The notes under the pieces are model-generated. The model did no database searches, was not told where the DNA came from, and saw nothing but the letters and a program-made list of their open reading frames with translations. From positions 1-64,000 of the forward strand of contig QCLO01000003.1 in assembly GCA_003214465.1 (NCBI GenBank): 64,000 nt of DNA. Reading direction: 5' to 3'. Source of the stretch: Acidimicrobiales bacterium AG-414-N20. GTDB lineage: Bacteria; Actinomycetota; Acidimicrobiia; Acidimicrobiales; MedAcidi-G1. A program made the position numbers and the translations under genes. Below, piece by piece: positions 1 through 64,000 of this stretch. Each line of letters begins with the position of its first letter. The first letter of the stretch is position 1.

Positions 1-2325
1 GAAGAAGTTGCTTTGCCTGATTTGGGCGGACGAACAGTTTCAGTAGCTATCGAAAATGCCTATCTGCCTTACAACTTTGTGGACGCAGAAACTGGTGAAA
101 TTGGTGGCTTTGACTACGATTTCTTCGGAGAGATCTGTAATCGTCTTAACTGTGAACTTGATTACACAGAGTTCGCTTGGGAAGGAACGATTCTTGCTGT
201 GGGTGATGGAACATTCGACACCGCAGGTGGCGGAATTACTATCACAGCAGAGAGAGAAGAAACTCTAGACTTCACAGACAGCTACATAAGTGTCGACCAG
301 AGACTTATCGTTGAATTGGGTGAAGATCGTTTCTCAAATCTCGAAGAATTCGGTCAAATGGACGAACTAACAGTTTGTTCACAGACGGGAACAACAAACG
401 CCGAAACAGCTATAGCAAACTTCGGTGAAGATCGTGTAATTCTCTTTGAGACATTCGGCTTCGCTGTTCAAGCTCTACTAGCAGGCGATTGCGATTCCGT
501 GATCATGGACGAAACTGCCGGACAGGGATATCAGGGTGAAAACGCTGAAGCACTTGAATTACTAGAAGGTGTGCTTAGCGCAGACGAACTAGGAGTTCCA
601 TTCCCTAACGGTTCAGACCTAGTAGCTCCATTTAACGCTGCGATTTCTTCAATGAAAGCAGACGGAAGCTTGTTTGAATTAGGTTCCAAATACTTCACCG
701 ACGCCTTTACAGTCACTTACGACGATATTGGCGACGGAGCTTACGCAGAGCCTGAGGTTGTGCCGGTAGCTGGTGGAACGCTTCGACTCATGATGGAAGC
801 TGAAAGTGACGGGCTTAACCCAACGGTTAACCGTTTTGCGATTTCTGGCCACATGATGGCTGGTGCCGTTTTTGACACACTTGTGTGGGTAACGGATGAT
901 CCCTGCGCATGTGTGTTCGTTGGCGGTCTTGCAGAGTCATGGGAAGCAAATGATGACCTTACACAATGGGACTTTAATATACGTGAAAACGTAGAGTTCC
1001 ATGATGGCACCATGCTTGACGCTGAAGCGGTTGCATTCGCAGTTCAAAGACAGCTAGCTGATCCACTTATCTCACTTGCTCTTAAGCCAGTCTTAGATGT
1101 AGGAAGAGAAGGAGGAGCGGTAGAAGTTGTAGATGACATGACTGTACGTTTCCATGCGTTAAGACCTCATGTTGACTTCCCGACTTACTTCTCGGGCCAG
1201 CTCGGCTATATTCCTTCACTTGCCTATATGCAGGCAGCTATCGAAGATCCAGCTTTGAACCAGATGCCTGTAGGTACTGGTGCATTCATGATGGATAGCC
1301 GTGAACAGGACTTGATGACTCGTGTAGTTAAGAACCCTAATTGGTGGTACAACGACCATTTGGCAGCAGGAGAAGTTCTCCTCGATGCAATAGAGTTCTA
1401 TGTTTACACAGACAGTGAGCTTGGTGCAGGAGCAATGTCGGCAGGTGACCTTGATGGTGTATCTACCTCAAGCATTGATGCGGCTATGATTCTGAGAGAA
1501 TTAGCAGATGACGGATATCAGGTTTTCGAACAAGATCTTGGCGAGGAAACATTCGCAATGATGAATGCCTCAAAAGCTCCATTCGATGATATTCGTGCAC
1601 GAAAAGCTTTGACTTATGCAACTGCTAAGGCTGACTATTTGGAATTCATAGGCCAAGGAGAACTTAGGTCTGCTGATACCTGGTTCCCACCAGAGTCGAT
1701 TTTCCATAATCCTGACGTTATACAGGAGGCAGATATGCCAGAAATGGCTGCTCCGCTAGTCGCAGAATACTGTGGGGATAAGCCTGACAACTGCAGTGAT
1801 GGAAAGATCAATATGGAATTCCAGTACTCAGGACCATCGGTTATTCAGGATCGAATATTTGATGTTCTTTCCGCAGGGTTTGAGCCTTATTTCAACGTTA
1901 CTAAAGACATGCTTTTGCAGGATGATCACATAACGCAGACAGCAATCGGTATGTACGATTTCCTTACCTGGAGACAGATGGGAGCTCGTAACCCGGATGG
2001 TGATGGTGTATGGATCGTCTGTGATGCAATTGGAGTTCTGTCACTTAACTGGCCGCGGTACTGCTCGCCAGAGCGTGACGAGATTCTTTACGAAGCAAGA
2101 GGTAGTAATGATCGTGATGCGGTCGTTCAAGCATGGAAAGACATTGCTGTAAATGTGCAGGAAAGCTACACATACGTGATGCTTACTCACACATTATGGA
2201 ATGCAACTTATGATCCCAAGGTAAGAGGAATGTGTGATTTCACATTCCCTGACGGGACAGAACCATACTGTCGAGGAACTGGTGGCGGATACGGAAGTTA
2301 TGCCACTATGTGGTTTGAAGAGTAA
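1..2325 (+). CDS. Fused double solute-binding protein (SBP_bac_3 + SBP_bac_5), 5' partial
   Basis: The frame is open from the first base, so the true start and any signal peptide lie before the window. Bases about 13-745 encode an amino-acid-type periplasmic binding fold (family SBP_bac_3): an early GRTVSVAIEN strand, then GGFDYDFFGEI, TAEREETLDFTDSYI and a TGTTNAE ligand-loop-like motif. After a short linker, bases about 770-2322 encode a peptide-type binding fold (SBP_bac_5), opening with GGTLRLMMEAESDGLNP and containing a DAEAVAFAVQR helix and a GTGAFM motif. Each half is close to the usual length of its own family. Several cysteine pairs could form disulfides in the exported protein. It lies just upstream of peptide-type permease and ATPase genes, so it very probably feeds them. 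The ligands cannot be deduced. The fusion is read directly; that both sites work is inference. Confidence 0.88.
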   Translation, partial: EEVALPDLGGRTVSVAIENAYLPYNFVDAETGEIGGFDYDFFGEICNRLNCELDYTEFAWEGTILAVGDGTFDTAGGGITITAEREETLDFTDSYISVDQRLIVELGEDRFSNLEEFGQMDELTVCSQTGTTNAETAIANFGEDRVILFETFGFAVQALLAGDCDSVIMDETAGQGYQGENAEALELLEGVLSADELGVPFPNGSDLVAPFNAAISSMKADGSLFELGSKYFTDAFTVTYDDIGDGAYAEPEVVPVAGGTLRLMMEAESDGLNPTVNRFAISGHMMAGAVFDTLVWVTDDPCACVFVGGLAESWEANDDLTQWDFNIRENVEFHDGTMLDAEAVAFAVQRQLADPLISLALKPVLDVGREGGAVEVVDDMTVRFHALRPHVDFPTYFSGQLGYIPSLAYMQAAIEDPALNQMPVGTGAFMMDSREQDLMTRVVKNPNWWYNDHLAAGEVLLDAIEFYVYTDSELGAGAMSAGDLDGVSTSSIDAAMILRELADDGYQVFEQDLGEETFAMMNASKAPFDDIRARKALTYATAKADYLEFIGQGELRSADTWFPPESIFHNPDVIQEADMPEMAAPLVAEYCGDKPDNCSDGKINMEFQYSGPSVIQDRIFDVLSAGFEPYFNVTKDMLLQDDHITQTAIGMYDFLTWRQMGARNPDGDGVWIVCDAIGVLSLNWPRYCSPERDEILYEARGSNDRDAVVQAWKDIAVNVQESYTYVMLTHTLWNATYDPKVRGMCDFTFPDGTEPYCRGTGGGYGSYATMWFEE

Positions 2326-2347
2326 TTAGAGTCAAACTCAATAATTT

Positions 2348-2382
2348 AAGGGCGGCTGACTATGTCAGCCGCCCTTTTAATT
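2348..2382 (+). terminator. Strong hairpin between binding-protein and permease genes
   Basis: A perfect 13-bp stem (2348-2360 with 2364-2376) closes a 3-nt TAT loop, and the 3' side runs on into TTAATTTTCTTT. It starts 22 bases after the binding-protein stop and about 80 bases before the permease start. In binding-protein transporter operons such a hairpin usually allows partial read-through and protects the upstream mRNA, so the binding protein is made in excess. That role is inferred here. Confidence 0.85.
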
Positions 2383-2455
2383 TTCTTTATGAGCGAGATA
2401 GAGATTTAGTCTTTGTCAACGCTAGCATCGGATTTCTAAGTGATCTCTGACACAG

Positions 2456-3469
2456 GTGGGGGAAATGGGTTTTATTTTCAAGCGTGTAGCTCAAATGGTT
2501 GCTGTAATTATTGCAGCAACTTTCTTGGCTTTCACTGCGATGAGCTATTTGGGTGACCCATTGTTTAACATCGTAGGTTTTCATGCTTCAGTTGACTGTG
2601 ATGCGGTTCTTGCTGGAGAGATCGAAGACGTTTCAGGTCAGGGCGGAACAGACGTAGGCGACTGCGAAGTTGTAGAGGCAGCAAGAGAAAAGTACCACTT
2701 GAATGACCCTCTACCTATCCGTTACGGCAGGTGGGTCGGAGATGTTGTTCAAGGTGACCTTGGGGTTTCATTCAAAAATTCAATGCCTGTGACTACAATC
2801 ATCGGAAATCGAGTACCAAAATCAATATTTCTTATGGTGGTCGCAGAAATTTTTGCTCTTTTAATTGCGGTTCCTGCCGCTATAAGAGCTGCGTATAAAG
2901 CAAATCGTGTATTCGATAAATCAGCTACGGTTTCTTCTTTTGGTTTTATTTCCTTACCCAATTTCGCACTTGGTGTAATCCTTTTCTACTTATTTGTAGT
3001 CAAATGGCAGATATTCCCAAGCCGTTACGAAGACGATGACTTTTTCAGTCGTTTACGATCGACCGTTTTGCCAGGAATGACTCTAGCTCTCCCTTTAGCC
3101 GCAACGTACTTTCGTTTATTGAGAACAGACCTGATAACAACTTTGCAGGAAGATTTTGTTCTTATGGCAAAAGCTAAAGGGCTTTCAGATCGTTGGATAA
3201 TGTTTCGCCATGTTCTCCGACCTTCTCTTTTCTCTTTGGTAACAGTTTTTGGTTTAAGCACTGGAGGCTTGATAGGCGGAGCGTTAGTTGTTGAACAAAT
3301 TTTTGTGATCCCAGGAGTAGGAAGAACTTTTGTTGAAGCTGTCATTCGTGATGATTTTCCACTGGTGCTCGGGTTAGTCACTATAATTTCTTCAGCGTTC
3401 ATAGCAATCAACTTCGTTGTTGACATTTTTTATTCAGTTATCGATCCGAGGGTAAGTCGTGAAACTTAA
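2456..3469 (+). CDS. dppB: Peptide-type ABC transporter permease (DppB/OppB family)
   Basis: This is the first inner-membrane channel subunit of the importer. TM1 (near VAVIIAATFLAFTAMSYL) is followed by an extracytoplasmic stretch, then YGRWVGDVVQGDLGVSF, which is typical of DppB/OppB, then about five more membrane segments. The EAA-type loop that contacts the ATPase reads around DFVLMAKAKGLSDRWIMFRHVLRP. At 337 residues it is about 30 longer than usual; the extra is in the first external loop, which holds two cysteines. The start is uncertain: GTG at 2456 is used here, but ATG at 2465 is possible although the GGTGGGGG sequence sits very close to it. The end overlaps the next gene by 11 bases. 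The peptide substrate is inferred from family only. Confidence 0.9.
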   Translation: MGEMGFIFKRVAQMVAVIIAATFLAFTAMSYLGDPLFNIVGFHASVDCDAVLAGEIEDVSGQGGTDVGDCEVVEAAREKYHLNDPLPIRYGRWVGDVVQGDLGVSFKNSMPVTTIIGNRVPKSIFLMVVAEIFALLIAVPAAIRAAYKANRVFDKSATVSSFGFISLPNFALGVILFYLFVVKWQIFPSRYEDDDFFSRLRSTVLPGMTLALPLAATYFRLLRTDLITTLQEDFVLMAKAKGLSDRWIMFRHVLRPSLFSLVTVFGLSTGGLIGGALVVEQIFVIPGVGRTFVEAVIRDDFPLVLGLVTIISSAFIAINFVVDIFYSVIDPRVSRET

Positions 3470-4379
3470 TTTAATAACGACAAGACGCGGTTTTAGAGAT
3501 CTAAGTCCTCAGGATGAAGATTCCTCTAAAATAGACGACAAGAAAAGAGAGAAACGGAAAATCGGTTTTGGTTTCTGGGTTTCAATCGTATGGATGATTC
3601 TGGTAATTTTAGCTGCTCTTTTAGCACCTATATTGCCTATCTCTGACCCAGATCAGACAGGAGTAGGAGGACGACTTGACTCTCCTAACTGGGATAACTG
3701 GTTTGGCACTGATACAAATGGTCGAGATATGTTCTCTAGAACAATTTGGGGATCTAGAATTTCTCTCACGGTAGGTTTTTTCGCCATAGTTTTTGGATTT
3801 GCCGTTGGAGGCCCCATAGGAATAGTCGCTGGGTTTTTCAAAGGTGCGACCGACAAGCTCCTCTCGATAATAATTTTCATACTCTTTGCCTTCCCCGGTC
3901 TAGTGCTCGCTCTTTTGATAATTTCTCTTATAGGTCAGACACTCGCAGTTGTTTGCTTAACAGTTGGAATCATAGGTGTTGCACCAATAGCGCGTTTAGC
4001 TCGTGCAATCACAATTTCTACCGCTGAAAGAGAGTTCGTAGCAGCAGCAAGAATCCTAGGATCAACCAATCGAAGGATCATGATTAGAGAAATTCTTCCA
4101 AACGTGACCATCCCAATGGGGGCCCTTGCGTTTTTAGGGATGGCTTTGGCGATTGTCGGAGAAGGAGGGCTTGCATTTCTGGGTCTTTCAGTTGAAGAGG
4201 GTTTCTCTTGGGGAAAGATGATTGTTTTGGGGTCTGCTTCGAGAACTCTTCAAAAAGCACCATGGGTATCTATGTTTCCTATAGGGATCATGTTTCTAAC
4301 AGTGATGTCGCTTAACTATGCAGGTGACAGGTTAAGAGATTTCTTTGACGTGCGTGAAATGGGAATTGGGGGAGGTTGA
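3459..4379 (+). CDS. dppC: Peptide-type ABC transporter permease (DppC/OppC family)
   Basis: This is the second channel subunit. A charged cytoplasmic N-terminal tail of about 35 residues (EDSSKIDDKKREKRK) precedes TM1. The family hallmark HWFGTD-type motif appears as NWFGTDTNGRDMFSR, and the EAA loop as EFVAAARILGSTNRRIMIREILPN. It has the six membrane segments expected and 306 residues, a normal length. Translation starts at a GTG inside the end of the preceding permease gene, which suggests translational coupling. The gene ends two bases before the ATG of the first ATPase. Confidence 0.92.
   Translation: MKLNLITTRRGFRDLSPQDEDSSKIDDKKREKRKIGFGFWVSIVWMILVILAALLAPILPISDPDQTGVGGRLDSPNWDNWFGTDTNGRDMFSRTIWGSRISLTVGFFAIVFGFAVGGPIGIVAGFFKGATDKLLSIIIFILFAFPGLVLALLIISLIGQTLAVVCLTVGIIGVAPIARLARAITISTAEREFVAAARILGSTNRRIMIREILPNVTIPMGALAFLGMALAIVGEGGLAFLGLSVEEGFSWGKMIVLGSASRTLQKAPWVSMFPIGIMFLTVMSLNYAGDRLRDFFDVREMGIGGG
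4371..4375 (+). promoter_or_regulatory. Ribosome binding site fixing the start of the first ATPase gene
   Basis: GGAGG lies inside the end of the permease gene and six bases before the ATG at 4382. It favours that ATG over the in-frame TTG at 4376. Confidence 0.75.
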
Positions 4380-4381
4380 GG

Positions 4382-5464
4382 ATGTCTGCTCCATTAGTTT
4401 CTGTCGAAGATCTTCATGTCAGTTTTTTAACTGAACAAGGGCCTGTACGCGCGGTAGATGGAGTGTCATTTGATCTAGAACCCGGAAAATCGATAGGAAT
4501 TGTAGGTGAATCTGGATCCGGTAAATCTGTTACAGCTAAAGCATTAATGAACCTTTTGCCTTCTTATGCACAAGTTGAAGGTTCAATGAAATTTGACGGA
4601 AGAGACTTAAGAGAAATTGCCAGAAAGAAAGAAAAACATTTTTGGGGTGTTGAAATGACCATGATTTTTCAAGATCCGATGACTTCTTTAAATCCGGTTA
4701 AACGTATTGGCGAACAGATTGCTGAATCGCTACGTGTTCACATGAACCGGAGTCGCAGTGAAGCCATGACTGAAGCTGGGGAACTACTGGAACAAGTAGG
4801 AATTCCGGAACCTGCAAAAAGACTACGACAATACCCCCATGAACTTTCTGGAGGTCTTAGACAAAGAGTTGTGATTGCCATAGCTTTGGCATGCGGACCA
4901 AGGCTTTTGATAGCCGATGAACCCACAACAGCTCTGGATGTAACAGTTCAAAAGCATATTTTGGATCTTTTAGACGATCTTCGCAAAGAGCGTGGCATGT
5001 CGATGATTCTCATAACCCATGACCTAGGAGTCGTTAAAGGTCGAACAGATGAAATTATGGTTATGTACGGAGGTCGGACAATGGAAGAAGCTCCAACTTC
5101 TACTCTTTTCGAAAGTGATGGACTACATCCCTACACGGAAGCTCTGAATGCAACAATTCCAAAAATCGACACTCCAAGCCATACGAGACTCGTTCCTATT
5201 CCAGGCAAACCTCCAGAGATAATAGGTAAAATCATAGGTTGTCCATTCGTTCAGAGATGTCGTTATTCCACTAGTGAATGTTTAACTGAGATGCCCTCAT
5301 TAGTTGAGCAAGAAGAAGGACACTTTTGTGCATGCCACAATCCGGTAGGCACACCGGAAGGGGTTAATGCTAGAGAGGCTAATCAGAATGCGGGTTACAC
5401 ACCTGCAGGTTTAGACATGAAAGAATTTGAAACATTTGTTCGTGCGGACACCGGAGGGCTCTGA
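4382..5464 (+). CDS. dppD: Peptide-type ABC transporter ATP-binding protein (DppD/OppD family)
   Basis: This is one of the two ATPases of the importer. It shows Walker A GESGSGKS, the signature LSGGLRQR, Walker B LLIADEPTTALD and an H-loop ILITHDLG. The C-terminal oligopeptide/dipeptide domain has a cysteine cluster (GCPFVQRC, then CRYSTSEC, then HFCACH). Such a cluster carries a [4Fe-4S] site in the mycobacterial dipeptide transporter, so the same is possible here. The start is ATG at 4382, because a GGAGG ribosome site (4371-4375) is six bases upstream; an upstream TTG at 4376 would sit right against it. The gene overlaps the next by one base (TGATG). Confidence 0.92.
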   Translation: MSAPLVSVEDLHVSFLTEQGPVRAVDGVSFDLEPGKSIGIVGESGSGKSVTAKALMNLLPSYAQVEGSMKFDGRDLREIARKKEKHFWGVEMTMIFQDPMTSLNPVKRIGEQIAESLRVHMNRSRSEAMTEAGELLEQVGIPEPAKRLRQYPHELSGGLRQRVVIAIALACGPRLLIADEPTTALDVTVQKHILDLLDDLRKERGMSMILITHDLGVVKGRTDEIMVMYGGRTMEEAPTSTLFESDGLHPYTEALNATIPKIDTPSHTRLVPIPGKPPEIIGKIIGCPFVQRCRYSTSECLTEMPSLVEQEEGHFCACHNPVGTPEGVNAREANQNAGYTPAGLDMKEFETFVRADTGGL

Positions 5465-6474
5465 TGGCTGGTAGCGGAGTGGCTCAGTTACGTAATGATG
5501 ATGACATAGTTCTAAGCGTCAAGAATTTAGTAATGGAATTCAAAGTAGGTCGAGATGAGATAGTCCATGCGGTTTCCGATGTCAGTTTTGATGTCAAAAA
5601 GGGTGAAACACTTGGAATTGTTGGTGAATCAGGATGCGGCAAGTCCACAACTGCTCGATCTATCGTGCAACTACCCAAACCGACATTGGGTGAAGTGATG
5701 GTTAGTTCTGAGGGTGATTCAATTGAACTCACAGGCTTGAAAGGAGATGCACTTAGGAAAGTCAGACCCAAATTACAGATGATTTTTCAAGATCCTATTT
5801 CTTCTCTTAATCCACGAAGAATAGTCCGTGAAGTGGTTAAAGAAGGACTAACTATTTGGCCTAATGGTATGAGTTCGCAACAAATCGAAGATCGGGTTGA
5901 CGAGGTTCTCGAATCTGTTGGTATTGATCCTGAAATAGCAGCAAATCGAAGGGCACACGAGTTTTCTGGTGGACAATGTCAGCGGATTTCTATAGCCAGA
6001 GCTGTTGCATTAGATCCTGAAATTCTTATTTGCGATGAGCCTGTTTCCGCTCTTGACGTTTCCGTTCAAGCTCAGATACTAAATCTTTTAGAGGAAATGA
6101 AAGACAAGTATGGTTTGACACTTTTATTTATAAGTCATGACCTGTCAGTAGTTCGGAACGTGAGTGATCGGGTGGTAGTGATGTATCTCGGAAAAATTTG
6201 TGAGATTGGAAGTTCCGACACAATTTATTCCTTACCTGCACACCCGTATACTCGGGTCTTGTTGGCGTCAGCGCCTGAACCTGCTTCTACAGTTGACGCA
6301 TCTGAATCAGCAATAGGTGATGATATCCCATCACCTATAAACCCTCCAACAGGTTGTCGATTCAGAACCAGATGCCCATCTGCACAAACCCTATGTGCAG
6401 ACAAAGAACCTGAAATGCAAAAAGTTGGAGACGATCATTTCGTGGCCTGCCACTTTCCTGTCATAAACAATTAA
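5464..6474 (+). CDS. dppF: Peptide-type ABC transporter ATP-binding protein (DppF/OppF family)
   Basis: This is the second ATPase, which pairs with DppD. It has Walker A GESGCGKS, signature FSGGQCQR, Walker B ILICDEPVSALD and H-loop LLFISHDLS. The C-terminal HPY-type domain again carries cysteines (GCRFRTRC, LCADKEPEM, ACHF). At 336 residues it is of normal length. It starts in a one-base overlap with the preceding stop codon. Its TAA stop shares the palindrome TTAA (6471-6474) with the stop of the convergent epimerase gene. It closes the operon that starts with the double binding protein. Confidence 0.92.
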   Translation: MAGSGVAQLRNDDDIVLSVKNLVMEFKVGRDEIVHAVSDVSFDVKKGETLGIVGESGCGKSTTARSIVQLPKPTLGEVMVSSEGDSIELTGLKGDALRKVRPKLQMIFQDPISSLNPRRIVREVVKEGLTIWPNGMSSQQIEDRVDEVLESVGIDPEIAANRRAHEFSGGQCQRISIARAVALDPEILICDEPVSALDVSVQAQILNLLEEMKDKYGLTLLFISHDLSVVRNVSDRVVVMYLGKICEIGSSDTIYSLPAHPYTRVLLASAPEPASTVDASESAIGDDIPSPINPPTGCRFRTRCPSAQTLCADKEPEMQKVGDDHFVACHFPVINN

Positions 6475-7562
6475 TCGATCAGATTGAGTATTTGATCTTC
6501 GTAAGACCAATCAAACTCTCGCCCGCCACTTTCTTGATGCCATTTATAGGTTTGGGATGCCATTGTCGACAAAGTATGTTTCGGCTCCCACCCAGTATCT
6601 TCACGAATGGCGTCGATACTAAACATAACATCCCGATTCCAACGATGGATATTAGGTGCCAATCTGGGGATTACAGTTGTGAAACGAAAACGATGACGAA
6701 TAGCAGCCTGTTTCCGTAAAGCTTCTTCACTAGTTCTTATATCAACTTTCACCTTGCTGTTAGCGGCTGAATCAAATTCGATCTCACCATCCCAGAGCCG
6801 CTCCATTATCTCAGAAGGTATAAACCGCATTTCTGCATTTTGCCCTATCGCATCAGCAGTAGTTTCTACATAATTAATATCAGATTGGGAAGTGCTTCCA
6901 GTGAGGTTGTAGAGACGACCAAAACTTACGGGTTTACACATGAGAGCTTCAAGTGCACTTGCCTGATCATCTACATGACCAACTTGACTGATAGTGGTTC
7001 CATCTCCAGGGATTAAAACTGGTCTTCCCAACTCCATTCGGGCGAACATCCTTTGTTCACGATCAGGAATAATGTTCCTAGGCCCATAAACCATTGCAAA
7101 AGCAACTGTCGTAGCTGGGAAGCCATTTTCATGCGCTTCTTCAAGAATGTCTTGGCACAACAATTTATGCAGTCCATACTCAATTTGAGAGTCACCTCTT
7201 TCTTTAGGGTGGTTCTCAGTTATAGGCAAAATATCAGTCGCTTCGTAAATTACTGTTGAGCTCGCAAAAATATAGTGTTCAATTTTTCCTGAAAAAATTT
7301 CAACCATTAGCGCTACATCCTCAGGATGGTAGGCAGTCATATCTTGCACAACATCAAATTCGAGTCCACTAAGAACATCACGAATCTGATCAGGGTCACT
7401 TCGATCAGCTTTCAGCCGAGTTATCCCATCCGGAAGAGAAGCTTCAGTTTGCCCTCTGTTAAGTATTGTCACATCATGACCTGATCTAACCAATTCGTGA
7501 ACAAGAGCCAGACCATTGAATTGTGTGCCACCCATAACCAGAACACGTTTAGAGTCGCTCAT
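6471..7562 (-). CDS. NAD-dependent epimerase/dehydratase family protein
   Basis: This is an extended short-chain dehydrogenase/reductase. The N-terminal Rossmann motif is the variant GGTQFNGLALV followed by an arginine that suggests NADP(H) (ILNRG), and the catalytic YxxxK appears as YGLHK near residue 128. The length (363) and the variant glycine motif resemble CSP41-like and related sugar-nucleotide epimerases. The substrate cannot be named. It is the last gene of a leftward set with the carboxylesterase (ATGA overlap at 7559-7562) and the thiolase, so it probably acts on the same unknown substrate pathway. Confidence 0.82.
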   Translation of the reverse strand: MSDSKRVLVMGGTQFNGLALVHELVRSGHDVTILNRGQTEASLPDGITRLKADRSDPDQIRDVLSGLEFDVVQDMTAYHPEDVALMVEIFSGKIEHYIFASSTVIYEATDILPITENHPKERGDSQIEYGLHKLLCQDILEEAHENGFPATTVAFAMVYGPRNIIPDREQRMFARMELGRPVLIPGDGTTISQVGHVDDQASALEALMCKPVSFGRLYNLTGSTSQSDINYVETTADAIGQNAEMRFIPSEIMERLWDGEIEFDSAANSKVKVDIRTSEEALRKQAAIRHRFRFTTVIPRLAPNIHRWNRDVMFSIDAIREDTGWEPKHTLSTMASQTYKWHQESGGREFDWSYEDQILNLID

Positions 7563-9055
7563 CTAACACCATCCCACAGGCAACGTTCTTCACTCTGAGG
7601 GTCGATCAGAAGACCACACTGATCGTTTATTTCCATGACCGCTCTATTCTCTGCTGTATAAGTAGGCCACTCACCGACAACTGAGGTAGCAGGGTTCCCG
7701 TCTCTAATAAATGAAATCCAAGAGTCGTGCATAGCTTCAGCAACATGAGTTGGAAGTTCTCCTTCCCCTATAAAAATATCCACACCAGCGCGATCAAGCG
7801 TGTTGAAGGTGAAAGGCAATTCAAGAGAATGAGCAGAGCCGAATCTTCCTTCGAAAGCCCTTGAATCCCATGAGAAAAGATACATCCAAGTATTCCCATC
7901 ATGCTTTTCTCTTGTTTCGGCTAATCGAATAGCAGGAATTCTAAAAACCCAATCGCTCCCAATAGCGCACGCTAACCAACCGGAATCATCACCAACTCTT
8001 TTTCGGTATGAGTCAATTACCTTTTGAGGGTTCTCAACAATTCTTTCCACGTATCGGAAAAGAGTTCTCTCATCAAGGTCGGTAAAACCATACAGAGACA
8101 TTTCATCCTCATTGGTACCTATAAGAAGTGGTATATCACTTGCAGATCCATTATTGATCAGGTCTATTGGGGCCTCCGGGAGAGCTTCGTGACCCCAGAC
8201 TGGATAGAAGGGTTGGACACCTCTAGCTGCAAATCCCCATTTTTCAATTAGTGCTTCCTGCGCTTCAAGAATTTCAATTGCGGGCAACTCTAAGATTTCT
8301 TCCGAAGTTGGATTCCCCAAAGCTTCCAATAATTCCGAAGCTATATCTGCTCCCGCGTCAGGTTCATGAATATGAAAGGCAGCTCCGCTTTGAGCGATAG
8401 CACGGCGGAACAACCCTTTCGCTAATGGAGAAGCAAGAAGATTAGCAACGCTGAAAGCTCCAGCTGATTCTCCACCAACAGTCACCTGATCAGGGTCTCC
8501 TCCAAAGGAAGCAATATTTTCTTGAACCCATTGGAGGGCAGCTATTTGATCGAGAAGACCGTTTAAGCCTGAAGAGGAGAATTTTTCTCCAAAATGTTTT
8601 CCTAGTTCTGTAAAACCAAAAGCCCCCAAACGGTAGTTGATCGTTACAACAACCACATCACCCCGCGAGGCGAAAGATGTTCCGTCATACCATGCGACTC
8701 CACCTTGACCTCTTCTGTAAGCGCCCCCATGTATCCAAACATAAACAGGTCGTTTTTTGTCATCTGATGCAGGGGTGACAACATTTAGGTACAAACAGTC
8801 TTCATCCCAAAGAACGGGAAATCGGTCAGTTAAACCCTCGCCTGGTAGTTGAGGAGAAGCAGGGCTGAAACGTTTTGCATCTCTAACACCTTCCCAACTT
8901 TCCAGAGGCGAAGGGGCAGCAAATCTTAAATTCCCAACAGGAGGAGATGCGTAGGGGACTCCGGCGAACAATTCCACACCATTTCTGAAGCGTCCAGCTA
9001 CTTCACCGTACTTCGTATTTGCAATTGGAGAATCAAATGTAATGTTTTCGCTCAT
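7559..9055 (-). CDS. Type B carboxylesterase / lipase
   Basis: This is an alpha/beta hydrolase of the carboxylesterase (PnbA-like) family that cleaves carboxyl esters. It shows the oxyanion-hole motif WIHGGAYRRGQG, the nucleophile elbow GGESAGAFSV with the catalytic serine, and the late histidine in GSAHSLELPF. No signal peptide is visible, so it is likely cytoplasmic. ATG at 9055 (protein starting MSENITF) is chosen; an upstream extension rich in arginine would run into the thiolase gene and matches nothing. It ends in a 4-base overlap with the epimerase. It may release an acid that the nearby ligase and CoA-transferase activate, which is inference. Confidence 0.88.
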   Translation of the reverse strand: MSENITFDSPIANTKYGEVAGRFRNGVELFAGVPYASPPVGNLRFAAPSPLESWEGVRDAKRFSPASPQLPGEGLTDRFPVLWDEDCLYLNVVTPASDDKKRPVYVWIHGGAYRRGQGGVAWYDGTSFASRGDVVVVTINYRLGAFGFTELGKHFGEKFSSSGLNGLLDQIAALQWVQENIASFGGDPDQVTVGGESAGAFSVANLLASPLAKGLFRRAIAQSGAAFHIHEPDAGADIASELLEALGNPTSEEILELPAIEILEAQEALIEKWGFAARGVQPFYPVWGHEALPEAPIDLINNGSASDIPLLIGTNEDEMSLYGFTDLDERTLFRYVERIVENPQKVIDSYRKRVGDDSGWLACAIGSDWVFRIPAIRLAETREKHDGNTWMYLFSWDSRAFEGRFGSAHSLELPFTFNTLDRAGVDIFIGEGELPTHVAEAMHDSWISFIRDGNPATSVVGEWPTYTAENRAVMEINDQCGLLIDPQSEERCLWDGVR

Positions 9056-9057
9056 TT

Positions 9058-10236
9058 TCAAACCTTCATAATTAGTGCTTCGCCTTGACCGCCGCCACCA
9101 CAAAGACTAGCTGCGCCTAAACCTCCGCCTCGGCGTTGCAGTTCGTGAATAAGAGTTAGAACAACTCGAGTTCCTGACATTCCGATTGGATGTCCAAGAG
9201 CTATAGCGCCGCCATTTACATTTACAATTTCGTCACTCACACCAAGAGCACTCATAGATGCAAGTGCAACAGCAGCAAACGCTTCGTTTATTTCAAAAAG
9301 ATCCAAATCGCTTACTTTCATTCCGGCTGAGTCCAATGCTGCATTGATCGCGTTGCTTGGTTGGTGAAGAAGACTTGTATCTGGTCCTGCTACTTGCCCA
9401 TGAGACACTATTTCAGCTACAGGTTCGATCCCTAGGTCCTCTGCTTTGTCCATTGTTGTTACGATTACTGCAGCAGCACCGTCAGAAATTTGTGATGCAT
9501 TTCCGGCAGTGATTGTGCCATTTTTTGTAAAAGCGGGTGAAAGACTAGACATAGAGTCAAAATCGGCATCCTGACGGATTCCCTCATCGTCTTTAACCGT
9601 AAGACTGTCACCATTTCTTTGAGGAATTTCAACATTGCAAATTTCTTCGTCAAGAAGACCATCTTTTTGCGCTTTCGCTGCGCGTTGATGTGATTGTGCA
9701 GCAAAAGCGTCCTGATCTTGGCGTGAAATCCCAAGCTCTTCGGCAAAGCGGTCAGTAGCTTCACCCATAGAACAGTTTTCAATCGTGCAAGTAAGACCAT
9801 CGAAAAGCATCGAATCGACAAGATGACTGTCGCCGAATCTTAAGCCAGATCTTGCGCCAGGAACCATGTATGGAGAGTTGGTCATCGACTCCATTCCACC
9901 AGCAATAACAATTTCAGCTTCTTGAAGTCGTACCATTTGACTTGCCAAGTGAATGGCGTGCATCCCAGATAGACAAGCCCGATTAAGTAGAGTTGAAGGC
10001 GATGTCATAGGAACTCCTGCATCGACAGCGGCACGACGGGCAGGAACTTGCCCAATTCCAGCTGAAATCACATTCCCCAAGTAAGAGAAATCAATCTGAG
10101 AAGGTTCGATGCCAGCTTTTTCGCAAGCAGCTTTTATAGAAGTAGAACCTAGATCTGTAGCTGAAATTGTTTTGAGTCCTCCCTGCAGACGACCAATGGG
10201 AGTTCGCACACCAGCGAGAATAACGATAGGGGACAA
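9058..10236 (-). CDS. Thiolase (acetyl-CoA C-acyltransferase)
   Basis: This enzyme carries out the thiolytic step of beta-oxidation or, in reverse, condenses acyl-CoAs. It has the active-site cysteine in LNRACLSGMHA, the NEAFA motif, the histidine in GGAIALGHPIGMSG and the C-terminal cysteine in SLCGGGGQGEAL, so all thiolase catalytic elements are present. The start is TTG at 10236 (protein starting MSPIVILAGVRTP), because a perfect GGAGG sits six bases upstream. The TTG at 10254 would put that ribosome site inside the gene. It heads the leftward thiolase-esterase-epimerase set and is divergent from the CoA-transferase. Confidence 0.92.
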   Translation of the reverse strand: MSPIVILAGVRTPIGRLQGGLKTISATDLGSTSIKAACEKAGIEPSQIDFSYLGNVISAGIGQVPARRAAVDAGVPMTSPSTLLNRACLSGMHAIHLASQMVRLQEAEIVIAGGMESMTNSPYMVPGARSGLRFGDSHLVDSMLFDGLTCTIENCSMGEATDRFAEELGISRQDQDAFAAQSHQRAAKAQKDGLLDEEICNVEIPQRNGDSLTVKDDEGIRQDADFDSMSSLSPAFTKNGTITAGNASQISDGAAAVIVTTMDKAEDLGIEPVAEIVSHGQVAGPDTSLLHQPSNAINAALDSAGMKVSDLDLFEINEAFAAVALASMSALGVSDEIVNVNGGAIALGHPIGMSGTRVVLTLIHELQRRGGGLGAASLCGGGGQGEALIMKV

Positions 10237-10242
10237 TTGACA

Positions 10243-10247
10243 CCTCC
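10243..10247 (-). promoter_or_regulatory. Ribosome binding site selecting a TTG start
   Basis: Read on the minus strand, GGAGG (10247 to 10243) is followed by the six-base spacer TGTCAA and then the TTG start at 10236 of the thiolase gene. Confidence 0.75.
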
Positions 10248-10380
10248 AAGTCAAATCTAATTATCGCACCGTAACCGAAAACAATTAAATCCGCGACCCC
10301 AAAAAAAGCCGTTTTTTAGATTTAGAAAATTAGATGTGTTTTAGCTTGTCGATTCAAGAAACATCCGAGAGACTTTATAT

Positions 10381-11625
10381 ATGGGCGGAAATGATTTATT
10401 AAAAGGTCTAAGAGTTATAGAAAACTCACTTCTTGGACCCGGTTTAGTGGGAACGTTCCTATCTGATCTGGGAGCTGAAGTAATTAAAGTTGAATCACCT
10501 TCAGGTGATTACATACGTCAGATGACATGGCCGATCATTCAAGGCGACTCACTTTTACATCTTCACACGCATAGGGGTAAAAGAAGTATTGCTATAAACC
10601 TTAAAGACGAAGACGGTGCCGAAATATACAGAAATTTGCTGGGAGAAACAGATGTGGTAGTTGAAGCTATGCGACCTGGAACGTTGGAACGGCTTGGTTT
10701 TGGGTTTGATGAACTGCTCAAAATCAATCCGAAAATTGTATTTTGTACAGTTTCAGGATACGGAGCGACAGGTCCCTACAGGGATTTACCTAGTCACGGA
10801 ATTGCTTATGACACATGGGCCGGCCTTATAGAACCAGTAGTTGACGAAGATGGGTTCAAACGCATTCCTTCTATGCCAAACATCGGAATAAACGTAGGCC
10901 CAATGCTTGCGGCTCTTGGAATACTTGCTGCGGTTATCAATGCTCGAGAAACTGGTCGAGGTAAACACATAGAAGTCGCCCAGTCAGACGCAGCTGCATA
11001 TGCGGATTGGTACAGGATAGAAACGTACAGGGCCTATTTACGCCCAGAGGATGAAGTTACAGGAAATCCATCTGATGATTATGAGAGAAGAGCTCCGGGA
11101 TTGGCTGGAATGTGGGAAGGAGTCAGATATCAGATCTATGAAACTGTGGATGGCCACGTTTTATTTATGGCTTCTGAAAAAGCATTTTGGGAAAATTTCT
11201 GCGAAGGCATCGACAGAATGGACTTGTTTGAACGCTGGCCAGGGTCACAATACGCTGACCACGCTCGAAACAACGTTGAGCTTCAAGAACATCTAAGAGA
11301 AATATTTAAAACACGAACGAGTGTTGATTGGTTGGTTTTCGGACAAGAAAAAAACGTTCCGATAGCTCCAGTTAATGACCATGAAACTGTTACGGAAGAC
11401 CCTCAGTTCTCCCACAGGATGCCTTTCATTTCAGAAGATGAACTTGGAGCAGATCAACTACCTTTACCTATTTATATTGATGGAGAACTGCCTGCAAATC
11501 CGACTAAAGCTCCTGAAGTAGGAGAACACACCGATGAAATAATGGCTGAACTCGGAATAGATCAGCAGACTATAGATACTCTTCGCGAAAAAGGAGCAAT
11601 TGGTGCCCAGAGGGAAACTGATTGA
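10381..11625 (+). CDS. CaiB/BaiF family class III CoA-transferase
   Basis: Class III CoA-transferases move CoA between acids (formyl-CoA, carnitine and alpha-methylacyl-CoA enzymes belong here). The N-terminus has the family pattern LKGLRVIENSLLGPG...LSDLGAEVIKVE, then RGKRSIAINLK, VVEAMRPGTLERLGFG and FCTVSGYG. The family's catalytic aspartate is expected in HIEVAQSDAAAY. The length is 414 residues, normal. No clear ribosome site precedes the ATG, so a short or leaderless transcript is possible. It is followed after 10 bases by an SDR gene. The substrate is unknown, but the surrounding genes suggest activation of an organic acid for beta-oxidation. Confidence 0.9.
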   Translation: MGGNDLLKGLRVIENSLLGPGLVGTFLSDLGAEVIKVESPSGDYIRQMTWPIIQGDSLLHLHTHRGKRSIAINLKDEDGAEIYRNLLGETDVVVEAMRPGTLERLGFGFDELLKINPKIVFCTVSGYGATGPYRDLPSHGIAYDTWAGLIEPVVDEDGFKRIPSMPNIGINVGPMLAALGILAAVINARETGRGKHIEVAQSDAAAYADWYRIETYRAYLRPEDEVTGNPSDDYERRAPGLAGMWEGVRYQIYETVDGHVLFMASEKAFWENFCEGIDRMDLFERWPGSQYADHARNNVELQEHLREIFKTRTSVDWLVFGQEKNVPIAPVNDHETVTEDPQFSHRMPFISEDELGADQLPLPIYIDGELPANPTKAPEVGEHTDEIMAELGIDQQTIDTLREKGAIGAQRETD

Positions 11626-11635
11626 ATGATTCATA

Positions 11636-12421
11636 ATGCTTAGCTCTCTTAGTAGATCCGTGAAAGATCATGTCGTTCTGATCACAGGGGCTGGCTCAGG
11701 TATAGGGCGTGCTTCAGCACATTTGTTTGCTGACCATGGTTCATATGTGGCTGTAACTGATATAGAAGCACAAAGCGTTGAGAAAGTTGTGAAAGAAATC
11801 AACGAGAGCGGAGGCAAAGCTAAAGGCTGGGTGTTTGATGTTACTGATGGAACAAAAGCAAAAAACGTTACTGAAGAAGTATCTTTCTGGGGTCCTGACA
11901 ACGAGGGAGTCATTGATGTTCTTGTCAACAATGCTGGCGTTTCGTTGCCAGTAGCTATTAACGACCCTTTGATGGAGGAACAGTGGGAGAGCGGTATGGA
12001 TATTCTTCTTAGCTCTCATATGCGTCTAATAAGAGCGTCTTTGCCGTATTTGAGTAATTCTGTAGCCCCAAGAATAATTAATGTTTCTTCAACTGAAGGC
12101 GTTGGAGGTTCCGCAGCAGCATCAATTTATACCGCAGCTAAACACGGAGTTGTAGGACTCACACGAGCTTTAGCCGTGGAGCTGGGAGAAAGTGGTATAA
12201 CAGTTAATGCTGTGGGGCCGGGTCCAATAAGAACTGGAATGACAGACGAGATACCTGAAGAGGCCAAACAAAAATTTGCACGCCGAAGAGTTCCAGTTCG
12301 AAGATACGCAGAACCTGAAGAGGTGGCTCATGCAATTCTGAGCCTTGCTCTACCCGCATCAAGTTACATTACTGGACATTTACTTATGGTTGATGGTGGT
12401 ATGACTATAAAAAATAACTGA
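11636..12421 (+). CDS. Short-chain dehydrogenase/reductase (SDR)
   Basis: This is a classical SDR with the cofactor motif TGAGSGIGRA, then VLVNNAGVS and the catalytic serine, tyrosine and lysine in NVSSTEG...YTAAKHG. The conserved PG motif and the C-terminal SYITGHLLMVDGG are typical of FabG-like oxidoreductases. The Asp after the second strand (VTDIE) suggests NAD(H). It could oxidise a 3-hydroxyacyl-CoA in the catabolic island, but SDR substrate cannot be read from sequence. It follows the CoA-transferase closely and converges with the MaoC gene. Confidence 0.88.
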   Translation: MLSSLSRSVKDHVVLITGAGSGIGRASAHLFADHGSYVAVTDIEAQSVEKVVKEINESGGKAKGWVFDVTDGTKAKNVTEEVSFWGPDNEGVIDVLVNNAGVSLPVAINDPLMEEQWESGMDILLSSHMRLIRASLPYLSNSVAPRIINVSSTEGVGGSAAASIYTAAKHGVVGLTRALAVELGESGITVNAVGPGPIRTGMTDEIPEEAKQKFARRRVPVRRYAEPEEVAHAILSLALPASSYITGHLLMVDGGMTIKNN

Positions 12422-12431
12422 ATTAATCTTT

Positions 12432-12908
12432 TCAGCCTTGGAATAGACTTAAACTTTCGTAGAGCACTGAAGGGGTTTCACTGCCTTTCACATGTATTGC
12501 TATTTCAGTCAAGATTAAAGTTCCTGCCTTATGTTCTTTAGCTTCTTTCATGCGTGTCCGAGCATGAACAGTGGAACCGGCTGGAACAGGTGCAAGAAAA
12601 CGAAGTCGATCTCCTCCGTAGTTGATTACATTTTGAAAACCTTTTAAACGTGCCCCTGAAGAACCCTCGAGCATCAGACTCAGAACTGGGACCAAGCTAA
12701 GTGTGAAGAAGCCATGAGCAATAGTTGTGCCGAATGGTCCAGCTTTTGCTTTTTCTTCATCGATATGAATCCATTGGTGGTCTCCAGTTAGATCAGCAAA
12801 AGCATTTATCTTTTCCTGACTCAATTCAAATTCAGGACCCCAGTCGCTCCAATCTTCGCTTACGTTGGCGTTCAATGCGTCTAAGTCATCAAAAGCAATT
12901 TCTTCCAT
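12432..12908 (-). CDS. MaoC-like (R)-specific enoyl-CoA hydratase
   Basis: This is a single hot-dog fold protein of the MaoC / NodN type. The hydratase motif appears as FADLTGDHQWIHIDEEKAKAGPFGTTIAHGFFTLSL, quoted here in pieces: the D and H of TGDHQWIH are the catalytic pair, and IAHGFFTLSL is the conserved following helix. At 158 residues it has the normal length. An AAGGA ribosome site lies 8 bases before the ATG at 12908. It would hydrate enoyl-CoA in the local acyl-CoA pathway. Confidence 0.88.
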   Translation of the reverse strand: MEEIAFDDLDALNANVSEDWSDWGPEFELSQEKINAFADLTGDHQWIHIDEEKAKAGPFGTTIAHGFFTLSLVPVLSLMLEGSSGARLKGFQNVINYGGDRLRFLAPVPAGSTVHARTRMKEAKEHKAGTLILTEIAIHVKGSETPSVLYESLSLFQG

Positions 12909-13011
12909 TTTAATTTCCTTTTGGTTTATGTTTTATCTTCAGTGGCTTCTATTATGTCTCAACCAGCCACGGTAAGTGTAAGGATACCGCAGGGAGCCTG
13001 TTGGAGGGAAT

Positions 13012-14733
13012 GTGGACAGACATTATAAAGAGGCATGGGAAGAGTTAACAGTAGAGGGCGCCCCATTCTCTTGGTCGAACATTGAAATAAGAAATCACAT
13101 GACCCGAGTTTATGATTCTGCTCCTGCGAATCTTGTTGACATTTGGAGTATGTCCGTTGCTCACGGAGAAAAAGACTATTTGATTTACGGCGATGAGAGA
13201 ATTTCTTATGCACAAGCCCATGTTGAAGTAAATTGTTTTGCTTCATACCTCAGCGACTTGGGAGTCGAGCACGGTGACAGGGTTGCAATATTGATGAGAA
13301 ACTACCCTGAATGGGTTTTAACTTACTGGGCAGTTGCCTCATTAGGAGCCATAGCAGTGGGAATGAACGCATGGTGGACGGGTCCAGAGATTGAATTTGC
13401 TGTAAATGATTGTGAACCAAAAGTGATTGTTTGCGATCAGGAAAGACTAGAGAAACTTGCTCCACACTTAAGCGCTCTTCGTGGTGAAGGTGATATTCAC
13501 GTCGTGGCAGTTAGAACAAAAGCTGATCTGCATGAGGGCGTTATTCATTGGAAGGACGCAATTTCTGCCGGGAAAGAACTTCCGAATGTATCGGGAGTTT
13601 CAATTGAGTCTGATGATGATGTATGTGTTTTTTATACATCTGGAACGACTGGACATCCAAAAGGAGCAGTCCTGACGCACAGAGGAGCTGTTTCAAATCT
13701 ATTAAATTTGGCGTTTTGGAGCACAATGTCAAAATTAGCCGAGCAAAAGGCAGTAGAAGCAGGTGAACCTCCTCCAGGTTCTGAAAAGAAAGTTGGTGAA
13801 AGTAATGCAGGTTCTTTACTGGCAGTTCCTCTTTTTCATGTAACAGGGTGCAACTGCTGCATGCATCCAGTAACAGCAGTAGGCGGAAAACTGATTCTCA
13901 TGCATAAATGGGATCCTGAACAAGCTTTAGAAATAATTGAAAAAGAAAGGCCTACAACGTTCACGGGTGTACCGACTATGGCACGCGAACTTGTAAATAG
14001 TCCAGATTTCTCAAAAAGAGACACAAGTAGCCTTGACAGCCTTGGAGGTGGTGGAGCTGCGGTTCAACCAGATTTGGTGCAGAAAATTGAAGAAAGACTT
14101 GAAGGTAGGCCAAGTACTGGTTACGGATTAACCGAGGTGAATGGTGTCATAACGGTAAACGCAGCACATTTCTTTCTCGCTAAACCAGAATCAGCAGGCT
14201 CACCCTGTCCTGTTATGGAATCGCGAATAGTTGATGAAAATGGAAAAGATTTACCTACCGGCGAAAAAGGTGAACTTTGGGTAAAAGGGGGGAATGTTTT
14301 TCGAGGATATTTGAATAGACCAGAGGCCAACCAAGAGATCCTCACCGAAGGATGGTTTCATACCGGAGACATTGCCTATTTTGATGAAGATGGATTTCTC
14401 TTTCTTGTAGATAGAGCTAAAGACATGGTTCTAAGAGGCGGAGAAAATGTTTACTCAGCTGAGGTTGAAGCAGCGATTTATGAGCATCCTTCGATAGCTG
14501 AAGCAGCAGTTTTTGCAGTTCCTGATGAACGGCTAGGGGAAACTGTTGGGGTTGCAATTTATTTACTTCCTGGAACTACATGTTCGAATCAAGAGCTGAA
14601 AGATCACGTTAGCTCTCTAATAGCTTCTTTTAAAGTTCCAGAACACATCTGGTTTGTGGATGAAGCGCTACCTAGAAATGCAAATGGTAAGTTCTTAAAA
14701 CGCGAGCTGAAAGAGAGATTTGTTGGTTCATAG
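13012..14733 (+). CDS. AMP-dependent acyl-CoA synthetase / ligase
   Basis: This ATP-dependent ligase forms an acyl-adenylate and then the CoA thioester. It has the P-loop-like motif VFYTSGTTGHPKGAVLTH, GYGLTEVNG, the hinge region TGDIAYFDEDGFLFLVDRAKD and the catalytic lysine near the end in NANGKFLKREL. The length of 573 residues fits medium- or long-chain acyl-CoA or aromatic acid ligases. The start is GTG at 13012 after GGAGGG. A carotenoid oxygenase gene follows 28 bases downstream, so the ligase might activate an acid derived from its cleavage products; that link is inference. Confidence 0.9.
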   Translation: MDRHYKEAWEELTVEGAPFSWSNIEIRNHMTRVYDSAPANLVDIWSMSVAHGEKDYLIYGDERISYAQAHVEVNCFASYLSDLGVEHGDRVAILMRNYPEWVLTYWAVASLGAIAVGMNAWWTGPEIEFAVNDCEPKVIVCDQERLEKLAPHLSALRGEGDIHVVAVRTKADLHEGVIHWKDAISAGKELPNVSGVSIESDDDVCVFYTSGTTGHPKGAVLTHRGAVSNLLNLAFWSTMSKLAEQKAVEAGEPPPGSEKKVGESNAGSLLAVPLFHVTGCNCCMHPVTAVGGKLILMHKWDPEQALEIIEKERPTTFTGVPTMARELVNSPDFSKRDTSSLDSLGGGGAAVQPDLVQKIEERLEGRPSTGYGLTEVNGVITVNAAHFFLAKPESAGSPCPVMESRIVDENGKDLPTGEKGELWVKGGNVFRGYLNRPEANQEILTEGWFHTGDIAYFDEDGFLFLVDRAKDMVLRGGENVYSAEVEAAIYEHPSIAEAAVFAVPDERLGETVGVAIYLLPGTTCSNQELKDHVSSLIASFKVPEHIWFVDEALPRNANGKFLKRELKERFVGS

Positions 14734-14761
14734 AACTACCAAATGTTAAGAGGGGGAGTTA

Positions 14762-16112
14762 ATGAGTATTTATCTGGAAGACAGCAAAGCACCAGTTGAA
14801 GAAGAGGTCACAGCATTCGATTTAGAAGTTACAGGTGAAATCCCCGGAGAACTTGAAGGAAGATGGTTACGTAATGGACCTAACCCTTTTGGATCTGTGG
14901 ACTCAGAGGCTTACCACTGGTTTTTAGGTGATGGAATGATCCATGGTGTTCGACTCCGAGGGGGTAAGGCTGAATGGTACCGGAATCGTTGGGTCAGAGG
15001 TAGGGACTTAGCCGAAAAGCTTCAGGAACAACCGCCAGAAGGAAGCAGTTTTGGAGATTCAGGATTTTCTCCTAACACCTCAGTGATTGGACACGGTGGT
15101 ACTACTTTTGCATTGGTAGAGGCAGGAACCTCTCCTGTGGCAATGACATACGATCTAGAAACTGTTGGGTACGACAATTTCGGTGGAACGTTGCCTGGGG
15201 CATTTAGTGCTCACACAAAATTCGATCCTATTAAGAAAGAGCTACATGCTGTCTGTTACGCGTACCCAGATATTCTCGATCGTTTACAGCATGTGGTAGT
15301 CGGAGAAGACAATCGGGTAAAAAAGGTCACTGATATACCAATTGAAGGTATGCCAATGGTTCATGACATGTCACTTACTGAAAAATATGTGATTATCTAT
15401 GATTTACCCGTTTGTGTCGATTTAGATTTAGCTATAGCAGGCGATCCGTTCCCATTGGCATGGCAAAATGATCGTCAGTCAAGGGTCGGGTTATTACCTC
15501 GCGATGGGCAAGCATCTGACATTATTTGGTGCGAGGCACCCTTGTGTTATGTTTTTCACCCGGTTAATGCTTTTGAAGTTCATGAAGATCAAGACGACAA
15601 AAAAATCATCATTGACCTTTGCAGATATGAGCGTATTTTCCAAAAAGACCTTCAAGGTCCAGCTGGTGACAGTCCTTCTCAACTTGCAAGATGGACTGTT
15701 AACCCGGAAACTTGCGCTGTAAGCGAAGAAATTGTCAGTGACTTACCACATGAGTTCCCAGCTCATGATCCAAGAACTGTAGGTCGCAGGCATCGTTATG
15801 CTTACACTGCTCTTGGTTTTGACCTCGGACCCACATATAGAACTGATATGGAAACCGGAGAAGTGATTTTTCATGATCATGGCGAAGGTCGATTTGGAGG
15901 AGAACCAATATTCGTGCCACGTGAAGAGTCAACAAACGAAGAAGATGGGTGGGTTTTGGTTTGTGTAAATGACCGCGGGGGATCACCAGCGGAACTCGTG
16001 ATATTAGAAGCCAACAATATTGAAGAAAAACCTATAGCGCGAATCCATCTTCCACAAAGAGTCCCAGATGGATTTCACGGTGCATGGGTACCTGACAGTG
16101 TGGTGTCTCCCG
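14762..16112 (+). CDS. Carotenoid oxygenase (RPE65 / apocarotenoid or stilbene cleavage family)
   Basis: This non-haem iron dioxygenase family cleaves a C=C bond in carotenoids, apocarotenoids or lignin-derived stilbenes. All four iron-ligand histidines can be placed: His151 (FSAHTKFDP), His201 (MVHDMS), His266 (YVFHPVNA) and His439 (FHGAWVP). The early motif RWLRNGPNPFG is also typical. At 452 residues it is slightly shorter than most members. The open frame continues to a stop at 16118-16120; the last eight bases overlap the next gene, so coding extends to 16120. A GGGGGAG ribosome site precedes the ATG. Products would be aldehydes or ketones, plausibly handled by neighbouring ligase and SDR enzymes. 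Confidence 0.9.
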
Positions 16113-16742
16113 GTGGATAAAAATTATGCGCAGATTGAACGGCAGGAACTTTGCGATTTATTTGAATCAGTTGGACCCGATCATCCCACCCTATGCGAAG
16201 GTTGGAGTGCAGCACATTTGGCTGCCCACTTAGTGCTTCGTGAAAATTCTTTAAAAGCAGTTGGTCTAGTTGCACCTGGGTTTTTAGCGAAAAAACTTGC
16301 TAAAGCCACCAAAAAATTAGCTAAAAAAAAGTCATTTGAAGAATTGGTCGACAAAGTACGCTCAGGCCCTCCTTTCTATTTAAAGAGGTTTGACGAGGCC
16401 ATGAATCTTTTTGAGTTCTTCGTTCACCACGAAGACGTCCGAAGAGGAGGGGCAGAGTTCATTCCGCGAACTGATATAAATGACCTTGAAAATGTTTTGT
16501 GGGCTAAACAGGAGCGATTCTCCAAACTTTTAGTTAGAGGTCTCAAAGGTGTCGATTTAACAATTTCAAATACTGCTGGAGAAACGATCTACTTGGGTGG
16601 CAGAGGAAAACCAGTAGTTTTAAAGGGTGCACCCAGCGAGATTGCATTATTTCTTTTTGGTAGGCGTGACCACAGCGAAGTTGAGTTAAGCGGCGACCCT
16701 GAGGCAATAAACGAAATGAAGACAGGGAAACTAGGCGGTTAG
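16113..16742 (+). CDS. TIGR03085-family metal-binding protein (DinB / maleylpyruvate isomerase-like fold)
   Basis: This is a four-helix-bundle protein of an actinobacterial family related to DinB and mycothiol-dependent maleylpyruvate isomerases. The motifs are PTLCEGWSAAHLAAHLVLRE and FEFFVHHEDVRRG, whose histidines are the expected metal ligands. GTG at 16113 is chosen, giving MDKNYAQIERQELCDL, the normal family N-terminus. This start overlaps the end of the carotenoid oxygenase gene by eight bases, so translation is probably coupled. The middle is unusually lysine-rich (LAKKLAKATKKLAKKK). The biochemical role is unknown; a thiol-dependent enzyme is one possibility. Confidence 0.8.
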   Translation: MDKNYAQIERQELCDLFESVGPDHPTLCEGWSAAHLAAHLVLRENSLKAVGLVAPGFLAKKLAKATKKLAKKKSFEELVDKVRSGPPFYLKRFDEAMNLFEFFVHHEDVRRGGAEFIPRTDINDLENVLWAKQERFSKLLVRGLKGVDLTISNTAGETIYLGGRGKPVVLKGAPSEIALFLFGRRDHSEVELSGDPEAINEMKTGKLGG

Positions 16743-16769
16743 CTTCAGGAAACGATTGTTTTTAAAAAA

Positions 16770-18857
16770 TTAGTTGACGATTAAAAGAGCAGTCATATCA
16801 GGATGCAAAGCACAGAAGAGCGGATAACTCCCGGGTTTCGAAGTGTCAATCTGAAAATTATCCCCAGGGTTTAGAACTCCGGAGTCAAATTCCTGTAATT
16901 CCGGTTTATCAGGGGTACCAGCACTAACAGTATGAGGGACTGAATCACTATTGTTGAAATAGACGCTCTGTCCTGCTTCAACTTCTATTTCGTCTTCAAA
17001 GGCAAAATTCGTAACTAATGACTGCTTTGCGTTCTCGGGGAAATCTTCACCCCTAACCAAAGCTCGGTCTTCGACAGTATTTGTGTCTCCAAAAGGAGCG
17101 ATAGTCGGATTCCACATAGAGAAAACACCTAGCTGATTATCGTGCTCAGAATCCGCCCAAGCATGCATCATCCAACCGAGTGCTTCATGAAATTGACCAC
17201 CTAGAGTTTCACATTCTTCTCGCGGCACGAAAGTATCACTTCCTTGGGAGTTTCTTCGACACAAATTCAGGTGTACATGCCAGTTGTCGAGATCACCTGT
17301 AAAACCTTCTGGATGTTTGTAAACGTCATTGTCTGTTATTGAACCTTCAGAAATATCGGGGGTCGACATAAAAGCACTACCAACCAAAACCATTGGTTTC
17401 CCATCCCAAACTCCATTGTTACATCTTCCAATTGATCCTTCTGGAACAGTTCCATCAGCAACTGCGTATAGCAGGATTTCGGGATTACCCGGATCAAAAC
17501 CGTCGTTGAAAAGGTCAAGGCGATAAAAATGAGAACCCATATTGGGAGTTTGAATTTGATCAGATATGTAACCATTTGCACAAGCATTATTTACGTCTGC
17601 GTGCTCTATTAAAAACTCATTGAGAAGATCGAGTTCAGATACTAATTCTGCTAGCTCTTCAGGTGAAAGCCCCATCTTTTCAGGTATCGGAGAGTTTGAT
17701 TTGAGAAGTTCTTTTAATTCTAGATATGAACATGGAAGAGATTCTTCTTGACATCGATATTGTGGACCTATTGGCCCTTCAACCAGTGTTGGTACAACTC
17801 CTGCTGAAGTTTGACGAAATACATATCTTGTAAATCCTGGAGCGCCTCCCGCAGATGGTTCGAGATTGTCCGGTAGAAGCCAGTCAGCACCGCTTTGATC
17901 AAAAGTTGCCGCTTTGGCTATGTAGTCGTTTAACTGTTCAACGTTTTCTATTGTTAAAGCATCCATAGTCGTAGTTGTAACAACCGCTGAAGTTGAATCT
18001 GTTGAAGTTGCTTCCACGAAAAATAGTTGAAATTCAACAATTGCCGTGTCTTCTACAGATACCACAATCGAGGCAGATGGAGCTTCTACCTCATAGTCGC
18101 TTAGGTTCACCTCAAATTTTCCCACCACCGTAATTATCTGACCCACTAATTGGGCCTGTAACTCTACTTCGATCTGGTTAGTTAATCCGTTAACTGTTAG
18201 AGAACCAGGCACAGTTGAGTCAATTATCTTTGAGTTGTTTAAAGTAATTGTTTCATCAAGAACAAATACTGCATTTGGATGAGTACTGGTATTAAGAGCG
18301 CTTTGAACTTTTGAATCTCGCATAGATCTGTCAGTCCGTAGTTCTGTTAAATCAGCTATTATTTCTGCTTTTGTAAGAGACCCTTCAACGAAGTTAAGAG
18401 TGCCGTCTACCAGTGGAGTTCTTCCTACAGCTGTAACTTCCCCGATGCCTCTCGCGAGTACTTCTTGTATGCGAAAACCTACGAAAGAACTTGTCGATTC
18501 ATCAATTCCAAAAGACCCAATCGTCGTGTCAACAGACCATGTTCCAGCAATGTCAGTTTCTTCATTTGGATCCAGGTCCTGTGTTGTTGATGTCGGAGCA
18601 ATAGTAGTCGGTGTTTCGGTTGTTGAAGTCGGAGCAATAGTAGACGGCGCTTTGGTTGTTGAGGTTGGGGTGAAAGTAGTTGACGGCACAGTTGCTGAGT
18701 TGGTGGTAGTGGTAGCCATTTGAGCGGTGGAGGCAATTTGTATAGCAGATTCGAGATCTGGAGGCGGGGGAGAGTCATCTCGGAGAAGAAACCACCAGCC
18801 AGCAAAAACAGCTATTCCAACGAGAGCAACGGTTATTAAAAGTAGTTTTCTTTTCAT
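16770..18857 (-). CDS. Secreted YceI - unknown domain - cupredoxin fusion protein
   Basis: This 695-residue protein has an N-terminal membrane anchor or signal (KLLLITVALVGIAVFAGWWFLL), then a Thr/Ser/Pro-rich linker (about 45-95) with 12-residue repeats. Residues about 103-285 form a YceI-like lipocalin domain, a fold that binds isoprenoid-type lipids. About 370-610 is a region I do not recognise, with paired cysteines, a WHVHLNLC motif and WMMHAWADSEHD, which could bind metal. The C-terminus (about 615-695) is a cupredoxin with likely copper ligands His642, Cys682, His685 and Met688; the CxxHxxM spacing matches amicyanin-type proteins. It is convergent with the TIGR03085 gene. It probably acts outside the membrane in copper-linked electron transfer or lipid binding. 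Confidence 0.82.
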   Translation of the reverse strand: MKRKLLLITVALVGIAVFAGWWFLLRDDSPPPPDLESAIQIASTAQMATTTTNSATVPSTTFTPTSTTKAPSTIAPTSTTETPTTIAPTSTTQDLDPNEETDIAGTWSVDTTIGSFGIDESTSSFVGFRIQEVLARGIGEVTAVGRTPLVDGTLNFVEGSLTKAEIIADLTELRTDRSMRDSKVQSALNTSTHPNAVFVLDETITLNNSKIIDSTVPGSLTVNGLTNQIEVELQAQLVGQIITVVGKFEVNLSDYEVEAPSASIVVSVEDTAIVEFQLFFVEATSTDSTSAVVTTTTMDALTIENVEQLNDYIAKAATFDQSGADWLLPDNLEPSAGGAPGFTRYVFRQTSAGVVPTLVEGPIGPQYRCQEESLPCSYLELKELLKSNSPIPEKMGLSPEELAELVSELDLLNEFLIEHADVNNACANGYISDQIQTPNMGSHFYRLDLFNDGFDPGNPEILLYAVADGTVPEGSIGRCNNGVWDGKPMVLVGSAFMSTPDISEGSITDNDVYKHPEGFTGDLDNWHVHLNLCRRNSQGSDTFVPREECETLGGQFHEALGWMMHAWADSEHDNQLGVFSMWNPTIAPFGDTNTVEDRALVRGEDFPENAKQSLVTNFAFEDEIEVEAGQSVYFNNSDSVPHTVSAGTPDKPELQEFDSGVLNPGDNFQIDTSKPGSYPLFCALHPDMTALLIVN
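18579..18668 (-). repeat. 36-bp in-frame tandem repeat encoding a Thr/Pro-rich linker
   Basis: Residues 64-93 of the YceI-cupredoxin protein are two full copies and one partial copy of a 12-residue unit (PTSTTKAPSTIA, PTSTTETPTTIA, PTSTTQ). The DNA copies are imperfect, so this is an old or diversified repeat. Such linkers are common spacers in exported proteins and can vary in copy number between strains. Confidence 0.8.
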
Positions 18858-19014
18858 TTATTATCGATTTGCCTTTCATTACATACTAGAAGAATTAAAG
18901 TGACGATCACTCTGTTACTGCCAATTAGAATGAAACTGAGTTAAGGATTTTGATTTTCAGAATTTTGAAACAAGTAATCAATTTTTATTTATAGATATTG
19001 TCCGAGGTAGATAA

Positions 19015-19692
19015 ATGATCATGAATGAAGAACTGCAACTTCGCTCACAGAAAACAGCGGTGAGCAAAGCAGCTTCGGTTGTATACGCAGTTACGAGGTT
19101 TCTTCTACGTGTGTTTCTTTGGTCTTATCTACGTGTTGAAGTTTCCGGAAAGGATAATCTTTCCGGAAAAGACGCCTTAATTATGGCACCAGTTCATCGC
19201 TCTAATCTTGATTCAATTTTGTTAGCACCAGTTCATAAGAGAAGAATGAGAGCGTTGGCAAAAGAGGACCTTTTTAAGTTTCGTCCATTTGCTTGGTACC
19301 TTTCAGCTTTAGGTGCATTCCCTATAAGAAGAGGAAGTGCCGATAGAGAGTCGGTAAAAATTGCTAAAACTCTTCTAGACAATGGCGCAACTCTCCTTGT
19401 TTTCCCCGAGGGGACACGTCAGGAAGGAGATCAAATAGGCGAACTTTTTGATGGAACTGCATATCTGGCTGCAAAAAGTGGAGTTCCTGTTGTACCCATC
19501 GGTATTTCTGGAACTGAAAAAGCTATGGGATCAGGCAGTAAACTACCCAAACCGTATAAGGTCAGAATTTGTGTTGGTTCTCCAATACCTGCTCCAGATA
19601 AAAACTCAAAACGCAGCGCATTAAGCAATTGGACACAACGGTTAACCTTGGAGCTTCAAGCCGCACAAGACGCCGCTAAGACATCCGTCTAA
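19015..19692 (+). CDS. plsC: 1-acyl-sn-glycerol-3-phosphate acyltransferase (PlsC family)
   Basis: This enzyme adds the second acyl chain in phosphatidic acid synthesis. It has the acyltransferase motif I with HxxxxD (VHRSNLDS), motif II around GAFPIRRG, motif III FPEGTR and motif IV VPVVPIGISG. The N-terminal segment (ASVVYAVTRFLLRVFLWSYL) is hydrophobic and likely anchors the protein to the membrane. It is 225 residues, normal for the family. It lies divergent to the YceI gene and upstream of two DMT transporters, with no clear functional link. Confidence 0.88.
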   Translation: MIMNEELQLRSQKTAVSKAASVVYAVTRFLLRVFLWSYLRVEVSGKDNLSGKDALIMAPVHRSNLDSILLAPVHKRRMRALAKEDLFKFRPFAWYLSALGAFPIRRGSADRESVKIAKTLLDNGATLLVFPEGTRQEGDQIGELFDGTAYLAAKSGVPVVPIGISGTEKAMGSGSKLPKPYKVRICVGSPIPAPDKNSKRSALSNWTQRLTLELQAAQDAAKTSV

Positions 19693-19730
19693 CAGCTCAG
19701 ACTCAAATAACGAAAATCAGATCTTATTAA

Positions 19731-20621
19731 ATGAAAATAAATTTTATTTCAAACAAAGTTTTTCTAGGGAGAGTGAGCTCAGTCGTTGCTATAACTCTGA
19801 TGGCTCTTGCTCCTAGCATAATAAAACTTTCAGAAATGGAAATTTTTAGACTCATCTTCTGGAGACTTTTAGTAGCAAGTTTTTTTTATTTCAGCCTCTA
19901 TATTTTTACTAAACGGAAGCTCTCTTTCAAAGAAGTTCGTTTCTCGCTTATAGGAGGGCTAGTTTTTGGATTTCAGCTGATTTTATTTTTCTCTTCTTTG
20001 CGTGAAACTAGCGTCTTGAATGCAATGGTTATTGGTTCTCTTCAACCAATAATTTTCTTATTTATAGCTACTCGTTTTTTTAACGAAAGACCTTCTCGTT
20101 CGATTTACTATTGGTCATTTTTAAGTCTTGCGGGTACTGCTTTGACAATCCAAACAGGTAGAGAAGCGGGAGTCACTAGCCTTTCAGGTGATGTTCTAGC
20201 TTTTTTCGGAATGCTAATGTTCTGCTTGTACTTTGTGGTTAGTAAGAAAGCAAGAACAGAAATTGATTCTGTTCCTTATCAGTTGTGGTTAACTATTTTT
20301 GCTTTAATTCCTGTCTCCATTGCTGCTTTGTCATTCGGTGAAGGACTATCGCCGCCTACTGGCAAAGAATGGTTCCCTGTTCTGATAATTTCCTTAATTC
20401 CAGGAACTGGTCACCTTCTGCAAAATTTTGCTCATGGTCACGTTTCGCTTGTTTTAATGGGACTTATAAATCTTTTAGCTGTTGCAATTGTTCCTCTTTA
20501 TGCATGGTGGTTACTAGAGGAAAAACCTGGTTTAGTTCAGTTATTAGGAATTGCAATAGTAATAGGAACACTAGCGATGGTTGTAAGTCGCCCAACTAGA
20601 GAGTTAACGGGAATTAGTTAG
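19731..20621 (+). CDS. EamA / DMT-family transporter
   Basis: This is an integral membrane protein with about ten hydrophobic segments in two homologous EamA halves; the motif SVVAITLMALAPSIIKL opens the first half and the loop FRLIFWRLLVASFF is typical. Members export or import metabolites such as amino acids and purines, but the substrate here is unknown. The stop codon is directly followed by the ATG of the next transporter, so the two are cotranscribed and may be translationally coupled. Confidence 0.85.
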   Translation: MKINFISNKVFLGRVSSVVAITLMALAPSIIKLSEMEIFRLIFWRLLVASFFYFSLYIFTKRKLSFKEVRFSLIGGLVFGFQLILFFSSLRETSVLNAMVIGSLQPIIFLFIATRFFNERPSRSIYYWSFLSLAGTALTIQTGREAGVTSLSGDVLAFFGMLMFCLYFVVSKKARTEIDSVPYQLWLTIFALIPVSIAALSFGEGLSPPTGKEWFPVLIISLIPGTGHLLQNFAHGHVSLVLMGLINLLAVAIVPLYAWWLLEEKPGLVQLLGIAIVIGTLAMVVSRPTRELTGIS

Positions 20622-21506
20622 ATGAACAAAGGTCTAATACAGGCTGTCGGTGCTTATACGATTTGGGGACTTTCCCCAATTTTTTGGAAAGGCCTATCAG
20701 AGATTCCAGCAATGTACTCGCTAGCTCATCGAATGTTTTGGACTTTCGTGGTGATGGCATTACTGCAAATGTTGAGACGTTCATGGCCAATGTTTAGGGA
20801 ACAGAACTCAAGCAAACGCTCACAAATAATCGGGGTCATGTCAGCTCTACTGCTCGGGACAAATTGGCTCATTTGGGTCTGGGCTATGAATGTAGATCGA
20901 GTAGTTGAAGGAAGTTTGGGTTATTTCATCAACCCTCTAGTAAGTGTTTTCTTAGGAGTGGTTTTCTTAGGAGAGTCACTCCGTCGAAGACAATGGTTGG
21001 CGATATCTCTGGCGGCAATTGGTGTTTTATGGTTAACGGTTTCAGTTGGTTCATTGCCATGGGTCTCTTTAGTCCTTGCAGGTACTTTTGGTTTTTATGG
21101 CCTTTCAAAAAAACTAACGGAACAGACCCCAATAAACGGTCTTACATCTGAGATGCTTGTGATGCTTTTGCCAGCACTTACTTACCTGTTGATTTGTTCG
21201 TTTAATGGGAGTCAAAATTTAAACGAAATAGATTCTATCGAAATATTACTTTTAATTACCAGCGGTTTTTTTACAGCAGCACCACTTTTATTGTTTGCAA
21301 ATGCAGTCAAAGAAGTTCCACTGAGTGTTATTGGGCTATTGCAGTTTTTGGCTCCAACTGCTCAGTTTCTTCTTGGAGTATTGGCTTACGACGAACCGTT
21401 CGACATGATGCAATTAGTCGGCTTTATAATTATTTGGTCGGCTTTAATAATTTTTGTAACCGACAGCTTCACCTCGTCCAAGAAATTAAATGCAGGTAAA
21501 AACTAG
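20622..21506 (+). CDS. rarD: RarD-type EamA transporter
   Basis: This is a second DMT-family transporter that resembles RarD (the chloramphenicol-sensitivity protein family): it starts GLIQAVGAYTIWGLSPIFWKGL and continues HRMFWTFVVMALLQ and WLIWVWAMNVDRVVEGSLGYFINPLVSV, which are the family's most conserved stretches. It has about ten membrane segments and 294 residues. It begins immediately after the stop of the previous transporter. Its substrate is unknown. Confidence 0.88.
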   Translation: MNKGLIQAVGAYTIWGLSPIFWKGLSEIPAMYSLAHRMFWTFVVMALLQMLRRSWPMFREQNSSKRSQIIGVMSALLLGTNWLIWVWAMNVDRVVEGSLGYFINPLVSVFLGVVFLGESLRRRQWLAISLAAIGVLWLTVSVGSLPWVSLVLAGTFGFYGLSKKLTEQTPINGLTSEMLVMLLPALTYLLICSFNGSQNLNEIDSIEILLLITSGFFTAAPLLLFANAVKEVPLSVIGLLQFLAPTAQFLLGVLAYDEPFDMMQLVGFIIIWSALIIFVTDSFTSSKKLNAGKN

Positions 21507-21508
21507 TC

Positions 21509-21928
21509 TTAATTCAGTTCAGCCATTGCTTCTTTCACGAAAGGCCGAATTTCTGAATCAAGTTCTCTTTTATTGATTGAACGCGAAGAAATAACTTTCG
21601 CGCCTTTAGCTTCCAAGAAGCTGGAGAATTTCGATGCTGCCTTTCCGGGATTTACTGCATGAGTCATAAAAGCAACTACATTTTTGCCCCACAGAGGAGG
21701 AATGAGGTTTAGCTTCCCTATGTCACCGGGACGATGTCCAAAAAGAATTAAACCATCTACCCATGTTCCTACGAAAATAAGATCAGCATCAGCTAACTCT
21801 TTAAAATCCAGATTTTCTGTTGATCTTACGGTTACTTTGTTTTCTGATGAAGCGATTGCTCCACCTATAAGTTCTGCAGCTTTTTTTGTATTGCCGGAAC
21901 GGCTTTGGTGTATTACAACAATGTTCAT
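21509..21928 (-). CDS. Flavodoxin-like protein
   Basis: The N-terminus carries the FMN phosphate-binding loop HQSRSGNTKKAAELIGGAI, followed by the GTWVDGLILFGHRPGD segment that should contact the flavin ring. The protein is 139 residues, within flavodoxin range. ATG at 21928 is chosen because an AGAGG site lies eight bases upstream; a TTG two codons earlier is less likely. It is a probable one-electron carrier or a flavodoxin-like regulator of redox enzymes; partner unknown. Confidence 0.8.
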   Translation of the reverse strand: MNIVVIHQSRSGNTKKAAELIGGAIASSENKVTVRSTENLDFKELADADLIFVGTWVDGLILFGHRPGDIGKLNLIPPLWGKNVVAFMTHAVNPGKAASKFSSFLEAKGAKVISSRSINKRELDSEIRPFVKEAMAELN

Positions 21929-22028
21929 CTGCAAAACCTCTTATATGCATCTATGGTAGAAAGCACCAGTTGAAACCGATGCAGTTGAAAGTGTATCAAC
22001 TAGGTATAGCCGGTAAATAGGGGTTTAA

Positions 22029-22763
22029 ATGGGCAAATTAGAAAAAAAGATTGCATTAATAACCGGAGCAGGTTCTGGTATTGGTAAAGCTGCAGCGAAA
22101 AAGTTTGCTGATGAAGGTGCGCTAGTCGTGGTTCAGGACTTTAATAAAGCCTCCGCTGAGGAGGTTTCTTCAAGTCTTTCAGGTTCAGGGCATTTTGCAT
22201 TAGGTGGTGATGTTTCTAACGAACAGGAAATGGAAGATGTTTTTTCGGAAGTCGAAAAGAGATGTGAAAGGCTTGATGTCTTAGTGAATAATGCCGGTGT
22301 GTCTGGCAGTCCTGAGGGTTTAGGAAGTATCACTTACGACTCTTTCATGAGGATGCTTGCGGTCAATATGGGCGGAACTTTCATTTGCACACAGGCTGCT
22401 CTGCCGTTAATGAATTCAGGTGGCTCTATAGTCAATCTTTCTAGTATTGCTGGTTTAGCCGGATGGGGACCGGTGCATTATGCATCAGCAAAAGGGGCAA
22501 TTCTAGGTTTCACCAGAGCTTCAGCTCGCGAATTGGGAGGATTAGGAATTCGTATTAATGCTGTAGCACCTGGGGTGGTCGAAACACCAATGACCGAGGA
22601 TCTGGATGAAGCACTGTTAGCTCCGTTAATAATGATGAGTCCGCTTGGTCGGATAGGACAAGCAGATGAGATCGCTGCAGCAATTCTTTACTTAGCGTGC
22701 GATGATAGTTCTTTTGTTACAGGCCAGTGGATCTCACCAAATGGTGGTTTAGTAACTATTTAG
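22029..22763 (+). CDS. Short-chain dehydrogenase/reductase (SDR, FabG-like)
   Basis: This classical SDR has TGAGSGIGKAAAKKFA, VLVNNAGVSG, NLSSIAG with YASAKGA as the catalytic Ser/Tyr/Lys set, and the C-terminal DDSSFVTGQWISPNGG. The residue after strand 2 is Asp (VVQDF), favouring NAD(H). Length 244. It is convergent with the haloalkane dehalogenase and overlaps its 3' end by eight bases. It could oxidise the alcohol released by dehalogenation, but that is only positional inference. Confidence 0.87.
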   Translation: MGKLEKKIALITGAGSGIGKAAAKKFADEGALVVVQDFNKASAEEVSSSLSGSGHFALGGDVSNEQEMEDVFSEVEKRCERLDVLVNNAGVSGSPEGLGSITYDSFMRMLAVNMGGTFICTQAALPLMNSGGSIVNLSSIAGLAGWGPVHYASAKGAILGFTRASARELGGLGIRINAVAPGVVETPMTEDLDEALLAPLIMMSPLGRIGQADEIAAAILYLACDDSSFVTGQWISPNGGLVTI

Positions 22764-23670
22764 AAGTCGATCTGGCTATCAGATCAATCAGGATTCTGAC
22801 AACTTGATCGGGTTGGTCTTCCTGAAGGAAATGGCCTGCATTTTTAACTGTTGTATGAGGCTGGTCGTCAGTACCTGGAATGTTTGATATAAAAGCTTTT
22901 TCACCTCCACGGGTAACAGGATCTTGATCGCTGAAAGCACAGATCACCGGTTTGTCGAAGTTTTTTAGCACTTCCCACGCTTTTTGATTAGAAGGTGAGG
23001 AAGGATCTTCTGGAGAAGTAGGGACAAGAGACGGCCAGATTCTTGCTCCTTCTTTAAAAGAATCATCAGGGAAAGGGGCATTGTATGCATCAATAACTTC
23101 TGGGGGTAAATCTGTTAGACATCCTCCGTTAATGATGTTTCCTATTGGAAAATTTTCTGCAGTTTGTGAAAATTTTTGCCAGGCCATAAAAGCTTCTGTG
23201 GGTGAAGCATTACCGTCAGGCAAACCTGTGTTTGACAAAACCAGACCTGAAAATTTCTTTGGGTTTGCAGCTACTAGGCGTAGACCAATTAGTCCACCCC
23301 AATCTTGACCAAAAAAGAAAATCTCTTCAGGAGCATTTGCATCTAACCAATTTTGCATCCACGTAACGTGCCTTTCGTATGTGTAATCAACTTGGGTCGA
23401 AGGTTTATCTGATTTTCCGAAACCGACTTGGTCTGGAACCAATGATCTGATTCCAGCATCAGCTAGACCCGACATTATGTTTCTGTAAAGAAAACCCCAA
23501 GTTGGTTCACCGTGCAGTAAAAGAATTGTAGGAGCATCCGAAGGGCCTGATTCAACATGGTGTATTCGTAAGGTGCCGCCATCTCCATCTGGTACTTCTG
23601 TAAAGTGCGGTTCGTAAGGCCAGTCGATTAGATCCTGAAATTGTTTGTCGGGTGTTCTTAAAACTTTCAT
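22756..23670 (-). CDS. Haloalkane dehalogenase, subfamily I type (DhlA-like)
   Basis: This alpha/beta hydrolase should cleave carbon-halogen bonds to give an alcohol and halide. The N-terminus (VLRTPDKQFQDLIDWPY) resembles DhlA. The oxyanion motif is HGEPTWGFLYRN, the nucleophile elbow FGQDWGGLIG gives Asp123 followed by the halide-binding Trp124, the likely acid is Asp250 in SDQDPVT, and the catalytic histidine is His280 in AGHFLQEDQPD. Length 304. The family call is firm; the natural substrate is unknown and some members have other hydrolase activities. A second dehalogenase of another subfamily is found at 33658-34539. Confidence 0.87.
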   Translation of the reverse strand: MKVLRTPDKQFQDLIDWPYEPHFTEVPDGDGGTLRIHHVESGPSDAPTILLLHGEPTWGFLYRNIMSGLADAGIRSLVPDQVGFGKSDKPSTQVDYTYERHVTWMQNWLDANAPEEIFFFGQDWGGLIGLRLVAANPKKFSGLVLSNTGLPDGNASPTEAFMAWQKFSQTAENFPIGNIINGGCLTDLPPEVIDAYNAPFPDDSFKEGARIWPSLVPTSPEDPSSPSNQKAWEVLKNFDKPVICAFSDQDPVTRGGEKAFISNIPGTDDQPHTTVKNAGHFLQEDQPDQVVRILIDLIARSTSK

Positions 23671-23688
23671 TGTGGGGAAATGCCCTTT

Positions 23689-24510
23689 CTAATCGAAGAG
23701 AATGTCTAGAGATTGGTCAAACGTTTTTGTGTCATCGAGCGAAGCTGCCTCAAACGAATTAATCCAAGTCAAACTTGCATAATCATTCATAACAGCGCCG
23801 ACATCAGTTTCGATTGGTTGAGTTACAGGGTCACCCCAAGACATTTCAACTCTGTATGAGTTTTCGTGCCCAGGCTTCGGTGCCAATTTAGCTCCTTTCA
23901 TTGAACGAGTTGAATTTTTTGCTACTTCTGTGTAACGCCACCCTTTTAATTCATCCAATGGTTTATTTGGGACATTGATATTTAAAACTGCTGGTTCTTT
24001 TGGAGGGTTAGAAATAATTGCACCCACAGCTATTCTGGCAACTTCGGCAGCAGTTTCCCAAACCTGATTCTTAAGGACCTCTTCGATGCCTTGTCCTTCA
24101 ATTCCCCAGCCTGTAACCGCTTGGCTTACAGCTACACCTGTTATTCCAGCGTTTCTAGCAGTGAAAGCGGCACCGATGGTTCCAGAGTGGTAGATAGAAT
24201 TTCCAACATTACTGCCGGGATTAATGCCTGCAACCACAAGGTCAAAGGAATCTTCTAAAACCCCCCTTGTCGCATACATGACGCAAAGAGCAGGTGGTCC
24301 GCTTACAGACCAAGACTTTTCAATTTTGTCAATATTGACTTGATGGACTTCTGGCCTAGAAATATGAAGTGCCCCTATAGCTGCTCCAGCACCTGAGTAC
24401 TCTTGGTCAGGTGCAGCAATTGTTACTTCACCGAGATCAAGCAAAGAACGGGCTAAGACGTGAAGCCCTACTGAATCAATTCCATCATCATTGGTAACTA
24501 GTATCTTCAC
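23689..24510 (-). CDS. surE: 5'-nucleotidase SurE
   Basis: SurE is a metal-dependent nucleoside monophosphate phosphatase linked to stationary-phase survival. The N-terminus KILVTNDDGIDSVGL has the metal-binding Asp-Asp pair, followed by VTIAAPDQEYSGAGAAI and the conserved VVAGINPGSNVGNSIYHSGTIGAAFTAR segment (GINxGxN and SGT motifs). GTG at 24510, giving MKILVTNDDG, matches the family start better than the TTG two codons earlier. The length of 273 residues is normal. It lies between the dehalogenase and the ABC-F gene. Confidence 0.93.
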   Translation of the reverse strand: MKILVTNDDGIDSVGLHVLARSLLDLGEVTIAAPDQEYSGAGAAIGALHISRPEVHQVNIDKIEKSWSVSGPPALCVMYATRGVLEDSFDLVVAGINPGSNVGNSIYHSGTIGAAFTARNAGITGVAVSQAVTGWGIEGQGIEEVLKNQVWETAAEVARIAVGAIISNPPKEPAVLNINVPNKPLDELKGWRYTEVAKNSTRSMKGAKLAPKPGHENSYRVEMSWGDPVTQPIETDVGAVMNDYASLTWINSFEAASLDDTKTFDQSLDILFD

Positions 24511-24567
24511 ACCCAAGACCGTATCTACAACATTGCTTGTTTAGGTTAAAACTCTAATAACAGGAGA

Positions 24568-26472
24568 TTAATTGTTTCCTTCCTGAATTCTGAGCTCTTC
24601 CTCAAGTGATTCCCAGAGACGCATTAGTTCAGAAGCATTGTCTCGCGCAGTTTCTTGCTCTATTACTAAAGCTTCAGCTTCTTTAGGATCTTTAAAGAGT
24701 TCAGGATCGTTGAGTTTTTCTTTTATCTCTAACAAATGGACTTCTGCTTTTTCCCACTTCTTTTCAATTTTTGTAAGTTCACGTTTTGTTTCACGAATCC
24801 CTCCATCGGCTTTTTTTGATTGTTTTTTATTTTCCTTAGAGCTCTGTTTCAAAGTATTTGTTTTTGTTTCATTCGGAGATGGATTCAAGATTTGATCAGG
24901 TACACCGGTGTGCAACACTGCTTTCGATTCGCGTACTTCGAGTAGATCATCTGCAACAGACCTTATGAGGTGTCGATCATGTGTAATCAGTATTACAGTC
25001 CCTGGGTAAGCGCTTATGGCATCTTCGAGCACGTCACAACTTGGTAGGTCAAGATGGTTAGTTGGTTCATCAAGAATAAGTAAATTTACGGGCATGCAAA
25101 GAGCCTTAGCGATCGCTAAACGAGTCTGTTCACCGCCTGAAAGGTTAGAAACGAGAGAGTCGACTGAGTCGCCTCTAAAACCAAAAGAAGCAAGATATGT
25201 CCGAAGATTTCTACCTGTCTCTTCGACTTGAGGAACTGTTCGGAGTTCCTCTAAGACAGTTTTTTTAGGGTCGAGTATCTCTGCTTGTAATTGATCAAAC
25301 CAAGACATATCAATATTTTTGCCGCGAAAAATATTCCCATTAGTTGGTTTAAGTTCTCCTGTAATTAGTCTGACCAAAGTAGTTTTACCAGCACCATTGG
25401 GTCCGACAACAGCGATTGTCTTGCCTCTTTCAATTGTAAAAGACAGATTTTCTAGAATCATCTGGTCTTCATAGCCGGCTTGCACTTCTTCAAATTCAAC
25501 AATCAGGCGAGAAGAGCGACGTGGTTCTGGGAAATCAAACTTGGTTTTAGCGTCTTCTTCAGTTTCAATTTCAATTTTTTCGAGTTTTTCTAAAGCTTTT
25601 ACTCGACTTTGTACTTGTTTAGCTTTTGAGGCCTTGTATCGAAATCGTTCAATAAATTTTTCAGTACCAGCTATTTCTTTTTTCTGTTGAGAAGCTAAAG
25701 ATTTCTGATACTCGATACGTTCTTCTCTTGCCAAAACAAACTCGCCGAAACTTCCAGCGTATTCAGTTGCGCGACCTGCAGAAATTTCAATAATCCGATT
25801 TGCTATTCCATCTATAAAGTCTCGATCGTGGCTAACGAATAAGAGCCCGTTGTTCCATTTTCCCAAGTAGGTTTCCAACCAAGTCACACTGTCCACATCT
25901 AAATGATTGGTTGGTTCATCAAGAACTAGAAGATCCGGTTTAGACAATAGAAGACGGGCCAGAGCGACCCGCATTTGCCAACCTCCTGAGAGTTCACCTA
26001 TATCACGGTCATGGTCACTAGTTGCAAAACCTAATCCAGACAGAAGGCGATGTGCTTCTGCTTCAATTGCATAACCTCCAATTTGCTCAAATCTTGATTG
26101 TGCTTCCCCGAATTCGGAAATAAGTTCTGATTTGTGTTCACTGTCAGCTTTTTCAAGCTCTGAGCTTAGTTTCTTTAACCGTGTCGTTAATTTGTTGATG
26201 TCGTCGGCTCCTGAGAGAACTTCCTGCAAAACATTTTTCCCTTTACTCGCTTGAAGTTCTTGCGGGAGGTAACCAATATTCATGTCTTGTGGCTTATGAA
26301 TTTCTCCTTCGTCGGCTTCTTGAAGACCAGTCAATATCTCCAATAAAGTCGTTTTTCCAGTTCCGTTGCTACCAATTAGTGCTATGCGACGGCTAGGTCC
26401 TAGTTGAAGGGAAACGTTTTTGAAGAGTATTCTCGGTCCAAAAGATTTAGTCAATCCAGAAGCGGTCAGCAC
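24568..26472 (-). CDS. ABC-F family ATPase (Uup-like, with C-terminal coiled coil)
   Basis: This soluble protein has two ABC domains in one chain and no membrane segments. Walker A motifs are GSNGTGKTT and GPNGAGKTT, signatures LSGGWQMR and LSGGEQTR, and Walker B motifs LLVLDEPTNHLD and LLILDEPTNHLD. The linker between domains is charged, and the last 90 residues (KKADGGIRETKRELTKIEKKWEKAE onwards, read in part) form a coiled coil typical of the Uup branch. ABC-F proteins act on ribosomes or, for Uup, on DNA/ribosome stress. The start is GTG at 26472. Its role here is general housekeeping. Confidence 0.9.
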   Translation of the reverse strand: MLTASGLTKSFGPRILFKNVSLQLGPSRRIALIGSNGTGKTTLLEILTGLQEADEGEIHKPQDMNIGYLPQELQASKGKNVLQEVLSGADDINKLTTRLKKLSSELEKADSEHKSELISEFGEAQSRFEQIGGYAIEAEAHRLLSGLGFATSDHDRDIGELSGGWQMRVALARLLLSKPDLLVLDEPTNHLDVDSVTWLETYLGKWNNGLLFVSHDRDFIDGIANRIIEISAGRATEYAGSFGEFVLAREERIEYQKSLASQQKKEIAGTEKFIERFRYKASKAKQVQSRVKALEKLEKIEIETEEDAKTKFDFPEPRRSSRLIVEFEEVQAGYEDQMILENLSFTIERGKTIAVVGPNGAGKTTLVRLITGELKPTNGNIFRGKNIDMSWFDQLQAEILDPKKTVLEELRTVPQVEETGRNLRTYLASFGFRGDSVDSLVSNLSGGEQTRLAIAKALCMPVNLLILDEPTNHLDLPSCDVLEDAISAYPGTVILITHDRHLIRSVADDLLEVRESKAVLHTGVPDQILNPSPNETKTNTLKQSSKENKKQSKKADGGIRETKRELTKIEKKWEKAEVHLLEIKEKLNDPELFKDPKEAEALVIEQETARDNASELMRLWESLEEELRIQEGNN

Positions 26473-26517
26473 ATGAGTGAGACTACATCCTAGAAAGCCA
26501 CAGAAGTAGCAGTAGGG

Positions 26518-27453
26518 TTAATTACCCTCAGAATTCCACCTGACAACTGCAGCGGCTGAAGTCATTCCCGCACCAAATCCGACGAGAAGCAATAAGTCAT
26601 CTTGCTTAACTCGACCTGAGTCGATTGAATCTATAAGAGCTAAAGGAATAGAAGCAGCAGAGGTGTTCCCTGTTTTATCCATTACTAAGGCTGCTTTTTC
26701 ATTCGCGATCCCGAGGCGTTTCATAGCAGCGTCGATGATGCGAACATTTGCTTGGTGGGGAACAACAAGTGAAATATCATCACTTGTCACTCCGGCTTTT
26801 TCCATTGCCGTATTGGCGGCATTTTCCATAGCAATGACAGCACGACGAAAAACCTCTTGTCCATGCATTACGATTTTTCCACCATGTTCACAATAGAGAA
26901 GGTCAGCAGCAGAACCATCAGCCATGAGATCCCAGCCGAGAAAACATGGTTGATCTGAAGTTCTTTCTATAACAACTGCCCCTGCACCGTCACCGAATAG
27001 AACACAGGTTGTTCTATCTTCCCAATCTGTAAATGTACTTAGGGAATCACTTCCAATTAGCAGAATCTTTTCCATTCCACTATCAGCAAATTGCATTGCG
27101 GTAACAAGTCCATAAACAAAACCGGAGCATGCGGCATTTAGATCGAAAGCTCCGCAGGATAAACCAAGATTATTTTGCACAATAGAAGAAGTAGCAGGCA
27201 CGACCTTGTCAGCGGTCGTGGTGGCAAGGATAAATAGGTCTATCTCATCAGGTTTGACTCCAGCTTTTTCTAAAGCGGCTTTCCCAGCATTAGTAGACAT
27301 TTCGCTTACTTTCCCATCAATATGTCGAGAGGAAATTCCACTTCGTTCTTTGATCCATTCATCTGAAGTGTCAACCATTTGCGATAGTTCATCATTTGTA
27401 AGGATTCTTTCAGGAAGATCTATAGCCCATCCTGTAATTCGCCCAAATGCCAT
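26518..27453 (-). CDS. fabH: Beta-ketoacyl-ACP synthase III family protein (FabH)
   Basis: This enzyme class condenses acetyl-CoA or branched acyl-CoA with malonyl-ACP to start fatty acid synthesis. The catalytic triad is visible: Cys109 in NAACSGFVYG, His in VVPHQANVRIIDAA and Asn in KTGNTSAASIPLAL. GAGGGG sits before the ATG. Length 311, normal. No other fatty acid synthesis genes are next to it (ABC-F and a divergent CysQ-like gene flank it), so it could also serve a specialised condensation. The FabH family is clear; the physiological primer is not. Confidence 0.9.
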   Translation of the reverse strand: MAFGRITGWAIDLPERILTNDELSQMVDTSDEWIKERSGISSRHIDGKVSEMSTNAGKAALEKAGVKPDEIDLFILATTTADKVVPATSSIVQNNLGLSCGAFDLNAACSGFVYGLVTAMQFADSGMEKILLIGSDSLSTFTDWEDRTTCVLFGDGAGAVVIERTSDQPCFLGWDLMADGSAADLLYCEHGGKIVMHGQEVFRRAVIAMENAANTAMEKAGVTSDDISLVVPHQANVRIIDAAMKRLGIANEKAALVMDKTGNTSAASIPLALIDSIDSGRVKQDDLLLLVGFGAGMTSAAAVVRWNSEGN

Positions 27454-27558
27454 TTTGAACCCCTCAACTAAAATTTTTCTAAATGACTTGTAATAAAGGT
27501 AGCGCTTAAAACCCTAAAGATGTGTTTCTCTCTTTTTTGCGACTAGGGTCAGTCAGTT

Positions 27559-28296
27559 ATGAACGACCATGAAATAGCAGGTCTTTTAGCACGAGAAGCT
27601 GGAGAGCTTCTTTTAGAGCTGAGAGAAAAAGGCTTGGACAAAGGAGTTTCCGGCTATCAGCTGCAGGTGATAGCAGACCGCGAAGCTCACTTGCATATAA
27701 GTAAAAGGTTGAATGAGTTATGTCCTGAAGATTTTTTGTTATCAGAAGAAGGACGGGATGATAAGGCTCGTTTAGAAGCCGAAAGAGTATGGATCGTTGA
27801 TCCTCTTGACGGCACACAAGATTATGGACGTATGGGAAGTATTGAATGGGCAGTTCATGTCGCTTTAGTGTCGGGAGGTCAACCTTTAGCCGGAGCAGTT
27901 AATTTGCCTGCTATAGGGACTCTTTATGGGACGCTTCAAACTCCGACAAAGCAGGATTCTGTTAATAATCCTCCTGTTGTCATAACTAGTCGCTCTCAGT
28001 GGGGGGAAGCGGAAGCGGTTGCAGCCTCTATAGGAGGAGTAGTTCGTTCAGTTGGTTCAGCTGGAGTTAAGGCTATGGCTGTTGTAGGTGGAACTGCTGA
28101 TATTTATGTACACCCTTCAGGTCTGTACGAATGGGATGTATGTGCTCCGGCTGCAGTAGCTGCATCTGCTGGACTGGATGTAAGCGGAGTAGATGGTTCT
28201 TTTTTAACATACAACAAAGAAAGGCCAGTAGTTCCTGGTCTTTTAATAAGCAAGCCTGAATACACAGCAGCGGCTTTAGATGCATTGCATTACTGA
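27559..28296 (+). CDS. cysQ: Inositol monophosphatase family / 3'(2'),5'-bisphosphate nucleotidase (CysQ-like)
   Basis: This is a magnesium-dependent phosphatase. It has the metal-binding glutamates in LLSEEGRDD, the motif VWIVDPLDGTQDYGR and the late motif LYEWDVCAPAAVAASAGL (WDxCAP). CysQ enzymes hydrolyse the 3'-phosphoadenosine phosphate formed during sulfur assimilation, and actinobacterial versions can also act on inositol phosphates. Length 245 suits CysQ. It is followed by the cobalamin riboswitch, so it is not part of the B12 operon. Confidence 0.85.
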   Translation: MNDHEIAGLLAREAGELLLELREKGLDKGVSGYQLQVIADREAHLHISKRLNELCPEDFLLSEEGRDDKARLEAERVWIVDPLDGTQDYGRMGSIEWAVHVALVSGGQPLAGAVNLPAIGTLYGTLQTPTKQDSVNNPPVVITSRSQWGEAEAVAASIGGVVRSVGSAGVKAMAVVGGTADIYVHPSGLYEWDVCAPAAVAASAGLDVSGVDGSFLTYNKERPVVPGLLISKPEYTAAALDALHY

Positions 28297-28320
28297 AAAA
28301 CGTTAAGAAAGTTATTTTTC

Positions 28321-28425
28321 ACGGTATTCTGGGTGATCTGCAATTAAGAAGACGGTTGGAATCCGTCACTGTCCCGCAACTGTGTTCCTCGTCGAGGTAA
28401 GTCAGACCTAAGAGCAGGAAATAGT
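28321..28425 (+). promoter_or_regulatory. Cobalamin riboswitch
   Basis: The aptamer core is clear. The conserved segment CACTGTCCCGCAACTGTG lies around 28367-28384, and the 3' B12-box portion AAGTCAGACCTAAGAGCAGG at 28399-28418. A CTGC at 28338-28341 can pair with GCAG at 28414-28417, closing the junction, and a GACGG/CCGTC pair spans the P4-like arm. It lies directly upstream of a BtuFCD-Cob operon. Binding of adenosylcobalamin should reduce expression of the operon. Confidence 0.92.
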
Positions 28426-28435
28426 AAAACCATAA

Positions 28436-28500
28436 GTTCCCGCGGAGGAACGGTTAAGGATTGAAGTTTCTTTTCCCAACCGTGACTTAGGGGAGGAGGA
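28436..28500 (+). promoter_or_regulatory. Riboswitch expression platform with purine-rich ribosome site
   Basis: After the aptamer comes a GTTCC/GGAAC hairpin (28436-28451), then a CGGTT/AACCG pair (28451-28455 with 28478-28482), then the ribosome site GGGAGGAGGA (28491-28500) just before ATG 28504. No T-run follows either hairpin, so control is more likely at translation initiation than by transcription termination. CTCC-type sequence in the aptamer (TTCCTC, 28385-28390) could pair with the ribosome site. The pairing is inferred by eye. Confidence 0.55.
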
Positions 28501-28503
28501 ATA

Positions 28504-29382
28504 ATGAAATTAAAAAGCAATCTAATAGCATTTTTAGGGGTTCTCTGCCTCATAAGCGTTTCTTGCAGTTCAGACAGTTCTAATGAACAAGTTTCTGTTT
28601 CGGGAGGATCTGAAAGTGTTGAGGTGGCAGAGAGGATTATTTCACTGTCCCCAACAGCCACTGAAATACTTTTTGCAATAGGTGCAGGAGAACAAGTGGT
28701 CGCTGTTGATGATCAGTCAAATTTTCCAAGTAATGCTCCAGTAACAGATCTTTCTGGCTACACCCCAAATGTTGAAGCAATTGCTGCTTATGATCCGGAT
28801 TTAGTAGTTACTTCCTATGATCCAGGTGATTTGGTGGATGGATTGAATGTTCTTGGTATTAAACCCCTCATACAAAGTGCGGCAATGACACTAGAAGACA
28901 CATATTCTCAAATCATTGAATTGGGAGAATTAACTGGGCATTCTAAGGAAGCTGAAAAGTTAAATAAAGAAATTCAGTCAAGCGTGTCTTCTGTTACTCC
29001 ATCAGGCAATGGTTTAACTTATTATCACGAGGTTGATAACACCCTGTATTCAACAACTTCTAAAACATTTTTGGGTCAACTTTATGATTTGCTAGGTCTT
29101 GTCAATATCGCCGACCCTGCTGATGAAGATGGTTTTGGGTGGCCACAGCTCTCAAGTGAGTTTATCGTTGACACAGATCCTGACTTGATTTTCCTTGCGG
29201 ATGCTGATTTGGGTGAGAGTCCTCAAACGGTTTCAAGCAGACCGGGATGGAGTTCCATGCAGGCTGTTACTGAAGGAAGGATCATAGTTTTAGATACGGA
29301 TATTGCTAGCAGGTGGGGACCTCGTGTAGTGGACTTTTTAGAACAGGTAGAGTCAGCCATTGAGTCACTTAATCTCGATTAA
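28504..29382 (+). CDS. btuF: Corrinoid ABC transporter substrate-binding lipoprotein (BtuF-like)
   Basis: The N-terminus is a lipoprotein signal (LIAFLGVLCLISVSC), so the mature protein is anchored at the cell surface by a lipidated cysteine. The rest is a class III binding fold: RIISLSPTATEILFAIGAG, VDDQSNFP, VEAIAAYDPDLVVTSYDPG and the C-terminal WSSMQAVTEGRIIVLD are standard BtuF/FepB patterns. Its place directly after a cobalamin riboswitch and before BtuC/BtuD genes assigns it to vitamin B12 or cobinamide uptake. Length 292. Confidence 0.9.
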   Translation: MKLKSNLIAFLGVLCLISVSCSSDSSNEQVSVSGGSESVEVAERIISLSPTATEILFAIGAGEQVVAVDDQSNFPSNAPVTDLSGYTPNVEAIAAYDPDLVVTSYDPGDLVDGLNVLGIKPLIQSAAMTLEDTYSQIIELGELTGHSKEAEKLNKEIQSSVSSVTPSGNGLTYYHEVDNTLYSTTSKTFLGQLYDLLGLVNIADPADEDGFGWPQLSSEFIVDTDPDLIFLADADLGESPQTVSSRPGWSSMQAVTEGRIIVLDTDIASRWGPRVVDFLEQVESAIESLNLD

Positions 29383-29406
29383 GATCCAATCCTTCTGGAA
29401 GTTGTT

Positions 29407-30462
29407 TTGAGAAAAGACAATCTAAAAGCAACTAGTTCTTATGTTCGCACTTCATGGTTAGCGATTGGGGTTTTATCAGTCATTATCTCTGGAATGGCAG
29501 GCGTCTTGTTTGGGCCTTCAAACGTGGGGTCAATGTCTATTTTGAAAGAGCTAGTAGATCATTTACCATTCTTTGAAATTGATTCCGGTTTAAGTGATAG
29601 ACACCAAGCTATTATCTGGCAAATTAGATTACCGCGTGTTGTATTAGGTCTTTTAGTAGGAGCGATGCTTGCCGCGGCCGGTGGTACTTATCAAGGTGTT
29701 TTTAGAAATCCTCTTGCGGACCCATATGTTCTGGGAGTAGCTGCGGGAGCGGGATTCGGTGCTACTTTAGCAATCGTTAGCGGGGTAGGAGATGGGTCTG
29801 GTTTCTTGGATCCAGTTCCCTTGGCTGCTTTTATCGGAGCTCTTCTAGCGGTCTTGTTGACTTATTCGATTGGTGCCGCTGGTGGACGACTCGGATCCGT
29901 AACTAGTTTGGTTTTGGCGGGAGTAGCAGTTGCAAGTTTTTTCACAGCTGTTCAAACTTTTGTACAGCAAAAAAATGCCGACACAATTAGGCAAGTATAT
30001 TTCTTTATTCTTGGTCAACTAAGAGTTGCCGGATGGGATGTGGTGCTTCTACTGCTTCCCTATGTCACGATTTGCTTATTGGTTATTTTGCTTATCCGGA
30101 GAAGATTGGATGCTTTGGGTGTAGGCGAAAAAGAAGCAACTTCTTTGGGGCTTAATGTGAAAAGACTTCGAGTAATTAGTGTTCTCGTGTCATCACTTGG
30201 TACGGCAGCTGTTGTCTCGGTTAGCGGTCTTATAGGTTTCGTGGGAATAATCGTTCCGCATACGATTCGATTGATCTTTGGTTTCAGCTACAGGGTAATT
30301 CTCCCTCTTTCAATTCTTTTTGGAGGGGCATTTTTAGTTTTGACGGACTTAGCTTCAAGAATGATTTTACAGCCCGTAGAAATACCTATTGGCGTGGTTA
30401 CTGCCTTTTTAGGAGCGCCTTTCTTTGTTATGGTTTTGCGGACCACAAGGGGCACAAGATGA
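29407..30462 (+). CDS. btuC: Corrinoid ABC transporter permease (BtuC / FecCD family)
   Basis: This is a polytopic FecCD-type permease, about ten membrane segments in 351 residues. Family motifs include IIWQIRLPRVVLGLLVGAMLAAAGGTYQG (read in part: RLPRVVLGLLVGA), GVFRNPLADPYVLGVAAGAGFGA, and GLIGFVGIIVPHTIRLIFG, which contacts the ATPase. TTG at 29407 is taken as the start because a GGAAG site lies about eight bases upstream. The last four bases overlap the ATPase gene (ATGA). Confidence 0.9.
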   Translation: MRKDNLKATSSYVRTSWLAIGVLSVIISGMAGVLFGPSNVGSMSILKELVDHLPFFEIDSGLSDRHQAIIWQIRLPRVVLGLLVGAMLAAAGGTYQGVFRNPLADPYVLGVAAGAGFGATLAIVSGVGDGSGFLDPVPLAAFIGALLAVLLTYSIGAAGGRLGSVTSLVLAGVAVASFFTAVQTFVQQKNADTIRQVYFFILGQLRVAGWDVVLLLLPYVTICLLVILLIRRRLDALGVGEKEATSLGLNVKRLRVISVLVSSLGTAAVVSVSGLIGFVGIIVPHTIRLIFGFSYRVILPLSILFGGAFLVLTDLASRMILQPVEIPIGVVTAFLGAPFFVMVLRTTRGTR

Positions 30463-31259
30463 ATTCAATTTATTGCCAGAATCTTGAAGTTGCCTATAAC
30501 GGGAATGCGGTCATCAGCGATCTTGATCTAAAAGTTTCTTCAGGAACTTGGACTACGGTAATCGGACCAAACGGGGCTGGGAAAAGTAGTCTGATGCATG
30601 CAATATTAGGACTTGTTCCTTCCAAGGGATCTATTCAAATTTCCGGTGATGAAGTTTCCAATTTATCTCTTACAAATCTTGCCAAAAAAGTAGCTTTTGT
30701 CCCGCAAGAACCAGTAATTCCTGATGGAATGAAAGTTTTTGATTATGTTTTGTTAGGAAGAATCCATAATTTGGGGTTTTTTGCTGCTGAGAGCTCTGTT
30801 GACATAGACATTGCTGAAGATATTTTAAAAAAACTAGATGCTTATCATTTGATCGACAGAGTTGTAGACACGCTCTCTGGAGGGGAACGTCAGAGGATCG
30901 TACTTGCACGAGCTTTAACTCAAAAGTCACCTATTTTGATTCTAGATGAGCCTACGACAGCTCTTGATATCAGCCATCAACATGAGTTTTTGAATTTGAT
31001 AGATGAATTTTGTATAAAAGAAAATTTGACAGTGCTAGCAGTTATGCATGACTTGACTTCCGCGGGTAGGTATGGCGACCGTGTTGCCCTTTTATCAAAA
31101 GGTCGTATAGAGGTAGAAGGTATTGCTGAAGAGGTAATTACATCAGAAATTATAAATAGATATTTTAATACAGAAGTTCGAGTCATTAATGACGAGGGAG
31201 GCCCCGTAGTTGTGCCATCGACTAACTCTTACTTGAGGAGACGAAATAATGGAAAATGA
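30459..31259 (+). CDS. btuD: Corrinoid ABC transporter ATPase (BtuD-like)
   Basis: This ABC ATPase has Walker A GPNGAGKSS, Q-loop FVPQEPVIPDGMKVFDYVLLGR, signature LSGGERQR, Walker B ILILDEPTTALD and H-loop VMHDLTS. The class matches siderophore/B12 importers. It overlaps the permease gene by four bases and the following adenosyltransferase gene by 11 bases, so the operon is tightly coupled. Confidence 0.9.
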   Translation: MNSIYCQNLEVAYNGNAVISDLDLKVSSGTWTTVIGPNGAGKSSLMHAILGLVPSKGSIQISGDEVSNLSLTNLAKKVAFVPQEPVIPDGMKVFDYVLLGRIHNLGFFAAESSVDIDIAEDILKKLDAYHLIDRVVDTLSGGERQRIVLARALTQKSPILILDEPTTALDISHQHEFLNLIDEFCIKENLTVLAVMHDLTSAGRYGDRVALLSKGRIEVEGIAEEVITSEIINRYFNTEVRVINDEGGPVVVPSTNSYLRRRNNGK

Positions 31260-31815
31260 ACCGCCCACAAAGCAACCTGATCATTCTGAAATTGAACGTT
31301 TGAAAAGTCTAGTCATTGTCAATACAGGTGATGGTAAAGGAAAATCAACTTCTGCTTTTGGTGTTATTTTTAGAGCTCTTGGAAGAGATTGGGATACCGC
31401 TGTTATCCAATTTTTAAAATCAGGAAAATGGAAAACTGGTGAAACGGCGATGGCGAAAAAACTTGGCGTTGATTGGTGGGAAATAGGCGAAGGCTTCACT
31501 TGGGATTCAGATGATTTAGATGAAGATCAGGCGATTGCACTTGAAGCATGGAAACAGGCATGTGAAGTAATAGAAAATGGTAGACACAGGCTCCTTGTTC
31601 TAGATGAAATTACCTATCCAATTAACTGGGGTTGGATACCGGAAGACGAAGTTATCGATGCTGTTAGAAATAGGCCTGAAAATATGAATATCATTTTGAC
31701 AGGCAGAGATGCGTCGGACTCTCTCATAAAGTTGTCCGACACTGTTACTGAAATGAAAAAAGTTAAACACGTTTACGACAAAGGTGTTTTAGCAAAAAAA
31801 GGTATTGACTACTGA
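31249..31815 (+). CDS. cobO: Cob(I)yrinic acid a,c-diamide adenosyltransferase (CobO/CobA type)
   Basis: This enzyme transfers the adenosyl group from ATP to reduced corrinoids. It shows the unusual P-loop NTGDGKGKSTSAFG, then AVIQFLKSGKWKTGE, LLVLDEITYPINWGW and LTGRDAS, which are conserved in CobO/CobA/BtuR proteins. At 188 residues it has the family length. Its presence lets the cell adenosylate imported cobinamide or cobalamin. It overlaps the neighbours on both sides. Confidence 0.93.
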   Translation: MENEPPTKQPDHSEIERLKSLVIVNTGDGKGKSTSAFGVIFRALGRDWDTAVIQFLKSGKWKTGETAMAKKLGVDWWEIGEGFTWDSDDLDEDQAIALEAWKQACEVIENGRHRLLVLDEITYPINWGWIPEDEVIDAVRNRPENMNIILTGRDASDSLIKLSDTVTEMKKVKHVYDKGVLAKKGIDY

Positions 31816-32348
31816 TGCTTGTTGTTCTAACTGGTGGAGCTAGAAGCGGAAAATCTAGAGTAGCTATGAAAATTGCTTTGTCAAATACAACTAATCCATC
31901 TCTTATCGCAACAGCTGAAGCAGGCGAAGATGAAGAAATGCTGGAAAGAATTGAAATACATCGATCCAGTCGTACATCTGCATGGAATGTGATAGAAGAG
32001 CCACTTGAAATAAGTAAATCACTAGGGGATCTTGACCCAAGTGCAGTTGTTGTAATTGATTGTATTAGCTTTTGGATTTCTAATCAGATTGAAGACTCCT
32101 CTGACGAAGAGGTCTTCTCAATGCTTGACGATTTAATTCGTGTTTCTAACGAGCGTTCTGGACTTACTATTTTGGTTACCAACGAAGTTGGTTCGGGTAT
32201 AGTTCCCATTTCGTTTTTAGGTAGAAGATTTCGTGACCTTTTGGGATTTGTTAATCAAAAGCTTGTTGAAAATGCAGACCGCTCCTTTTTTATAGTTGCT
32301 GGAAAAAAAATCCCTCTAGATGATTTAGATTATGACATCGCAGATTAA
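31815..32348 (+). CDS. cobU: Adenosylcobinamide kinase / guanylyltransferase (CobU/CobP)
   Basis: This bifunctional enzyme phosphorylates adenosylcobinamide and then attaches GMP. The N-terminal P-loop LTGGARSGKSRVA is diagnostic, followed by a His-containing RIEIHRSSR segment matching the guanylylated histidine region, VVVIDCISFWISNQ and ILVTNEVGSGIVP. Length 177. Translation restarts in a one-base overlap (TGATG). It acts between CobO and CobS in nucleotide-loop assembly. Confidence 0.93.
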   Translation: MLVVLTGGARSGKSRVAMKIALSNTTNPSLIATAEAGEDEEMLERIEIHRSSRTSAWNVIEEPLEISKSLGDLDPSAVVVIDCISFWISNQIEDSSDEEVFSMLDDLIRVSNERSGLTILVTNEVGSGIVPISFLGRRFRDLLGFVNQKLVENADRSFFIVAGKKIPLDDLDYDIAD

Positions 32349-32369
32349 TTTTGAAGAGCGGAGGGTTTC

Positions 32370-33122
32370 TTGACAAATCTTCGCTTAGCACTATCTTTTC
32401 TCACACGCCTTCCTGGTGGAATCCATCCGTCAAATCAAAGCGACCTTGGGTCTTCAGTCCCGTGGTTTCCAGTTGTTGGAGTGTTTATAGGTCTTATTAG
32501 CGGGAGTTTTTTCTGGTTCTTAATTTTATTTATGCCTCCATTAGTGGCTTCAGTATTAGCAATCGGTTTTTCTATTTTTGTAACAGGTGCGTTTCATGAG
32601 GACGGGTTAGCTGACACTTTCGATTCTTTTGGGGCGTTTAATACAGAACGAAGACTAGAGATTATGAAGGATTCTCGTATTGGGACTTTCGGAACTCTAG
32701 CTCTTTTAATCAATGTGACAGTGAGTGTTGCAGCACTCGCATCTTTAGAAGGTAAAGAGGGTTTTCTAGCAATAATTTTGGCCCATAGTTTGAGTCGAGT
32801 GGCCTCGATTATTGTTCTGACTATCGTTAAGCCTGCTAAACAAGAAGGTCTTGGTAGCAGCTATTCTTTATTTTCTTCTCGTTTAAAGGTAGTTCTAGTT
32901 ACCTCTTTTTTTATTTTGCTTTCATCAAGTCTGGGTCTGTTTGGTTTGATTTCATCAGCGGCTATTTTATTGATTGCTTTTTCTTCTAAACCCATAGCGG
33001 TTAGTAAATTCGGAGGTACTACGGGGGACTTTTTAGGCGCAGTTCAACAAATCGCAAACGCAACTGTTCTTGTAATAGCATCGGCAACTTTTTCTAATCA
33101 AATTGGACTATGGCTAATTTAG
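32370..33122 (+). CDS. cobS: Adenosylcobinamide-GDP ribazoletransferase (CobS)
   Basis: CobS joins adenosylcobinamide-GDP with alpha-ribazole (phosphate) at the membrane. The hallmark motif is present as TGAFHEDGLADTFDSFG, along with LSFLTRLPGG at the N-terminus and MKDSRIGTFGTLALL. The protein is hydrophobic with several membrane segments, 250 residues. TTG at 32370 is used, supported by GGAGGG upstream. It overlaps the phosphatase gene by 13 bases. Confidence 0.92.
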   Translation: MTNLRLALSFLTRLPGGIHPSNQSDLGSSVPWFPVVGVFIGLISGSFFWFLILFMPPLVASVLAIGFSIFVTGAFHEDGLADTFDSFGAFNTERRLEIMKDSRIGTFGTLALLINVTVSVAALASLEGKEGFLAIILAHSLSRVASIIVLTIVKPAKQEGLGSSYSLFSSRLKVVLVTSFFILLSSSLGLFGLISSAAILLIAFSSKPIAVSKFGGTTGDFLGAVQQIANATVLVIASATFSNQIGLWLI

Positions 33123-33619
33123 ACCTTTGCCTTGTTCGTCACGGCTCAACCGATTGGACTGAGCAATCTAGATTTTGTGGTTGGAGCGACATTGGGCTTT
33201 CGAGTCTTGGGAAACTAGAAGTTGAGTCTTTAAAAAAAAATATTGACCCTAATTTTTTCGACATGGTTTTTTCATCTGATCTATCTAGATGTCTAGAGAC
33301 TGCCGACATAATAGGTTCTAATCCACAAGTTGATAGTCGGCTTAGGGAGGTTTTTTTTGGTAAATTCGAAGGTTTAACTTGGAAAGAACTTGACGATGAC
33401 GAGCGTAAAGTTTTTTTAGACGTAGAAAATTTTAGATTTCCAGCGGGTGAGTCTCATTCTGATTTTAATAACCGAATAAAAGATTTTCTTTTTTCTTTAG
33501 AAGATGGAAGCCACCTTTTGATTACTCACGGCGGAGTTATAAGGCTTATTCTAAATCTTTACGCTAGGGACGTCCCGGTACCTCCTGGAGGGTTTGTGGA
33601 AATAAGTTTAGAACTCTGA
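33110..33619 (+). CDS. cobC: Alpha-ribazole phosphatase-like histidine phosphatase (CobC)
   Basis: This is a histidine phosphatase superfamily member with the catalytic motif LVRHGSTDWTEQSRFCGWSDIGLS and the second histidine in LITHGGVIRLIL. In B12 synthesis CobC removes the phosphate from alpha-ribazole phosphate or from cobalamin phosphate. The assignment rests on its position, overlapping the end of cobS by 13 bases in a B12 operon. Length 169, slightly short but complete. It is the last gene of the riboswitch-controlled set. Confidence 0.82.
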   Translation: MANLDLCLVRHGSTDWTEQSRFCGWSDIGLSSLGKLEVESLKKNIDPNFFDMVFSSDLSRCLETADIIGSNPQVDSRLREVFFGKFEGLTWKELDDDERKVFLDVENFRFPAGESHSDFNNRIKDFLFSLEDGSHLLITHGGVIRLILNLYARDVPVPPGGFVEISLEL

Positions 33620-33657
33620 AGTAGTGAAAATTTTCAGTTCTTTTGTATGGTTTTCTT

Positions 33658-34539
33658 ATGTCTGAATTATCTTCACAAAAACATTTCTCAACTGTCAACC
33701 AGAAAAAAATGGCTTATATGGATATTGGCGAAGGCGATCCCATTGTTTTCTTGCACGGAAACCCCACTTCGTCATATTTATGGAGAAACATAATACCGCA
33801 TGTATCTAAAATGGGAAGATGCATAGCACCAGATTTAATAGGCCAAGGAGATTCGGAAAAACTTGATAACTCCGGTCCTGATTCTTACAAATATGTAGAA
33901 CACCGTAAATATTTATTCGAATTGTTGGAACAAATTGGAGTTGAGTCTGATGCAACTTTCGTCATCCATGACTGGGGTTCTGCCTTAGGTTTTGATTGGG
34001 CTATGCAAAACCCTGATTCAGTCAAGGGAATTTGTTACATGGAAGCGATCGTAAAACCATTCGAATCATGGGATGACTGGCCAGAGAATGCACGCGGTAT
34101 TTTTCAAGGTTTCCGTTCAGAATCTGGAGAGGACATGGCTCTTGAAAAAAACTTGTTCGTTGAAGGTGTGTTGCCGGCAGCTGTATTGAGAGACTTAGAA
34201 GAAGAAGAGATGGCTGAATACCGCCGTCCTTTTTCTGAATCTGGTGAGTCACGTAGACCTACCCTTACATGGCCGCGTGAAATCCCAATCGAAGGATTTC
34301 CAGAAGATGTCACAGAAATAGTCACTTCGTACGCGAAATTTATGTCAGAAGCGTCATTTCCAAAATTATTTATTAATGCGGAACCAGGGGCGATTCTGAA
34401 AGGCAAACAAAGAGAATTTTGCCGCCAATGGCAAAACCAAACAGAAATAACAGTCGCAGGTAACCATTTTATACAGGAAGATTCACCTGACGAGATTGGT
34501 ACTGCACTGAGTTCTTGGTACTTGAACCTGTCTAGCTGA
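33658..34539 (+). CDS. dhaA: Haloalkane dehalogenase, subfamily II type (DhaA/LinB-like)
   Basis: This alpha/beta hydrolase has the DhaA/LinB pattern: [17 protein letters not shown] with the halide-contacting Asn35, nucleophile elbow [10 protein letters not shown] with Asp105 and Trp106, catalytic acid Glu129 in YMEAI and base His270 in [14 protein letters not shown]. Numbering uses ATG at 33658; a TTG five codons upstream is less likely. Using Glu after strand 6 as the acid, not Asp after strand 7, separates it from the protein at 22756-23670. Length 293. It should convert halogenated alkanes to alcohols. It converges with fumarase, overlapping by eight bases. Confidence 0.9.
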
Positions 34540-36193
34540 GGTTCACTGGTGTTGAAACTTCTGAAAAGAAGTCTCCACCTTTGTCATCCATCACAATAAA
34601 CGCAGGGAAGTTTTCAACTTCGATCTTCCACACTGCCTCCATGCCAAGTTCTGGATAGTCAATAACTTCAACTTTACGAATTGACTCAGTTGTCAAACGG
34701 GCGGCAGGTCCTCCTATAGAACCAAGATAAAAACCGCCATACTGAGAACAAGAATCAGATACTTGTTTTGACCGGTTGCCTTTTGCAAGCATTATTAGGC
34801 TGGCTCCAGCAGATTGGAATTTTTCTACATACATGTCCATACGGCCCGCAGTGGTCGGACCAAATGAACCCGAAGCGTACCCTTCGGGTGTTTTTGCAGG
34901 ACCCGCATAGTAGACAGGGTGATCTATTAGGTAGTCAGGCATCGGCTCGCCAGAATCAATCCGCTTAGCAATTACGGCATGAGCTACGTCTCTAGCCACC
35001 ACTAAAGTGCCAGTTAAAGCTAGGCGTGTTTTAACTGGATGCTTGCTTAGTTCAGACCTTATTTCGTCCATCGGTCTGTTTAAATCAACCGAAACAACTT
35101 CACCAGAAAGTTCGTCTTCAAGTGTTTCAGGCAGAAAACGAGCTGGATCTTCTTCAAGTTTCTCCAAAAAGATCCCTTCAGAAGTTATTTTTCCCAAAGC
35201 CTGTCTGTCTGCTGAACATGAAACTGCTACCCCCACCGGATTCGAAGCTGCATGGCGAGGAAGTCGAATAACCCTTACATCATGGCAAAAGTATTTACCA
35301 CCGAATTGAGCACCGATACCAAACTCTCTAGTTAAATCTAGAATTTTACTTTCCCACTCGAGGTCACGAAATCCATGACCACTTTCACTCCCATTAGTGG
35401 GCAGATGATCCAAATAGCGAGCAGAAGCGTATTTGGCTACTTTCAGATTGTACTCTGCAGACGTTCCTCCGATCACGACAGAAAGATGATACGGAGGACA
35501 TGCCGCAGTACCTAGAGTTCTTAACTTTTCATCTAGAAAACTAATTAAACGCTCAGGTTCTAGAAGGGCTCGGGTTTCTTGAAAAAGAAAACTTTTGTTC
35601 GCTGAACCCCCGCCTTTTGCCAAAAAAAGAAACTTGTATGCGTCACCTGGAACAGCTTCAATTTCAATCTGTGCAGGTAAATTTGTTCCAGTATTTTTTT
35701 CAGTAAACATGTCTATAGGAGCCATTTGAGAATAACGAAGGTTCGAAGTTGTGTAAGTGTCGTACACACCTCTGGAAATGGCTTGTTTGTCATCTGTATC
35801 AGTTAAAACTTGCTGACCTTTCTTAGCAATGATCAGAGCAGTCCCAGTATCTTGACAAGACGGCAGGACGCCTCCAGCGGCGATATTGGCATTATGTAGT
35901 AGTTCTAATGCGACGAAACGGTCATTTTCTGAAGCTTCTGGATCTTCTAATATTTCAGCTAGTTGAGACAAATGCCCTGACCGAAATAAGTGAGCTATAT
36001 CCCTCATAGCCGTCGAGGTGATTAGGCGTAAAGCTTCTTGTTCTACTTTAAGAAACTTTTTACCTTCAGGCCCTTCTATTTCAGAAACCCCTGCATTTCC
36101 CAAATGATTAAATTCAGTATCTTCGTAAGGGTCGTTTAAAAGAGGAAGAAGATCTGTGTATTCAAATTCAGGGATTTGGGTATCTTCTGCCAT
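34532..36193 (-). CDS. fumA: Class I fumarate hydratase (iron-sulfur, FumA/FumB type)
   Basis: This TCA-cycle enzyme interconverts fumarate and malate with an oxygen-sensitive [4Fe-4S] cluster. The three expected cluster cysteines occur in [20 protein letters not shown] and AVSCSADR. The single chain includes both alpha and beta domains: the C-terminal part has [26 protein letters not shown] (read in part: [12 protein letters not shown]), the beta-domain hallmark. Length 553. Class I in an aerobe instead of the class II FumC is common in some lineages but worth noting; FumC could lie elsewhere. Confidence 0.92.
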
Positions 36194-36252
36194 ATCTCCA
36201 AACTACCTCTACATGAGGTACTAGTTAGTTGATTAAATAATGAATATTTTCT

Positions 36253-37296
36253 TCAACCGGCTAAAAGGTCAGAAGCTATTTGATCCCACATAGAAGAATC
36301 GCCATTTGAACCGAGGCTATAAAAAGCCATTCTGTCAACATCACTCCCGTATCTTTCAAGTACACCGGAAGCAATTTTCTCAGGTTCTCCAACAACTGCA
36401 AAAGTTTCTAACATTTCGTCATTTATGAGCGTGCCCATTTCCTGCCACGCCCCTTCTTTTGACATTCTATTGAGTTCGTCTTGAGCATCTCCCCAACCGT
36501 GTAATTCTAAAACCGGACGGTAGGCAGGTGTTGAAGCATAGAAAGCTATTTGTTGCCGAATTGCTGTTGCAGAATTCTCGATTGCTTTTTCGTCACCTCC
36601 GGTTACAACAAAACCAGGTCCAACAATTTCAAATGAATCTAAACTACGTCCTGATTTATCTAAACCACGTTGCACAGCCGGAAGAGTTACTTCTTTTAAG
36701 TAGCGTTCGGTACTAAAAGCATGGCAAATAATTCCGTCGCAAACCTCTCCAGCAACTTCAGACATAAGAGGACCGACTGCAGAAATAAAAATCTTAGGAT
36801 GTCCGTGATTGCTTGGACCCGGATTGAAAAAAGGTGACATCAGAGTGTGTGTGTAAAAGTCACCTCTAAAATCTAGTCTCGAGCCATCTTGCCAAGAGTC
36901 CCAGATTGCTCTAATCGCAGCCACCATTTCACGCATCCTCGCTGCTGGTTTTGACCATTCCATTGAAAAGCGCTTAGTTATGTGAGGTTTTATTTGAGTT
37001 CCAAGCCCCAGAATAAAACGACCCTTACTATAGTTTTGAAGGTCGTAACCAATATTGGCAAGAATCATTGGATTGCGGGCAAAAGCCACAGCAATTGAAG
37101 TTCCTAACTCTATTTTCTCAGTATGTTCCGCTGCGATCATATGAGGAAAAAACGGGTCATGACTAGTTTCCGCCGTCCAAGCCCCTGAATAGCCTTTAGC
37201 TTCAAGTTCTTTAGCAGAATCAATTATTGGCTGGAATCCACCTTCCAGCGAGGTTGGGAATGCAGCTCCTAAGCCACCATCAATTTTCATAGACAT
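36253..37296 (-). CDS. LLM-class F420-dependent oxidoreductase (luciferase-like)
   Basis: This TIM-barrel flavin/F420 enzyme has the family's GYSGAWTAETSHDPFFP, IELGTSIAVAFARNPM, GRFILGLGTQIKPHITKRF and PKIFISAVGP segments. In Actinobacteria with F420 such TIGR03617-like proteins reduce or oxidise organic substrates using F420, and this length (347) fits. The start may be the ATG at 37296 or the ATG two codons later at 37290. It is divergent from a Fur-family regulator. F420 use is inferred from family and phylum. Confidence 0.85.
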   Translation of the reverse strand: MSMKIDGGLGAAFPTSLEGGFQPIIDSAKELEAKGYSGAWTAETSHDPFFPHMIAAEHTEKIELGTSIAVAFARNPMILANIGYDLQNYSKGRFILGLGTQIKPHITKRFSMEWSKPAARMREMVAAIRAIWDSWQDGSRLDFRGDFYTHTLMSPFFNPGPSNHGHPKIFISAVGPLMSEVAGEVCDGIICHAFSTERYLKEVTLPAVQRGLDKSGRSLDSFEIVGPGFVVTGGDEKAIENSATAIRQQIAFYASTPAYRPVLELHGWGDAQDELNRMSKEGAWQEMGTLINDEMLETFAVVGEPEKIASGVLERYGSDVDRMAFYSLGSNGDSSMWDQIASDLLAG

Positions 37297-37371
37297 GACC
37301 GTAGCGCGGTGAAATAGAAATTTTGAGGTTTTATTGATTTTTGCTCAATAATGTTCTTCTAAACTTATGTT

Positions 37372-37827
37372 GTGGCAAAGGAAAACAAAATAGACGAAGA
37401 TTTACATCTTTTAGCTGCTCGCAGATTAAGAGCGGCTGGTATGCGTTATAGCAAATCTCGCAAGGCCATAGTAGAAGTTTTGGCCAATGCCGGTAGACCT
37501 TTAACGCTTGACGAAGTTCTACTTTTCAAGTCAGACAGCAATCTGGCGCAAAGCTCTGTTTATAGAAATTCAACCGAACTTGTAGAAGCCGGCGTTATAA
37601 AATGTTTAGCATCAGGGAAGGACCACAATCGTTTTGAATTAGACGATTCAATAATTGGACATCACCACCATTTCGTGTGTTCAGATTGTGGCGACATAGA
37701 GGATTTTCATGTTTCCGAGCCTCTGGAAAAAGAAATCCTTGCTTTAGAGGCAGAACTTATAAACAAGGGTCTGTCGGTCCAAGGTCATACGCTTGATATA
37801 CAAGGGCGTTGCAAGCAGTGCTCATAG
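37372..37827 (+). CDS. Fur-family transcriptional regulator (possibly Zur)
   Basis: This is a DNA-binding metalloregulator with an N-terminal winged helix (GMRYSKSRKAIVEVLANAGRPLTLDEV, read in part) and SSVYRNSTELVEAGVIK as the recognition region. Metal sites are HHHHFVCSDCGDIEDF and a C-terminal CKQC, the two CxxC pairs forming the structural zinc site. The pattern SVYRNSTELVEAG and the CxxC pairs are seen in actinobacterial FurB/Zur-like proteins, but Fur, Zur and PerR cannot be separated safely here. GTG start. Its targets are not obvious among neighbours. Confidence 0.85.
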   Translation: MAKENKIDEDLHLLAARRLRAAGMRYSKSRKAIVEVLANAGRPLTLDEVLLFKSDSNLAQSSVYRNSTELVEAGVIKCLASGKDHNRFELDDSIIGHHHHFVCSDCGDIEDFHVSEPLEKEILALEAELINKGLSVQGHTLDIQGRCKQCS

Positions 37828-37843
37828 TAATTAGTAGGTAATT

Positions 37844-38341
37844 TTGTTTCTCAAACGTAATGCAGCTCGAGTTGTTCTTCTCGACAACAAAAAGAGAATT
37901 TTTTTGGTAAACGCTGAAGATCCCATAGACCCGTTTAAAAAACCGTGGTGGGAAATTCCAGGTGGAGGTATTGGCAGGGGTGAGGACAGCTCTATTGCCG
38001 CAGCACGAGAACTTTACGAAGAAACAGGTATCGATTCAATCGAGATGGGACCAGTCATTTGGACTCAGCATGTGCAATTCACTTTCGGTGGTTACTACTT
38101 TGACAGTTACGAAAAGATTCATGTTGCATGGTGTGACGGAGGAGAATATCGCCCCCAGCATTTAGAAGCTTTGGAAGCAGCAGCTTTTTTAGGAGCTAGA
38201 TGGTGGGAAGTCAGCGAATTGCTCCAATCAGAAGAACCAGTTTTACCAACTTTGCTCAGAGAATACATAACGCCAATTATTTCCGGCGATCTCCCTGAGG
38301 AACCAATCGATATTTCCCCAGTTCAATTGGATGAAAACTAA
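37844..38341 (+). CDS. Nudix hydrolase
   Basis: The Nudix box is complete: GGIGRGEDSSIAAARELYEETGI matches Gx5Ex7REUxEExGU, with the metal-binding glutamates in place. Such enzymes hydrolyse nucleoside diphosphates linked to another group. It starts at a TTG 17 bases after the Fur-family stop, with AGGTA upstream, so the two are probably cotranscribed. Length 165. Its substrate is unknown. The stop overlaps the convergent membrane-protein gene by four bases. Confidence 0.88.
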   Translation: MFLKRNAARVVLLDNKKRIFLVNAEDPIDPFKKPWWEIPGGGIGRGEDSSIAAARELYEETGIDSIEMGPVIWTQHVQFTFGGYYFDSYEKIHVAWCDGGEYRPQHLEALEAAAFLGARWWEVSELLQSEEPVLPTLLREYITPIISGDLPEEPIDISPVQLDEN

Positions 38342-38601
38342 TTTTGTTCTTTTTCTTCTCGTTCTGCTCCTCTAACAGCGTAGTGAAGCAAAATTGATGG
38401 GGCTAGGACTATGGATCCCAATATTAAAAGAACGGTTAAAGTTCTGGCGACCAGATTATTAAATTCGACAGTCAGTCCAATAGCGAAAATAATCAAAGAA
38501 AGAAAAAAAATGGAATATCCGATTTTTCTTCCAGTGTTAGCTATTAAAGAAGCCTGTTGACGACGTATCAAAAGAGAATTTGCATCATCAGAATTTGTCA
38601 T
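38338..38601 (-). CDS. Small two-helix membrane protein of unknown function
   Basis: This 87-residue protein has two hydrophobic segments (IGYSIFFLSLIIFAIGLTV and TLTVLLILGSIVLAPSILLHYAV) and short charged ends (AEREEKEQN). I do not recognise the family. It starts three bases before the end of the septum-formation-like lipoprotein gene region and is read in the same direction, so the two are likely cotranscribed and may act together at the membrane. Confidence 0.65.
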   Translation of the reverse strand: MTNSDDANSLLIRRQQASLIANTGRKIGYSIFFLSLIIFAIGLTVEFNNLVARTLTVLLILGSIVLAPSILLHYAVRGAEREEKEQN

Positions 38602-38604
38602 CTG

Positions 38605-39186
38605 CTACTCCTTGGAGCCACGGGCAGTGCCTAAAAGTTCTTCACCATTTTTATACACATAACAGTGGATCCCCCTGAATCTAGCTTTTGAATCTTCAAA
38701 GTTTGTTCGGTTTGGAGTTAGGAAACCTAATTTAAGTTCTGATAATTCATATATTTCTTCAACAAAACCTTCAAATTCGTCATAACAAATTGAAGTCGCA
38801 AAGGCCTGCATTTCTTGATCTCCGGGCCAAGGAGCGCCAGGTCCGGCAGGATGTTCAATTCTTAAAAATATTTCATTTTGATGAGGGCCTTCACAAGAGA
38901 CTTTTGTGTCGATCTCTACCAGGCGTTCAGCATTAGTCCAAGAGTATTGATTGAAACAGTCGCCAGCGGCAAGGTTGTGTAAATTAACAACTTCTCCAAT
39001 CCAGTCAGGTGTGGATTGTGAAGTCACTGTTGGTTTTACTTCAACGGCACTAGTCGTACTTTTGATCGGTGTAGTTTCGTTAACGTTTTCGGTGGTTGTC
39101 GAACAAGCTGTAAAGAGAAAAATTGAAGCAGAAAATAAAAGTAAAAGATCTCTTTTTCTATTTAAAGAAAACATTAATTTAAACAC
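38605..39186 (-). CDS. Septum-formation-domain lipoprotein
   Basis: The N-terminus is a lipoprotein signal (LLLLFSASIFLFTAC) followed by a Thr/Ser-rich linker. The folded part has the features of the actinobacterial septum-formation (Septum_form) family: AAGDCFNQY, a KVSCEGPHQNEIF segment, and later cysteines in TSICYDEFEG and IHCYVY that should form disulfides. Length 193. The role is likely in the cell envelope; the family name is from homologues near division genes and no mechanism is known. It is divergent from the ccm operon. Confidence 0.75.
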   Translation of the reverse strand: MFKLMFSLNRKRDLLLLFSASIFLFTACSTTTENVNETTPIKSTTSAVEVKPTVTSQSTPDWIGEVVNLHNLAAGDCFNQYSWTNAERLVEIDTKVSCEGPHQNEIFLRIEHPAGPGAPWPGDQEMQAFATSICYDEFEGFVEEIYELSELKLGFLTPNRTNFEDSKARFRGIHCYVYKNGEELLGTARGSKE

Positions 39187-39233
39187 AAGACAAGGTTAGG
39201 GGCGCTGAGTCGATCTGACGGTACCGTGGGCTC

Positions 39234-39902
39234 GTGTCTGTCGTAAAACTTGAAGGTTTGGTAGCTCTATTAGAGGGTTTTCCAGCTTTAACAGGAGTAG
39301 ATCTTACTGTAAATGCTGGAGAAATAGTTTTTGTGAAAGGTCCAAATGGAGCCGGAAAAACAACTTTGCTGCATTTGTGCGCAGGGTTAATACAACCTAA
39401 AGAAGGGAAAGGACAGATTTTAGGACATGATCTGTCTTCAGAGAGGACTCCAATAAGGAAAAGAGTTGGACTACTTTCACACAGTTCAGGACTATATAGA
39501 GATCTTACAGTATTAGAAAATATTACTTTTTGGACTCAGATTGCGGGGGTTGAAAAGTCAGAAATTGATAACCGCATTTCATGGGCTCTTGAGAGAATGG
39601 AATTGGATAATAAATTGCAGAATCAGAAAGTCCGTTCTCTGTCTGTAGGTCAAAAAAGAAGAGCATCATTAGCGGTTTTCATAGTTCGCAGGCCAGATTT
39701 ATGGCTTATGGACGAACCTCATGCGGGGCTTGATCAGGAGGGAAGACAGGCTGTAGATGACCTTATTGAAGAATCGGTGAAAGCTGGAGCTACAGTCATT
39801 GTTGCCTCTCATGACTTAGAGCGTGTTTTAAACCTTGCGACAAGAGTAGTTACTTTGTCTGGAGGCGCAGTGGTGGGCGTAGATCATGGTGGAAATAAAT
39901 GA
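39234..39902 (+). CDS. ccmA: Cytochrome c maturation ABC ATPase CcmA
   Basis: This is the ATPase of the CcmAB(CD) complex, which releases holo-CcmE. It has Walker A GPNGAGKTT, signature LSVGQKRR (variant of LSGGQ), Walker B LWLMDEPHAGLD and H-loop IVASHDLE. The small size (222 residues) and the LSVGQ signature are typical of CcmA. GTG start at 39234. The next gene, ccmB, overlaps by four bases. Confidence 0.9.
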   Translation: MSVVKLEGLVALLEGFPALTGVDLTVNAGEIVFVKGPNGAGKTTLLHLCAGLIQPKEGKGQILGHDLSSERTPIRKRVGLLSHSSGLYRDLTVLENITFWTQIAGVEKSEIDNRISWALERMELDNKLQNQKVRSLSVGQKRRASLAVFIVRRPDLWLMDEPHAGLDQEGRQAVDDLIEESVKAGATVIVASHDLERVLNLATRVVTLSGGAVVGVDHGGNK

Positions 39903-40573
39903 AAAGACTTTTTGCTGATATTGGGCTTATAACGAGTAAAGACTTGAAGATCGAATTACGTTCAAGGGTTCTCACCAATCAAGTAGCTCCTTTTGCTTTA
40001 ATGATTCTCGTTTTGTTCGGGATTGCTCTCGACGCAGATCAACAATCTTTGAGGAATTTTGCTTCAGGTCTATTTTGGATTTCTGTTTTACTCTGTGCGT
40101 TAATGGCAATTTCTCGATCAATGACTATAGAGCGTGATGATGAAGCGTTAGTTGGGCTAAATCTTTCGGGAGTTGATCCAATTGCCATATTTTTGGGTAA
40201 GACATGTGCGATAGCAATACAATTGTTGGTTCTTGAAATTTTTCTAGGTGTGGGCATTATTTTGTTATACAGGTCAGAAGTAGAAGATTTATGGCTACTT
40301 GTTGCTACAGGTTTGTTCGCGTGTATAGCAGTATCTGCGCTGGGTACGATTTTTGGATTTTTAGCTTCAGGTTTAGGAGTCCGTGAAACTCTTTTACCTA
40401 TTCTGCTTTTACCTTTGCTTTTACCTGTTCTTATCGGTGCAACTCGAGCTTTCGATGATGCGTTAGGTGTCGCCGCTATAAATGGGTGGAATTGGTTTGC
40501 TTTTGTGGCAGGTTTGACCGTTCTTCTCACTGGGGTTGGGGCAGGAGCAAACTATCTTTTGGCAGAGAACTAA
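39899..40573 (+). CDS. ccmB: Cytochrome c maturation permease CcmB
   Basis: This protein has about six membrane segments; the N-terminal stretch DLKIELRSRVLTNQVAPFALMILVLFGIALD is the typical CcmB opening (read in part: RSRVLTNQVAPF) and the loop SRSMTIERDDEALVGLNLSGVDP follows the family pattern (ISRSxxxERxxxxLxGL). It forms the channel partner of CcmA. Length 224. It is followed by ccmC after 20 bases. Confidence 0.9.
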   Translation: MKRLFADIGLITSKDLKIELRSRVLTNQVAPFALMILVLFGIALDADQQSLRNFASGLFWISVLLCALMAISRSMTIERDDEALVGLNLSGVDPIAIFLGKTCAIAIQLLVLEIFLGVGIILLYRSEVEDLWLLVATGLFACIAVSALGTIFGFLASGLGVRETLLPILLLPLLLPVLIGATRAFDDALGVAAINGWNWFAFVAGLTVLLTGVGAGANYLLAEN

Positions 40574-40593
40574 GAGAGATTGGTATTAGATAG

Positions 40594-41355
40594 ATGACAG
40601 TTCCGATTACTACCGCATCAAAAGGTTCGAAAATATTGGGAATAACTTCAATCATTGGATTTGCAGTTTTAATACTTTTAGCTTTTTTTGTTACAGACCC
40701 AGATATTAGATTCCACCCTGAAACAGGTGAAGAGTTTGGACAGTTTGATGCAGTTCGACTTCTCTACCTTCACGTTCCTATGGCAATAGTTACATATTTG
40801 GCTTTTGTAATTTGTGCAATAGCAAGCGCTGGGTATTTAATAAAACGGACGTTCTGGTGGGACTCGATGGCTCATGCCGCTGGAGAAGTTGGTACTCTCA
40901 CATGCGCTCTAGTCCTTATCACTGGTTCCATATGGGGTAGACCCGTCTGGAATACGTGGTGGGAGTGGGGGGATGTAAGACTAATGAGCACTCTTATTCT
41001 TTTTCTTTTATTTCTTGGATATTTAGCATTACGTGGAGCTTTCGTAAGCCCACAGCGTGCAGCGCGTCCCGCTGCAATAGTCGCCCTTATAGCAGTTTTA
41101 GACATCCCCCTAATAAATAGATCAGTAGAATGGTGGGAGAATAGAACGCTCCATCAGAAATCAACATTGTCTGAGCTCAAAATCGAAGATCTGACTCTTT
41201 TTACATTAATGCTAGGAATTTTGGTCTCTGTGCTTGTGATGTCGTGGTTAATTCTGCATCGATTTAGAGTCGCTTGGTTAGAGCATATGGAGTTTGAGCA
41301 GGGAGTAAAAAGCGCAATTGAAGAACGTCGACACATAGACAACAAGGAGCAATAG
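40594..41355 (+). CDS. ccmC: Heme handling protein CcmC
   Basis: CcmC presents heme to CcmE on the outer face of the membrane. It has six membrane segments and the tryptophan-rich WWD-type motif SIWGRPVWNTWWEWGDVRLMS between conserved histidine regions (LYLHVPMAIV and LHQKSTL, the family's heme ligands being in such His-containing loops). The tryptophan motif appears to carry one extra residue (WEWGD) relative to the usual WxWDxRL. Length 253. ccmD follows two bases after the stop codon. Confidence 0.88.
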   Translation: MTVPITTASKGSKILGITSIIGFAVLILLAFFVTDPDIRFHPETGEEFGQFDAVRLLYLHVPMAIVTYLAFVICAIASAGYLIKRTFWWDSMAHAAGEVGTLTCALVLITGSIWGRPVWNTWWEWGDVRLMSTLILFLLFLGYLALRGAFVSPQRAARPAAIVALIAVLDIPLINRSVEWWENRTLHQKSTLSELKIEDLTLFTLMLGILVSVLVMSWLILHRFRVAWLEHMEFEQGVKSAIEERRHIDNKEQ

Positions 41356-41357
41356 GT

Positions 41358-41516
41358 ATGACACATTTAGGTTATTTAATTGCAGGTTGGGGATTGTCCA
41401 GTTTAGTAATTTCAATTTATGCAGTTCGTCTACTTAAAAGAGGAGCTCGGTTATCAGCTCGAGTTCCTGCTCAAAATGCTCGTTGGATGAGCTCACCGAA
41501 ACAAGATGGCGGATGA
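41358..41516 (+). CDS. ccmD: Small heme exporter protein CcmD-like
   Basis: This is a 52-residue protein with one membrane helix (YLIAGWGLSSLVISIYAVRLL) followed by an Arg/Lys-rich cytoplasmic tail (KRGARLSARVPAQNARW). Its size, topology and place between ccmC and ccmE match CcmD, which stabilises the CcmC-CcmE-heme complex. The stop TGA overlaps the ATG of ccmE (ATGA). A GGAG ribosome site (41347-41350) precedes the ATG. Confidence 0.82.
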   Translation: MTHLGYLIAGWGLSSLVISIYAVRLLKRGARLSARVPAQNARWMSSPKQDGG

Positions 41517-42025
41517 AGTCTTTGGAAGAGTTAACACCTAGACAAGATCGAATTGAAAAGAAAAACTCTGGTTTATTACCAAAATTTGCTGGAGTTTTAC
41601 TTTTGGTCATAGTTGTTATTGTTTTATTTAAGACATTGGGGAATGCATCTCTATTTTTTTACCCAGTCGATGAAGCAGTAGAAAAAAGAGTTGAACTGCA
41701 AGACAGACGCTTCCGCGTAATCGGGACTCCACAACCTGGAATTATTGAGACCACCTTGTCCGGTCGACAAGTCCTTGTTTTCACCTTATGTACAGGAAAC
41801 GTTTATGCTGACGTGGCGCATGAAGGTGATCCAGCAGAATTGTTTAATCCAGGAGTCCCAGTGGTTCTACAAGGAGTTTGGAGCGAAACTAAACCCCCTA
41901 GTTCCGAAAAACTTTTGTACCCGGCGAATGATGGTTGGCATATAAAAACCGACAGCATGGTGGTTAAACATGACAATGACTATCGCTCAGATCGTGCAGA
42001 ATTAGAGTCTTGTAGTAGTGAATAA
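41513..42025 (+). CDS. ccmE: Heme chaperone CcmE
   Basis: CcmE carries heme covalently to the CcmFH complex. The N-terminal membrane anchor (FAGVLLLVIVVIVLFKTLG) is followed by the OB-fold core (VIGTPQPGIIETTLSG, VLVFTLCTGN, VPVVLQGVW). The heme-binding His153 with Tyr157 lies in KHDNDY, the classical HxxxY arrangement rather than the CxxxY form found in some Gram-positive lineages. ATG at 41513 overlaps the ccmD stop; longer upstream extensions are not likely. Length 170. Confidence 0.9.
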   Translation: MKSLEELTPRQDRIEKKNSGLLPKFAGVLLLVIVVIVLFKTLGNASLFFYPVDEAVEKRVELQDRRFRVIGTPQPGIIETTLSGRQVLVFTLCTGNVYADVAHEGDPAELFNPGVPVVLQGVWSETKPPSSEKLLYPANDGWHIKTDSMVVKHDNDYRSDRAELESCSSE

Positions 42026-42067
42026 CATGAAATATTTAGCTCCTGAAAAACTACTAAACAAAAAATT

Positions 42068-44047
42068 ATGAACACAGACTTGGGAACCGTATTCGTAGCT
42101 CTCGGTTTGGCTTCGGCCTTGCTAGCTGTCTGTAATCAGTTTTATGCGCTGATTTCCAAAAAGTTAGTTCTACTATCAAGAGTTAAAATCCCAGTGTTAA
42201 TAATGCTTGTAGCCGCCATAGGCCAGGTGGCAGTAATGGAGAGAGCTTTAATAACACGTGATTTCACAGTTGCTTATGTCGCTCAACATGGGAGCACCAG
42301 AACACCTCCGTTGTTTAACGTTGCTACTCTATGGTCAGCGCTTGAAGGTTCGATATTGCTATGGGTACTGATACTTGTGGGTTACCTGGCGCTAGTGGTT
42401 TGGAGATTTAAAAGCCGTCTCACAGATCCCCTTGTGGCGTGGGCTGTTGCTGTCATGTCGATTGTCTGTGTCTTCTTTTTCATATTGTTGATAGGACCCG
42501 CATATCCATTTGGAGAGTTTGATCCGTGGCCGGGTTTTGACGGTCCGGGCCCTAATCCACTTTTACAGAACCACATTTTGATGGCGTTCCACCCTCCAAT
42601 CTTGTATCTAGGTTATGTAGGCATGACAGTTCCTTTCTCTTTTGCTATTGCCGCTTTGATAACCGGAAGGATTGGAGAAGGTTGGCTTGTGCAGACCAGA
42701 AAGTGGACTCTTATTGCATGGGGATGTTTGTCGCTAGGAATAGTTCTCGGATCTTGGTGGTCATACGAAATTCTTGGATGGGGTGGCTACTGGGCCTGGG
42801 ATCCAGTTGAAAATGCTTCTTTTTTGCCTTGGCTCACGGCTACGGCTTTTTTACATTCTGTGATGATTCAGGAAAAGAAAGGGATGCTGAGAGTGTGGAA
42901 TCTATCTCTCCTTTGCGCAACTTTCTCACTTACTATCCTTGGTACTTTTATAACTCGTTCAGGTGTTCTTGAGTCTGTTCATTCTTTTACTGAGTCAGAA
43001 ATTGGACCTCCGTTGCTCGGATTTTTTCTTTTGATAGTCATCACAAGTGTTGGTTTGATTGCTTGGAGAGGGGAGAGTTTGAGAAGCTCTGGTTCAATTA
43101 GTTCACCGTTATCGAGAACTGGGGCATTTTTACTTAACAATCTTTTATTCGGCTGTTTCGCTTTTGTAGTCTTCCTTGGAACAGTTTTCCCTTTGATTGT
43201 AGAAGCTTTAAATGGAGATCGAATATCAGTTGGCAATCCTTATTTTGTGAAAATGTCAACACCTATCGGTTTCGCGTTGTTATTTATGATGGCCATAGCT
43301 CCAGCTTTATCGTGGGGAAAAACAGGCCTTGATGTTCTTTTAAAACGGCTCACACCTTCTGTCGTTTGCGGTTCAATAGCGATGCTCTTGGGGGTTGTTA
43401 TAGGTAGTAGGGGTTTTGTCCCCACGCTGGCTTTGGGTTTTGGAGGTTTTGCAGCTGGCAGTGCTATCAGACAAATTTCATTTGGCTTTAGAACAAGCAG
43501 ATTTAGAGGATTACTTGGAAGAAATGGTGGCGGAATGGTAGTCCATTTAGGTGTGGTCATTTTGGCTGTTGCTTTAGCGTGTTCCTCTTCTTTCTTGAGA
43601 CAGGCAGAGTTCAAATTTGAACAAATTGGCGATCAGGCGACATTAGGAGGTCATGAATTCAAATTTGCTGGCATCGAACGTGTGGAACTTAAAGAAAAGA
43701 ACAAAATCATTGCGAATGTTTTTATAAATGATGAGCTTTTTCAACCCTCAATAAATCAGTTCCCATTTGGGGGTAGGAGTATTGGGACTCCTACAACACG
43801 CTCAACTTGGAAAGATGACGTCCAGCTAGCTCTGTTGTCGGTTCCTGAAGAAAGTGAACAGGAAAAAACGGTAATCAGAGTCACTATTCAACCTATGGTT
43901 TGGTGGATTTGGTTTGGTGGCGGGGTAATGGCTTTGGGAACTATTTTTTCTTTATTTTCAAGAAAGAAAAACTCTTCCGAAGAATCTGTTCTCTCGGATT
44001 CGGATAATAAAAATAAACAAGAAGTGAAAATCAATGAGCCCGTCTAA
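42068..44047 (+). CDS. ccmF: Heme lyase subunit CcmF
   Basis: CcmF is the large subunit of the heme ligation complex. It has about 15 membrane segments, the WWD heme-handling motif WGGYWAWDPVENASFLPWL and conserved flanking stretches FHPPILYLGYVGMTVPFS and GTFITRSGVLESVHSF. The C-terminal region has the periplasmic domain seen in CcmF, followed by a final membrane segment near IWFGGGVMALGTIFSLF. Length 659, normal. The 3' end overlaps ccmG by 14 bases. Confidence 0.93.
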   Translation: MNTDLGTVFVALGLASALLAVCNQFYALISKKLVLLSRVKIPVLIMLVAAIGQVAVMERALITRDFTVAYVAQHGSTRTPPLFNVATLWSALEGSILLWVLILVGYLALVVWRFKSRLTDPLVAWAVAVMSIVCVFFFILLIGPAYPFGEFDPWPGFDGPGPNPLLQNHILMAFHPPILYLGYVGMTVPFSFAIAALITGRIGEGWLVQTRKWTLIAWGCLSLGIVLGSWWSYEILGWGGYWAWDPVENASFLPWLTATAFLHSVMIQEKKGMLRVWNLSLLCATFSLTILGTFITRSGVLESVHSFTESEIGPPLLGFFLLIVITSVGLIAWRGESLRSSGSISSPLSRTGAFLLNNLLFGCFAFVVFLGTVFPLIVEALNGDRISVGNPYFVKMSTPIGFALLFMMAIAPALSWGKTGLDVLLKRLTPSVVCGSIAMLLGVVIGSRGFVPTLALGFGGFAAGSAIRQISFGFRTSRFRGLLGRNGGGMVVHLGVVILAVALACSSSFLRQAEFKFEQIGDQATLGGHEFKFAGIERVELKEKNKIIANVFINDELFQPSINQFPFGGRSIGTPTTRSTWKDDVQLALLSVPEESEQEKTVIRVTIQPMVWWIWFGGGVMALGTIFSLFSRKKNSSEESVLSDSDNKNKQEVKINEPV

Positions 44048-44567
44048 GACCGCATCAGCAGTTGTTGCTGTAATCACAATTTTTTTAGTCGTTATTTTCG
44101 CTACAAGCGAATCAGGTGTGGAGCGACTACGAACCCATTTGGTTGGTGAAGTAGCACCACCGATTGCGGGTGAAACTAGTGATGGCGGTTATTGGAGTCT
44201 TGATGAAGTAAGAGGAAGATGGCTGTTGGTCAACTTTTTCTCTACAACTTGCATTCCTTGCGTAGAAGAACATCCGGAGTTACTTTCCTTTTCAGAAAAT
44301 CAACCTACGGACACTGGGGTCAGAGTCGTGAGTGTTGCTTTCGATGATGACCCTCTTTCAGTAGAAGCATTTTTTGAGAAAAATGGTGGAGATTGGCCGG
44401 TTCTAACTCGTGACACAGGACGTATTTCGGTCGACTGGGGAGTGATAGCGGTACCAGAGTCGTATCTGGTTTCACCCGCAGGGTTTGTTTCAGCAAAAAT
44501 CGTTGGCGGGATTAAAAGAAATGAGATTGAGAATTTGGTGTTAAGAGCGAAAAGAAAATCTGAATGA
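44034..44567 (+). CDS. ccmG: Thiol:disulfide interchange protein CcmG / DsbE-type
   Basis: This is a membrane-anchored thioredoxin fold. An N-terminal helix (AVVAVITIFLVVIFATS) is followed by APPIAGETSDGGYWSLDEVRGRW, the active site FFSTTCIPCVEEHPEL (CIPC) and the cis-proline loop AVPESYLVSPAG. It should reduce the CxxCH cysteines of apocytochromes before heme attachment. Length 177. It overlaps ccmF upstream and ccmH downstream by four bases. Confidence 0.9.
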   Translation: MSPSKTASAVVAVITIFLVVIFATSESGVERLRTHLVGEVAPPIAGETSDGGYWSLDEVRGRWLLVNFFSTTCIPCVEEHPELLSFSENQPTDTGVRVVSVAFDDDPLSVEAFFEKNGGDWPVLTRDTGRISVDWGVIAVPESYLVSPAGFVSAKIVGGIKRNEIENLVLRAKRKSE

Positions 44568-45814
44568 AAATTTTTAAGACACATCATTTAATTTGGATTT
44601 TGTTTCTCATCGTGGCAGGTTTGTCTCTTGCTTTTTCAGTAGTCGAAGAAAATCCACCTTTAACAAATTCTGAACGTGTTAGTAGTTTGGCATCTGATTT
44701 CGCTTGCCCTGTTTGCGATGGTCAGTCGCTGGCTGAGTCAGATGTCCCAGTAGCGAAAACTATTAGAGCAGCTATTTCCAAAATGGTAGATGAAGGTTCA
44801 TCTGACGAAGGCATAAGAAAGTTTTTGGTTTCAAAATTTGGTGAAGATATTGATTACAACCCAGATGGCGATGGACTCACTGGGCTCGTCTGGGTGATAC
44901 CCGTAGCTGCAGGCATAGCAGCTCTTTTTGGAACGGTACTAATTTTATTTTCATGGATGGGAAAAGAAAAAAAGATAGAAAAATCAGAAAGAAAATTTTT
45001 CTTTACACCTAACTCATCTAAATGGATTTGGATTTCGCTAGTTTGCGTTGTAGCGATTGGATCGGGTTTTCTAGTAGCTAAAACAGCAGGTAGTAGGAAT
45101 TCTGGAGACGCTATATCAGGTGAAATCAGACTGTCTCCGCGAACTTTGTTGATTCAGGCATCAGTAGCTCCTAGAGAAGAGGCAATTGAAATTTATGACC
45201 AAGTCCTTGAATTGCAACCTTCAAATGCTGAAGCGCTCGCTTACAGAGGTTGGATGCTGTGGCTCGGTGGAGACTCATCTAAATCAATTTCTGATATAGA
45301 AAGTTCCATAACAGTTGATCCTACTTACCCAGATGCTAGAGCTTTTCGTGCAATTATAAATTTCAGAGAAGGCAAAATTTTGGAGGCCTCTGAAGATCTT
45401 TTACTTTTAGATTCCGTGAATTCTTCGCCTGTCATCAAAGATTTACTTGCTTCAAGTCGTTTCCGTGAAAGCGTTTCGAGCGAGCTCGCACGAAATGGAG
45501 ATTTGCTTTTAGCTCTAGAGCTGATCGATTCAGGTACTAAAAATGATCCTCAGAATTCTTCACTTTTTGCCCATCGAGGTTGGTTGCTGGCTATCTCTGG
45601 TGATCAACAGTTGGCAGAACTCAGTTTAATTTCGTTAGATGTATCTCTTGAAATCAATCCAGAAGACCCGTATGCAATTGCTTACAAAGCTTTAATCGAA
45701 GCAAAAATTTTTGAAAAAATGAATAGTTCCGAAAAATATGTCGAACAGTTCAAATCACTTCCAAATCCACCATCAGAACTTGTTGAGCTGTTGAGATCAG
45801 AAGGTCTTCTCTAG
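44564..45814 (+). CDS. ccmH: CcmH-CcmI fusion (thiol reductase with TPR domain)
   Basis: Residues about 30-115 are CcmH: a membrane anchor, then FACPVCDGQSLAESDVPVAKTIR with the CPVC redox motif (E. coli uses LRCxxC) and FLVSKFGEDI. Two further hydrophobic segments follow (LTGLVWVIPVAAGIAALFGTVLI in part, and WIWISLVCVVAIGSGFLV). Residues about 195-416 are TPR helices (AIEIYDQVLELQPSNAEALAYRGWMLW), matching the apocytochrome-binding role of CcmI. It is the last gene of the operon, 416 residues. The fusion resembles the CcmH of enteric bacteria. Confidence 0.88.
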   Translation: MKIFKTHHLIWILFLIVAGLSLAFSVVEENPPLTNSERVSSLASDFACPVCDGQSLAESDVPVAKTIRAAISKMVDEGSSDEGIRKFLVSKFGEDIDYNPDGDGLTGLVWVIPVAAGIAALFGTVLILFSWMGKEKKIEKSERKFFFTPNSSKWIWISLVCVVAIGSGFLVAKTAGSRNSGDAISGEIRLSPRTLLIQASVAPREEAIEIYDQVLELQPSNAEALAYRGWMLWLGGDSSKSISDIESSITVDPTYPDARAFRAIINFREGKILEASEDLLLLDSVNSSPVIKDLLASSRFRESVSSELARNGDLLLALELIDSGTKNDPQNSSLFAHRGWLLAISGDQQLAELSLISLDVSLEINPEDPYAIAYKALIEAKIFEKMNSSEKYVEQFKSLPNPPSELVELLRSEGLL

Positions 45815-45816
45815 AT

Positions 45817-46293
45817 TCAGCGCAAATGTGAGTCGTGGTACAACCCACTCTCTATTGTTCCATTAGAAAAAGACAACTCCCAAACCGATGCTTTCGCAAA
45901 CCCCTTTCTTTTCGGTGTGCTCATCCCTTTTAAAGTTAGAGACCTTATCAATTCACTAATCACGTCGCCATGACTACAAAGGATCGGAGAAGCATCAGAA
46001 ATTTCTCCTTGTGCAAGTTTTTCTACTAGGTCGCTTGTTTGACTAGTCGAGCCTTCGGAAAGTGAGTTAGATAATTCGATTTGGATTCCGAATTGATGAG
46101 CAGTTGGCCAAATTGTTTGTTGGCACCTCACAGCCGCACTACAAAAAATAGAAGAAATCTCAGTATCTGAAAAGTATTTTGCGATCATTAAAGACTGATT
46201 TGAACCTTCTTCGTCGAGAGGCCTGTCTGTGTCATCACCATCCCAAGAAAATCGCTCAACCGCTGAAGCATGACGAACAATAAAAATTTTCAT
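45817..46293 (-). CDS. sixA: SixA-type phosphohistidine phosphatase
   Basis: This histidine phosphatase has a catalytic motif at the N-terminus (IFIVRHASAVERF) and the second histidine in ILCSHGDVISELI. The small size (158) and the DRPLDEEGSNQS segment fit SixA-like proteins, which can dephosphorylate histidine residues on proteins. It lies three bases from the convergent ccmH stop. Regulation of a phosphorelay is possible but not shown. Confidence 0.82.
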   Translation of the reverse strand: MKIFIVRHASAVERFSWDGDDTDRPLDEEGSNQSLMIAKYFSDTEISSIFCSAAVRCQQTIWPTAHQFGIQIELSNSLSEGSTSQTSDLVEKLAQGEISDASPILCSHGDVISELIRSLTLKGMSTPKRKGFAKASVWELSFSNGTIESGLYHDSHLR

Positions 46294-46338
46294 TATTTAA
46301 AAAACCGTTGAAACATCTTTAGGTGGGAAAAGCCACGA

Positions 46339-47058
46339 TCAAATTGAAACCTGAGTAACGCAGACTTCGTTACCCATAGGCAATGAAGAAATTAGATCAG
46401 TTTCAGCATCACCATACAAAACACTCAGCATTCCCCTAACTAGTCCTTGGTCAACTGCGCAAATTACCGGATGTTCAATGGGCATACTCCCGAAAGGACA
46501 GTGTTCAGAAAGAATCCTCAATTGACCATTTTCAGATAGTTCAGCACGAGCTGAAAATCCATGAGAGATAAGGGCATCCACAATTGCATCTGTAGCCGAA
46601 CGAAAAGAACGTTGTGTTTCTTTTATACCCAAGGATTCCGCCATGGAACGGCCTACTTCTGAACCAACTTCTTCAGCTAGTTTCTCAGCTTCTTCAGTCG
46701 GCAAGAGTGAAAGAGTCCTAGCTAGAAGACTTATGAGAATCGAATCCCTTCTCACATCAAGATTTAAAGGTTGATTGGGATTTGAAATCTTGTATGTCTT
46801 TGAAGGTCGACCCGCAGATGACGCTGTGCTTTTTTGAAGTGAAACTTCCAGATATCCACCCGAAAGCAGTTTGTCTAAATGATGTCTAGCTACATTTGGG
46901 TGAAGGCCGAATTTATCTGCGATTTGTGATGCGTTACTTCCTTCGTCGCACTCACGGATATGCAAGTAAATTTCTCTTCTTGTGGGATCTCCAAAGGCTC
47001 CAGTGATTGCGGTCACTATAGAAGCGAACTCAGTATGGTCGAGAGACACATTTCCCAT
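46339..47058 (-). CDS. SufR-like helix-turn-helix regulator
   Basis: The N-terminal winged helix (AFGDPTRREIYLHIRECDEGSNASQIADKFGLHPNVARHHLDKLLSGGYLEV, read in part: PNVARHHLDKLLSGGYLEV) is ArsR/SufR-like. The C-terminal half contains cysteines in LSEHCPFGSMPIEHPVICAVDQGLVRG (CPFG and ICAVDQ), a position where SufR proteins ligate an Fe-S cluster. Length 239. It is divergent from an Mrp-type Fe-S ATPase with 191 bases between them, so it may control Fe-S genes. The cluster is inferred, not demonstrated. Confidence 0.8.
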   Translation of the reverse strand: MGNVSLDHTEFASIVTAITGAFGDPTRREIYLHIRECDEGSNASQIADKFGLHPNVARHHLDKLLSGGYLEVSLQKSTASSAGRPSKTYKISNPNQPLNLDVRRDSILISLLARTLSLLPTEEAEKLAEEVGSEVGRSMAESLGIKETQRSFRSATDAIVDALISHGFSARAELSENGQLRILSEHCPFGSMPIEHPVICAVDQGLVRGMLSVLYGDAETDLISSLPMGNEVCVTQVSI

Positions 47059-47249
47059 TCTGTCATTCTACTTAAACTATGCCTTTACTCTTTTGTTGGG
47101 AAAAATATACCTACAAGAACACCCATTTTGAATGAAAAGACAACTGAAAACTCTTGAGAAATTAAAGTTTCCATATTTTCTGAAAGCGGAAACGAATAAG
47201 GAATGGTTTAGGTATCCAAAAAAATTGAGCAGCAGTAGAGTTTTTAGTA

Positions 47250-48104
47250 ATGAATCAACAATCGCCAACAGAACCGAACCAAGGTGCAGCCCCTGGCACC
47301 CCTCCCGCTTCATTTTTTGAATCCAATGTAAAAACTCGGGTTCTTCTAATAGCTTCGGGCAAAGGTGGAGTTGGAAAGTCTTCAGTCACAACAAATCTGG
47401 CAGTAGCTCTTGCAAAGCGCGAGAACGATGTGGCAGTAATTGATGCAGATGTTTGGGGATTCTCCATTCCGAGGATGCTGGGAATTACTGAGCCGCCAAG
47501 TGTTGTTGATGACATGCTAATACCGCCTGTTGCGCACGGAGTGCGTTCAATTTCCATGGGATTTTTTGCAGAAGAAGATCAACCCGTGATCTGGAGAGGA
47601 CCAATGCTTCATAAAGCACTTAACCAGTTCCTCACAGATGTTGCTTGGGATGAACCTGATTTCTTACTTATTGACTTACCACCTGGAACTGGAGATACGG
47701 CCATATCCTTAGCCGGGTTCCTTCCTGATTCAGAGATGCTAGTTGTTACAACTCCACAAATAGCTGCACAAACGGTTGCACAGAGAGCAGCTTTCATGGC
47801 CGAGAAAGTCGATATAGAGGTAAGAGGAGTGATAGAGAATATGTCCTGGTTTACAGGTGATGACGGTCAACGATATGAACTTTTTGGCGAAGGTGGTGGA
47901 AGTGCTCTTGCAGAGAAGTTAGGTGTTCCCTTGTTGGGGCAGATACCTTTAGTGCCGGCGCTGAGAGCAGGTTCGGATAACGGTAATCCAGTAGCAGTAG
48001 ATACCTCTACTGAAATCGGGTCAATTTTTGCTGAGATAGCAAGAGTTGTTGAAGAAGATCTAAAACCTACGAAGCGGCGTCATCGAGAACTGAAAATTAA
48101 CTAA
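47250..48104 (+). CDS. mrp: Mrp/ApbC-type Fe-S carrier ATPase
   Basis: This P-loop NTPase delivers Fe-S clusters to apoproteins. It has the deviant Walker A GKGGVGKSSVTTNLA, DADVWGFSIPRMLG, a Walker B-like LLIDLPPGTGDTAISLA and VVTTPQIAAQTVAQRAAFMAEKV. The usual CxxC of some Mrp proteins is not present here, and the N-terminal FSCA/DUF59 domain is missing: the frame starts with a Pro/Gln-rich tail (MNQQSPTEPNQGAAPGTPP). The ribosome site is weak. It lies downstream of a divergent SufR-like regulator. Confidence 0.88.
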   Translation: MNQQSPTEPNQGAAPGTPPASFFESNVKTRVLLIASGKGGVGKSSVTTNLAVALAKRENDVAVIDADVWGFSIPRMLGITEPPSVVDDMLIPPVAHGVRSISMGFFAEEDQPVIWRGPMLHKALNQFLTDVAWDEPDFLLIDLPPGTGDTAISLAGFLPDSEMLVVTTPQIAAQTVAQRAAFMAEKVDIEVRGVIENMSWFTGDDGQRYELFGEGGGSALAEKLGVPLLGQIPLVPALRAGSDNGNPVAVDTSTEIGSIFAEIARVVEEDLKPTKRRHRELKIN

Positions 48105-48121
48105 TAGTCAGGGGATAATAA

Positions 48122-48352
48122 GTGGATTTACGTATTGGTATTGCTCACATGCAGAAAGAAGTAAACCTTGAAATGGCGGATGATTTCGATTTAAGTGGTT
48201 TTAAGTCAAACCTAGAAGAAGTCTCAAAAAACGAGACGAGTATTGTTTGGTTGACGGACATTAATGGCCGTGAAGTAGGAATACCAGGTAACAAAATAGG
48301 TTATGTAGAGATTGGTATTCAAGACTCAGGTCGCACTGTTGGATTTAGTTAA
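48122..48352 (+). CDS. DUF3107 protein
   Basis: This 76-residue acidic protein matches the small actinobacterial DUF3107 family in size and pattern (DLRIGIAHMQKEVNLEM, WLTDINGREVGIPGNKIGYVEIG). The function of the family is unknown. GTG start at 48122, 17 bases after the Mrp stop, so it is likely cotranscribed with mrp. A link to Fe-S delivery is only positional. Confidence 0.82.
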   Translation: MDLRIGIAHMQKEVNLEMADDFDLSGFKSNLEEVSKNETSIVWLTDINGREVGIPGNKIGYVEIGIQDSGRTVGFS

Positions 48353-48395
48353 ATCTCTGTGAGTAACTGGAAGTCATTGTGAAAGATCGTTTGAC

Positions 48396-49889
48396 ATGGC
48401 ATCTTTAGAAGAGTTGGTTAAAGAGAACAGCGATCTTGAAGATAATTCGATTTCCTATTTGCAGGATTTAACAAGATCTTGGGGCTTACTAGCAGACCTT
48501 TCTTTTTCAGACCTGCTTTTATATTTACCTGTTGGAGGAGCGCCAATTGATTCTTTCGTTTTACTCTCACATGTACGTCCAACTACGTCCACGACTTTGT
48601 ATAGGGCTGACCTAGTAGGTCAAAAGTTTGAAGCGCAAAGTCGCCCATTAGTATCTAAGACTTTAGTAAATGCCCAAATATCAAGTGGGAAAGTTCCAGT
48701 TGGCGGTGATCGCGAAATCAGCGTTATGGCGATACCGGTCATGTGGAAAGGTGAGACAATAGCAATTTTAGCGAGCGAGAAAGCTTCTATTGGAGAACCT
48801 CCGAGATCGGAAATGGAAAGAACATATTTAAGCATTTTCAATAGGTTTGCAGAGATGTTCGAAAGAGGAGAGTTCCCTTATAGTGAAGACTCGCGTTTTC
48901 AGCATCGAATGCCAAGACTTGGTGACGGACTGCTTCTAGTCAACACCGATGGTCAAATAGAGTTTGCTTCTCCAAATGCAGTTTCTCTGTTGCACAGGCT
49001 TGGTTGGCATCGACCAGTAGTTGGGTCACGATTTGAAGAAACTGGATTAAGCTCAAAAATTCTTAATGAAGCCTTCTCTATGAAGAGCTCTGTTATAGAC
49101 GAAACGGAACGTGAAGACAAAACATTTGTTGTAAGTCACTGTTTCCCACTTTTGCGCTCTGGTGAAGTGACGGGAGCCGCCGTATTAGTTAGAGATGTAA
49201 CAGAATTGCGTCGTCGCGATAGGCAATTAATCTCAAAAGATGCGACGATTCGTGAAATCCACCATCGTGTTAAGAATAATCTTCAAACAATTTCTTCTTT
49301 ACTGAGAATCCAAGGTCGACGACTCGATTCAGATGAAGCCCAAATGGCATTAAACGAATCGGTGCGACGGATAGGAGCCATAGCAGTTGTCCACGAAACT
49401 CTTGCAGTCAGCCAAGAAGGAGAAGTCACTTTCGGAGAGGTAATGCGACCTCTTGTAGAACTGGTAAAAGAGGGTTTGAGCTCATCTGCTAAACCTGTTT
49501 CCATAGAAGTCAGTGGTGATACTGGTCTGTTACCGTCAGAAGTTACCACCACCCTTGCGGTTGTTGTGACTGAATTATTGCAAAATGCTCTAGATCACGG
49601 ATTTAAATTAGCCTCGCGTGAACTTGAAGATAGCAAGGTTGATGTTTTATTGAGTAAAGATGAAGAGGCAGTAATGGTGGAAGTTTCTGATAATGGGGTT
49701 GGACTTCCAGAAGGTTTTGACATAGAAGAGAATGTGGGGCTCGGACTTACGATAGTGAAAACACTTATCCAACAGGAACTAGAAGGATTTCTTAATGTAG
49801 TTTCAAATGGAACAGGTGAAGGTGTGAGATTTCAGATTCGTTTACCATCTGAGAAACTTTTCAAAAAAATAGATTTTAAGGAAGAGTAA
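48396..49889 (+). CDS. pdtaS: PdtaS-type sensor histidine kinase
   Basis: This cytoplasmic kinase has no membrane segment. Residues about 1-150 form the GAF-like N-terminal sensor of this family (ILSMAIP-type strand: ISVMAIPVMWKGETIAILASE), about 170-280 a PAS domain (DGLLLVNTDGQIEFASPNAVSLL), then HisKA_2 with EIHHRVKNNLQTISSLLRIQ, the phospho-acceptor histidine near residue 289. The ATPase domain has LLQNALDHGF (N box) and DNGVGLPEG plus NVGLGLTIVKTLI. Length 497. In mycobacteria PdtaS signals through the RNA-binding regulator PdtaR, which is not in the window. Confidence 0.9.
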   Translation: MASLEELVKENSDLEDNSISYLQDLTRSWGLLADLSFSDLLLYLPVGGAPIDSFVLLSHVRPTTSTTLYRADLVGQKFEAQSRPLVSKTLVNAQISSGKVPVGGDREISVMAIPVMWKGETIAILASEKASIGEPPRSEMERTYLSIFNRFAEMFERGEFPYSEDSRFQHRMPRLGDGLLLVNTDGQIEFASPNAVSLLHRLGWHRPVVGSRFEETGLSSKILNEAFSMKSSVIDETEREDKTFVVSHCFPLLRSGEVTGAAVLVRDVTELRRRDRQLISKDATIREIHHRVKNNLQTISSLLRIQGRRLDSDEAQMALNESVRRIGAIAVVHETLAVSQEGEVTFGEVMRPLVELVKEGLSSSAKPVSIEVSGDTGLLPSEVTTTLAVVVTELLQNALDHGFKLASRELEDSKVDVLLSKDEEAVMVEVSDNGVGLPEGFDIEENVGLGLTIVKTLIQQELEGFLNVVSNGTGEGVRFQIRLPSEKLFKKIDFKEE

Positions 49890-49893
49890 ATTC

Positions 49894-50592
49894 GTGAACT
49901 TTCAGAAACGTCCTTTGGTAATTGCTCATCGGGGGGCTTCAGCTGACTTTCCTGAAAATTCCTTAGATGCTTTTTCGGGTGCTTTACAACAAGGTGCTGA
50001 TTGGATTGAACTAGATGTGCGCCGGTCAAAAGACGGGGTTTTAGTGGTTCATCACGATGCACATCTTCCGGACGGCGGATTAATTAAAGATTTGGATTCG
50101 AATTGTCTTCCAAAAGAGATTCCAAGTTTAGCTGAAGCTTTCGAGGCGTCTGAAAGTATGGGAGTCAATGTAGAAATAAAGCATCTCCCTGGTGAACCTG
50201 ATTTTGACGAGGTGGACTTGGTATGTGAAGCAGTGGTGGGGTTGGTGAAGGCTTATAAACCAGCTGACAAAATTTTGGTTTCGTCTTTTGATATGAATGC
50301 GATTAATCGAATTAGAGAAACAGATCCGTTAATTTCTACTGGGTGGCTTGTTGTCGAAAGAAGTGATGGTATTCAAATACTTGATCGCGTGAAATCACAT
50401 AACCACTCATCAATTAATCCTTGGGATGATCTAGTTGATGAGTCTTTAATAGTAGAAGCACACTCTCGAGGATTAAATGTGAATGTCTGGACTGTTGATG
50501 ATGAAAGCAGAATTTTGGAGTTAGCTGAATGGGGAGTTGATGGGATAATTACCAATTTTCCAGCTTTAGCAGTAGAAGTTTTAAATCAATAA
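49894..50592 (+). CDS. Glycerophosphodiester phosphodiesterase (GDPD family)
   Basis: This enzyme hydrolyses glycerophosphodiesters to glycerol 3-phosphate and an alcohol. The N-terminus has the catalytic VIAHRGASADFPENSLDAF and WIELDVRRSKDGVLVVHHD, followed by the metal-binding VEIKHLPG and the C-terminal VWTVDDESRILELAEWGVDGIITNFP (read in part: GVDGIITNFP). GTG start at 49894 only four bases after the kinase stop, so they may be cotranscribed. No signal peptide, so it acts in the cytoplasm. It converges with and overlaps the lipid kinase by seven bases. Confidence 0.9.
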   Translation: MNFQKRPLVIAHRGASADFPENSLDAFSGALQQGADWIELDVRRSKDGVLVVHHDAHLPDGGLIKDLDSNCLPKEIPSLAEAFEASESMGVNVEIKHLPGEPDFDEVDLVCEAVVGLVKAYKPADKILVSSFDMNAINRIRETDPLISTGWLVVERSDGIQILDRVKSHNHSSINPWDDLVDESLIVEAHSRGLNVNVWTVDDESRILELAEWGVDGIITNFPALAVEVLNQ

Positions 50593-51560
50593 TTTCTAGA
50601 ATCTGTTGCTTTTATAGGCATAACCACATCCAAACATGCTGCTTTATATTGAAATGAAAACTCCGCAAAATTTCCGAGAAAATCACCGTCCACTTGCAAA
50701 GGTACCGATTTGTAAGCGATTGCTTGCGCTTCAGCTACGTCATTGCGTAAATCTACGACACGACTAGATGAAGTTGTAGTCTTGCCTATGCCCAAAGATC
50801 CCAAGACAACCGGAAGCAATCTTTTCAAAGTCAGATTTTTGAATGTCACGATGGCTAATGGGGTATCCAAATTTGCATGTGGAGCTAGAGAAATTTTTCT
50901 TGTTCCGAGATAAGTGTAAGGATCGGTATTCAGACAAACTGAAAATAATCCTTCAACGCCCGTAATTTCCAGATCACCGATTTTTTCATCGCCAATTTTT
51001 CGAGTCGAGATGCGGAAAGCGGGACGTTTTTTATCATAGTTTCTAAGCCAAGTTCCTATTGCAGCAATAACGAAGAGAGGGTGTCCAGCGAAACGTTTAA
51101 GGATCCCACCTTTTTTTTCGACTTGTTCGACAACGGCAGCATCAAAACCTATTCCAGAATGAAAAAGAAAGTACCTTTCATTTACTGACCCCAGACCTAT
51201 CCTATGGGTTGTTCCAGCTTCAAGAGAATCCAATAAAGCCCCTGTAGCTTCAATTGGGTCATCAGGAACGCCTAAAGTCCGAGCAAAAACATTTGTAGAA
51301 CCACCGGGAATAGCAGCCATTGCAGTTCCTGAATCGACTAAGCCGTTGGCTACTTCATTTAATGTTCCATCTCCTCCAAGTACTACCACGATGTCTATGC
51401 CGTCTTTAGCTGCATTCTGGGCGATTCGCGTAGCGTGACCTCTGCGATTAGTAACTGCAACTTCAAGACGGTGGTCAGCTGATAGTGCTTTTTGAATAAC
51501 GGACCTTGTTCTTCCAGTTACAGCGGAGGCTAAAGGGTTAACGATCAGAAGAACTTTCAT
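50586..51560 (-). CDS. Diacylglycerol/sphingosine kinase-like lipid kinase (DgkB/YegS family)
   Basis: This is a DAGK-catalytic-domain kinase that phosphorylates lipid hydroxyl groups. It has VLLIVNPLASAVTGR at the start and VVLGGDGTLNEVANGLV and AAIPGGSTNVFARTLG as the nucleotide and lipid-binding motifs, then HSGIGFDAAVVEQVE. ATG at 51560 gives MKVLLIVNP, the family start; an N-terminal extension upstream would overlap the ETF gene and shows no homology. Length 324. It could work with the adjacent GDPD in lipid turnover, and the substrate lipid is unknown. Confidence 0.88.
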   Translation of the reverse strand: MKVLLIVNPLASAVTGRTRSVIQKALSADHRLEVAVTNRRGHATRIAQNAAKDGIDIVVVLGGDGTLNEVANGLVDSGTAMAAIPGGSTNVFARTLGVPDDPIEATGALLDSLEAGTTHRIGLGSVNERYFLFHSGIGFDAAVVEQVEKKGGILKRFAGHPLFVIAAIGTWLRNYDKKRPAFRISTRKIGDEKIGDLEITGVEGLFSVCLNTDPYTYLGTRKISLAPHANLDTPLAIVTFKNLTLKRLLPVVLGSLGIGKTTTSSSRVVDLRNDVAEAQAIAYKSVPLQVDGDFLGNFAEFSFQYKAACLDVVMPIKATDSRNY

Positions 51561-51729
51561 GTTCAATAACAGTAGTTGTGAATTACTCAAATATCTGCGT
51601 TGAAGCCTAAGTGTTGTTGAACTATTTGTACTTGTTTTCCTTTCTGAAGGGATTAAAAAAATTTTATAAAATGCATGAAATTGGTCACTTGATGTACCAG
51701 TTTGATCAGATAAAGGGCAAAATAGCGAA

Positions 51730-52509
51730 ATGGATGTAGTTGTTTGTGTTAAACAGATTCCGGATCCGGCTGACCCAGGTGAGTTGAATCCTGATACGAA
51801 AACTTTAAAGCGTGATACCAAGTTGATTCTTGATGAGTCTGACTCTTATGGAGTTGAGATGGCTTTACAGCTAGTCGATGCTGCTGGATCAGGAGAAGTT
51901 CGTCTTGTATCAATGACTCCAGGGGGAGAGACTGGGGGTCTACGTACAGCGTTAGCTATGGGAGCTGAAAGCGCAATTTTGGTAAGCGATGAAGCACTTG
52001 CTGGTTCTGACGCTCTTTCCACTGCAAAAGTTTTAGCAGCTGCTATCAAACGTTCGAATCCCGACTTAATTCTTACTGCTACAGAATCAAGTGATGGATA
52101 TACCGGAACAGTCCCTGAACAAATAGCAGAACTTTTAGATCTTCCGTCTGTGACTTTCGGAAAGGAAGTTGCAGTAGATGGTGAACTAGCAACTGTTAAA
52201 CGCCAAACTGAATCTGGATACGACGTGGTTGAGTGTCCTCTTCCAGCAGTCATATCAGTTACAGCTGGTGTAGTAGAACCTCGGTATCCGTCGTTTAAAG
52301 GAATTATGGCTGCGAAGAACAAGCCTGTTGAAGAACTAGATCTTTCAGCTCTAGGAATTGATCCACAAACAGTTGGTTGGGCAGGTGCTCGTCAAGAGAT
52401 CACTGAAATAGCCGACTCTCCAGCCCGCGAGGCCGGTGAAGTAGTTGTTGATGAAGGTGAAGCTCATGAACGAATAATGGCTTTTCTTGATGATCTTAAA
52501 GTTCTTTAG
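51730..52509 (+). CDS. etfB: Electron transfer flavoprotein beta subunit (EtfB/FixA)
   Basis: EtfB carries AMP and helps transfer electrons from acyl-CoA dehydrogenases to the quinone pool. The N-terminus DVVVCVKQIPDPADPGELNPD is diagnostic, along with DSYGVEMALQL and TATESSDGYTGTVPEQIAELLDLPSVTF (read in part). Length 259. It lies six bases before etfA. An acyl-CoA dehydrogenase is not in the window, so the electron donors are encoded elsewhere. Confidence 0.93.
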   Translation: MDVVVCVKQIPDPADPGELNPDTKTLKRDTKLILDESDSYGVEMALQLVDAAGSGEVRLVSMTPGGETGGLRTALAMGAESAILVSDEALAGSDALSTAKVLAAAIKRSNPDLILTATESSDGYTGTVPEQIAELLDLPSVTFGKEVAVDGELATVKRQTESGYDVVECPLPAVISVTAGVVEPRYPSFKGIMAAKNKPVEELDLSALGIDPQTVGWAGARQEITEIADSPAREAGEVVVDEGEAHERIMAFLDDLKVL

Positions 52510-52514
52510 GAGGT
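52508..52514 (+). promoter_or_regulatory. Strong ribosome binding site selecting the etfA start
   Basis: AGGAGGT (52508-52514) starts in the etfB stop codon and is six bases before ATG 52521. An ATG at 52515 directly abuts it and is unlikely to be used. Confidence 0.75.
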
Positions 52515-52520
52515 ATGAAA

Positions 52521-53486
52521 ATGGGATTTTCAAAGATATGGGTCCATGGCGAAGCCAGTGATGGTGTTGTAGCTTCGATCACCCTTGAACTTTTAGCTAA
52601 AGCTCGTGAATTGGCAGAAACTGTAGAGGTTGTAGTTGCGGGCGATGCAGACTCAATTGCTGCAGAATTAGGTGACCACGGAGCTTCAGCAGTTTATTCA
52701 ATTGGATCACTAGATAATGGACTCGCCGGCCCGAGAATCGCATCTGCAATAGCTGAAGCCTGTTCGCAGGGATCAGGTCCAGACGTTCTGTTATGCGGTA
52801 CGACTTATGATGGAAGGGATGTGGCAGGTCGCCTTTCGGTGAAACTTGACACTCCTGTCATTACAAATGTTATTGATTTGAAACAAGATGGAGAGCGTCT
52901 TTTGGGTCACGAACCTGTATTTGGTGGAACTAAAGATGTTTTTACCGGGACCACAGCTGAAGGTTTAGATATTTTTGTTGTACGACCAAAATCTTTTGTA
53001 GCAGAATCTACAGGTGGAGATCCGGCATCTGTATCAGTTCTTCAAGTAGGGGATCTTGGAAGCACAGGAACAGCGGTTGTCAAGGATCAATTTGTTGAAG
53101 AAAGTAGTGGTCCGCGTTTGGATGAAGCAAACATTGTCGTATCTGGAGGTCGAGGTCTTGGAGAGGCTGACAAATACGAAATGATTGAAAAGTTGGCAAG
53201 TCTGATTAAAGGAGCTCCCGGAGCTTCTCGTGCCATTGTGGATGCAGGTTGGGTGCCTTATTCATACCAAGTTGGACAAACTGGAAAAGTTGTTAAGCCA
53301 ACGGTTTACCTTGCATGTGGAATTTCTGGAGCCACACAACATTTAGTCGGAATGAAGGGCTCAGCAAATATTATTGCCATCAATAAAGATGAGGAAGCCC
53401 CAATTTTTGGTATCGCAGACCTTGGAATAGTTGGCGACGTGCACAAAGTTTTACCCAAACTTATTGAGGCTCTCGAAGCTCAATAA
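52521..53486 (+). CDS. etfA: Electron transfer flavoprotein alpha subunit (EtfA/FixB)
   Basis: EtfA binds the catalytic FAD. It has IWVHGEASDG at the start, GGRGLGEADKYEMIEKLA and the C-terminal FAD-binding domain with SGATQHLVGMKGSANIIAINKDEEAPIFGIADLGIVGD (read in part: SGATQHLVGMKGS), which is the family signature. ATG at 52521 is chosen by the ribosome site. Length 321. It works with EtfB and links the fatty-acid and CoA-ester catabolism in this window to respiration; an ETF:quinone oxidoreductase would be needed elsewhere. Confidence 0.93.
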   Translation: MGFSKIWVHGEASDGVVASITLELLAKARELAETVEVVVAGDADSIAAELGDHGASAVYSIGSLDNGLAGPRIASAIAEACSQGSGPDVLLCGTTYDGRDVAGRLSVKLDTPVITNVIDLKQDGERLLGHEPVFGGTKDVFTGTTAEGLDIFVVRPKSFVAESTGGDPASVSVLQVGDLGSTGTAVVKDQFVEESSGPRLDEANIVVSGGRGLGEADKYEMIEKLASLIKGAPGASRAIVDAGWVPYSYQVGQTGKVVKPTVYLACGISGATQHLVGMKGSANIIAINKDEEAPIFGIADLGIVGDVHKVLPKLIEALEAQ

Positions 53487-53495
53487 AGGTTCACC

Positions 53496-54254
53496 TCATA
53501 GCAGAGGCCAAGGAACCTGCCTTCCTGACGGATCATATGGTAAGGAACCATTTGTAATAAGGGCTCTAGTTCTTTGTAACAGAGCTTCAATCTCATTTTG
53601 ATTCAGCAGTTCGGAGATTTTTTCTGGTACTCCTTTATTTATAATTTCAGTCAGATCTGAAATAAGCTTTTTTGGAATGTCCTCTCCGCTGAAGTCCCAA
53701 ATAACTGTTCGGATTTTAAATTCTTCGTGAAAACACAGAGAATTATCGATAGCCCAAATCAAACCATCTTTCCCTACTAGGACATGACCCGCCTTCCTGT
53801 CAGTGTTATTGACTAGAAGATCAAAAGTAGCTAGACGTACCAGATCATTCTTGAACTTAGGGTCCTCATGAATAGTGAAATAGTGCGTCTCATAATCGCA
53901 CGGTACATAGAGTTGTAAAGAACCAACCCCTAAAGGACCGTCTCTGAGAACAGTCGGAGGTATTAGGTCCCATCCCAAATAATTTGCCAGTTCGAAAGCA
54001 GCTATTTCTCTTTTGTATATACCTTGAGGGAAATCGTACAAGGGTCTTTCGCCTTTACCAGGTTTATATATGCCTTGGATACTTAAATCGTCGTGTTCTA
54101 AGTTTGTTAGAAAAGTCCCATTCGAAGCCCAAGGCATACGACCAACTATCTCGATTTCTCCGAGGTTCAGTACTTCGAGGGCAAGTTCATTTTCTATGGG
54201 TTCACGATCTTTGAAAGGGTTTTGCTCAGTTTCTGATTTCTGATCCTTTTTCAA
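53496..54254 (-). CDS. SCO1664-family protein (PI3/4-kinase-like fold)
   Basis: This actinobacterial family resembles lipid or protein kinases of the phosphatidylinositol 3/4-kinase group. The N-terminal GEIEIVGRMPWASNGTFL and GIYKPGKGERPLYDFPQGIYKREIAAFELANYLGW (read in part) look like a glycine-rich loop and a lysine region, and LLVNNTDRKAGHVL with WAIDNSLCFH looks like the catalytic and metal-binding loops. Length 252, TTG start. It is the last gene of the conserved SCO1664-DUF3090-MSMEG_4193 trio. Function unknown. Confidence 0.85.
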   Translation of the reverse strand: MKKDQKSETEQNPFKDREPIENELALEVLNLGEIEIVGRMPWASNGTFLTNLEHDDLSIQGIYKPGKGERPLYDFPQGIYKREIAAFELANYLGWDLIPPTVLRDGPLGVGSLQLYVPCDYETHYFTIHEDPKFKNDLVRLATFDLLVNNTDRKAGHVLVGKDGLIWAIDNSLCFHEEFKIRTVIWDFSGEDIPKKLISDLTEIINKGVPEKISELLNQNEIEALLQRTRALITNGSLPYDPSGRQVPWPLL

Positions 54255-54266
54255 GTTATTTTCTTT

Positions 54267-54770
54267 CTAGTTCGAACACGGGCACCAGCCTGCGGCGTCT
54301 GGTTCTAGTGGAGAGCCGCAGTAAGGGCACGGCGGTCGACCGGCCGAAATTAATTCTTGAGCTATTTGAATAAAATGTTCAACTTGAAGTCGGCTTAATG
54401 TCAATCTAGCTTGCGCAGGTATAGAGTCTTCATCTCGTGTCAGCTCTTCCGCTATAAGTATTAGTTTGTCTCCTGATTGCTCATAAGTAACACCCAAACT
54501 TCCTATTACCCAGTCAGGTTCTCCGGGATCCATAAACTTTGTTTCTCCTGCAGTGCTATCTAAGAGATCAGACCCATCTTTTGGAGGCAAATCATTGAGC
54601 ATGCTCATAAGGAAATCGGCCAGACCGGCCATTTGCTGTTTTTCAACTTTTAAAGAAAGAACTTGATCTTCGTAAGAAGCTTGTAAGAAAAAGACACGTC
54701 GACCTTGGGGGCCAACAGTTCCTGCAGTAAAACTTCCAGTGCGATCCCAGTTTATTTCAGGGCGTTCCAT
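54267..54770 (-). CDS. DUF3090 family protein with C-terminal zinc ribbon
   Basis: This 167-residue protein matches the actinobacterial DUF3090 family: INWDRTGSFTAGTVGPQGRRVFFLQAS opens the protein (read in part) and KVEKQQMAGLADFL follows. The C-terminus has CPYCGSPLEPDAAGWCPCSN, a zinc-ribbon-like cysteine cluster. The family regularly lies beside SCO1664-like and MSMEG_4193-like genes, as here. The function is unknown; a carrier or adaptor for the phosphatase/kinase pair is possible. Confidence 0.85.
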   Translation of the reverse strand: MERPEINWDRTGSFTAGTVGPQGRRVFFLQASYEDQVLSLKVEKQQMAGLADFLMSMLNDLPPKDGSDLLDSTAGETKFMDPGEPDWVIGSLGVTYEQSGDKLILIAEELTRDEDSIPAQARLTLSRLQVEHFIQIAQELISAGRPPCPYCGSPLEPDAAGWCPCSN

Positions 54771-54835
54771 TGCTATAGACGCTACCTTTCATATTCAAAT
54801 TTTTTCTAAGCGAAACAATAAATAAGTTAGTTGCT

Positions 54836-55477
54836 TTACGAACCTAAAGAACCACTAAAATTCCCATTTGAATTTAAACTTAGGACTAAAGGTCTTTCCT
54901 TTGTGTAAAGAACTACTGAAGCCGAGCAAGGTCCTATTACTATTCTTTGAAATAGATCCAAGGGTGTTCCAACGGCAGAGGCCAGTATCGCCTTAATGGG
55001 ATCAGCATGTGACACGCATATCACTGTTCCTCCGGAATGACGTTCAACTAATTTGTCGATAGTCCTTATCATACGATTTTGCATTTCAGTAAAAGATTCA
55101 CCATTAGGAAATCTAAAGTTTGATGGCTGTTTTTGCACGGTGGACCAAGATTTTAATTTTGAGAGATCACGCAATCTTCGACCAGTCCAGTCGCCAAAAT
55201 CACACTCATTGAGCCCTTGAAGTGTACGAACACGTAAATTAAGAGCTTTAGCAATTGGTTTAGCGGTTTCTTGTGTGCGTTCCATAGGTGATGCGTAAAT
55301 AGCAGATACTTTTTTGCCCAGAAAGCTACTTGAAGATTTCTCGATCTCTTCAGCAACTATTTCCGCTTGCAACTTACCTTCATTTGACAGGTGCAAGTCA
55401 GGTGCCCTTCCCGGGAGTTTGGTCCCCGTCGTAGGAGTTTTACCGTGACGTACGAAAATTATTAAAGTAGCTGCCAT
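54836..55477 (-). CDS. MSMEG_4193-family histidine phosphatase / phosphomutase
   Basis: This is a histidine phosphatase superfamily protein. LIIFVRHGKTPTTGTKLPGRAPDLHLSNEG gives the catalytic Arg-His-Gly (read in part), YASPMERTQETA the second conserved arginine and VICVSHADPIKAILA the second histidine. Length 213. Genes of this type always seem to come with the two neighbours downstream in Actinobacteria, which points to a common pathway. The substrate is unknown. It is divergent from the uracil-DNA glycosylase. Confidence 0.87.
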   Translation of the reverse strand: MAATLIIFVRHGKTPTTGTKLPGRAPDLHLSNEGKLQAEIVAEEIEKSSSSFLGKKVSAIYASPMERTQETAKPIAKALNLRVRTLQGLNECDFGDWTGRRLRDLSKLKSWSTVQKQPSNFRFPNGESFTEMQNRMIRTIDKLVERHSGGTVICVSHADPIKAILASAVGTPLDLFQRIVIGPCSASVVLYTKERPLVLSLNSNGNFSGSLGS

Positions 55478-55502
55478 TAATAGTTCAACCTACCCTTCAG
55501 AT

Positions 55503-56177
55503 GTGGATCATGTTCTTAAATTAGACGTAATAGAACAAGAAGTGGTTTCATGCAGAGCCTGTCCGAGGCTTGTTGCGTGGCGCGAAAAAGTTGCGAAAGA
55601 AAAACGCGCGGCCTATAAAGAGCAAGAATATTGGGGCTTGCCGGTACCAGGTTTTGGAGATCCGGAAGCCCAAATACTTATCGTTGGATTGGCTCCGGGT
55701 GCACATGGAGCCAATAGAACAGGAAGAGTATTTACCGGTGATAGATCAGGAGACTTTTTGTACGCAGCTCTTCACAGATTAGGCCTCGCAAACCAACCTG
55801 AGTCAGTCGGTTTGGCAGATGGATTGAAATTAGAAAACGTATTTATAACTTCTCCTGTTAAGTGTGTCCCACCAGCAAATAAACCAAACAAAAAAGAACA
55901 GGACAGATGTAGACCTTTTTTCGAAAGAGAGATTTCAGCTTTGATTAATATAAAAGTTGTTGTTGCTTTAGGCCAGATTGGTTATACGTCTGCGGCGATC
56001 GAGTTTGGTTTGAATCCGAAACCTAAGTTTTCTCATGGTTTAGAGATAGAAATTGACACGAATAGAAAACTTTTATGCTCTTATCATGTCAGTCAGCAAA
56101 ATACTTTTACTGGCCGATTGACAGAATCGATGTTCGACTCAGTTATTAAGCGAGCCAAAATCATTGCTGGCGATTGA
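55503..56177 (+). CDS. Family 5 uracil-DNA glycosylase (UdgB-like)
   Basis: This DNA repair enzyme removes uracil and some other damaged bases. It has an Fe-S cysteine pattern starting CRACPRLVAW, a later cysteine in SPVKCVPPANKPNKKEQDRC and one in LLCSYHVSQQNTFTGRL, plus the motif GLAPGAHGANRTGRVFTGDRSGDFL and the catalytic region. The GLAPGAHGANRTGR and the SYHVSQQN (HP-type) motifs put it in UDG family 5. Length 224. GTG start at 55503. No partner gene is evident. Confidence 0.88.
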   Translation: MDHVLKLDVIEQEVVSCRACPRLVAWREKVAKEKRAAYKEQEYWGLPVPGFGDPEAQILIVGLAPGAHGANRTGRVFTGDRSGDFLYAALHRLGLANQPESVGLADGLKLENVFITSPVKCVPPANKPNKKEQDRCRPFFEREISALINIKVVVALGQIGYTSAAIEFGLNPKPKFSHGLEIEIDTNRKLLCSYHVSQQNTFTGRLTESMFDSVIKRAKIIAGD

Positions 56178-56206
56178 TATTGCTTGTATTGCGCTAACCT
56201 CACGCT

Positions 56207-56551
56207 GTGGGTAAGTTTTCATCAAAGAGAAGTTTGTTAGTAGTGGTCATTGTTTGCGCCTTATTGGCAACAGGTTGCGCGAATGATGGGAAGCCTGAGA
56301 CGTGGGAAGATCAAGACGGTCTGGTAGTTAGAAACTTTGTAGAGGCATGCCAGGAATCTAATGCTGATATGTCAACATTTAAAGCCAAAAGTTACTGCGA
56401 ATGTGTGATTGAACGTGTTCAGGATGCAGTTACCTACGAAAAGTTTAAAGAACTAGATGATTTTATTCGCAAGCACAGAGATGATTTGAATTCCCAAATG
56501 GTTTCAGAAAATTATGGCTGGTTGAATGACTCAAGCGAGGCTTGCGCGTAA
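56207..56551 (+). CDS. Small cysteine-rich lipoprotein of unknown function
   Basis: This 114-residue protein has a lipoprotein signal with lipobox LLATGC, then a short folded part with four further cysteines (FVEACQESN, YCECVIERVQ and EACA), likely disulfide-bonded outside the membrane. The pattern KSYCECVIERVQDAVTYEKF resembles small exported helical proteins of unknown function. GTG start. It follows the glycosylase by 29 bases and converges with the FrhB-like gene. I do not recognise the family. Confidence 0.65.
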   Translation: MGKFSSKRSLLVVVIVCALLATGCANDGKPETWEDQDGLVVRNFVEACQESNADMSTFKAKSYCECVIERVQDAVTYEKFKELDDFIRKHRDDLNSQMVSENYGWLNDSSEACA

Positions 56552-56560
56552 GTCAAAAAC

Positions 56561-57715
56561 TCACCCTTGATATTGAGGCAATCCTACTCTTGCTGAAGAA
56601 TTCGCCCAATCAGGCCATCTGGACCGACTTTTTGCAGCCAACTTGTGCATTAGTTCAATAGCATCTGGGTCACTATCGCCCGGCCTGCCTTCTATAACAC
56701 CTTCTTCAAGCATTCTCATAATTATTTGACGGCCTAGTTCTGTTCGGACAACAGTCAATGTCCAGTCGTTGTACTTGCCAATACCACCTGTCGATATGTC
56801 AGCGTGTTCGGCTGCAAAGTCTGGACAATGGTTACATCCCTCTCTTGTCCAAGCGTGACATTCTTTAAGGTTGATTTCGTGATAGTCGCCATTTTTCATC
56901 CATATTTGAAAAACGCCTTTTATATTCATTTTGGTCATTTCTTCCTTAGGAAGCCTGTACTTAGCCCAAAATAATTCTTCAAAAATTGAATCATCAAAAG
57001 ATTTCGAACACAACAATCCGATATTCAATTTGATAGTTTTCCCCGCTTTACCGACTTTACGGTTCCACATAACGGGACCAATTGAAGTTTGGCAACTCAT
57101 TCCAACAAGAGCTAAAGATTCAAGATTTTTTTCTCGGGCTTCATTAATAGCAAGTGTGTTAGCAGAGTAGGTGTACCTGCTCCCAGCTCCAGCTAAAACA
57201 GATTCCTTATCGGTAGCTAATGCAGGAATAGCTTTCCAAGAGTTTCCACTTTTTTCATCATTTTCTAGATGCGAAGTTAAAGCTCCGTCAATAATTTTGT
57301 TGTCTAAACACCATATGAGTATCGCAGAGACTAGACCTCCATCTTGACCGAGTTCATGAACTGTTGAATCGCTAGCTCTAGTGAGGAGTACGTCTTTATA
57401 TACTCCGGAAAGTTCCTCTGGTTTTCGGTGACGGTCGAACAGGTGCATTTCTGCTTCAGTTTCCCAGTCCCTAAATCTTGGACACGCTCGGGTGCAAGAA
57501 GTGCAACCTTTTTCACCATGTACACAGTTGTCTGTTCCTAGTTCTTCTTCAAGATGAAAGGGTTTGTAAGCACCAGGAGCGTGTTCATATCCAATTACAT
57601 CATGTGGACATGAGATAACGCACCCAGCACAACCAGTGCAAAGTCCCGTATCGATGACTTCTTCGTATAGTTCTTTCCATTGGAAAGTCCATCGTGGTTG
57701 TTTTTGATTTGACAT
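56561..57715 (-). CDS. FrhB-like coenzyme F420 hydrogenase/dehydrogenase beta-subunit family protein
   Basis: The N-terminus has two ferredoxin-type cysteine sets, CTGCAGCVISCPHDVIG and CVHGEKGCTSCTRACPRF, for [4Fe-4S] clusters. The rest has the FrhB pattern: DGGLVSAILIWCLDN, GAGSRYTYSANTLAI and SCQTSIG, which bind flavin and F420 or similar. Cysteines also occur in HAWTREGCNHCPDFAAEHADIS. Length 384. No hydrogenase partner gene is nearby, so it probably uses another redox partner (for example ferredoxin), or acts in an F420-linked reaction. The exact reaction is unknown. Confidence 0.85.
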   Translation of the reverse strand: MSNQKQPRWTFQWKELYEEVIDTGLCTGCAGCVISCPHDVIGYEHAPGAYKPFHLEEELGTDNCVHGEKGCTSCTRACPRFRDWETEAEMHLFDRHRKPEELSGVYKDVLLTRASDSTVHELGQDGGLVSAILIWCLDNKIIDGALTSHLENDEKSGNSWKAIPALATDKESVLAGAGSRYTYSANTLAINEAREKNLESLALVGMSCQTSIGPVMWNRKVGKAGKTIKLNIGLLCSKSFDDSIFEELFWAKYRLPKEEMTKMNIKGVFQIWMKNGDYHEINLKECHAWTREGCNHCPDFAAEHADISTGGIGKYNDWTLTVVRTELGRQIIMRMLEEGVIEGRPGDSDPDAIELMHKLAAKSRSRWPDWANSSARVGLPQYQG

Positions 57716-57791
57716 CTCTAGGGCGCAACTCTCTCTTTATCTGGGTCAGATATAACCATAGTCTATTCGATTTAATGTCCATTGTGTTTTG

Positions 57792-57863
57792 CGCCCCTGG
57801 CAGGAATCGAACCTGCGCACACGGCTCCGGAAGCCGATGCTCTATCCGCTGAGCTACAGGGGC
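57792..57863 (-). tRNA. tRNA-Arg (anticodon CCG)
   Basis: Read on the minus strand: acceptor GCCCCTG (57863 to 57857) pairs with CAGGGGC (57799 to 57793). The D arm is GCTC...GAGC, the anticodon loop is TTCCGGA (anticodon CCG, reading CGG) on a stem with one T-T mismatch at its base, and the T arm is GCAGG-TTCGATT-CCTGC. The discriminator is G and CCA is not encoded. It lies upstream of the FrhB-like gene in the same direction. Confidence 0.95.
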
Positions 57864-57923
57864 TTGGTTACAAAAGGAAGGCTACGTCCTCTTTTTGCTG
57901 GACGCATCAGTTAACGACATTTC

Positions 57924-57951
57924 CTTATATTGTTTTTCATAAGGCTTGTAA
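57924..57951 (-). promoter_or_regulatory. Possible promoter of the tRNA-Arg gene
   Basis: On the minus strand TTACAA (57951-57946) and TATAAG (57929-57924) are separated by 16 bases and lie about 60 bases upstream of the tRNA. This is a plausible sigma-70-type promoter, judged only by match to consensus. Confidence 0.35.
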
Positions 57952-57974
57952 AAAGTAATGGAATTATTTCTATT

Positions 57975-57979
57975 GGAGG
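57975..57979 (+). promoter_or_regulatory. Ribosome binding site selecting the dienelactone hydrolase start
   Basis: GGAGG is seven bases before ATG 57987 and supports that start over the earlier in-frame ATG-like codons. Confidence 0.75.
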
Positions 57980-57986
57980 AAAGAAC

Positions 57987-58685
57987 ATGGTCAGTGAAAT
58001 GGTTGATTTTGAAGCAGGCGACTCTATAGCTCGCGGTTACTTGGCTTCACCTGAAGGAACAGGTCCCGGCGTTATGGTTATTCAAGAATGGTGGGGATTA
58101 GCACCACAAATCAAGTCTGTGTGTGACCGATTAGCGGAAAACGGATTTGTAGCATTAGCTCCTGATTTGTATCACGGTGAGCTAGCTCAACACTCTGAAA
58201 TGGATAAGGCAGGGGAGCTTATGAGCACTCTGCCGCCAGATAGAGCTGTCAGGGATATGTCTGGTGCTATTGATTATCTGCTAAAACATTCGAATGTTGA
58301 AGGTGAGTCCGTAGGAGTAGTCGGGTTTTGTATGGGGGGAATGCTAAGTCTTTTGATTGCTGCTTCAGAAGGTGAGAGGATTGCTGCTGTGGCCCCTTTT
58401 TACGGAGCCCCTCTAGGAGACAGTGAACCTGACTGGACAAATCTTAAAGCCCGTGTTGAAGGGCATTTTGCAAGTGTTGATGATTTTTTTCCTCCTGATT
58501 CTGTTACTGAACTAGAAAATAAGCTCATGGAAATGGGTAAGGATGTAACTTTCAGTATTTACCCTCAAACAGGTCATGCTTTTGCTAATGAGGAAAACCC
58601 TCTTGGTACTTACAACTCTGAGATTGCTGATGTCGCATGGGGAAAAGTTTTAGACATGTTTGATGAGGAGCTAGGAGGCAGCTAA
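57987..58685 (+). CDS. Dienelactone hydrolase family protein
   Basis: This alpha/beta hydrolase has a cysteine nucleophile in GVVGFCMGGMLSL, the family signature (GxCxGG), after PGVMVIQEWWGLAPQIKSV and LAPDLYHG, and the catalytic histidine in QTGHAFAN. Dienelactone hydrolases open lactones in aromatic degradation, but many family members act on other esters. ATG at 57987 is chosen, because GGAGG lies seven bases upstream, giving 232 residues; a longer hydrophobic N-terminus is rejected. Its end overlaps the convergent ROK kinase by four bases. Confidence 0.88.
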   Translation: MVSEMVDFEAGDSIARGYLASPEGTGPGVMVIQEWWGLAPQIKSVCDRLAENGFVALAPDLYHGELAQHSEMDKAGELMSTLPPDRAVRDMSGAIDYLLKHSNVEGESVGVVGFCMGGMLSLLIAASEGERIAAVAPFYGAPLGDSEPDWTNLKARVEGHFASVDDFFPPDSVTELENKLMEMGKDVTFSIYPQTGHAFANEENPLGTYNSEIADVAWGKVLDMFDEELGGS

Positions 58686-59629
58686 AAATAGTTTGTTGTA
58701 GATATAGCCGCTCCAATAGCCCCAGCACTTGAACCTAGCTTTGCTAGTTTTACTCCAACTTTTGGACGGTGCTCGCTGCCAATAAGAGTTTCTTCAATCC
58801 ATTTTTCAACTCCAGATCTCAATGGTTCTCCGATTTCGCAAACCCCACCGCCTAGTACAATCCTGTCTAAATCTAAAAGTAAAACTAGATTTATTAGACC
58901 TCTGCTAATCTCATGACAGAAGTAGTCCAAAATTCTTAAAGAGTCTGGTTCTAGATCTTGTACACCAGACGACAAATGCTCGCTGGTAACATTTTTCCAG
59001 TTACCAGCTTCATTAACGGCCCAAGGGTAGTTACCTTCAGATGCCTCATTTTCAACAATGCGGTTTAAAGCATTTCCGGAAGCAAAGTATTCCCAGGGTC
59101 CTTTTTGACCTGTTAAATGGACTGGACCGTTAACATCTAGGGTCATATGCCCAGCTTCACCGGCGAAACCGTTGCTGCCAAGAAGTAGATTCCCATTTAC
59201 AACAAAGCCTGTTCCGATTCCGGTTCCTAGCGTCACTAGGGCAAAGTTTTCGCTGCCTTTTCCTGCACCTATTTTCCATTCTGCAATCGTTCCGACGGTT
59301 GCGTCGTTTCCTACAACAACTGGAATTCCAAGTTCTTTTTTGATTTCATCGGCGATAGGAAATTCGATAAGGGAGGGAAGGTTTGGTGAGTATCTGACTA
59401 TTCCTGACTTATGCGCCAATCCAGCTATTCCTAAGCCGAGTGACGTGAAAGATTGCTTTGTATTATTCTCGAGTTTCCTAACGAGAGATTTTATGATTTG
59501 GACTAGCTCTAGACCATTGTCGCTACTTTCTTTTGTCAGTTGGTCTTTTATTTCAAAATTGGTCGACTCAAGTACTATTGCTCTGGCTAATGTGCCACCA
59601 ATATCAATGCCAATGACGTACTCTTCCAT
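58682..59629 (-). CDS. ROK-family sugar kinase (glucokinase-like)
   Basis: This protein has the ROK pattern: GIDIGGTLARAIVLE (ATP phosphate loop), VVVGNDATVGTIAEWKIGAGKG, LVTLGTGIGTGFVVNGNLLLGSNGFAGEAGHMTLD (read in part) and VLGGGVCEIGEPL. GEAGHMTLD has the histidine used by ROK proteins, but the usual zinc-binding CxCGxxGCxE run after it is missing here (LTGQKGPWEYFAS). Length 315. It could be a glucokinase or an N-acylsugar kinase. It is three bases from the hydrolase and 46 bases from the PhnE genes, with no clear link. Confidence 0.85.
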   Translation of the reverse strand: MEEYVIGIDIGGTLARAIVLESTNFEIKDQLTKESSDNGLELVQIIKSLVRKLENNTKQSFTSLGLGIAGLAHKSGIVRYSPNLPSLIEFPIADEIKKELGIPVVVGNDATVGTIAEWKIGAGKGSENFALVTLGTGIGTGFVVNGNLLLGSNGFAGEAGHMTLDVNGPVHLTGQKGPWEYFASGNALNRIVENEASEGNYPWAVNEAGNWKNVTSEHLSSGVQDLEPDSLRILDYFCHEISRGLINLVLLLDLDRIVLGGGVCEIGEPLRSGVEKWIEETLIGSEHRPKVGVKLAKLGSSAGAIGAAISTTNYF

Positions 59630-59675
59630 TATGAAAGGTTAAAGCAGTCAGTGAAAAAAGTGGTGATTTGTTTTA

Positions 59676-60554
59676 TTAGCTCCTGATTCCAGTCAGATCT
59701 GTGATGGCCGCAAGAGTACGAGAATCCTCATCGGTGGTGACTGCTCCCTTTATTATTCTGCGCCTTACAGCAGCAGAAATAGTATCTATTGTTAGCACCA
59801 CCGCCATTGTCATTATTAAAACAGCACTTGCTGCAGGAAAGTTTCTAAATGAAAGTTGGGAAACTAGTTCTGAGCCAACTCCTCCCGCTCCGATCATCCC
59901 TAGAACTGCGGACGCTCTTACATTAATTTCAAATCTGAATAACCAGTAAGAACTTATTACTGGCATTACTTGAGGAAGAACTCCCCATCGCATCCCACTA
60001 ACCCATTTACCACCGCACGCTCTCGTTGCCTCTATGGGCCCTTCGTCTATGTCTTCAATTGATTCACAAGCCCATTTACCCAAAGTGCCGATTGAGTGCA
60101 ATCCAATAGCGAGAGTTCCTGCCCAAGCACCTAGACCCGTAATTGGTATGAGAATAACGGCAAGGATTAATTCGGGTACCGCTCTGATTGCATTAAATAA
60201 CTGACGGATAGGGGATCTGATCCATATTGGAGCAACATTGTGGGCGGCTAAGAAGGCTAGGGGAAGTGATGCAAAAGCTCCAATGATTGTTCCAATCCAA
60301 GCTATGTAAACTGATTCGAAAATTTTCCCCACTGCGCCACGTTCATAGACTTCATCAAAAGCCGGTGGGACCATTTGTCTTAAAATTGACCATGCGTCAC
60401 CTGGCGCATCAAGTAAGCGTGAAAGAGTTATGTTCAGTCCAATAAGAGACCAAACAATTGCGATCAAAAATGGGATTGCAATAAACCAACGATGAATGGT
60501 TTTTGGTGCAGGAGGTCTTTTAGCGGGGGTGGATGTATCCGAAAGAGTTTCCAT
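59676..60554 (-). CDS. phnE: Phosphonate-type ABC transporter permease (PhnE), second copy
   Basis: This channel subunit has about six membrane segments and the loop IDEGPIEATRACGGKWVSGMRWGVLPQV with EATRACGG-type EAA motif. The N-terminus is proline-rich and cytoplasmic. It resembles the gene immediately upstream in the operon (60556-61356), so the importer has two different PhnE subunits, a common arrangement in this family. It is 292 residues, longer than usual by its N-terminal tail. The substrate class is inferred from family. Confidence 0.87.
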   Translation of the reverse strand: METLSDTSTPAKRPPAPKTIHRWFIAIPFLIAIVWSLIGLNITLSRLLDAPGDAWSILRQMVPPAFDEVYERGAVGKIFESVYIAWIGTIIGAFASLPLAFLAAHNVAPIWIRSPIRQLFNAIRAVPELILAVILIPITGLGAWAGTLAIGLHSIGTLGKWACESIEDIDEGPIEATRACGGKWVSGMRWGVLPQVMPVISSYWLFRFEINVRASAVLGMIGAGGVGSELVSQLSFRNFPAASAVLIMTMAVVLTIDTISAAVRRRIIKGAVTTDEDSRTLAAITDLTGIRS

Positions 60555-60555
60555 A

Positions 60556-61356
60556 TTAAACGAGCCTCTTTCTTAATGAGACACTAATTTGTTCTATCAC
60601 CCATACGATTCCAAAAATAATTACTAGCATTCCCAATATGCGGTCAAAGCGAAAGAACTGACGTTGAGTTTCAATGACCCTTCCGACGCCACCGGCTCCA
60701 ACGAGACCGAGTACAACCGATGCCCTGATATTAAGTTCAAAAATATATAGGGAATAAGCTACGTAGGAAGGGAAAACAGTCGGAAGCACACCCGCTTTTA
60801 CTGCAGGTAGATGTCGAGCCCCTGAAGAGCGGGCAGCTTCAAGAGGTCTTGGGTCAGCCGCATCTACCGTTTCGCTAAATAGCTTGACCATTACTGCTAA
60901 AGAAAAAATTGTAAGTGACCAAGCTCCAGCAAAAGCTCCAATTCCTATTGCTGTTACAAGCAATTTCGCCCAGAAAAGATCTGGCACGGCACGTACTAAG
61001 TTCATAACAGTTTTACTTATGAAGTAGATAACTTTATTGGGTGTTGTAAGAGATGACATTGCGAAACTAATGGGAAGAGCCAACAAGCAACCTACGAGTG
61101 TTGACGTTATGGCAATTTGTAGAGTTTCAATTAATGGATCAAAAGTGTTCTCCTTTGTGAAAACCCAATCCCAAGGAATAGGCCAAAACATGCTCCATAT
61201 AGGATTAGTCCAAACCTCCCAAAAAGTTGAAATGTCGAAAGAAACTTTAATCGCTGCCCAAAAAGTTAAAGCTAAAAGCATTAAAGCGATAAAAAACGAG
61301 CGTGCTCGAGGTTTCGGTTTTACTGGTCTTTCAGAAGTATTTGTATGGTCATTCAT
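60556..61356 (-). CDS. phnE: Phosphonate-type ABC transporter permease (PhnE), first copy
   Basis: This permease has about six membrane segments and the motif FSETVDAADPRPLEAARSSGARHLPAVKAGVLPTVFPSYVAYSLYIFELNIRASVVLGLVGAGGVG (read in part: RPLEAARSSGARHLPAVKAGVLP and ASVVLGLVGAGGVG), typical of PhnE. Length 266. It overlaps the ATPase gene upstream by four bases (ATGA) and is one base from the second permease. Confidence 0.88.
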   Translation of the reverse strand: MNDHTNTSERPVKPKPRARSFFIALMLLALTFWAAIKVSFDISTFWEVWTNPIWSMFWPIPWDWVFTKENTFDPLIETLQIAITSTLVGCLLALPISFAMSSLTTPNKVIYFISKTVMNLVRAVPDLFWAKLLVTAIGIGAFAGAWSLTIFSLAVMVKLFSETVDAADPRPLEAARSSGARHLPAVKAGVLPTVFPSYVAYSLYIFELNIRASVVLGLVGAGGVGRVIETQRQFFRFDRILGMLVIIFGIVWVIEQISVSLRKRLV

Positions 61357-62153
61357 TTACCATTGCCGATACTTTGTTGCGGTTCTTCATTCATAGCGTG
61401 AAGATCTTCCGAGGTGATAGCTCTTCCGTAAATTTCCCGGAAAGTTTCGTCATTCACATCACTTATATCGCCGTCGTAAACTAATACGCCATCACGTAAA
61501 CCAATCAGTCGTTTCCCATACTCTTTGGCTAGGTCTAAGAAATGAAGATTTACGAGAGTGGTGATTCCTAATTCACGATTAATTTTTTGTAAGTCACCCA
61601 TTACTTGACGACTTGTTACCGGATCGAGTGCAGCAACGGGTTCATCTGCGAGCATAAGAGAAGGTTCTTGAGCCAGTGCCCTAGCAATTCCTACCCTTTG
61701 CTGTTGGCCTCCTGAAAGGTTCGAAGCACGGACATAGGTTTTGTCTATGATGCCGACTCTTTCCAAGGCGAGCATCGCTGCTTCTTTATCTTCGGATGGC
61801 CATAAACCTAAAGTCGATCTCCAGGAAGAGACACTAGCAAGCCGACCCATAAGCACGTTATTTAAAACCGTCGTTCTGTTAACAAGATTGAATGTTTGAA
61901 AAATCATTCCTGTTTTGGAGCGAACTTGTCTTAGCGTTTGAGAATTAGCATTCACCACTTCAGTTCCGTCAACAAGAATAGAACCGGAGGTAGCAGGAAC
62001 AAGTCCGTTGAGCACCCGAAGCAGCGTTGATTTGCCTGCTCCGGATAGCCCAACTATGACTACGAACTCTCCATCGTCAATCTCAATGTCTACGTTTCGT
62101 AGAGCCTCAACTCCACCCGGGTAGGTGACTGAGACACGTTCGATTTTTATCAC
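61353..62153 (-). CDS. phnC: Phosphonate-type ABC transporter ATPase (PhnC)
   Basis: This ATPase has Walker A GLSGAGKSTLLR, Q-loop MIFQTFNLVNRTTVLNNVLMGRL, signature LSGGQQQR, Walker B LMLADEPVAALDPVTS and H-loop LVNLHFLDLA. The sequence NLVNRTTVLNNVLMGR is a good PhnC marker. GTG start at 62153. Length 266. It is downstream of the binding protein and overlaps the first permease. Confidence 0.9.
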   Translation of the reverse strand: MIKIERVSVTYPGGVEALRNVDIEIDDGEFVVIVGLSGAGKSTLLRVLNGLVPATSGSILVDGTEVVNANSQTLRQVRSKTGMIFQTFNLVNRTTVLNNVLMGRLASVSSWRSTLGLWPSEDKEAAMLALERVGIIDKTYVRASNLSGGQQQRVGIARALAQEPSLMLADEPVAALDPVTSRQVMGDLQKINRELGITTLVNLHFLDLAKEYGKRLIGLRDGVLVYDGDISDVNDETFREIYGRAITSEDLHAMNEEPQQSIGNGK

Positions 62154-62192
62154 GCGCTTTTCCTAAATTATTTAAGATCTGGGATTCCAGTA

Positions 62193-63248
62193 TTAGTCGT
62201 TGATTCCTAGTTTTTCATTTGCTTCACGAACAACATCAAAGTCGGAGTCTTTAGCTACTTGCATGTCAGTCCAGCCAAACACTTCGTCAGAAACTGCTTC
62301 GCCTTCTTCAGTTTTAAGGTAAGCGTCCATATTGTAATAGATCGCACCCTTCAAGCTGTCAGGCAAGTCGGTTCTTACCGCTACGACGTCATTAGGAATT
62401 TCCGAAGTCAAGTTGAAAACAATTACTTTATCTCCAACGTCTGGATTTGTTTTTCTCATTGTTCGACGCGCATCGTCATAGGCAACTCCAAAATCTGCGT
62501 CACCGTTGTAAACAGCGGCCACAGATCCATCATGTCCACCCGCGAAAACTTTTTCGTACTGATCGTCTGCTATCCCTGCATTCCGAAGTTGCAAAGTTGG
62601 GTACTGATACCCAGAAGTTGAACTTTCGTTTGTGAATGCGACAGTCTTCCCGATTACATTGCTTATGTCTGCCATGCATGACATTCCTGGTGAGACTGTT
62701 CCTGCGTCAACGGTTTCTCCAAGAGCTTTACCAGAATCTCCAAAGTAAACACCTACTTGCAAGGCAACAGAATCTATTGCACTGACTTGTTCCATGCCAT
62801 CTGATCCATTTATTAGAGCTGTTCCTGATTTCAACGTGCCAGGATTGCAGATGCTAGAATCATTTGTCATCCATTGACCATGATATGTAGGCGCTCCATA
62901 GCGAATAGCTTGGGCCATAACACTCATATTTCCGAACTTTTGTTGGGCCATAACGAACCCAGCAGGTCCGAAAGCACCAAGATCGGCTTGGCCTGTTCCC
63001 ATAGCTGTTCCCAGACCGACGAAGTCAGTAGTTACAACACCCTCTACTTCAATTCCTAGTTTTTGGGTGAGATGATCCATCATCGGCTGGATGTCATCTT
63101 GAAGAGCTTCTTGTTCTTGGCTTGGAACAAAACCAAACACGATTTTGTCTGGCCACTCTTCGCCTGACTGCTCTGATTCATCGCTTCCGCATGACGCTAC
63201 TAAAAGCGATATAGCTAAAAGTAAAGAAATTCTCTTAATCATCTTCAT
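62193..63248 (-). CDS. phnD: Phosphonate-type ABC transporter substrate-binding lipoprotein (PhnD)
   Basis: The N-terminus is a lipoprotein signal (ISLLLAISLLVASC). The mature fold has the PhnD pattern IVFGFVPSQEQEALQDDIQPMMDHL (read in part), ADLGAFGPAGFVMAQQ, VAFTNESSTSGYQYP and GGHDGSVAAVYNGDADFGVAYDDARR, whose serines and backbone form the phosphonate or phosphite pocket. Length 351. No C-P lyase genes are in the window, so the compounds imported must be broken down by enzymes elsewhere or the true ligand is different (phosphite is possible). Confidence 0.88.
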   Translation of the reverse strand: MKMIKRISLLLAISLLVASCGSDESEQSGEEWPDKIVFGFVPSQEQEALQDDIQPMMDHLTQKLGIEVEGVVTTDFVGLGTAMGTGQADLGAFGPAGFVMAQQKFGNMSVMAQAIRYGAPTYHGQWMTNDSSICNPGTLKSGTALINGSDGMEQVSAIDSVALQVGVYFGDSGKALGETVDAGTVSPGMSCMADISNVIGKTVAFTNESSTSGYQYPTLQLRNAGIADDQYEKVFAGGHDGSVAAVYNGDADFGVAYDDARRTMRKTNPDVGDKVIVFNLTSEIPNDVVAVRTDLPDSLKGAIYYNMDAYLKTEEGEAVSDEVFGWTDMQVAKDSDFDVVREANEKLGIND

Positions 63249-63436
63249 TCAAATCTCCAATTTTGAATTTAAAAGCCGCAAATTTATGCAGCGAAACTTA
63301 TCGCAACATTAGTAAATAAATCAGAAAGATACACCTTTCGGCGGATTAACTTTTGTTAAACATCTGAAAAAAAATCTGTAAAAGCTTCAAGCTGAGATCC
63401 AGATTTACCCTATTGTTCAGTAGTGAGAGTATTCCA

Positions 63437-64000
63437 ATGAATCTGAATTTGTCCCACTTAGGACGTGTTGCAGCCATAGCTGCAGTTGTTTGTTGGTCTA
63501 CTGGAAATATTATTGTCGCTCGCCTCGAGTTATCGGGTATTGAAATCGCTTTTTGGCGCCAATCTTTGGGAGTGGTTGTTTATGGTGTGGTCTTTTTTGC
63601 GATAGGGAAAAGAGTTACATGGGAGCAAATAAAAATCGCATTTCCTGTTGCAGTCTTATTTTGTTCTGAAATAGTGGTCTTCTTTTCGGCTCTTAGTATC
63701 ACAACTGTTGCTAATGCAACGATTATCGGTGCATTGCAAACAATCGTTTTAATATTTGTTGCCGGAGGAAAGTTTGGAGAAATTATTACTAAGAGGTTGA
63801 TCGGAATTTCTATTTTCGCTACAGGAGGTGTGGCTGTAGTAGTTTTAGGTTCAAGTAATGATATTTCATGGAGTCCTCTAGGCGACTTACTTGCGTTATT
63901 GGCAATGATCTTATTTTCAGGTTATTTCGTTGCTGTGAAATCAGTTCGTTCGCGAATAGACACTTTTACGCTTCAGACTTTGGCCATGCTCATAGGTTCG
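63437..64000 (+). CDS. EamA / DMT-family transporter, 3' partial
   Basis: The frame from ATG 63437 is open to the window end (188 codons read). It begins MNLNLSHLGRVAAIAAVVCW, followed by STGNIIVARLELSGIEIAFWRQSLGV, matching the first EamA half, and hydrophobic segments continue with LLALLAMILFSGYFVAVKS. It is divergent from the PhnD gene. Its substrate is unknown. Confidence 0.85.
   Translation, partial: MNLNLSHLGRVAAIAAVVCWSTGNIIVARLELSGIEIAFWRQSLGVVVYGVVFFAIGKRVTWEQIKIAFPVAVLFCSEIVVFFSALSITTVANATIIGALQTIVLIFVAGGKFGEIITKRLIGISIFATGGVAVVVLGSSNDISWSPLGDLLALLAMILFSGYFVAVKSVRSRIDTFTLQTLAMLIGS

Follow-up and report, generated by a model that had tools for sequence, protein, structure and literature searches.

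In textbook ABC import each translocator has a single binding protein or a single family of such proteins. In GlnPQ of Lactococcus lactis, each of the tandem substrate-binding domains (SBDs) binds on its own, and they compete for a single translocator (PMC8025302). The gene described here resembles GlnPQ in that several binding domains sit on one polypeptide with short linkers, but GlnPQ consists of two F-IV SBDs fused to a transmembrane domain in one transporter (PMC8025302), whereas our fusion joins three different Pfam families in a separate lipoprotein, and its genome context points to several transporters. With the DppA/OppA-type SBP_bac_5 lipoproteins that accompany DppBCDF it shares the C-terminal domain, the operon order and the lipoprotein leader; outgroup relatives of this type stand alone in frames of 599–640 aa, whereas the fusion has two solute-binding protein (SBP) domains ahead. 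ProX/OpuAC proteins, which go with ProVW, are alike in domain family, in three Trp on the ProX cage positions and in the presence of ProVW in the genome, but in the window's genus OpuAC lies away from ProVW and is found only on fusions. Homotypic tandem SBPs of other Acidimicrobiales (OpuAC-OpuAC in f36; Bmp-Bmp in f56) likewise place several domains in one frame upstream of a matching transporter, but repeat the same family. No description of heterotypic SBP strings was found in a literature search covering few subscription papers, nor are they mentioned in the paper on the MedAcidi-G1 family (PMC10205998). The parts are all known, but the arrangement and its apparent use appear to be new.

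The window, meaning the whole stretch of 64,000 nucleotides that was analysed, starts with the following features.

1..2325, + strand: 3′ part (SBP_bac_3 + SBP_bac_5) of a multi-SBP lipoprotein gene, from the open frame, the contig start and the full-length relatives L002, L003, L009 and L010
40..699, + strand: SBP_bac_3 (amino-acid type) domain, PF00497, 9.4e-28, residues 14-233, 97 bits
700..771, + strand: last part of the SBP_3 module, then a short acidic linker (AEPEVVPV...), from the sequence, with the linker read in L002
772..2322, + strand: SBP_bac_5 (peptide type) domain, PF00496, 9e-48, residues 306-589, 163.7 bits against a cut-off of 32.4
2348..2376, + strand: terminator-like hairpin with a 13-bp stem and a T-rich tail, separating the SBP gene from dppB
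2456..3469, + strand: dppB-type permease, PF00528, 7.8e-36
3459..4379, + strand: dppC-type permease, PF00528, 2.5e-17
4376..5464, + strand: dppD-type ATPase, PF00005 and oligo_HPY
5464..6474, + strand: dppF-type ATPase, PF00005 and oligo_HPY

As the earlier note had read, SBP_bac_3 is joined in frame to SBP_bac_5 in one open frame with both Pfam matches, upstream of a single set of one dppB, one dppC, one dppD and one dppF. The frame (1..2325, +, 774 aa) is uninterrupted, with no frameshift near base 750, and is already open at base 1. A contig edge is the cause: base 1 of the window is base 1 of contig C3, by contig lookup, in a genome that is 85% complete. The frame of the proposed gene at 13-2325 thus holds, whereas base 13 is no true start, the relatives being longer upstream. 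In L002, L003, L009 and L010 the full-length gene is one frame of 1,200-1,210 aa, with about 420 extra residues upstream, and runs in the order lipoprotein signal, OpuAC (ProX-type), SBP_bac_3, SBP_bac_5, followed by dppBCDF. All three Pfam families score above cut-off in this frame, OpuAC at 78 bits, and the Pfam scan found nothing but SBP domains in the fusion frame, with no transmembrane domain attached. The suggested search of the upstream sequence for a signal peptide was positive in the relatives, which have the lipoprotein leader MEKLIRRRSWRIVSAVLALGLIAGAC-GSD with its Cys; in the window gene the leader lies beyond the contig edge, and contig C28, from the same genome as C3, ends inside the same leader. 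A domain search of the assembly of the window's own genome returned no OpuAC domain. From the upstream OpuAC of the relatives, the leader at the end of C28 and this lack of OpuAC, it follows that the OpuAC part of the gene is missing from the assembly. The first 240 bases of the window turned up only once in a search of the same genome. Read by sequence, then, the gene is a fusion of three families (OpuAC, SBP_3 and SBP_5), of which the window holds the last two thirds; the earlier description of a protein with two folds named both domains correctly but was incomplete. For the full-length protein, structure prediction on an alignment of four rows was uninformative (pLDDT 28).

An assembly join near base 750 had also been considered, but the same SBP_3/SBP_5 junction is found in L002, L003, L004, L008, L009 and L010 at 88-94% protein identity, loci that represent at least three differently named metagenome-assembled genomes (MAGs), some G-handles possibly being the same genomes as L002-L004. 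The names of these close relatives (Acidimicrobiaceae, Ca. Microthrix sp. UBA881 and marine actinobacterium MedAcidi-G1) point to the GTDB family MedAcidi-G1, which comprises five genera of planktonic Acidimicrobiales (PMC10205998). Chance as the source of the junction is excluded by such sequence comparisons. In UBA881 (G002; L074:5810-7727; L005) a frameshift splits the SBP_5 part into two frames, through sequencing error or decay. Relatives with two separate genes, the other outcome that had been considered, were not found inside the genus; other families of the order do encode SBP_3 (L059, L073) and SBP_5 (L058, L060, L061) as stand-alone genes, each beside its own transporter, and because of this the fusion is the derived state.

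Genes for dpp adjoin SBP_5 of this type in 21 of the 21 loci examined, divergently in L061 and, in L048, with only dppB falling within the contig. The hairpin between the fusion and dppB, whose stem recurs in L002, L003, L004 and L131, is what a need for excess binding protein would predict, and would allow the cell to produce more of that protein than of the transporter.

The window's genus is represented by seven genomes (G000-G006), which are 78-85% complete and whose assemblies often break at SBP modules. ProW is present in all seven, and their OpuAC domains were all found either on fusion genes or at the edge of a contig. In five genomes (L105-L108, L138) the ProVW operon could be read as ProV, ProW, two BPD_transp_2 permeases and two ATPases, and this ProV-ProW-LivHMGF-like operon contains no SBP gene in any of the five; nor does an SBP adjoin the HEQ permease and ATPase in five genomes (L100-L104). 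Both operons are assembled through, yet without an SBP gene. The only SBP_3 of this type in the genus lies on fusions, and the other SBP_3 of G000 (on C38) has its own permeases. SBP_3 is encoded with an HEQ-type permease and ATPase in the outgroups L059 and L073, but not in the window's genus, whose HEQ permease is 63% identical to the G052 outgroup permease that follows a stand-alone SBP_3 (L059). With permeases of genera g2, g4 and g6 it shares 68-78% identity; there the gene upstream is cut by the contig edge, and in g4 what remains of it ends in an OpuAC tail. In G032 the contig with a Bmp-SBP3-OpuAC gene and the one with the HEQ permease overlap exactly by 77 bp at their ends, which puts that gene immediately 5′ of the permease, and in the relative G020 the same operon comprises HEQ permease, ATPase, double ATPase and two BPD_transp_2; the domain set and the transporter set of this operon match. 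Elsewhere in G004 a gene carries OpuAC-PBP6, which are the families one would expect to serve the ProVW-Liv operon that lacks an SBP.

Because of the SBP-less ProVW and HEQ operons, the kinship of the permeases, the G032/G020 operon and the OpuAC-PBP6 gene of G004, we favor the view that one lipoprotein probably, if by no means certainly, serves several importers, with SBP_5 acting in cis and OpuAC and SBP_3 in trans. The cell would make a single lipid-anchored protein with three independent binding domains in a row, namely OpuAC (betaine), SBP_3 (polar amino acids) and SBP_5 (peptides), and the lipid tail would keep the string on the outer side of the membrane. SBP_5 would deliver to the DppBCDF importer encoded next door, and OpuAC and SBP_3 would deliver in trans to ProVW and HEQ-type importers, whose operons would have lost their own binding-protein genes. 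The domains would thereby dock on the ProVW, HEQ and Dpp transporters, and the benefit may be that one anchor and one protein are shared among several importers. The main weakness of this in-trans reading is the genome completeness of 78-85%: since the genomes are incomplete and often broken at SBP modules, an unassembled stand-alone OpuAC or SBP_3 gene may exist elsewhere in them. Against it also stands the recurrence of the OpuAC-SBP3 pair at L007/L076 without an adjacent transporter.

The earlier note had proposed that the fusion presents two ligands to one channel. Extended to all three domains, which would then feed the adjacent DppBCDF like the two SBDs of GlnPQ, this reading draws on dppBCDF being the only transporter that adjoins the fusion and on tandem SBDs competing for one translocator being established for GlnPQ (PMC8025302). 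The SBDs of GlnPQ, however, are of one family, whereas the SBP families fused here normally pair with different permease types, and the domain set of the Bmp-SBP3 fusion fits two transporters of its operon. Because the genus encodes ProVW and HEQ-type transporters without their own binding-protein genes, we consider a single channel improbable and less likely than one protein with several channels.

The fusion belongs to a larger set of mosaics. Fetching the loci around matches, followed by a Pfam scan and seed searches, gave about 25 multi-SBP architectures in five genera of the MedAcidi-G1 group, with contig-cut frames counted too. They are strings of two to four domains from a pool of Bmp, OpuAC, SBP_3, Peripla_BP_6, NMT1-like, PhnD, SBP_8 and SBP_5.

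Ending in SBP_5: OpuAC-SBP3-SBP5, Bmp-Bmp-SBP5, Bmp-SBP5, NMT1-like-SBP5, PBP6-SBP5, OpuAC-SBP5
Other strings: OpuAC-SBP3-X, OpuAC-PBP6-, PBP6-Bmp-X, SBP3-OpuAC, SBP3-Bmp, PBP6-Bmp
Bmp-SBP3 and PBP6-OpuAC strings: Bmp-SBP3-OpuAC, Bmp-SBP3-OpuAC-SBP3, Bmp-SBP3-Bmp, PBP6-OpuAC(-OpuAC)
With PhnD, NMT1 or SBP_8: PBP6-OpuAC-Bmp-PhnD (1,471 aa), Bmp-PhnD, Bmp-NMT1, Bmp-SBP8, and others
N-terminal partners of SBP_5: OpuAC-SBP3 in the window's genus; Bmp or Bmp-Bmp in g3; Bmp in one g4 genome; NMT1-like or PBP6 in g6

Among 28 family genomes, 37 of the 87 Bmp places over cut-off lie in frames of at least 600 aa; in an order-wide sample such long Bmp frames are a small minority, mostly Bmp-Bmp, and OpuAC across the order is mostly in frames of 300-500 aa. 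A separate NMT1-like-Bmp fusion lies upstream of a double ATPase in three genomes of family f27 outside the MedAcidi-G1 group (L140-L142). Throughout the family SBP_5 is kept at the dppBCDF locus, and the N-terminal partners vary by genus. The C-terminal domain also fits the neighbouring transporter elsewhere: OpuAC-OpuAC with ProV/ProW-like genes, PhnD with PhnC, NMT1 with a nitrate/taurine-type ATPase and Bmp with a double ATPase. A rule that it always does so was considered and dropped: it is true at SBP5, OpuAC, PhnD, NMT1 and Bmp loci but is broken by the Bmp-SBP3-OpuAC gene 5′ of the HEQ permease and by the domain 5′ of a XerC/D-like gene. At this XerC/D-like gene two species of one genus differ in N-terminal partner, OpuAC-SBP3 in G003 and PBP6-Bmp in G005, and the OpuAC-SBP3 pair recurs there ahead of another domain (L007/L076). 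That C-terminal domain has no Pfam match and no PDB match; kinship to Peripla_BP_6 modules was tried, but profile comparison showed no relation, so that "PBP6-like" is a reading of the sequence only. Orphan multi-SBP genes without an adjacent transporter lie directly 5′ of the XerC/XerD-like recombinase gene at L076:3-3296 and L086:1-4398. In G024 (L094:5111-9524) a Bmp-NMT1 binding protein is followed by a nitrate/taurine-type ATPase and by a gene whose highest similarity is to TMAO demethylase/GcvT, which may make this an uptake cluster for methylated compounds. The 1,247-aa regulator-like protein of G088 (L143:3121-6861, +) has a Bmp domain as its outer end and, by reading, a likely membrane segment; its Bmp domain is perhaps an SBP domain used as a sensor.

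Such strings are probably built and rebuilt when whole SBP modules are copied ahead of other SBP genes or in tandem with them. One frame in G013 contains two OpuAC modules that share 984 bp without a difference, G010 has two Bmp modules identical across 771 bp, and in G004 the OpuAC modules of two different genes are 98.6% identical in DNA (dS 0.06). Uniform homogenisation of N-terminal modules between species was not supported: between sister species, OpuAC has a dS of 0.13, little under the 0.18-0.23 of flanking genes. Around residues 900-1100 of the L002 and L003 fusions synonymous divergence is about 1, against 0.2 in flanking genes, which suggests recombination inside SBP_5. Many contigs end in or beside multi-SBP genes, and near-identical intragenomic modules (98.6-100%) are probably what breaks the assemblies.

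Module copying of this kind, including the 98.6-100% identical copies in G004, G013 and G010, together with the change of partners by genus at the same locus, is what one would look to if recombination among repeated SBP modules had carried the upstream domains along as passengers, leaving the C-terminal domain as the only working one. We regard this as unlikely, a shade more so than the single channel. Purifying selection acts on all three domains, and on SBP_3 as strongly as on SBP_5, with dN/dS of 0.04-0.09 for SBP_3, 0.08-0.11 for SBP_5 and 0.11-0.33 for OpuAC. Ligand residues are also kept. OpuAC of L002 has Trp at all three positions aligned with ProX Trp65, Trp140 and Trp188, which we take to be the aromatic cage for betaine. 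The closest solved chains to the SBP_3 module are amino-acid binders, e.g., AncQR 4zv1 and ArtJ 2pvu, and alignment to solved amino-acid binders shows its ligand positions kept (the Arg after ITAE and the Asp of VIMD), presumably the clamp for the amino-acid backbone. The domains would thus bind their families' usual ligands, and with idle upstream domains the SBP-less operons would be left without a binding protein.

That the extra domains are sensors or regulators, as the earlier note had also offered, is very unlikely: the Bmp domain on the regulator-like protein of a distant relative (L143) is in its favor, but no signalling domain or partner gene adjoins the fusions, which are ordinary lipoproteins mostly within transporter operons, and no evidence for a sensing half was found. 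Just as hard to credit is an assembly artefact, in which contigs are chimeric at repeated SBP modules; contigs do often end in or beside SBP genes, and the order across an identical module could be mis-joined, but each junction between domains lies within continuous sequence and is seen again in several MAGs and species, and tandem SBPs are also found in the one-contig genome G208 (OpuAC-OpuAC) and the three-contig G190 (Bmp-Bmp).

Returning to one lipoprotein that serves several importers, we give about even odds to its wider form, in which the family would have swapped dedicated binding proteins for recombining heterotypic strings on one lipid anchor, each serving several ABC importers, and the operons would have given up their own SBPs. 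If the domains do belong to different importers, the rule of one binding protein per translocator is broken, and it becomes a question how lipid-anchored domains split their time between docking partners and why small-genome ocean bacteria favor such strings; import systems could possibly be co-regulated via how much of one protein is made. With N-terminal modules exchanged at fixed loci and near-identical intragenomic copies in some genomes, the mosaics amount to a natural domain-shuffling system, and SBP strings are a plausible reason for the frequent breaks of MAGs at these genes in the MedAcidi-G1 group. The host is a free-living ocean bacterium, in which one membrane-anchored protein apparently feeds several separate uptake pumps.
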